A stretch of DNA of 20,475 nt, taken from Syntrophorhabdus sp. (GTDB lineage Bacteria; Desulfobacterota; BSN033; UBA1163). Shown here one piece after another: positions 1-20,475 of the stretch. Each line of letters begins with the position of its first letter. Positions within the stretch are counted from its first letter, which is position 1. A program made the position numbers and the translations under genes. The stretch is from positions 1 to 20,475 of the forward strand of contig DYHU01000034.1 of assembly GCA_020724025.1 (NCBI GenBank). Direction: 5' to 3'. The notes beneath the pieces are model-generated. The model saw only the letters and a list, made by a program, of their open reading frames with translations. It did no database searches and had not been told where the DNA came from.

Positions 1-192
1 TTCACGACACCTCGCCGGTTTTCATCGGCGCTTTCGGACGTAGGTTCTAAAACAATTTAACACTACTTCTTCTATCAACCCTTTAGCCATTTCTGAAACC
101 AATGTTCTTGGAGGCACATTATGACTTGTGGCATGCGGGATTTGGGAAAAAAATACTTCCTTTTGTAATGTTGTTTTTGGAATTTTCCGTGA

Positions 193-351
193 GGACGCTA
201 CATTAGAAGCGGAAATGGTGATCATAAGGACAAAGATCGATATTTCGAAAAGATTCAGAAGTTTAATGCCGTTAATATCGAGATGGGTTATAAACCAATT
301 TCGATTTTTTCACCGAGGGAGGTGACAACCTATGGCGGTCAGGGCAATTGA
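193..351 (+). pseudogene. unrecognised ORF remnant upstream of an antitoxin-like ORF
   Basis: An open stretch with no start codon, bounded on the left by an in-frame TGA at 190-192. It encodes a protein-like C-terminus that includes GDHKDKDRYFEKIQKF and ends MGYKPISIFSPREV...GQGN. The charged helix followed by a short beta-like strand and the S-P-R-E-V ending resembles C-termini of PIN-like toxins, but I cannot assign a family. It overlaps the next small ORF by 20 bp, a spacing common in two-gene toxin-antitoxin operons. The other frames over 1-192 contain no convincing protein, so the 5' part is either lost or frameshifted. Nothing else is recognisable in bases 1-192 apart from a weak GC hairpin at 13-30. 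Confidence 0.3.
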
Positions 352-511
352 AATAGTTCGTAAGATCAGGGATAAGCACTATGAGGAGACCTAGGATCTT
401 TCAGTAGAAGAACAGATTAAATTTGTTAGGGAAAAAGCAAAAAGATTACAAGGAACACTCATGGAGAAACAGTCATTATCCATTAATGACAGAGTACGAA
501 AATCCACGTAA
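332..511 (+). pseudogene. small antitoxin-like ORF with in-frame TAG at codon 21
   Basis: A GGGAGG ribosome site lies 10-15 nt upstream of the ATG. The frame reads MAVRAIEIVRKIRDKHYEET, then TAG (392-394), then DLSVEEQIKFVREKAKRLQG and on to TAA at 509-511, 59 residues in all if read through. The pattern R-K-I-R-D-x-H-Y-E-E-T-x-D-L-S-x-E-E-x-I-x-F is one I associate with small, highly helical antitoxin-like or hypothetical proteins of deltaproteobacteria, where the interrupted position is usually lysine (AAG to TAG is one change). A point-mutated pseudogene is most likely, since TAG ends several intact genes nearby. Together with the upstream remnant it suggests a decayed two-gene cassette. 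From 512 to 706 I see no gene. Confidence 0.4.
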
Positions 512-706
512 CCTTAGAATCATCACCAACCTGGTAATTCCTGCTCTGACGAAAGACGCCTCGGCGGCATAATCTCTTTGCAGTGCAAATCCGCAAACCA
601 TGATGGGAATTTGGATTCACCCTTTGTAGGTGCTATACGGTATTTTTAAATCGATCCGATAATTTCTAATACATCTAATCCGGTGATGCTGTGCCTTTCG
701 GGTGAA

Positions 707-769
707 ACCCCGTTAGAAATTTCAGTCGTTGCGACTCGAAACCGAGCGGGGCATTATTTCTAACGGGGT
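707..769. repeat. REP-like palindromic element, copy 1
   Basis: A perfect 14-bp inverted repeat, ACCCCGTTAGAAAT (707-720) and ATTTCTAACGGGGT (756-769), encloses 35 bp. Inside are two overlapping small hairpins: AGTCG/CGACT (724-728/732-736) and CTCG/CGAG (735-738/743-746). The same termini recur at 8236-8361. The element covers the 3' end of the CheR-like gene and supplies its stop codon. No target-site duplication is obvious. Confidence 0.75.
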
Positions 770-1561
770 AAACTTCTGATAAATTTTTTCGGCCTGAAAA
801 ACCGGGACAAAGAGGGTGGGGTAGGTGAGCGGAGGGGCTTCATCCTTTCCGATCACCAGATACCCTTTCTCCTTCAGGCTGAAGGCAAGCTTTTTAAGGA
901 CCTTGATCTGGGATTCTTTTGAGAAGTAGGTAAAGGCCAAATTCCGGCAGAAGATGATGTCCATCCCTGGAAAGGGTTCTTCCTTAAGGATATTGTGCTT
1001 TCTAAATTCCACTCTCTCCCGGATAGCCCGATCAAGGACATAAAATTCATTTTCGACTCTGAAATAATTTTTAAAGATTCTGTCGGGAACTTCTTGGAGG
1101 CCGCTCTTTTTATAACGACCCTCTTTCGACCTCTCAATCATCTTTTCATCAATATCCGTGGCTAAGATGGAAAGACGAGTCTCTGGAAAACCGTTTTCAA
1201 ATTTTTCTTTCCATAATATCGAGAGACTGTATGGTTCTTCGCCACTGGCGCAGCCGATCGACCAGATCTTCAAATCACCTTTTTCTCTGCTTCTAAGGAT
1301 CGCTGGAAGGACAGAGGTTTCGAGGGTATCAAAGGCTTCCTTATCCCTGAAAAATCTTGAGATGGTGACAGTGAGGATCTTTGAGAGATGAACCTGTTCA
1401 GCGGGATCACTCTTAATTCTTGATAAATACTCCTCAAAATTGGGGAGACCCAATTGAGCTATTCTGCGCTCAACCTTTCTTTCAATTCCTCTCCTCTGAA
1501 AGGGCCGCCACTGAAGGCCAAGGAGTAAAGCAGTCTCTTTAAGAAATTCATCAAATTCCAT
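722..1561 (-). CDS. CheR-type SAM-dependent methyltransferase
   Basis: This 279-residue protein has the CheR architecture. A helical N-terminal domain (about 1-75) ends in the conserved TVTISRFFRD (64-73). A Rossmann methyltransferase domain follows, with the SAM loop GCASGEEPYSL (103-113), ATDID (134-138) and CRNLAFTYF (205-213) in place of the usual CRNVLIYF. CheR enzymes methylate glutamates of chemoreceptors, but no chemotaxis gene is nearby and this motif variant fits stand-alone family members, so the true substrate is uncertain. The start overlaps the end of the ogt gene by 11 bp and has AAAGG just upstream, so the two are probably co-transcribed. Roughly the last 15 residues (TPLEIMPRSVSSRND) are encoded inside the palindromic repeat at 707-769, so the native C-terminus was probably replaced when the repeat arrived. 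Confidence 0.88.
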   Translation of the reverse strand: MEFDEFLKETALLLGLQWRPFQRRGIERKVERRIAQLGLPNFEEYLSRIKSDPAEQVHLSKILTVTISRFFRDKEAFDTLETSVLPAILRSREKGDLKIWSIGCASGEEPYSLSILWKEKFENGFPETRLSILATDIDEKMIERSKEGRYKKSGLQEVPDRIFKNYFRVENEFYVLDRAIRERVEFRKHNILKEEPFPGMDIIFCRNLAFTYFSKESQIKVLKKLAFSLKEKGYLVIGKDEAPPLTYPTLFVPVFQAEKIYQKFTPLEIMPRSVSSRND

Positions 1562-2057
1562 GTGCCTTTTCGAAGTCCAACAACATTCTCTTTACTTTAA
1601 CTCCATGGCCAAAACCGCCCAGGCCGCCGTTGCTCTCGATCACTCGGTGACAGGGGACGATCAGGGGGATGGGATTACGACCATTGGAATTTCCAACAGC
1701 CCGGAAGGCCTTTGGATGGCCGATCGCATTGGCAATCTCTTTATAGGAACGCGTTTGGCCATAGGGAATTTTTTCCAGTGCGGACCATACTTTTTTCTGA
1801 AATGGGGTCCCTTTCATATCCAGTTTGCAGTCAAAACGCCGGAGCCTGCCTTCGAGATACTTCTTCAGTTGAGAGAGGACCCTTCGGTTCTTTCGATCAT
1901 CTCGGATAATCTCCCCGGGAAAACGTCCTTTCAATCCTTTTAAGAAAGCCTCCTCCGACTTGAGATAGTCGACCATACAAACCCCTTTCTCTGTGGAGGC
2001 AACAAACACCTTCTTCAACCATGGCGAATTAAACGAAGAATAATAGATCTTTCCCAT
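1551..2057 (-). CDS. ogt: methylated-DNA--protein-cysteine methyltransferase
   Basis: A 168-residue suicide DNA-repair protein that transfers the alkyl group from O6-alkylguanine to its own cysteine. The acceptor motif PCHRV lies at 135-139 (Cys136). It is preceded by the DNA-binding helix-turn-helix region RSYKEIANAIGHPKAFRAVG and followed by GGLGGFGHG. The length matches the Ogt/MGMT family with its small N-terminal domain. A strong GGGAGGAGA precedes the ATG. The gene lies just downstream of the DUF1786 gene, across a heptamer repeat, and overlaps the CheR-like gene, so it sits in the middle of the minus-strand run. Confidence 0.95.
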   Translation of the reverse strand: MGKIYYSSFNSPWLKKVFVASTEKGVCMVDYLKSEEAFLKGLKGRFPGEIIRDDRKNRRVLSQLKKYLEGRLRRFDCKLDMKGTPFQKKVWSALEKIPYGQTRSYKEIANAIGHPKAFRAVGNSNGRNPIPLIVPCHRVIESNGGLGGFGHGVKVKRMLLDFEKAHGI

Positions 2058-2082
2058 TCTCTCCTCCCTGATATCTATTTTT

Positions 2083-2117
2083 CTGCCTACTGCCTACTGC
2101 TTTCTGTCCTCTGTCTC
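2083..2117. repeat. heptamer array A (CTGCCTA-like, about 5 units)
   Basis: Consecutive 7-bp units begin at 2083, 2090, 2097, 2104 and 2111: CTGCCTA, CTGCCTA, CTGCTTT, CTGTCCT, CTGTCTC. CTG is kept at the same place in each, and a sixth start is visible at 2118. On the minus strand, the sense of the neighbouring genes, this reads as AGTAGGC-type repeats. The TAG stop of the DUF1786 gene (2096-2094) lies inside the array. Confidence 0.7.
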
Positions 2118-3140
2118 CTGGAATCTATAAAGGGCTGCTTTCACCAATCCCATGGGGCCGGTCATCATCGTATTTCCGCCGGGAGCGGCATAAGTAAATT
2201 GGAGGGATGTTTCCTTGAAAAGATCGCGGTTGGGGCCGGTGACCCGAACGGGTGCATCTCCAAGAAATGGAGTCAAGGTGATGACCCCATGGCCATTATC
2301 TTCATAGATCTCCTGTCTGTTCAATTCACCCCGGAAGAAGAGGCGGAGGTGATTCTCCAATTTCTCCGGAGTCAACTCATGGGTATGGTGTTCATAGAGT
2401 CCTTCGATCTTTCCATTGATCAGCAGGGCGGCAATGGTATGTCCGTTTCCGACATTGACGACCAGGGATGGCCCTTCTCTCTCGTCCATACATCCCAGAA
2501 TAGCAGAAAAAGAGGTATCCATCACCAGGATAGGTGATGAGGAGATTCTCCTCACTGCCTTCACGGCCGATTTCATCCGGAGATAACAGTCCGGGACCGA
2601 ACCTTCTATGAAGTGAAATGACTCTGGCCTGTTATCTTTTCGCAGCATCGCCTCCATCCGGTCGAAACGGAAAGTCCGGTCTGAGACCCCTTGGGGAGCC
2701 ACGCCGTGGTCCTGAACGGCTATGGCAATAACATCAAACTTAAAATCTTCTCCGAATTGGGTAAGGAAATGGCGAAGGAGGTCCAGATCGATCTCACGGA
2801 TCTCCAATTCATGAAAGTGGCCGGACGCTGGCTTCCCTCCCACTTCGATCCCCATTGATCTGACCTCATCTAAGTCATTTCGAATCGAATAGGCCGAAGA
2901 TTCGTCCATGGCCACCTGATAACCCTTCTTGAGGTGGCTGACAATGGCCCGTGTGAGCGATCCTCCTCCGATCGTGTCTCCATAGACATAGAGATCGCCT
3001 TCTATTTTTTTCAATCTTTCTGCAAGAATCCTCGAGGGGGTCGGCAGAACGAGACTGGTGCAATTTTCGATCTTTTTCTCCGAATCGAAAAGGAGAATAT
3101 CCTGTGTCCCCGCCCCAATATCAATCGCCAGTATTCTCAT
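2094..3140 (-). CDS. DUF1786 family protein
   Basis: A 348-residue protein beginning MRILAIDIGAGTQDILLFD. This is an actin/hexokinase-type phosphate-1 loop (D7-I-G-A-G-T-Q-D) characteristic of DUF1786, a family often labelled as a putative pyruvate-formate-lyase-activating protein without experimental support. Glycine-rich segments YGDTIGGGSLTRA, VVNVGNGHTIAALL and APGGNTMMTGPMG fit a further nucleotide-binding ASKHA fold. No radical-SAM CxxxCxxC motif is visible, so the activase name should not be taken literally. The final residues QETEDRKQ and the stop are encoded by heptamer array A, so the C-terminus has been extended or replaced by repeat sequence. A GGGAG lies only 2 nt from the ATG, so the start is slightly uncertain. 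Confidence 0.8.
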   Translation of the reverse strand: MRILAIDIGAGTQDILLFDSEKKIENCTSLVLPTPSRILAERLKKIEGDLYVYGDTIGGGSLTRAIVSHLKKGYQVAMDESSAYSIRNDLDEVRSMGIEVGGKPASGHFHELEIREIDLDLLRHFLTQFGEDFKFDVIAIAVQDHGVAPQGVSDRTFRFDRMEAMLRKDNRPESFHFIEGSVPDCYLRMKSAVKAVRRISSSPILVMDTSFSAILGCMDEREGPSLVVNVGNGHTIAALLINGKIEGLYEHHTHELTPEKLENHLRLFFRGELNRQEIYEDNGHGVITLTPFLGDAPVRVTGPNRDLFKETSLQFTYAAPGGNTMMTGPMGLVKAALYRFQETEDRKQ

Positions 3141-3169
3141 GGCTCCCGTGTCCGCGACCGTATGAGAGG

Positions 3170-3266
3170 GACAGTCCCGAATCTACGATTTCCCCCGTAC
3201 TTGATACGGGGTCCGTCCGTAATTCTGGGACAGTCCCCCACTGCCTACTGTTTACTGATCACTATC
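3170..3266. repeat. GGGACAGTCCC repeat pair plus heptamer array B
   Basis: Between rtcB and the DUF1786 gene, two copies of the near-palindrome GGGACAGTCCC lie near 3170-3180 and 3227-3237. They flank a CCCCGTA...TACGGGG-type hairpin that resembles one inside the 5662-5757 repeat. Abutting them is heptamer array B (3239-3266): CACTGCC, TACTGTT, TACTGAT, CACTATC. The rtcB stop codon (3264-3262) lies in the last unit. Confidence 0.6.
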
Positions 3267-4716
3267 CCTTGATCACTCCCATCGGCACCAGTTTGACCAC
3301 CTTCAGACTGATGCCTGCATGGTGAACCACATTCACCACATCATTGACATCTTTATAGGCATCGGGAATCTCTTCCTCGATCGTCCCCCGGCTTGCTCCC
3401 TTCACGATGATCCCCTTATCCTCCATCTCCCTCACCACTGCCCTTCCCTTTGCCGCCTTGATGGCCTGATGGCGGCTCATCACCCTTCCTGCTCCGTGAC
3501 AGGTGGAGCCGAAGGTCTCTCTCATCGCCTTTTCCGTCCCGATCAAAACATAGGAACATCTGCCCATGTCGCCGGGGATGAGGATAGGCTGACCGATGGA
3601 TCGGTAATCTTCCGGGATATCCCGATGGTTTGGAGGAAAGGCTCTTGTCGCTCCCTTTCTGTGGATACAGAGCTTCTTCTTCTCTCCGTTAACCGTATGG
3701 GTTTCGATCTTGGCGATGTTGTGGCAGACATCATAGATCAAATCGAGCTTTAAATCCCTTGGGCTCTTCCGCAAAACCTGTTCAAAGGTCTCCCTTACCC
3801 AATGGGTGATTATCTGCCGGTTGGTAAAGGCGAAGTTGGCCGCACAGGCCATGGCCTCCAGATACTTTTCCCCTTCCGGGGAGGAGATTGGCGCACAGCA
3901 GAGCTGCGGATCCGGGAGTTCGATGTGATATTTCCTGGCAGCATCCATCATCAAACGGATGTAATCATCGCATACCTGGTGCCCCAACCCTCTTGAACCC
4001 GTGTGGACGAGGACGGTCACCTGATCCTTCCATAACCCCAATGTTCGGGCAATGGACTCATCGAAGACCTCGGCCACATATCCAATCTCAACGAAGTGAT
4101 TCCCGGAACCTAACGTCCCTAATTGCGCTCTTCCCCTCTCCATTGCCTTCTCGGAAACACGACCCGGATCAGCCCCTTCGATACAACCTAGTTCCTCGAT
4201 ATGTTCGATATCCTCTGCTGTTCCGAAACCCCTCTCAACCGCCCATTTTGCCCCTTTTCTGAAAACTTGCTTCTGCTCCTCTCTATTCAGCTTCAGATCC
4301 TTTCGATGGGAGCCTACACCCGAGGGGATGTTGATAAAGAGGGCTTCTACCAGTTCCCTCATTCGCCCTTCGATCTCCTTGCGGCTCAGACCTGAGCGCA
4401 TCAGTCTTACGCCTCAGTTGATATCGTATCCCACCCCTCCGGGAGAGACGATCCCATCATTCAAATCGAAGGCGGCCACACCGCCAATGGGAAAACCATA
4501 TCCCCAGTGGATATCCGGCATTGCCAGGGAATAACCGATAATGCCCGGAAGCCAGGCGACATTGGCTACCTGTGCCAGACTCTGGTCTTTTCGGATATCC
4601 CCGAACATCCGTTCATCGGCATAGACGATGCCATCCGTCCTCATCTTCCCCTCACGAGGAATTCTCCACCGATAATCATCGATCTTCTGAACTTTGATTT
4701 TCTCTTCTTCTGTCAT
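3262..4716 (-). CDS. rtcB: RNA-splicing ligase RtcB, apparent selenoprotein (Sec101 encoded by TGA 4416-4414)
   Basis: RtcB joins RNA 2',3'-cyclic phosphate (or 3'-phosphate) ends to 5'-OH ends using GTP and Mn2+. Two consecutive same-frame ORFs (4716-4414 and 4401-3262) form one 484-residue protein, close to the archaeal-type length, split only by TGA at codon 101. The frame reads [23 protein letters not shown], and family members carry cysteine at that place. By spacing, D98 and Sec101 match P. horikoshii D95 and C98. H207 (GNHF), H238 (VHTGSRG) and H332 (DVCHN) match its H203, H234 and H329, and H407 (CHGAGR) matches the guanylated H404. No active-site residue is lost, which argues against decay. 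A SECIS-like hairpin follows the TGA. TAGGAG lies 8 nt before the ATG. The gene is downstream of archease, its known activator. Confidence 0.93.
4380..4416 (-). promoter_or_regulatory. UGA codon with bacterial SECIS-like stem-loop in rtcB
   Basis: In the mRNA the UGA (4416-4414) is followed by 21 nt and then the apical loop. The stem pairs UGC (4400-4398) with GCA (4382-4380), leaves one bulged C (4383), then pairs GCUCA (4397-4393) with UGAGC (4388-4384) around GGUC (4392-4389). The loop with its closing pair is AGGUCU, which I recall as identical to the SelB-binding loop of E. coli fdhF. The distance is within the range reported for bacterial SECIS elements. The loop codons force Ser-Gly-Leu at a position where RtcB proteins usually have other residues. 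Confidence 0.85.
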
Positions 4717-4728
4717 GGGACTTACTCC

Positions 4729-4791
4729 TATCGTTCATCGTTCATTGTTCATCGTCTACCGTCCGTCGTCCATCGTTCATCGCTTATTGTG
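4729..4791. repeat. heptamer array C (CATCGTT-like, 9 units)
   Basis: Nine consecutive 7-bp units run between archease and rtcB: TATCGTT, CATCGTT, CATTGTT, CATCGTC, TACCGTC, CGTCGTC, CATCGTT, CATCGCT, TATTGTG. On the transcribed strand the consensus is (A/G)ACGATG. The array ends 5 bp from the archease stop and runs up to the rtcB ribosome site. It therefore sits in the rtcB 5' leader if the genes are co-transcribed. Confidence 0.85.
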
Positions 4792-4796
4792 ATCCA

Positions 4797-5261
4797 TTAA
4801 AGATCCAGAATGATCTGCGCCCTCCAGCCCCCGTTCTCTTTTTTTACCTGAATCTGATGGTGCGTCGCCGCCTTCACCCCAGTTTTGATCACATGGACCC
4901 CCTCCTCAAACGGCTCTCCCTTTACCTTTGCCTTCAATCCTCCTTCTCCGACAACCTCCACTTTAAAGCTCTTGAATAAAAGGTTCTCCACATCGTGGAG
5001 ATAGAGAAGTTCGTTCAACCAGTCGACCATCAGCCGCTCCAGGCTCTCTCGCTTAAGTTCGATCCGCCTCTCCTCTTTTTGCCTTACCCTCTTTAAATCG
5101 GTGATGAGATGAAAGAAAGCTTCGCCCGCATTCTCAAAAAGCGTCTGGAGATCCTCACCATACACAATCAACCCTATATCTGCCGTGTGGTCCAGGATTT
5201 CAAAACGCTTTCTTCCCTTTTTGGCCTTCAGTCCTCCTTCAGAAGACGAACCGCAGATCAC
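4797..5261 (-). CDS. archease, activator of RtcB
   Basis: A 154-residue protein with the archease signature FEILDHTADIGL (HTADIG at 25-30), the internal segment MVDWLNELLYLHD, and the C-terminal pattern HVIKTGVKAATHHQIQV...IILDL. Archease is a small metal-binding protein that promotes guanylylation and multiple turnover of RtcB, and the adjacent rtcB gene fits that role exactly. The annotated ATG overlaps the TGA of the thioesterase gene (ATGA, 4 bp). The family usually starts close to the F-E-I-L-D-H-T motif, so the first ~18 residues (with GGLKAKKG) may be an extension or untranslated. No better ATG lies between. Confidence 0.93.
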   Translation of the reverse strand: MICGSSSEGGLKAKKGRKRFEILDHTADIGLIVYGEDLQTLFENAGEAFFHLITDLKRVRQKEERRIELKRESLERLMVDWLNELLYLHDVENLLFKSFKVEVVGEGGLKAKVKGEPFEEGVHVIKTGVKAATHHQIQVKKENGGWRAQIILDL

Positions 5262-5644
5262 CCGGACCTCTTCTTTTCTACCTTCTGGTTAAAATGCTCT
5301 TTCGAAACAAAAACCCGTTCATGTTCCCCCTCAGCCACCTTCTCCTTCTCATCATAGGCATCCACCAGAAAGAGAAGCCGATTCTTATGAACTTCCTTCA
5401 GGATGGCATGGCCCGTCACTTTCATGCCAAGAGGCGTAGCGGATAGGTGTTTGATCTTCACCTGGGTTCCGAGGCTCAACTGGTCGGGAGGAATAATATC
5501 CTGAATGGCATTGATCGCCGCTTCCTCCATCAGTTGAATCAGCCTCGGTGTGGAGAGAACATCAACAGAGATATTGCCCAACCGGCTCACCAGGTCCTCT
5601 TCCTTCACAATCATCTCAGCTTTTCCTATCAATCCCGGTATCAT
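5258..5644 (-). CDS. hotdog-fold acyl-CoA thioesterase, FlK-like
   Basis: A 128-residue single hotdog domain. It contains VLSTPRLIQLMEEAA (30-44) and LGTQVKIKHLSATPLGMKVTG (58-78, with the conserved histidine), typical of the fluoroacetyl-CoA thioesterase (FlK)-like family. The residues T32, E40 and H66 have exactly the spacing of the FlK catalytic triad T42, E50 and H76. Most family members are general acyl-CoA thioesterases, so fluoroacetyl-CoA specificity should not be assumed. AGGGGAG precedes the ATG, and the stop overlaps the archease start. An imported repeat lies immediately upstream (5662-5757), and no clear promoter was recognised. Confidence 0.82.
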   Translation of the reverse strand: MIPGLIGKAEMIVKEEDLVSRLGNISVDVLSTPRLIQLMEEAAINAIQDIIPPDQLSLGTQVKIKHLSATPLGMKVTGHAILKEVHKNRLLFLVDAYDEKEKVAEGEHERVFVSKEHFNQKVEKKRSG

Positions 5645-5661
5645 CTCGACTCCCCTGCATC

Positions 5662-5757
5662 TGTCATTCCCGCCCCGTATCAGGTACGGGGTAAACTCCG
5701 GCGGGAATCCAGAGGGATTTCGAAAATAACTGGATTCCTGCTTTCACAGGAATGACA
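5662..5757. repeat. MITE/REP-like palindromic element with TGTCATTCC ends
   Basis: Terminal inverted repeat TGTCATTCC (5662-5670) and GGAATGACA (5749-5757). It encloses a CCCCGTA/TACGGGG hairpin (5673-5679/5685-5691) and a GGAATCCAG/CTGGATTCC hairpin (5704-5712/5730-5738). It lies in the 172-bp gap between the ferritin-like gene and the thioesterase gene. This type of GTCATTCC...GGAATGAC element is widespread in bacterial genomes. Nothing else is seen in 5758-5816. Confidence 0.75.
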
Positions 5758-5816
5758 ACCCCATCAACTACTCTATTTGCAGTAGTTTCTCAAAACGCCA
5801 AACTGATACCAAACGT

Positions 5817-6266
5817 TCAGAACTCGGTCAAAATCTCATCATCATAAATCTTTTCCAATCTCTCTTTATGGGTTGACTCTTCCTGGGCGAGGATCAGCAA
5901 CAATTTCTTCAGATTTGAATCTGTGACCAGTTTTGCTGTGGAGGTATAAAGCTTCTGGGACTTCTCTTCATTCTTAATCGCCATCCGGAGAAGTTCCTCA
6001 TAGGTTAACTCCGGACCGAAAGGGATATCTTCGATCCTCTCGCTTATCCCCAATCCCTTGGTCTCTTTTATTTTCATTTGGCTGATTTTTTTTAAATCAA
6101 ACTTCTCAAGCTTCCTCTTATGTTTTTCCTCTTCTGCGGCCAATTCCTCAAAGAGTTTCTTGACTCCGGGGCTCGCCCGGTCTGCTGCGATTCTGTAAGC
6201 GGTTGCCGCATCAGCCTCTTTCCGGATGGCAAATCTCAAAATCTCTTCCAAGCTATTCAGTCTCAT
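5817..6266 (-). CDS. ferritin-like (rubrerythrin-type) diiron domain protein
   Basis: A 149-residue protein made of two similar helical hairpins. Each carries an E near its start (SLEEILRFAIRKEADAATAY; TYEELLRMAIKNEEKSQKLY) and an E-E-x-x-H segment (LAAEEEKHKRKLE; LAQEESTHKERLE). This is the four-helix ferritin-like layout of rubrerythrin-related proteins, with the carboxylate and histidine ligands for a diiron site. No rubredoxin CxxC domain is present, so it is not a full rubrerythrin. A role in iron or peroxide handling under anaerobic conditions is a family-level inference. GGAGGAGG lies 8 nt before the ATG, and the gene overlaps the upstream DUF2007-like gene by 14 bp. Confidence 0.88.
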   Translation of the reverse strand: MRLNSLEEILRFAIRKEADAATAYRIAADRASPGVKKLFEELAAEEEKHKRKLEKFDLKKISQMKIKETKGLGISERIEDIPFGPELTYEELLRMAIKNEEKSQKLYTSTAKLVTDSNLKKLLLILAQEESTHKERLEKIYDDEILTEF

Positions 6267-6504
6267 CTTTTACCTCCTCCCGAAAAAACATCTTCACTTC
6301 AGCGATGACCCTCTCTGCCTCATCGCAAAATTCTTCCGGAACCATGATCCTTCCCCATCCCTTCTGGGGAAGGTAGAGCCCATCGTATGCCGTATCGAGG
6401 AAGGATTTGATCATATATGGAATCCCCGCCTCCTTCAAGGCCTGAGATACCCTGTCTCCCTCAAACCGGTTCTCAATTACCCCTGTCTTTACCCATCGTG
6501 TCAT
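6253..6504 (-). CDS. DUF2007-like small protein
   Basis: An 83-residue protein with the DUF2007 pattern: an N-terminal strand, ALKEAGIPYMIKS, a loop ending GLYLPQKGWGRIMVPEEF, then a helix CDEAERVIAEVKMFF. DUF2007 is annotated as a putative signal-transducing fold, sometimes fused to zinc ribbons. No biochemical function is established. It overlaps the ferritin-like gene by 14 bp, which suggests translational coupling and a shared job. It is the first gene of the minus-strand run and is divergent from the HTH-cupin gene at 6692. Confidence 0.7.
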   Translation of the reverse strand: MTRWVKTGVIENRFEGDRVSQALKEAGIPYMIKSFLDTAYDGLYLPQKGWGRIMVPEEFCDEAERVIAEVKMFFREEVKDETE

Positions 6505-6567
6505 CTCTTCACTCTCTTTTTATTATATAATGAAAAGGCAATAAGCCAAAGAAAATATTTAGACTCT

Positions 6568-6596
6568 GTAGGGAACGGTTTAAAACCGTTCCCTAC
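6568..6596. repeat. 29-bp perfect palindrome
   Basis: GTAGGGAACGGTTT (6568-6581), one A, then AAACCGTTCCCTAC (6583-6596). It lies in the divergent gap between the DUF2007-like gene and the HTH-cupin regulator, about 30 bp upstream of the regulator's probable -35 box. The long perfect stem suggests a dispersed REP-type element, although its position also allows an operator or an mRNA hairpin. Confidence 0.75.
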
Positions 6597-6625
6597 CCTC
6601 TCTCCGGGCGGCGTGAAAAATTCAG

Positions 6626-6653
6626 TTGAAAAATTTATAATTGAGATTATAAT
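6626..6653 (+). promoter_or_regulatory. sigma70-type promoter of the HTH-cupin gene
   Basis: TTGAAA (6626-6631), 16 bp, TATAAT (6648-6653), 38 bp before the ATG at 6692. A GGGAGGCG ribosome site precedes that ATG. Box similarity is good; no experimental support. Confidence 0.55.
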
Positions 6654-6691
6654 GGAATGGTCCAAATCCAAACTGACCGCAGGGAGGCGAC

Positions 6692-7246
6692 ATGGCCACG
6701 AAGAAGGTGGATGAAAAATCTTTTGGGGCAAAAATGAAACAACTCCGGCAACTCAGAAAGATCTCTTTCGAAACCCTTGCCAACAAAACCGGGCTTTCAC
6801 ACCGTTATCTCAGGGATATCGAAGAAGGAAAGATCATCCCCCCTGTAGCAGCGGTGATCCAGATTTCAAAAGCCCTATCGATCGATTCCGGCTCTTTTCT
6901 CTCGGCAGAAGAGCAGGAAGCTTCTGAAAAAAAGAGAAGAGAGAGCTTTTACAAAAGGACGCAGGCCTATTCCTATAAAACACTCACCCCTGATGCCGCT
7001 TCAAAGCATATGAAGGCCTTTCTCGTCACCATCGATCCACGACAGGACCATCGGATGGTGGAATATCGACATGAGGGGGAAGAATTTATCTATATCTTAA
7101 GGGGAGAAGTGGAGGTGAGGGTGGGCGAAAATCCAAATATTCTCAAAAAGGGAGAAACGCTTCACTTCGATTCTGGTATTCCGCATAAACTCCGGAATCT
7201 CAGCGGCGAAGAAGCAAAACTCCTTGTCATTCTCTATACACCTTAA
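6692..7246 (+). CDS. XRE-family HTH / cupin transcriptional regulator (copy 1)
   Basis: A 184-residue two-domain regulator. The N-terminal XRE helix-turn-helix (about 10-66) contains MKQLRQLRKISFETLANKTG and LRDIEEGKIIPPVAAVIQIS. A C-terminal cupin barrel (about 105-184) has YRHEGEEFIYILRGEVEVRV and GETLHFDSGIPHKLRN, which carry the two cupin metal- or ligand-site motifs. Such proteins usually sense a small carboxylate or CoA-pathway metabolite. A paralogue of the same length lies at 17423-17977, nearly identical in the cupin but different in the HTH. This copy stands alone on the plus strand between minus-strand genes, so it probably acts in trans. It is preceded by a good promoter and GGGAGG. 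Confidence 0.93.
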   Translation: MATKKVDEKSFGAKMKQLRQLRKISFETLANKTGLSHRYLRDIEEGKIIPPVAAVIQISKALSIDSGSFLSAEEQEASEKKRRESFYKRTQAYSYKTLTPDAASKHMKAFLVTIDPRQDHRMVEYRHEGEEFIYILRGEVEVRVGENPNILKKGETLHFDSGIPHKLRNLSGEEAKLLVILYTP

Positions 7247-7297
7247 TACCCTCACTTTGTCAAACCACTGAACAGGTTTTTTAGAAAATTTGAACTT

Positions 7298-7316
7298 TCT
7301 GTCCGTATTGGACAGA
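7298..7316. terminator. hairpin between convergent genes
   Basis: TCTGTCC (7298-7304), loop GTATT, GGACAGA (7310-7316), in the 91-bp gap between the convergent HTH-cupin and methyltransferase genes. No clean T-run follows on either strand, so it may be a weak bidirectional terminator or simply a 3'-end stabilising hairpin. Confidence 0.4.
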
Positions 7317-7337
7317 GGCGCCTTGAATTAAGTTCTT

Positions 7338-8129
7338 TCATGGTGAACAATATGCCTCAACCTCCAATCTAATCATTTGAACATGGATTGTGCCATCTTC
7401 AGCGATCGGAAGTTTTTTGATATATCTGTCCACAATTTCTTCGATAAATTCCCTTCTTAACGTTTCTGGTACTCGCTGTGTATAAGGAAGCCATGTGGTA
7501 CGAATCCACGTTGATAATCCTTCCCTTCCTTGATGGACCATATCTTTCGGGATCAATTCTACCCTCTTTGATTTAAGCCCAGCCTCTTTTAACCAAGCCC
7601 CATATTCTTCAGGGTCGTAAAAGCCATAAGGAAATGAAAAACGGGTGAAATAGCTTTCCCATTTTTTATCCTTCATCATCATCTCTAAAACTTCAATGAT
7701 CTCTGCTGCATTTCCTCGTCCTCCCATCTGGATCAAAACTCTTCCTGAATGTTTTAGACTCTTTCGAATTCCTCTGAGGACTAGGAGGTGATCAATCACC
7801 CAGTGGAGAGAAGCATTGGAAATAACGATGTCAAATTCATCATTAAAATCAAGGTAGCGAGCATCCTTTAACTGGAAAAAAAGATTTAAAAACTTTTCTT
7901 TTAGAAAAGTCCTACTGGCCAGATGAATCATTTCCTCAGAATTGTCAATGCCTATCACCGAACCTTCTGGAACACATGCGGCGATCTCAGCGGTCACCTT
8001 TCCGTCTCCGCATCCAATATCCAGAACTTTTTCATGTCCCTTTAGGTTAAGTTTCTGTATAAGCTCTTTTCCCCATTTTTGCTGTTCCAAAGAGTGCTCT
8101 TGATAATCCCGTGCATCCCAGCGGTACAT
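7338..8129 (-). CDS. class I SAM-dependent methyltransferase (trans-aconitate methyltransferase-like)
   Basis: A 263-residue soluble methyltransferase. The SAM-binding motif VLDIGCGDGKVT lies at 35-46, the acidic second strand GIDNSEEMI follows, and FDIVISNASLHWVIDH is the post-II motif. The N-terminus WDARDYQEHSLEQQKWG and the SNASLHWV segment match the trans-aconitate 2-methyltransferase/malonyl-ACP methyltransferase-like subgroup. The C-terminal helical cap (STWIRTTWLPYTQRVP) is also typical of it. The substrate cannot be fixed. A carboxylate acceptor would fit the neighbouring carboxylate locus, but that is only suggestive. GAGGAAGG precedes the ATG. It is divergent from the IclR gene across a repeat. 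Confidence 0.85.
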   Translation of the reverse strand: MYRWDARDYQEHSLEQQKWGKELIQKLNLKGHEKVLDIGCGDGKVTAEIAACVPEGSVIGIDNSEEMIHLASRTFLKEKFLNLFFQLKDARYLDFNDEFDIVISNASLHWVIDHLLVLRGIRKSLKHSGRVLIQMGGRGNAAEIIEVLEMMMKDKKWESYFTRFSFPYGFYDPEEYGAWLKEAGLKSKRVELIPKDMVHQGREGLSTWIRTTWLPYTQRVPETLRREFIEEIVDRYIKKLPIAEDGTIHVQMIRLEVEAYCSP

Positions 8130-8235
8130 GATTTTTCCTTCCTCTTTCTCCGGGTTGAATATAAGAATATCTTTACCGATGGTCTATATAATTGACTGTG
8201 GAGCAATTCGCAAGCAGGCCTCTTCGAAAGAAGTA

Positions 8236-8361
8236 TACCCCGTTAGAAGGTCTTCGCCCTTCCAACGGGAAGGCTCACACGGGGCTTTAAACCCCGTGTT
8301 CGCTCCAAAAGGACTTTTATCTTCAGCCCCGCTGCAAGCAGCGGGGCTTTCTAACGGGGTA
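8236..8361. repeat. REP-like palindromic element, copy 2
   Basis: The termini TACCCCGTTAGAA (8236-8248) and TTCTAACGGGGTA (8349-8361) are a perfect inverted repeat and match those of the element at 707-769. Inside are three hairpins: CCTTCC/GGAAGG (8258-8263/8268-8273), ACACGGGG/CCCCGTGT (8277-8284/8292-8299) and an 11-bp AGCCCCGCTGC/GCAGCGGGGCT stem (8325-8335/8338-8348). It fills much of the 391-bp gap between the methyltransferase and IclR genes. The remainder of that gap holds only the IclR promoter and no ORF I can support. Confidence 0.8.
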
Positions 8362-8478
8362 AAGAGCAATAAAAACCGCATCTTATTTCCCTAAGAGTAC
8401 ATGGAGATCACAGCCTGCACCGTCCATTGCTATTGCCCGTCACCGAAAAATTATATAAAAAATATAAAAATTTTTTTC

Positions 8479-8507
8479 TTGACAAATATCTCATAACCTG
8501 ATAGGTA
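8479..8507 (+). promoter_or_regulatory. promoter of the IclR gene and catabolic operon
   Basis: TTGACA (8479-8484), 17 bp, TAGGTA (8502-8507), followed by A-rich sequence. The -35 is consensus and the spacing ideal. Transcription would start near 8514. Confidence 0.6.
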
Positions 8508-8520
8508 AAAAATTGAAACA

Positions 8521-9342
8521 ATGTTGCATAATGTGGAACACATGCAGATCATCAAATCCGTCAAAACTGCTTTAAATATTTTGAATTGCTTCACCCATGA
8601 AAGTCCTGAAATTGGGGTGACCGAAATTTCAAAAAAATTGGCCTTATCAAAAAGCACCGTTTCTCGATTATTATCCACCCTTGAGCAAGGGAATTTGGTG
8701 GCCAAGATCTCCACGAATCAAAAATATCGATTGGGACCCAAAGTTCTGGAATGGGCAGGTATCTTTTTATCAAATACGGAATGGAGAACTATTGCCCTTC
8801 CTCATTTGAAAGATCTTCGGGATAAAACGGATGAGACAGTCACCATTTTTGTGGTCAATGGAAACCAAAGGGTCTGTCTCGAGAAGTTGGATAGTCCACA
8901 TGAAGTCAGGCAATTCCTCAATATCGGTAATCATTATCCTCTCCATGCTGGGGCCGCTGGTAAGTTGCTATTGGCCTATCTACCTAAAGAAAAGTGGAAA
9001 GAAATTCTTTCAAAAACAGGACTTCCTCGTTTCACATCCAATACCATTATAAATTTAAAGGGTTTGGAAAAGGAGCTCAATAAGATTCAAAAGGAAGGAT
9101 ACGCCATCAGCCATCAAGAAAGGGCTCCTTTTGTTTCTTCAGTTGCCACTCCTATCAGGAATTTTAAAGGAGAGGTCATTGCCGCGTTATGTCTTTCTGG
9201 AGTCACTATCCGATTTACCAATGAGAAGATGGCGGAATTCATTAACTTGACAAGGATAACTGCAGGGAGAATTTCTCAGGAGTTAGGTTATAAAAAAACT
9301 CGAAGACCGGATGGAGATCGTTTAGATGGCCAGGCTTTATGA
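8521..9342 (+). CDS. IclR-family transcriptional regulator
   Basis: A 273-residue regulator. The N-terminal winged HTH (IKSVKTALNILNCF, then VTEISKKLALSKSTVSRLLS and KYRLGPKVLEW) is followed by an IclR effector domain with FLNIGNHYPLHAGAAGKLLL, YAISHQERAPFVSSVATPI and a late GEVIAALCLSG. Family members bind carboxylate or aromatic metabolites. The second ATG (8542, M8) is the likelier start: a GGA lies upstream of it, it begins just before the conserved I-x-S-V motif, and the 8521 ATG would leave almost no leader. The 3' end overlaps the ligase beta gene by 17 bp, so the regulator is the first gene of the operon it probably controls. Confidence 0.93.
   Translation: MLHNVEHMQIIKSVKTALNILNCFTHESPEIGVTEISKKLALSKSTVSRLLSTLEQGNLVAKISTNQKYRLGPKVLEWAGIFLSNTEWRTIALPHLKDLRDKTDETVTIFVVNGNQRVCLEKLDSPHEVRQFLNIGNHYPLHAGAAGKLLLAYLPKEKWKEILSKTGLPRFTSNTIINLKGLEKELNKIQKEGYAISHQERAPFVSSVATPIRNFKGEVIAALCLSGVTIRFTNEKMAEFINLTRITAGRISQELGYKKTRRPDGDRLDGQAL
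8522..8540. promoter_or_regulatory. candidate operator, interrupted palindrome
   Basis: TGTTGCA (8522-8528), 5 bp, TGGAACA (8534-8540): a 19-bp dyad matching at 6 of 7 positions, just downstream of the predicted transcription start. IclR-family proteins often repress their own promoters from such sites. If correct, translation starts at the ATG at 8542 rather than 8521. Confidence 0.35.
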
Positions 9343-10450
9343 GTATCAAGGAAAAGAACTTTTGAAAAAAATGGGGATAGAGGTCCCCAAAGGCAAATTG
9401 GCCACTTCTTCCAGAGAGGCGAAGGAGGTGGCTGAGGAGCTTAGGCGACCTGTCGTCTTGAAGGCCCAGGTTCTCAGCGGAGGCCGCGGGAAGGCTGGCG
9501 GGATCCAATTCGCGATGACTTCTTCCGATGTTGAAAAAATGGCCGAAAAATTATTGATCACAGAGATCCGCGGCATTGCTGTCCAAAAGATCTTGGTGGA
9601 AGAGAAATTATCCATCAGAGAGGAGTTGTACCTTTCAGTTACCGCAGATCCGCTTCTTAGAAAACCTGTCCTCATTTTATGCACGGATGGAGGGATGGAT
9701 ATCGAAGAGGTCGCACAAACCTCTCCAGCTAAAATATCCAAACATCCTGTAAATATTTTGAGAGGACTCCGGGAATATGAAGCCAGGGATTTTATCAGGA
9801 GGATGGGAATTCTCTCCAGCGAACACATCATCCCATTAGGTTCCATCCTGAAAAACCTCTACGATCTTTACATAAAATACGATTGCAAATTGGTCGAGAT
9901 AAACCCTTTGGTATTAACAGAAGAAGGGAGACTTGTCGCCGCTGACGCCAGGATTGATATTGACGATGATTCGATTTTTCGACATCCGGAACTTGGGTTA
10001 TTCTCAACAGAGGAGACAGGGGAGAGGCCACCGACAAAGATTGAAATTGCTGCTGGCAAAATCGATGAAGGGGATTATCGTGGAACGGCCCACATCGTCC
10101 AGTTGGATCCTGACGGATCCTATGCGCAAAAGACAGGCAAAATATCGATTGCATTTGATTGTGTTGGGACGGGAACCAGTCTGACCACCATGGATGAACT
10201 GGTAGAGATGGGGTATTTCCCGATGAATTTTGCTGACACTTCTGGTAATCCTACTGCTTCAAAACTTTATCGGGCAACCAAGATCATCCCTTCTCAGCCC
10301 GGGATCGAGGGATACCTCTTTGTATCCTGTGTGTCCAGTCAACAGTTGGATAATACCGCCAGGGGAATCATCAAGGCCTTGAAAGAACTTTATCCCGAAA
10401 CAGGTGGCAAACCAAACATCCCCATGGTTTTTACCTTCCGTGGTGGGTAG
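9326..10450 (+). CDS. ADP-forming carboxylate-CoA ligase beta subunit (SucC/ATP-citrate-lyase-like), interrupted by TAG
   Basis: The beta subunit of a two-subunit ligase making acyl-CoA from a carboxylate, ATP (or GTP) and CoA. It starts LYEYQGKELLKKMGI and has the ATP-grasp domain with KAQVLSGGRGKAGGIQ (46-61), YDCKLVEINPLVLT and DARIDIDDD. The CoA-ligase domain has MNFADTSGNPTASKLYRATK, where succinyl-CoA synthetases have a GGGA loop. The T-S-G-N-P form and the final FTFRGG resemble ATP-citrate lyase or citryl-CoA synthetase. The frame stops at TAG (10448-10450) but continues open to TGA at 10612, so the intended protein is probably 428 residues. GGATGGAG precedes the ATG. The partner alpha subunit is at 11906. 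The substrate is unproven. Confidence 0.85.
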   Translation: MARLYEYQGKELLKKMGIEVPKGKLATSSREAKEVAEELRRPVVLKAQVLSGGRGKAGGIQFAMTSSDVEKMAEKLLITEIRGIAVQKILVEEKLSIREELYLSVTADPLLRKPVLILCTDGGMDIEEVAQTSPAKISKHPVNILRGLREYEARDFIRRMGILSSEHIIPLGSILKNLYDLYIKYDCKLVEINPLVLTEEGRLVAADARIDIDDDSIFRHPELGLFSTEETGERPPTKIEIAAGKIDEGDYRGTAHIVQLDPDGSYAQKTGKISIAFDCVGTGTSLTTMDELVEMGYFPMNFADTSGNPTASKLYRATKIIPSQPGIEGYLFVSCVSSQQLDNTARGIIKALKELYPETGGKPNIPMVFTFRGG

Positions 10451-10612
10451 GATGAGGAGGCGATCAAACTCTTTAAAGACCATGGCATCAGTGATTCCCC
10501 TTGGGTAAAAATTCTGGGAAGGGATGCAACAGAAAAGGATTCGGCACTGGAGTTCGATGCCCTTTATAGAAGATGGAAGGAAGAGACAGGAGGAATAGAA
10601 AATTGGAGATGA
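10448..10612 (+). pseudogene. C-terminal remainder of the ligase beta subunit after the in-frame TAG
   Basis: In the same frame as the gene before it, the sequence reads TAG, then DEEAIKLFKDHGISDSPWVK and onward to GGIENWR and TGA at 10610-10612. This is normal protein-like sequence and completes the expected C-terminal helix region of the family. The terminal TGA overlaps the next gene's ATG at 10609 (ATGA), the coupling seen elsewhere in this operon, so 10612 is the ancestral end. The TAG could be a recent nonsense mutation, a sequencing error or a suppressed codon. Confidence 0.75.
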
Positions 10613-10953
10613 AAGAAGAGGTATCGGAGTTTGAAGTATCCTCGGGAGGAAAGGTCGTCATCGATCTTACAAAATGTGATGAGTGCCATTCAAAAGCATG
10701 CATTCAGATCTGTAGTTTACCCACCATGGGAAGAGTATTGGAACTGAAGAATGGAAGGCCATCCCTGAAAAAAAACCTTAAGGAGATTAAAAGGGGTGCA
10801 TGCACCGAATGTCTGGGATGTGAGTTGGAATGTGAATTAAAAGGAAGGAAGGCTATCCGAATTATTCTGCCAACTCCAGAATTGGATGAATATTTAGAGG
10901 AGATAAAAAACAAGGGAATGAAGCCAGTGTATGAGATGTCTGGGAGAAAATGA
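10609..10953 (+). CDS. small ferredoxin-like protein with two 4Fe-4S cysteine sets
   Basis: About 114 residues from the ATG at 10609, chosen because it has GGAG upstream and overlaps the ancestral ligase stop; an in-frame ATG at 10573 is less likely. Two cysteine groups are visible: C-x2-C-x4-C-x3-C (CDECHSKACIQIC) and C-x2-C-x2-C-x3-C (CTECLGCELEC). This gives eight potential ligands for two Fe-S clusters, with an R-A-I-R-I-I-L-P strand after them. It is not an ordinary ferredoxin in spacing and I do not know its partner. Its place between ligase beta and the lyase, with ATGA overlaps on both sides, suggests an integral role in the pathway, perhaps as a subunit or redox partner. Confidence 0.75.
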   Translation: MKEEVSEFEVSSGGKVVIDLTKCDECHSKACIQICSLPTMGRVLELKNGRPSLKKNLKEIKRGACTECLGCELECELKGRKAIRIILPTPELDEYLEEIKNKGMKPVYEMSGRK

Positions 10954-11885
10954 TGAAGATGCCGTCAGAAGTCAGTATCATCGAGGTTGGATCCAGGGAT
11001 GGTTTACAGAACGTTGAGCAGTTTCTGGAGACGGAGAAAAAGGTTCAACTCATCGAACTCTTAGCCAAAAGTGGGTTGAAGAGGATTGAAGCTACTTCCT
11101 TTGTCCATCCAAAAGCTATCCCACAATTCAGAGACGCAAAGGAGATCATTTCTGGAGTGATAGATCTCAAAGGGGTAGAATTGAGTGCTTTGGTGCCCAA
11201 CCTAATCGGGGCTAAGAATGCTTTAGGGAGTGGTGTCAGGGAGCTGGCATTCGTTTTCTCTATAAGCGAATCTCACAATAAAAATAATGTGAATAAGACA
11301 CGGGAGGAATCAATCCAAGAGCTTGAAAAAATCCTTGCCTTTCAAGGGGAGTTTCCTGGAATGTGCGTGAGAGTCAGTCTCTCTACCGTTTTTGGCTGCC
11401 CCTTTGAAGGAGAAGTGAGAGAAGAGGAGATCCTAAAATATATTGAGAGAGTGAGGGACCTCGGAGTGACAACAGTGACCCTCTCAGATACTGTCGGTTA
11501 TGGCAATCCAAAACAAGTGAGGCAGATTATCAGAAGTTGCCTTGATCGATTCCTCTCCATCACCTTCGGAGTCCATTTCCATAATACGAGGGGACTCGGA
11601 TTGGCCAATGCCCTGGTGTGTTTAGAAGAAGGGATCACGATTTTTGATTCTTCCATCGGAGGACTGGGAGGATGCCCTTTTGCCCCTGGCGCAACAGGTA
11701 ACATTTCGACTGAGGATCTGGTCTTTATGTTTGACGGAATGGGCATCAGAACCGGGGTGAATATTGAATTTCTATTCGAGGCTTCTCAATTTCTTAAAAA
11801 TAATCTAAGGGATACCCAATTAAGCAGCCACGTCTTCAAAGCAGGTCTTCCTAAGGGAGAGAGCTATATTTGTAAGACTTTATAA
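10950..11885 (+). CDS. HMG-CoA lyase family enzyme
   Basis: A 311-residue TIM-barrel lyase of the DRE-TIM group. It shows the catalytic pair in VGSRDGLQN (R16, D17), the metal ligands in VHFHNTRG, and the signature GGLGGCPFAPGATGNISTED with the active-site loop cysteine, the metal-binding asparagine and the glutamate. HMG-CoA lyase splits 3-hydroxy-3-methylglutaryl-CoA into acetoacetate and acetyl-CoA. Close relatives cleave R-citramalyl-CoA to pyruvate and acetyl-CoA. The flanking ligase subunits suggest it acts on the CoA ester they produce. It starts within ATGATGAAGATG, overlapping the previous TGA, with GGGAG upstream. All catalytic residues are present. Confidence 0.9.
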   Translation: MMKMPSEVSIIEVGSRDGLQNVEQFLETEKKVQLIELLAKSGLKRIEATSFVHPKAIPQFRDAKEIISGVIDLKGVELSALVPNLIGAKNALGSGVRELAFVFSISESHNKNNVNKTREESIQELEKILAFQGEFPGMCVRVSLSTVFGCPFEGEVREEEILKYIERVRDLGVTTVTLSDTVGYGNPKQVRQIIRSCLDRFLSITFGVHFHNTRGLGLANALVCLEEGITIFDSSIGGLGGCPFAPGATGNISTEDLVFMFDGMGIRTGVNIEFLFEASQFLKNNLRDTQLSSHVFKAGLPKGESYICKTL

Positions 11886-11905
11886 AATAAAGGGGAGTTG
11901 ATGTT

Positions 11906-12820
11906 ATGGCAATCCTGATTAACGAAGATACCCGAGTGGTCATTCAAGGAATCACCGGAAGACAGGCCATGATGAATACAACCTATATGTTGGAATATGG
12001 AACGAGAGTGTTAGCTGGAGTAACCCCAGGTAAGGGAGGAGAGAAGGTAGCAGGAGTCCCTGTATACCAAACTGTTAAAGAGGCAAAAGAGCATCATCCT
12101 GAGATCAATGCTACAGCCATCTATGTCCCAAACCGTCTTGCTAAGGATGCGGCGATGGAGGCGATGGATGCAGGAATCCATCTGGTGCTCATCATCCCTG
12201 AAAGAGTACCTCAACACGATATGCTGGAAGTGATAGAATATTCAAGAGAAAAGGGGTCTGTGGTGATCGGCCCTAATTCTCCAGGACTTGTGAGCCCCGA
12301 CAAAGCATTGTTGGGAATGATAGGAGCAAGGCTCAGCCTGGCCAGGGAATTTTTTAAAGAAGGATCTGCCGGCGTCCTTTCAAGAAGTGGTGGAAACACA
12401 ACCACTCTTTGCTATTATTTAACCAAAGCTGGAGTGGGACAGAGCACAGCCATCGGTGGAGGGGGGGATGCATTTGTAGGATCCACATGGGCAGATCTAC
12501 TTCCCTACTTCGAGGAAGATGGACAGACTAAAATGGTGGTCGCTTTTGGAGAGATTGGAACCATGATAGAAGAAGCTGCCGAAATGATAAAAAGTGGGAA
12601 GTTTACAAAGCCTTTTATTGCATATATCTCTGGCGGGTACGCTAAGGAAGGGATGAGATTCGGACATGCAGGGGCGATCATCACGGGTGATAAAGGAACT
12701 TCCATCTCTAAAATTAGAGCTTTAAGGGACGCCGGGGCTATTGTCGTGGATCATTTTGGAGATATAGGCCTAATCGCCCGAGAGGTTTTAGAAAATCTCA
12801 ATAAGAAAGGAGGGAAATAA
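11906..12820 (+). CDS. ADP-forming carboxylate-CoA ligase alpha subunit (SucD-like)
   Basis: A 304-residue CoA-binding subunit. The N-terminal Rossmann CoA site is TRVVIQGITGRQA (9-21) and the ligase motif IGPNSPGLVSP lies at 121-131. The phosphorylated histidine is H254 in RFGHAGAIITG, and a GGGGDAFVGSTWADLL segment precedes the power helix. It pairs with the beta subunit at 9326. The two are separated by the ferredoxin-like and lyase genes, an unusual order, since sucC and sucD are normally adjacent. Having its own set in an IclR-controlled operon makes it a dedicated pathway enzyme rather than the TCA-cycle enzyme. AGGGGAG lies upstream of the ATG. Confidence 0.9.
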   Translation: MAILINEDTRVVIQGITGRQAMMNTTYMLEYGTRVLAGVTPGKGGEKVAGVPVYQTVKEAKEHHPEINATAIYVPNRLAKDAAMEAMDAGIHLVLIIPERVPQHDMLEVIEYSREKGSVVIGPNSPGLVSPDKALLGMIGARLSLAREFFKEGSAGVLSRSGGNTTTLCYYLTKAGVGQSTAIGGGGDAFVGSTWADLLPYFEEDGQTKMVVAFGEIGTMIEEAAEMIKSGKFTKPFIAYISGGYAKEGMRFGHAGAIITGDKGTSISKIRALRDAGAIVVDHFGDIGLIAREVLENLNKKGGK

Positions 12821-12890
12821 TTGAGGAAAGGGAAGATTTTAGATAGGGTTTAAAAAGTGAACAATATTTAGAAGAAGGGAGGTAATTCAA

Positions 12891-13880
12891 ATGAGATCAT
12901 TTAGAATTTTCTGTTTGATCGGTTTTCTCGTTATGGCAGGAATCTTCTTTTCAAATGAAATGGCCCTGGCGGCTTACCCGGACAAACCTTTAGAATTCAT
13001 CGCTCCGGCCAGTCCAGGAGGTGGATGGGATCTCACGTGTCGAATGTCAACAAAAGTATTGAAGGAGGCAGGTCTTGTAGCACAACCCCTTACAGTCATC
13101 AATAAACCCGGAGGATTTGGAGTTGTGGCAATGACCGATATCGTCAGGAATCGAAGAAAAGACCAGAATGTACTCATTGCCTTCTCCGCTGTTCTGACCA
13201 CTCAGATGGCGATCAAAAAGAATCCTTACACCTACAAGGATATCACTCCAATAGCTGCACTCTTTGTGGACTATGGAGTGATTGCAGTAAGAAAGGATTC
13301 TAAATACTCAACTTTTAAAGATCTGTTAGATGAATGGAAGAAACAACCTGGGGTTTTAACCTTCGCAGGTAGTTCTCCGCCAGGCGGTTTGGACCATATG
13401 AGAATTGTCATGATTGCCAGGGCCCTGGGAATGCCTGGAAAAGACTTGAAATATGTGGCCTTTGGTGGTGGAGGAGAAGCCCTTGGGGCTTTATTGGGTG
13501 GACACACGACTGCCTTTGTCGGAGAGGCAGGTGAGATTGCAGGCCATATTGAAGCAGGAACGATCAGACCCCTTGCCCTCCTTTCAGACCGGAAGTTAAC
13601 AGGGATCTTCGAAAAAGTGCCTCTTGCTAAGGAATTTGGTGTAGATGTGGTCTCCCCTAACTGGAGGGGTTTTTATGGTCCACCCGAGATGACTAAAGAG
13701 GTTTTACATTATTGGGAGGAGACCCTTTCTAAGATGGTGAAGACAAAGGAATGGAAGGATGTCCTTGAGCGTCAGGCCTGGGTAGACTTCCTCTTGACTG
13801 GCGATAAACTTCGAAAGTTCCTCGATGATGAACTGGCCATGTATGAAAAATTAGCCAAAGAATTGGGGCTCGTACAGTGA
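12891..13880 (+). CDS. tctC: TctC-family periplasmic solute-binding protein
   Basis: A 329-residue exported protein. A signal peptide (RSFR, then a hydrophobic run LIGFLVMAGIFF, with likely cleavage after ALA at about residue 27) precedes AYPDKPLEFIAPASPGGGWD, the hallmark start of the Bug/TctC family. These proteins capture carboxylates through main-chain contacts with the ligand's carboxylate group and deliver them to the TctAB membrane permease. GGGAGG precedes the ATG. The stop overlaps the tctB start. The 70-bp gap before it shows no gene or terminator, so it is probably in the same transcript as the ligase and lyase genes. Confidence 0.93.
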   Translation: MRSFRIFCLIGFLVMAGIFFSNEMALAAYPDKPLEFIAPASPGGGWDLTCRMSTKVLKEAGLVAQPLTVINKPGGFGVVAMTDIVRNRRKDQNVLIAFSAVLTTQMAIKKNPYTYKDITPIAALFVDYGVIAVRKDSKYSTFKDLLDEWKKQPGVLTFAGSSPPGGLDHMRIVMIARALGMPGKDLKYVAFGGGGEALGALLGGHTTAFVGEAGEIAGHIEAGTIRPLALLSDRKLTGIFEKVPLAKEFGVDVVSPNWRGFYGPPEMTKEVLHYWEETLSKMVKTKEWKDVLERQAWVDFLLTGDKLRKFLDDELAMYEKLAKELGLVQ

Positions 13881-14329
13881 TGAACCGGGATCGAATCGTG
13901 GCACTCATCATTCTCATTCTGGGTATTGGCTACCTGTTGGCGGCCATTTCTCTGCCTTCGGCCCCTATTGGAGACCCCTTGGGGCCGAAGGCATTTCCAA
14001 TCGTCCTGGGTGGGCTGATGATTCTCCTTGGTGCAACTATCTTGATCGGACCGGAGAAAGGTTTGGAATCCCATCCATTGAAGAGGACCTTTAGTAGTGT
14101 CTTTGCCCTCGCGGGATTACTTGGAGGTTATGGCTATACACTCCCATTAATTGGGTACCCCTTAGGGACATTTCTCTTCCTTTTCATTACTGCTCGGATG
14201 ATGGGAGAGAGGTCATGGATCCTCTGTATCCTCCTGTCAGTCGGGCTGAGCCTCGGAATTTATCTCCTCTTCACCCAAGCTCTGGGCATCCCTTTGCCTC
14301 TCGGGGTGATGGAGAAGTTAAAGGGATAA
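13877..14329 (+). CDS. tctB: TctB-family small membrane subunit
   Basis: A 150-residue integral membrane protein with four hydrophobic segments (IVALIILILGIGYLLAAI; FPIVLGGLMILLGATILIG; VFALAGLLGGYGYTL...LGTFLFLFITA; WILCILLSVGLSLGIYLLF). It matches the poorly conserved TctB subunit of tripartite tricarboxylate transporters, and the conserved D-P-L-G-P-K-A-F-P segment between helices 1 and 2 is present. It starts in an ATGA overlap with tctC and is followed 8 bp later by tctA, so the three transporter genes are tightly coupled. Confidence 0.9.
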   Translation: MMNRDRIVALIILILGIGYLLAAISLPSAPIGDPLGPKAFPIVLGGLMILLGATILIGPEKGLESHPLKRTFSSVFALAGLLGGYGYTLPLIGYPLGTFLFLFITARMMGERSWILCILLSVGLSLGIYLLFTQALGIPLPLGVMEKLKG

Positions 14330-14337
14330 GGAATCAT

Positions 14338-15837
14338 ATGGTAGAAATCCTCGGTCATCTCGCCTATGGTTTTAACATCGCCCTTACACCGATCAATATT
14401 CTCTACGCCTTTATCGGATGCCTCGTGGGAACACTAATCGGTGTTCTTCCGGGTATCGGACCTGCTGGTGGAATGGCCCTTCTCATTCCTTTGACTTATG
14501 GAAAGGAGCCTGCCTCTGCCATCATCCTTCTTTCAGGGATTTATTATGGAGCAATGTATGGAGGCTCTACAACCTCCATTCTCCTGAATGTCCCTGGTGA
14601 GGCCGCCTCTGTGGTGACTACCTTGGATGGTTATCAAATGGCAAAAAAGGGGCTGGCAGGTCCGGCCCTTGCCATTGCTACAGTTGGATCTTTTATCGCG
14701 GGAACCATAGGCATTGTCTTGCTCATGTTGATCGGGCCGCCGATGGCCAAAGCGGCACTTAAATTTGGGCCTGCGGAGACCTTTGCCCTTATGGTCTTTG
14801 GGCTTTCGATGGTCACCAGTCTCTCAGGCCGATCGTTACGCAAGGGCCTCGTCTCCATGACATTGGGCCTGATGTTGGCAACGATAGGAATCGATTTGCC
14901 TACAGGACTGCTTCGATTTACCTTCGGTATTCCAAAATTGATGGAGGGTTTTGATATCATCGTCGTTGCCATCGGCCTTTTCGCTGTTTCTGAAATTCTT
15001 ACCTGCACTGAAGAGCTCCGCGCGGGTGAATATGTCAGTGAGAAAGTCTCCCGCATCTGGCTTTCTATGAAAGATTTCATCGAAAGTATTGGGGCAATCT
15101 TAAGGGGAACATTGTTAGGATTTTTTATTGGCGTGCTCCCTGGGGCAGCCCATGTCACTGCCTCCTTTCTCTCATATACTTTAGAGAAAAAGTTTTCAAA
15201 GAACCCAGAGAGGTTTGGTAAAGGAGAGATACGAGGAGTGGCTGCACCAGAGTCGGCCAATAACTCTGCTGCCTGCGGTGCGTTGATACCCCTTCTAACA
15301 CTTGGTTTACCTGCATCTGCAGTCACTGCAGTGCTCTATGGAGCGCTTCTCATGGTAGGTGTTAGGCCGAGTCCGTTCCTATTTCAAAAACACCCGGATG
15401 TTGTATGGGGTCTGATTGCCAGTATGTACCTCGGTAATGTGATGCTTCTCATCTTAAACCTACCTATGATCGGTATTTGGGTCAAGATCCTGAGCACTCC
15501 ACCCCGATGGTTGTTTCCAATCGTGCTGGCCATCTCCTTTATTGGTGTTTACAGTGTAAATAATTCTCCATTAGATCTCATCCTCGCAACGATTCTTGGT
15601 ATTTTAGGCTATTTCATGAGAAAATTTGATTACCCATTGGCCCCGGTAATCCTTGGGCTCGTCCTTGGAGACCTTATGGAACAGGCCCTTCGCCAGACGC
15701 TAATGATCTCAGGTGGAAGTCTGATGATCTTCTTAAGAAGCCCCATTGCCATCAGTCTGTTTATACTGGCTGGAGTGGTTATGGTCGCACCCAAAATCAT
15801 TTACAGGGGCAAAGTGAAACTTGAAATCGAATCATAA
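14338..15837 (+). CDS. tctA: TctA-family large permease subunit
   Basis: A 499-residue polytopic membrane protein, the usual length for TctA, which couples carboxylate entry to an ion gradient. Conserved segments include GTLIGVLPGIGPAGGMALLI near the N-terminus, YGAMYGGSTTSILLNVPGEA, and the repeated-half motif GVLPGAAHVTASFLSYTLEK with APESANNSAACGALIPLLTL. The frame is open from 14215, but the first 41 codons are frame-shifted tctB sequence. The ATG at 14338, beginning MVEILGHLAYGFNIALTP with AAGG upstream, is the real start. Confidence 0.95.
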   Translation: MVEILGHLAYGFNIALTPINILYAFIGCLVGTLIGVLPGIGPAGGMALLIPLTYGKEPASAIILLSGIYYGAMYGGSTTSILLNVPGEAASVVTTLDGYQMAKKGLAGPALAIATVGSFIAGTIGIVLLMLIGPPMAKAALKFGPAETFALMVFGLSMVTSLSGRSLRKGLVSMTLGLMLATIGIDLPTGLLRFTFGIPKLMEGFDIIVVAIGLFAVSEILTCTEELRAGEYVSEKVSRIWLSMKDFIESIGAILRGTLLGFFIGVLPGAAHVTASFLSYTLEKKFSKNPERFGKGEIRGVAAPESANNSAACGALIPLLTLGLPASAVTAVLYGALLMVGVRPSPFLFQKHPDVVWGLIASMYLGNVMLLILNLPMIGIWVKILSTPPRWLFPIVLAISFIGVYSVNNSPLDLILATILGILGYFMRKFDYPLAPVILGLVLGDLMEQALRQTLMISGGSLMIFLRSPIAISLFILAGVVMVAPKIIYRGKVKLEIES

Positions 15838-15855
15838 ATAATAAAGGGTATGACG

Positions 15856-16461
15856 ATGGAAAAGAATGAGATGAATGACCAGATAAAAACAGGAAAGATC
15901 ATTCAAGAAATTCGAGAAAAGAGAGGTCTCTCTATCGACTCCATGGCTAAAAAGACGGGATTATTTCCTGATCAACTGGTTCAGATCGAGGAAGGGAAAA
16001 CCTCCCCTGCCCTCGGTGTTTTGATAAAGATTTCTAAAGCCCTGGAAGTAAAAGTGGGAGAGATCATGGGTGAGGAAGCCACGCAGTCCTTTATAATTAT
16101 GCGAAAAGACGAAATGGGAAAACACCCTCATCATGTCTCTAAAGAAAGCCTGGGATACGGCTATTCCTACGTGACCCTGGGGCACGAGAAGAAGGATCGC
16201 CGGATGGAACCCTTCCTGGTGACCCTGGAACCAGAAGAGGCCGAGGGTGAGAGGGTCTCTGTTCATGAAGGAGAGGAATTCATCTATGTATTAGAAGGAG
16301 AGTTAGAAATCTGCCTCGATCAGAATAAGGAGATCCTTTACCCAGGAGATTCCATCTATTATGATGGCTCAATTCCTCATACCCTTAAATGTTATGGAAA
16401 AGTCCCAACAAAAATTGTCGCCGTGATCTATATTCCAAATGACAAGAATCAGCATGAGTAG
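15856..16461 (+). CDS. XRE-family HTH / cupin regulator (divergent third member)
   Basis: About 201 residues. An HTH domain (IIQEIREKRGLSIDSMAKKT...LVQIEEGKTSPALGVLIKIS) is joined to a cupin domain with VHEGEEFIYVLEGELEICLD and GDSIYYDGSIPHTLKCYG. It has the same architecture as the two 184-residue regulators but is far more diverged. The first ATG (15850) sits only about 2 nt after AAAGGG, whereas the ATG at 15856 has a 7-nt gap and is preferred. It follows tctA by 18 bp, so it is co-transcribed with the transporter and probably senses its substrate or a product. Confidence 0.9.
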   Translation: MEKNEMNDQIKTGKIIQEIREKRGLSIDSMAKKTGLFPDQLVQIEEGKTSPALGVLIKISKALEVKVGEIMGEEATQSFIIMRKDEMGKHPHHVSKESLGYGYSYVTLGHEKKDRRMEPFLVTLEPEEAEGERVSVHEGEEFIYVLEGELEICLDQNKEILYPGDSIYYDGSIPHTLKCYGKVPTKIVAVIYIPNDKNQHE

Positions 16462-16491
16462 AGTTGATTTTTCAAAAATCTCCGCCTAAAT

Positions 16492-17358
16492 ATGAATGAA
16501 AAACTCAATATCTTAGAACTGATTAAGAAGGAAAAAATGTTAGTGATTCCCGGGGTCTATGACGCCCTCTCTGCGAAGATTGCCGAGAAAGCTGGATTCC
16601 TTGTCATCGTCATGGGAGGGTATAGCGTCTCGGCCACACGTCTTGGACAACCTGATGTGGGCTACTTGACGATGATTGAGATGAGTTCACAGATTAAAGT
16701 GATTTCAGATGCAGTCCATATCCCTCTCATCGCAGATGGAGATACGGGATACGGCAATCCTTTGAATGTGATGAGGACAGTTCGGGAGTATGAAAAGGCG
16801 GGCGCTTCTGGGATCATTTTGGAAGATCAACAATGGCCAAAAAGATGTGGCCACATGGAGGGAAAACAGGTCATTACCCTAGAGGAACACCTCAAGAAAA
16901 TTGAAGCAGCCCTAAAGGCCAGAGCTAATAAAAATTTTATAATTATCGCCAGGACTGACTCTCTAACTACTCATGGCATAAAGGAAGCCATCAGGCGCGG
17001 AAAGGCCTATCGAGATGCCGGAGCTGATGTCGTATTCATAGAAGCTCCCCAATCTGTTGAGGAACTATTGGCCATCAGGGATTCCATAAAAGATGTCCCA
17101 CTTGTAGCCAGTATCGTGGAAGGGGGAAAAACGCCATTGCTGTCCGCCAAAAAATTGGAGAAAATGGGTTACAATATTTTATTTTTTGGCTGTACGGCAG
17201 TCTTCACCATAGCAAAGGGATTGATGGATGCCATGATTTATTTGAAGAGGGAAGGAAACACCGAGGGACTGCTGGATAAAATGTATACCTTCCGTGATTT
17301 TAATGAACTGATGGGCATTAAAGAATTCTCCCTTCTTGAGAAGAAATTTAAGTTTTAG
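16492..17358 (+). CDS. isocitrate lyase/PEP mutase superfamily carbon-carbon lyase (2,3-dimethylmalate/methylisocitrate lyase-like)
   Basis: A 288-residue TIM-barrel enzyme. It has IPGVYDALSAKIAEKAGF, the metal-binding LIADGDTGYGNP (79-90), E-D at 111-112, and the catalytic loop KRCGHMEGK (117-125), whose cysteine is the base in lyase members of the superfamily. IARTDS and the later IVEGGKTP are also conserved. The KRCGH motif separates true lyases (isocitrate, methylisocitrate, 2,3-dimethylmalate) from mutases and hydrolases. The lyases release pyruvate, glyoxylate or a similar keto acid plus a carboxylate. It could process the same imported acid by a CoA-independent route or a product of the HMG-CoA-lyase homologue. 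No clear ribosome site precedes the ATG. Confidence 0.88.
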   Translation: MNEKLNILELIKKEKMLVIPGVYDALSAKIAEKAGFLVIVMGGYSVSATRLGQPDVGYLTMIEMSSQIKVISDAVHIPLIADGDTGYGNPLNVMRTVREYEKAGASGIILEDQQWPKRCGHMEGKQVITLEEHLKKIEAALKARANKNFIIIARTDSLTTHGIKEAIRRGKAYRDAGADVVFIEAPQSVEELLAIRDSIKDVPLVASIVEGGKTPLLSAKKLEKMGYNILFFGCTAVFTIAKGLMDAMIYLKREGNTEGLLDKMYTFRDFNELMGIKEFSLLEKKFKF

Positions 17359-17422
17359 AATGAAAAAATGTTTCTCCCCTACTATAATGAGTTGAAAATT
17401 AAATTTCGATGAGGAGTTTGAA

Positions 17423-17977
17423 ATGCCAACAAAAAGGATGGATGAAAAATCCTTCGGAGCTAAGATGAAACAGCTTCGCCAACTGAGAAAGATCTCCTTT
17501 GGACATTTTGCCAATATGACCGGATACTCACAGCGGTACTTAAAGGAGATTGAAGAAGGTAAGGTCATCCCTCCTGTGGCTGCCGTTATTCAGATCGCAA
17601 AGGCCCTTGCTGTCGATTCGGGTTCATTCCTCTCGGCCGAGGAGCAGCAAGCTTCGGAAAAAAGAAGAAGGGAAAGTTTTTACAAACGGACTCAGGCCTA
17701 CTCCTATAAAACGCTCACTCCGGATGCAGAGACGAAACATATGAAGGCCTTTCTTGTCACCATCGATCCACGGCAGGACCATCGGATGGTTGATTACCGT
17801 CATGAGGGGGAGGAATTCATCTATGTCTTAAAAGGAGAGGTGGAGGTGAGGGTGGGTGAAAATCAGAATCATCTCAAGAAAGGGGAAACCCTCCATTTCG
17901 ATTCAGGCATCCCCCATAAGCTTCGCAATCTCAGCGACGAGGAAGCCAAACTCCTGGTGGTGCTTTACACCCCGTAA
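17423..17977 (+). CDS. XRE-family HTH / cupin regulator (copy 2, paralogue of 6692-7246)
   Basis: A 184-residue protein with the same length and layout as the regulator at 6692 and roughly 85% identical by eye. The cupin half (from SFYKRTQAYSYKTLTPDA to LYTP) is almost unchanged. In the HTH, residues 27-42 differ strongly: copy 1 has ETLANKTGLSHRYLRD and this copy has GHFANMTGYSQRYLKE. This suggests the same ligand but a different operator. GAGGAG lies 8 nt before the ATG. A TATAAT (17383-17388) lies upstream but without a good -35, so it may be read from the preceding lyase gene. A heptamer array begins directly at its stop codon. Confidence 0.93.
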   Translation: MPTKRMDEKSFGAKMKQLRQLRKISFGHFANMTGYSQRYLKEIEEGKVIPPVAAVIQIAKALAVDSGSFLSAEEQQASEKRRRESFYKRTQAYSYKTLTPDAETKHMKAFLVTIDPRQDHRMVDYRHEGEEFIYVLKGEVEVRVGENQNHLKKGETLHFDSGIPHKLRNLSDEEAKLLVVLYTP

Positions 17978-18101
17978 TTCGATTTCGGATTTCGGAATGC
18001 GGAATTCGGATTAAAAATTCAATTTTCGGTTTGAAAGTTCAGAACTTTAGTTAAACCGTTTCTTCTACTCCGCAATCACCAATCCGCAATCCGCAATTGA
18101 A
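17978..18101. repeat. heptamer arrays D and E, inverted to each other between convergent genes
   Basis: Array D (17985-18012): TCGGATT, TCGGAAT, GCGGAAT, TCGGATT. Array E (18067-18101): ACTCCGC, AATCACC, AATCCGC, AATCCGC, AATTGAA, which is the reverse complement type (GCGGATT on the minus strand). Each array abuts the stop codon of its own gene, and both read GCGGATT-like in that gene's sense strand. The two arms could pair into a long imperfect stem, so a bidirectional terminator or 3'-end structure is possible. The 54 bp between them are AT-rich. Confidence 0.75.
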
Positions 18102-18983
18102 TTACTCTCTCCAGTTCCTGGGCACGCCTGCGAAGGAGGCCTTCCGTTCCAATTCGCTGAGTTGACCCTCGAAATATCGGACCGCATTGTTAATCCGGTT
18201 CAGCTCCGCCCTCGATCCCCGGCTTTCATAATTCGTCTTTAACCTTCTTAGCTCCTCCAGATTTCGATTATAGAACCTGAACTGGCCGATCCAGTATTCC
18301 CTGCTATATCCGCCGGGTCGTTCGGGTGACGGTATCCCCTGCATGGAAAAGAGCGTCATCTTTCCGTTGAGGGAATCGATCACCACCTTGAACCTGTTGA
18401 GAAAGGAGTTTCCCAGAAGGCCCTGATAGGTGGGCATGGTATAGACCAGGGCATCCACATTCTCCACCTCCGCCTTTCCCACCTGGACCGACCTCAATGT
18501 CACCAGCGGGGTGAGAATCACATCGCTCACACTTGAGACACGAATAAAGGGAGTTTCGTCATTAATGGGGATGCCCAGCTCATTGGCTATCTGCCGGCTG
18601 ATGAGGGTGAAACTGGCCCCCGTATCCACAATGAAATATTGCTTCACCCTTCCGTTCAGAACAACCTCTGTTAGCCACAGTTCATGTCTCCTGAAAAGAT
18701 TCACCTCATATCCCTGAGTTTCAATCGTTTTTGGAGGGGTAGTGGTCCCGGGAGCGGTTTTGGGCTTCTCCTGAGTCTCCGGCACAGAGACCTCTTTCAT
18801 CTCTTTGGGAGCCTTCCGCATCTCAGCATCGGAGCGGTATTTCTCCGGAACCTTTGAAAGATCATCGGCAAAATGGAGTGTCCCCTTCTCATCCACCCAC
18901 TTATACATCTCGCCGTGACATGGAGTGACAAAGAGGATTAAAATGATGAGGAAGGGGAGTAGGCCTTTCACTCTTGCTTTCAT
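18102..18983 (-). CDS. exported DUF4124 / retropepsin-like aspartic protease protein
   Basis: About 293 residues from the ATG at 18983 (another ATG is at 18989). The frame is also open to a TTG at 19025, but that TTG is the -35 box of a strong promoter, so it is rejected as a start. A signal sequence (KARVKGLLPFLIILILFV, then T-P-C-H-G) precedes a DUF4124 motif (MYKWVDEKGTLHFADDLSKV). A proline/threonine-rich linker follows, then a single retropepsin-like domain with FIVDTGASFTLIS (catalytic D-T-G) and GLLGNSFLNRF, and a charged helical tail. These single-domain proteases dimerise; substrates are unknown. It probably acts in the envelope or periplasm. A lipoprotein cysteine is conceivable but the lipobox is poor. 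Confidence 0.85.
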   Translation of the reverse strand: MKARVKGLLPFLIILILFVTPCHGEMYKWVDEKGTLHFADDLSKVPEKYRSDAEMRKAPKEMKEVSVPETQEKPKTAPGTTTPPKTIETQGYEVNLFRRHELWLTEVVLNGRVKQYFIVDTGASFTLISRQIANELGIPINDETPFIRVSSVSDVILTPLVTLRSVQVGKAEVENVDALVYTMPTYQGLLGNSFLNRFKVVIDSLNGKMTLFSMQGIPSPERPGGYSREYWIGQFRFYNRNLEELRRLKTNYESRGSRAELNRINNAVRYFEGQLSELERKASFAGVPRNWRE

Positions 18984-18996
18984 AACCATTGAAAAT

Positions 18997-19025
18997 ATTT
19001 TACTTTTATTAAAAAGAGTTGTCAA
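18997..19025 (-). promoter_or_regulatory. promoter of the retropepsin-like gene
   Basis: On the minus strand TTGACA (19025-19020), 17 bp, TAAAAT (19002-18997). Transcription would begin about 18990, placing the ATGs at 18989 and 18983 at or next to the 5' end. The mRNA is thus leaderless or nearly so. Confidence 0.6.
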
Positions 19026-19054
19026 TTGCCGTCTTCAGTCTCTTCTGCTATAAT
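19026..19054 (+). promoter_or_regulatory. promoter of ubiE/menG, abutting the divergent one
   Basis: TTGCCG (19026-19031), 17 bp, TATAAT (19049-19054). Its -35 box begins at the base next to the -35 box of the divergent promoter. The ATG at 19063 lies only 8 bp after the -10, so the leader is minimal. Confidence 0.55.
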
Positions 19055-19062
19055 TTTTTGGA

Positions 19063-19776
19063 ATGAAAACCTACTCGCTCCATCCCGAATCGATCCGAAA
19101 CCTCTTTAACAACATCGCTCCCACTTACGATCTTCTCAATCACCTTCTCAGCCTGGGGAGAGACCTCTACTGGAGGAAGATGGCGGTTCGGGAATTCAGG
19201 GGACACAATGGCTGGATGCTCGATATTGCCACCGGCACAGGAGATATGACGATTGAAATCATCCGTCAGGATGGGCAGGAAAGAAAGGTCTTCGGCCTCG
19301 ACTTCTCAGAACCGATGCTCAGAAGAGCCCGGGAAAAACTTTCGAAGAAGGGGGTTCTCCGGACGGTCGCCCTCGGCCTTGGAGATGCCCTGAACCTTCC
19401 TTTCCGGGAAAACACCTTCAGCGGTTCGATGATCGCTTTTGGTCTGAGAAATATTGTGGAGAAGGAGCAGGCCCTCTCCGAGATGGTCCGGGTGGTCAGG
19501 CCGGGCGGGAAGGTCGTGGTCCTTGAATTTACCTTCCCGCAGAAAGGGCTGATGAGAAGAATCTATCCCGTCTATTTCAAAAGGATTCTTCCCCGGATTG
19601 GCGGATTGATCTCAGGCGATAGAAGCGCCTATGCCTATCTTCCCGAATCCGTCCTTCATTTTCGATATGCCGAAGAGTATGAGGGATTGATGAGGAAATC
19701 CGGATTGGCAAATGTCCTCTCCCGGCAGCTCACCGGAGGGGTTGCCTCCATTATATCCGGAATGAAAAAGGATTGA
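19063..19776 (+). CDS. ubiE: demethylmenaquinone/ubiquinone methyltransferase
   Basis: A 237-residue class I methyltransferase of the UbiE/MenG family. It shows FNNIAPTYDLLNHLLSLGRD...WR near the N-terminus, the SAM motif MLDIATGTGDM, GLDFSEPML, GDALNLPF, IAFGLRNI and VVRPGGKVVVLEF, and the C-terminal YLPESVLHFRYAEEYEGLM. All are diagnostic. It carries out the last step of menaquinone synthesis (C-methylation of demethylmenaquinone), which fits an anaerobic respirer; a ubiquinone role cannot be excluded from sequence alone, and menG would be an equally good symbol. Its stop overlaps the following acetyltransferase start by one base (TGATG). Confidence 0.95.
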   Translation: MKTYSLHPESIRNLFNNIAPTYDLLNHLLSLGRDLYWRKMAVREFRGHNGWMLDIATGTGDMTIEIIRQDGQERKVFGLDFSEPMLRRAREKLSKKGVLRTVALGLGDALNLPFRENTFSGSMIAFGLRNIVEKEQALSEMVRVVRPGGKVVVLEFTFPQKGLMRRIYPVYFKRILPRIGGLISGDRSAYAYLPESVLHFRYAEEYEGLMRKSGLANVLSRQLTGGVASIISGMKKD

Positions 19777-20216
19777 TGATTCGGCCCTTCTCCCTCTCAG
19801 ACCTGAACGCCATTCTCAAAATTGAACGAGAATCCTTCCCGAAATCCCCCTACGACCGGATGACCTTCATCCACCTCCACTCCCTCTACCCTGAAAATTT
19901 TCTTGTCCATACCGGAACCACCTGTGACCGGGAAGACCGGATCTGGGGTTATATCATCTTCTCTCCGGAGGGGCATATCATCTCTCTTGCCGTCCTTCCC
20001 GAGCAGAGGAGAAAGGGAATCGGGAAGGAACTTCTCCGAAAGGCGATGGAGACTCCTCATTTGAAAAGGTTACGGGCGGAGGTGAGAAAAAGCAATCTCG
20101 GGGCGCAGGCCTTTTACTCACGTATGGGATTTCGGATCGCAGGCGTTGTCCCGAACTACTATGGGCACGAGGATGCCCTCATCATTCAGTGGACCCCTTA
20201 TAGGGGGATAGGATGA
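19776..20216 (+). CDS. rimI: GNAT N-acetyltransferase, RimI-like
   Basis: About 146 residues from the ATG at 19776; an in-frame TTG at 19773 is rejected because ATG is adjacent. A single GNAT domain has IERESFPKSPY, the beta-strand pair WGYIIFSPEGHIISLAVLP, the acetyl-CoA pyrophosphate loop QRRKGIGKELL (motif Q/RxxGxG/A), and the RimI-typical LRAEVRKSNLGAQAFYSRMG followed by YYGHEDALI. RimI acetylates the N-terminal alanine of ribosomal protein S18, and relatives modify other protein N-termini. The order ubiE-rimI with one-base overlap indicates co-transcription. The symbol is by family resemblance. Confidence 0.82.
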   Translation: MIRPFSLSDLNAILKIERESFPKSPYDRMTFIHLHSLYPENFLVHTGTTCDREDRIWGYIIFSPEGHIISLAVLPEQRRKGIGKELLRKAMETPHLKRLRAEVRKSNLGAQAFYSRMGFRIAGVVPNYYGHEDALIIQWTPYRGIG

Positions 20217-20217
20217 T

Positions 20218-20259
20218 TGAGATATTGAGAATTGGGCGTTGAATGATAGAAATATGAAA
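20218..20259. repeat. degenerate heptamer array F
   Basis: Directly after the rimI stop: TGAGATA, TTGAGAA, TTGGGCG, TTGAATG, ATAGAAA, TATGAAA. The periodicity is weaker than in the other arrays, but the position right at a stop codon is the same. Confidence 0.4.
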
Positions 20260-20293
20260 TGATTATGATGGGTTAAAGATATTTATCTTTTAA

Positions 20294-20363
20294 AAAATCT
20301 CATTTGACGTTTCAAAATAAATCTTAAAAAAGAGCCGATTTTTGAAAAATGAAATGAGATTTT
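20294..20363. repeat. long nested inverted repeat
   Basis: Outer stem AAAATCTCATTT (20294-20305) with AAATGAGATTTT (20352-20363), a symmetric 4x4 internal loop, then inner stem TTTCAAAA (20310-20317) with TTTTGAAA (20340-20347). The apical part may extend through AATC/GATT. There is no ORF in the region. It could be the 3' structure of the rimI transcript or a small mobile palindrome. Confidence 0.6.
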
Positions 20364-20420
20364 CAGGGTTGGTCTTACTTTTTTTCATACTTTGTGAAAT
20401 TTTTTAAACCGGCCCTTTTC

Positions 20421-20449
20421 TTTACACCCCCTTTTCTATATTTTATTAT
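20421..20449 (+). promoter_or_regulatory. promoter pointing out of the window
   Basis: TTTACA (20421-20426), 17 bp, TATTAT (20444-20449), in an AT-rich gene-free stretch (20217-20475). It presumably drives a gene or RNA beyond the right edge. Confidence 0.45.
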
Positions 20450-20475
20450 GTGATACCTCGGCATGGGCAAGCTCT

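Follow-up and report, generated by a model that had tools for sequence, protein, structure and literature searches.

A stretch of DNA of 20,475 nucleotides from Syntrophorhabdus sp. (contig DYHU01000034.1 of assembly GCA_020724025.1), referred to here as the window, carries an intact archease–rtcB gene pair whose RtcB product we predict to be a selenoprotein, with selenocysteine (Sec) inserted at codon 101; we put the probability of this reading at roughly 0.93. At the level of sequence, the Sec reading is supported by the TGA at this codon, by homology to RtcB, by a hairpin that is conserved together with the TGA, and by the Sec machinery found in carrier genomes.

The codon for the metal-bridging cysteine of rtcB is a TGA in the window

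The rtcB gene lies on the minus strand (3262..4716), and its frame runs from 4716 to 3265, comprising 484 codons when read across the TGA, and is followed by a stop codon. As the sequence-only reading of this DNA had claimed, the frame has a single interruption, the TGA at 4416-4414, and alignment places it at the invariant Cys. This TGA, which is codon 101 (4414..4416, minus strand) and stands in the context GVGYDIN-TGA-GVRL, aligns with Cys98 of P. horikoshii RtcB (structure 1uc2; 4dwq has the identical sequence) and is the predicted site of the Sec that would replace the metal-bridging Cys. A plain list of open reading frames splits the gene into ORFs of 100 and 379 residues. Among the 120 database matches listed, the window gene and nine relatives are likewise entered as fragments of 379-382 residues beginning after the TGA.

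The RtcB profile (Pfam PF01139) matched residues 49-484 with 596 bits (cut-off 27), and the protein shows full-length homology to the solved RtcBs of P. horikoshii (1uc2/4dwq) and Thermus (2epg), whose structures span nearly the whole window protein; it shares with these enzymes the Asp and four His residues of the metal and guanylate sites and, like them, has an archease partner. The remaining active-site residues, which had been described as intact, are indeed so: D98, H207, H238, H332 and H407 correspond to P. horikoshii D95, H203, H234, H329 and H404 (offsets counted by hand on the alignment), and all five were invariant in 304 of the 304 RtcBs used to build the tree described below. The difference from the P. 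horikoshii and Thermus enzymes lies in the bridging ligand, which is encoded there by a Cys codon and here by TGA. Cys98 of RtcB binds both Mn ions, and Ala at the equivalent position abolishes ligation by the P. aerophilum, E. coli and human enzymes, as a review describes (PMC10630183). The Cys that binds both metals in an ordinary RtcB is thus missing from the window gene as literally translated; if the TGA encodes Sec, which is chemically analogous to Cys, the window protein would be an RtcB with a changed ligand.

The TGA recurs at the same codon in many bacterial genomes

We scanned 84,980 genomes, one per species, with a DNA pattern of the RtcB motif in which TGA replaced the Cys codon. 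The scan gave at least 118 matches in genome contigs, and 116 of the 118 matches listed were rtcB genes with TGA at codon 101, which puts the observation far beyond chance; the other two (L084 and L090) matched the pattern without aligning to RtcB. No match to the TGA pattern was found in viral contigs. The search of RtcB homologues for TGA at the bridging Cys, suggested earlier as a check, therefore found it to be widespread. By record title and NCBI name, the 116 listed carriers belong to Nitrospirota (40), Myxococcota (21, an unreliable label since many of the records are titled merely "Deltaproteobacteria"), Acidobacteriota (20), Thermodesulfobacteriota (16) and Pseudomonadota (4), with one each in three further phyla and 12 unresolved. 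Judging by their titles, the listed carriers come from metagenome assemblies or are uncultured or Candidatus organisms. The closest carriers among the matches listed (L048, L021, L079 and L114) encode proteins 90-92% identical to the window protein, and these relatives have both the TGA and the hairpin, in agreement with the expectation that both would be conserved nearby.

We fetched 208 loci, some of them cut by contig ends so that not every gene is whole, and 206 of these have a residue at codon 101, which is TGA in 147, TGC in 42 and TGT in 17. Once 23 duplicate or overly short TGA rows had been removed, 124 TGA and 59 Cys distinct sequences were left. Apart from codon 101, no stop interrupts the aligned part of any of the 124 TGA genes, and that of the 59 Cys genes has none at all. 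Even samples of three phyla contained RtcB in 191 of 247, 73 of 199 and 113 of 148 genomes; at least 24, 7 and 7 genomes, respectively, had a TGA-interrupted rtcB among the rows listed. The only other stops among the rows listed for these samples were three TAA rows from Nitrospirota, which we rejected as interrupted rtcB genes: in each, the TAA opens the match ahead of the start codon, and Cys occupies the catalytic position.

A hairpin accompanies the TGA

Folding predicts a SECIS-like hairpin after the TGA (4381..4399, minus strand), in which G15C16 pairs with G32C33, C31 is bulged, a GCUC/GAGC stem follows, and the loop is AGGUCU (4393-4388). The hairpin spans positions +15 to +33 relative to the TGA. 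The sequence-only reading had described a hairpin 21 nt after the TGA with an AGGUCU loop; the hairpin and its loop sequence were found as described, but the distance of 21 nt belongs to the start of the loop, and the 5′ arm begins 15 nt past the TGA, at 4399. We take AGGUCU to be the loop of the fdhF element. The predicted energy of -9.3 kcal/mol was reached by 0.45% of 2,000 sequences in which synonymous codons had been drawn at random for the same peptide (p = 0.0045). A search of Rfam around the window hairpin returned only three matches, all below threshold.

Three forms of the hairpin were found among the 124 TGA genes, seven of which fit none of them. The first, which includes the window's hairpin, has a short stem and a six-base loop (62 sequences, with AGGUCU in 30); the second has a short stem displaced by one base and a five-base loop (19 sequences); and the third, typical of Nitrospirota, has a long stem (36 sequences). 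A single rule covering the three forms, which is our own and distinct from bSECISearch, fitted 117 of 124 TGA genes versus 10 of 59 Cys genes (Fisher 8e-27, a value that ignores kinship), a count made partly circular by defining the classes on the TGA sequences themselves; the DNA of the Cys genes compared, 56-75% identical to the window, also lies farther from it than that of the nearest TGA genes. When displaced by one or two codons, the same rule fitted 5-18 of the 124 TGA genes. The mean folding energy, which depends on no such rule, was -9.7 kcal/mol for TGA genes versus -6.0 kcal/mol for Cys genes (p = 4e-9, kinship ignored).

Among the genes fetched from the Nitrospirota sample, where Sec and Cys forms have similar peptides after the site, the rule was passed by six of six Sec genes versus 4 of 24 Cys genes. 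The contrast also held in a tree control with 12 independent Sec/Cys pairs on supported branches: averaged over 200 pairings, the hairpin sided with Sec in 8.2 pairs and with Cys in 0.7, and did not distinguish the two in the remaining 3.1 (p values between 0.002 and 0.34, with a median of 0.02). A null model of synonymous codons applied to a 45-nt stretch separated the long class (mean z -3.90; 36 of 36) and did not separate the two short classes (mean z -0.17 and -0.51, with p 0.05 reached by 3 of 62 sequences in the one and 5 of 19 in the other). With the null narrowed to +13..+36, the short classes passed in 57 of 62 and 19 of 19 sequences, versus 15 of 59 Cys genes.

The arms of the hairpin also show compensatory changes, exchanging C-G for G-C and A-U for U-A between lineages. 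In the 19 sequences of the second form, C-G and G-C occupy pair 18-30 in 9 and 8 cases, respectively, and A-U and U-A occupy pair 19-29 in 10 and 9. The codon changes behind these swaps alter the encoded peptide (R-S-G-L-S, R-T-G-L-V, R-S-G-L-E), and the hairpin RNA therefore seems to shape the peptide that follows the site. The long-stem element seen in L004, L024, L062 and other Nitrospirota differs from the short AGGUCU type in having an unpaired A and an apical loop of 9 bases, and may reflect a different recognition by SelB.

Selenocysteine machinery in carrier genomes

Carrier genomes were compared with 14 control genomes for the components of Sec insertion. SelB scored over the cut-off in 28 of 30 carriers (the two exceptions being G016 and G026) versus 2 of 14 controls, SelA was found in 16 of 16 carriers versus 1 of 14 controls, and SelD scored over the cut-off in 15 of 16 carriers versus 2 of 14 controls. 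All 15 SelD-positive carriers have a copy of SelD with one in-frame TGA of its own, which we regard as a built-in sign that UGA is decoded as Sec in these genomes. With 98 candidates scored per genome, a tRNA-Sec exceeded the gathering score in 24 of 30 carriers versus 5 of 14 controls, and reached at least 60 bits in 20 of 30 carriers. The check for selA, selB, selC and selD that the sequence-only reading had proposed thus gave a divided answer: selA, selB and selD are present in most of the carriers tested, including the nearest listed ones, L048 and L021 (G001 and G002), but those two lack a strong tRNA-Sec (47 bits or less, 98 candidates scored per genome).

SelB is also common in relatives with a Cys RtcB, and its presence in carriers therefore adds little by itself. 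In one phylum sample, SelB was found in 23 of 24 TGA carriers versus 221 of 247 genomes overall, and in another in 7 of 7 TGA carriers versus 133 of 199 genomes overall. Most relatives encode SelB regardless, and we set its co-occurrence aside as a discriminating test. The genome of Candidatus Magnetobacterium casense (L029; G026) has a TGA-interrupted rtcB, yet neither SelB nor tRNA-Sec scored over the cut-offs there; either these genes are missing from the draft, or the system is divergent.

Exchange between predicted selenocysteine and cysteine

A FastTree phylogeny was built from an uneven sample of 304 RtcBs, 115 with Sec and 189 with Cys, excluding alignment columns 101-114. For this set, a minimum of 35 changes between Sec and Cys is needed, with no direction assigned to them, versus 79-102 changes in 200 shuffles of the labels. 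Clades composed only of Sec forms contain up to 16 sampled genes under a midpoint root. Outside columns 101-114, no column cleanly separates Sec from Cys RtcBs, and the signals seen there are weak ones computed with kinship ignored.

The nearest Cys proteins among the matches listed are 83-87% identical to the window protein, which means that Sec is not required, and several of them (P0001-P0004 and P0009) retain the R-S-G-L-S peptide. Some Cys genes have an intact hairpin (L136, L137, L139 and L140), and in others the hairpin looks decayed (L127, L128 and L132). Such relic hairpins in Cys genes suggest that Sec was lost to Cys. The repeated exchange suggests that Sec is advantageous in some settings without being a requirement.

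Gene neighborhood

The archease gene (Pfam PF01951, 153.9 bits) lies directly upstream of rtcB on the minus strand (4797..5261). Of the 86 TGA loci whose upstream sequence extends 1 kb or more, 79 have an archease, which in 77 lies within 400 nt of rtcB. Archease genes accompany rtcB often but not always. Archease activates P. horikoshii RtcB (PMC3973293), and this activation is reported for human RTCB as well (PMC10944509). The match-to-match spacing of archease and rtcB ranges from 37 to 297 nt across the nine closest listed relatives, and in the window the gap holds a tandem repeat of period 7 (4730-4782; ATCGTTC, 7.6 copies, 78% matches).

Downstream of rtcB, also on the minus strand, is a DUF1786 gene (2094..3140; Pfam PF08735). 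In eight of the nine closest listed loci, DUF1786 occurs on the same strand, 84-139 nt past the rtcB match, and the ninth gave no match. The Pfam description of DUF1786 reads putative pyruvate format-lyase activating enzyme. The four closest listed carriers (L048, L021, L079 and L114) retain archease, DUF1786 and a FlK thioesterase as neighbors. Elsewhere in the window are two regulators of 184 residues that are 86% identical to each other (6692-7246 and 17423-17977) and that we take to be of XRE-cupin type; the genes between them encode CoA-ligase subunits, an HMGL-like protein, a TctC + TctA transporter and PEP-mutase family proteins.

Discussion

We propose that SelB and Sec-tRNA would read the UGA at codon 101 of rtcB as selenocysteine, and that the hairpin starting 15 nt downstream would direct this insertion. 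The product would be a full RtcB with Sec as the ligand common to both metals, which archease would activate. In such an enzyme, expected to be a GTP-dependent ligase of 3′-P and 5′-OH RNA ends, the two Mn ions would be bound by a selenolate instead of the thiolate that Cys98 supplies in P. horikoshii.

Three explanations dispense with selenium. The TGA could be a real stop, making rtcB a pseudogene or the victim of a sequencing or assembly error, as the storage of the window gene and nine relatives as fragments of 379-382 residues, among the 120 database matches listed, might suggest. We consider this extremely improbable: the same codon is TGA in 116 listed stretches, the 124 distinct aligned parts contain no other stop, all 304 sequences of the tree share the metal ligands, and neither decay nor error can account for one fixed codon with a matching hairpin. 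Alternatively, the stop could be programmed and followed by re-initiation, yielding two products, one of 100 residues from the N-terminal part and one of 379 from the C-terminal part. The window does have an ATG five codons past the TGA, and ATG, GTG or TTG occurs there in 48 of 124 TGA genes, but none is found there in the other 76 of 124, the stop sits exactly on the catalytic residue, and the hairpin and Sec machinery would be left without a role; this is very unlikely. Finally, a suppressor or altered code could have UGA read as Trp or Cys without selenium. Insertion of Cys would restore the ordinary enzyme, and Sec systems can misinsert Cys under selenium shortage. The aligned parts contain no TGA at other codons, which makes a changed code unlikely, and the hairpin, SelA, SelB and the TGA-interrupted SelD all point to Sec, so we give this explanation hardly any weight.

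A different kind of alternative accepts that Sec is inserted and concerns only the purpose of selenium, so that its odds overlap those of Sec insertion: Sec could be a nearly neutral substitute for Cys that drift maintains, without functional gain, in anaerobes that use selenium. The tree with its 35 or more changes (shuffles, 79-102), the close Cys relatives and the relic hairpins of L136, L137, L139 and L140 fit such drift, as does the lack of any column outside 101-114 that cleanly separates the two forms. Against it, the hairpin constrains the codons past the site and accompanies different residues there, and Sec-only clades reach 16 sampled genes (midpoint root). On balance, we regard neutrality as unlikely, while taking it seriously.

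Selenium may alter the metal preference, redox behavior or rate of the enzyme, as the sequence-only reading proposed. A selenolate can be re-reduced after oxidation, and it differs from a thiolate both as a metal ligand and as an acid. Oxidation of the RtcB Cys is known: it was found oxidized in archaeal protein purified aerobically (PMC10630183), and in human RtcB it is vulnerable to metal-driven oxidative inactivation, from which PYROXD1 shields it (PMC12263435). Reversible oxidation is therefore our leading idea for the role of selenium, with ligand strength and selenol acidity as the others. Our tentative proposal, which we hold at somewhat less than even odds, is that selenium is useful because the active-site Cys is easily oxidized, and that Sec would keep the ligase working, or able to recover, in anaerobes exposed to oxidants or soft metals.

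Two known selenoproteins, formate dehydrogenase (Mo/W) and NiFeSe hydrogenase (Ni), also have Sec as a ligand of their catalytic metal (PMC13188914). Both catalyze redox reactions, whereas RtcB is a ligase of the nucleotidyl-transferring type whose ligand holds two metals. Methylated-DNA-protein-cysteine methyltransferase and SelD resemble RtcB in having Sec for a catalytic Cys in a non-oxidoreductase (PMC13188914, Table 1). Neither RtcB nor any other RNA ligase is among the 119 prokaryotic selenoprotein families in Table 1 of the inventory of May 2026 (PMC13188914), and RtcB is absent from the nine new families of deep-Sep in the available text of that report (PMC12013277). No Sec-RtcB model of NCBIfam 20.0 matched the window protein. 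The open literature on RtcB or RNA ligase and selenium, judged mainly by titles and abstracts and with some sources of the inventory outside its scope, yielded no natural Sec-RtcB, and none is described in the available portions of PMC4150793, PMC3973293 and PMC1586002. Sec-RtcB therefore appears to be an undescribed selenoprotein family, a variant of a known enzyme.

The earlier statement that no Sec-RtcB had been characterized accordingly holds for natural enzymes in the literature searched, but not for engineered ones, as a Sec98 form of P. horikoshii RtcB was made in 2014 (PMC4150793). That protein has Sec at the same residue, introduced through a UAG codon in E. coli, whereas the TGA and hairpin described here are natural and kept in many species. 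The engineered enzyme was cleaved near Sec (PMC4150793), so Sec at this residue can be harmful. In nature, P. horikoshii RtcB arises by protein splicing, and Cys98 sits at the splice junction (PMC4150793); natural Sec-RtcBs may therefore differ from it in this respect or may share the cleavage problem.

With TGA taken as a stop, such rtcB genes are stored in databases as truncated proteins, as is the case for ten of the 120 matches listed, the window's own included. If the prediction is true, the window's bacterium and many uncultured relatives possess a natural Sec-dependent RNA ligase. With natural Sec and Cys forms that are 83-87% identical, what Sec does in RtcB can be put to a direct test, as can the question whether selenium answers the known oxidation weakness of the Cys. 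It is conceivable, though we would not call it probable, that natural Sec-RtcB, its di-metal center held by a selenolate, is a redox-protected or redox-switchable RNA-repair ligase, repeatedly gained and lost among uncultured bacteria; it would then meet in bacteria the difficulty for which animals have PYROXD1.
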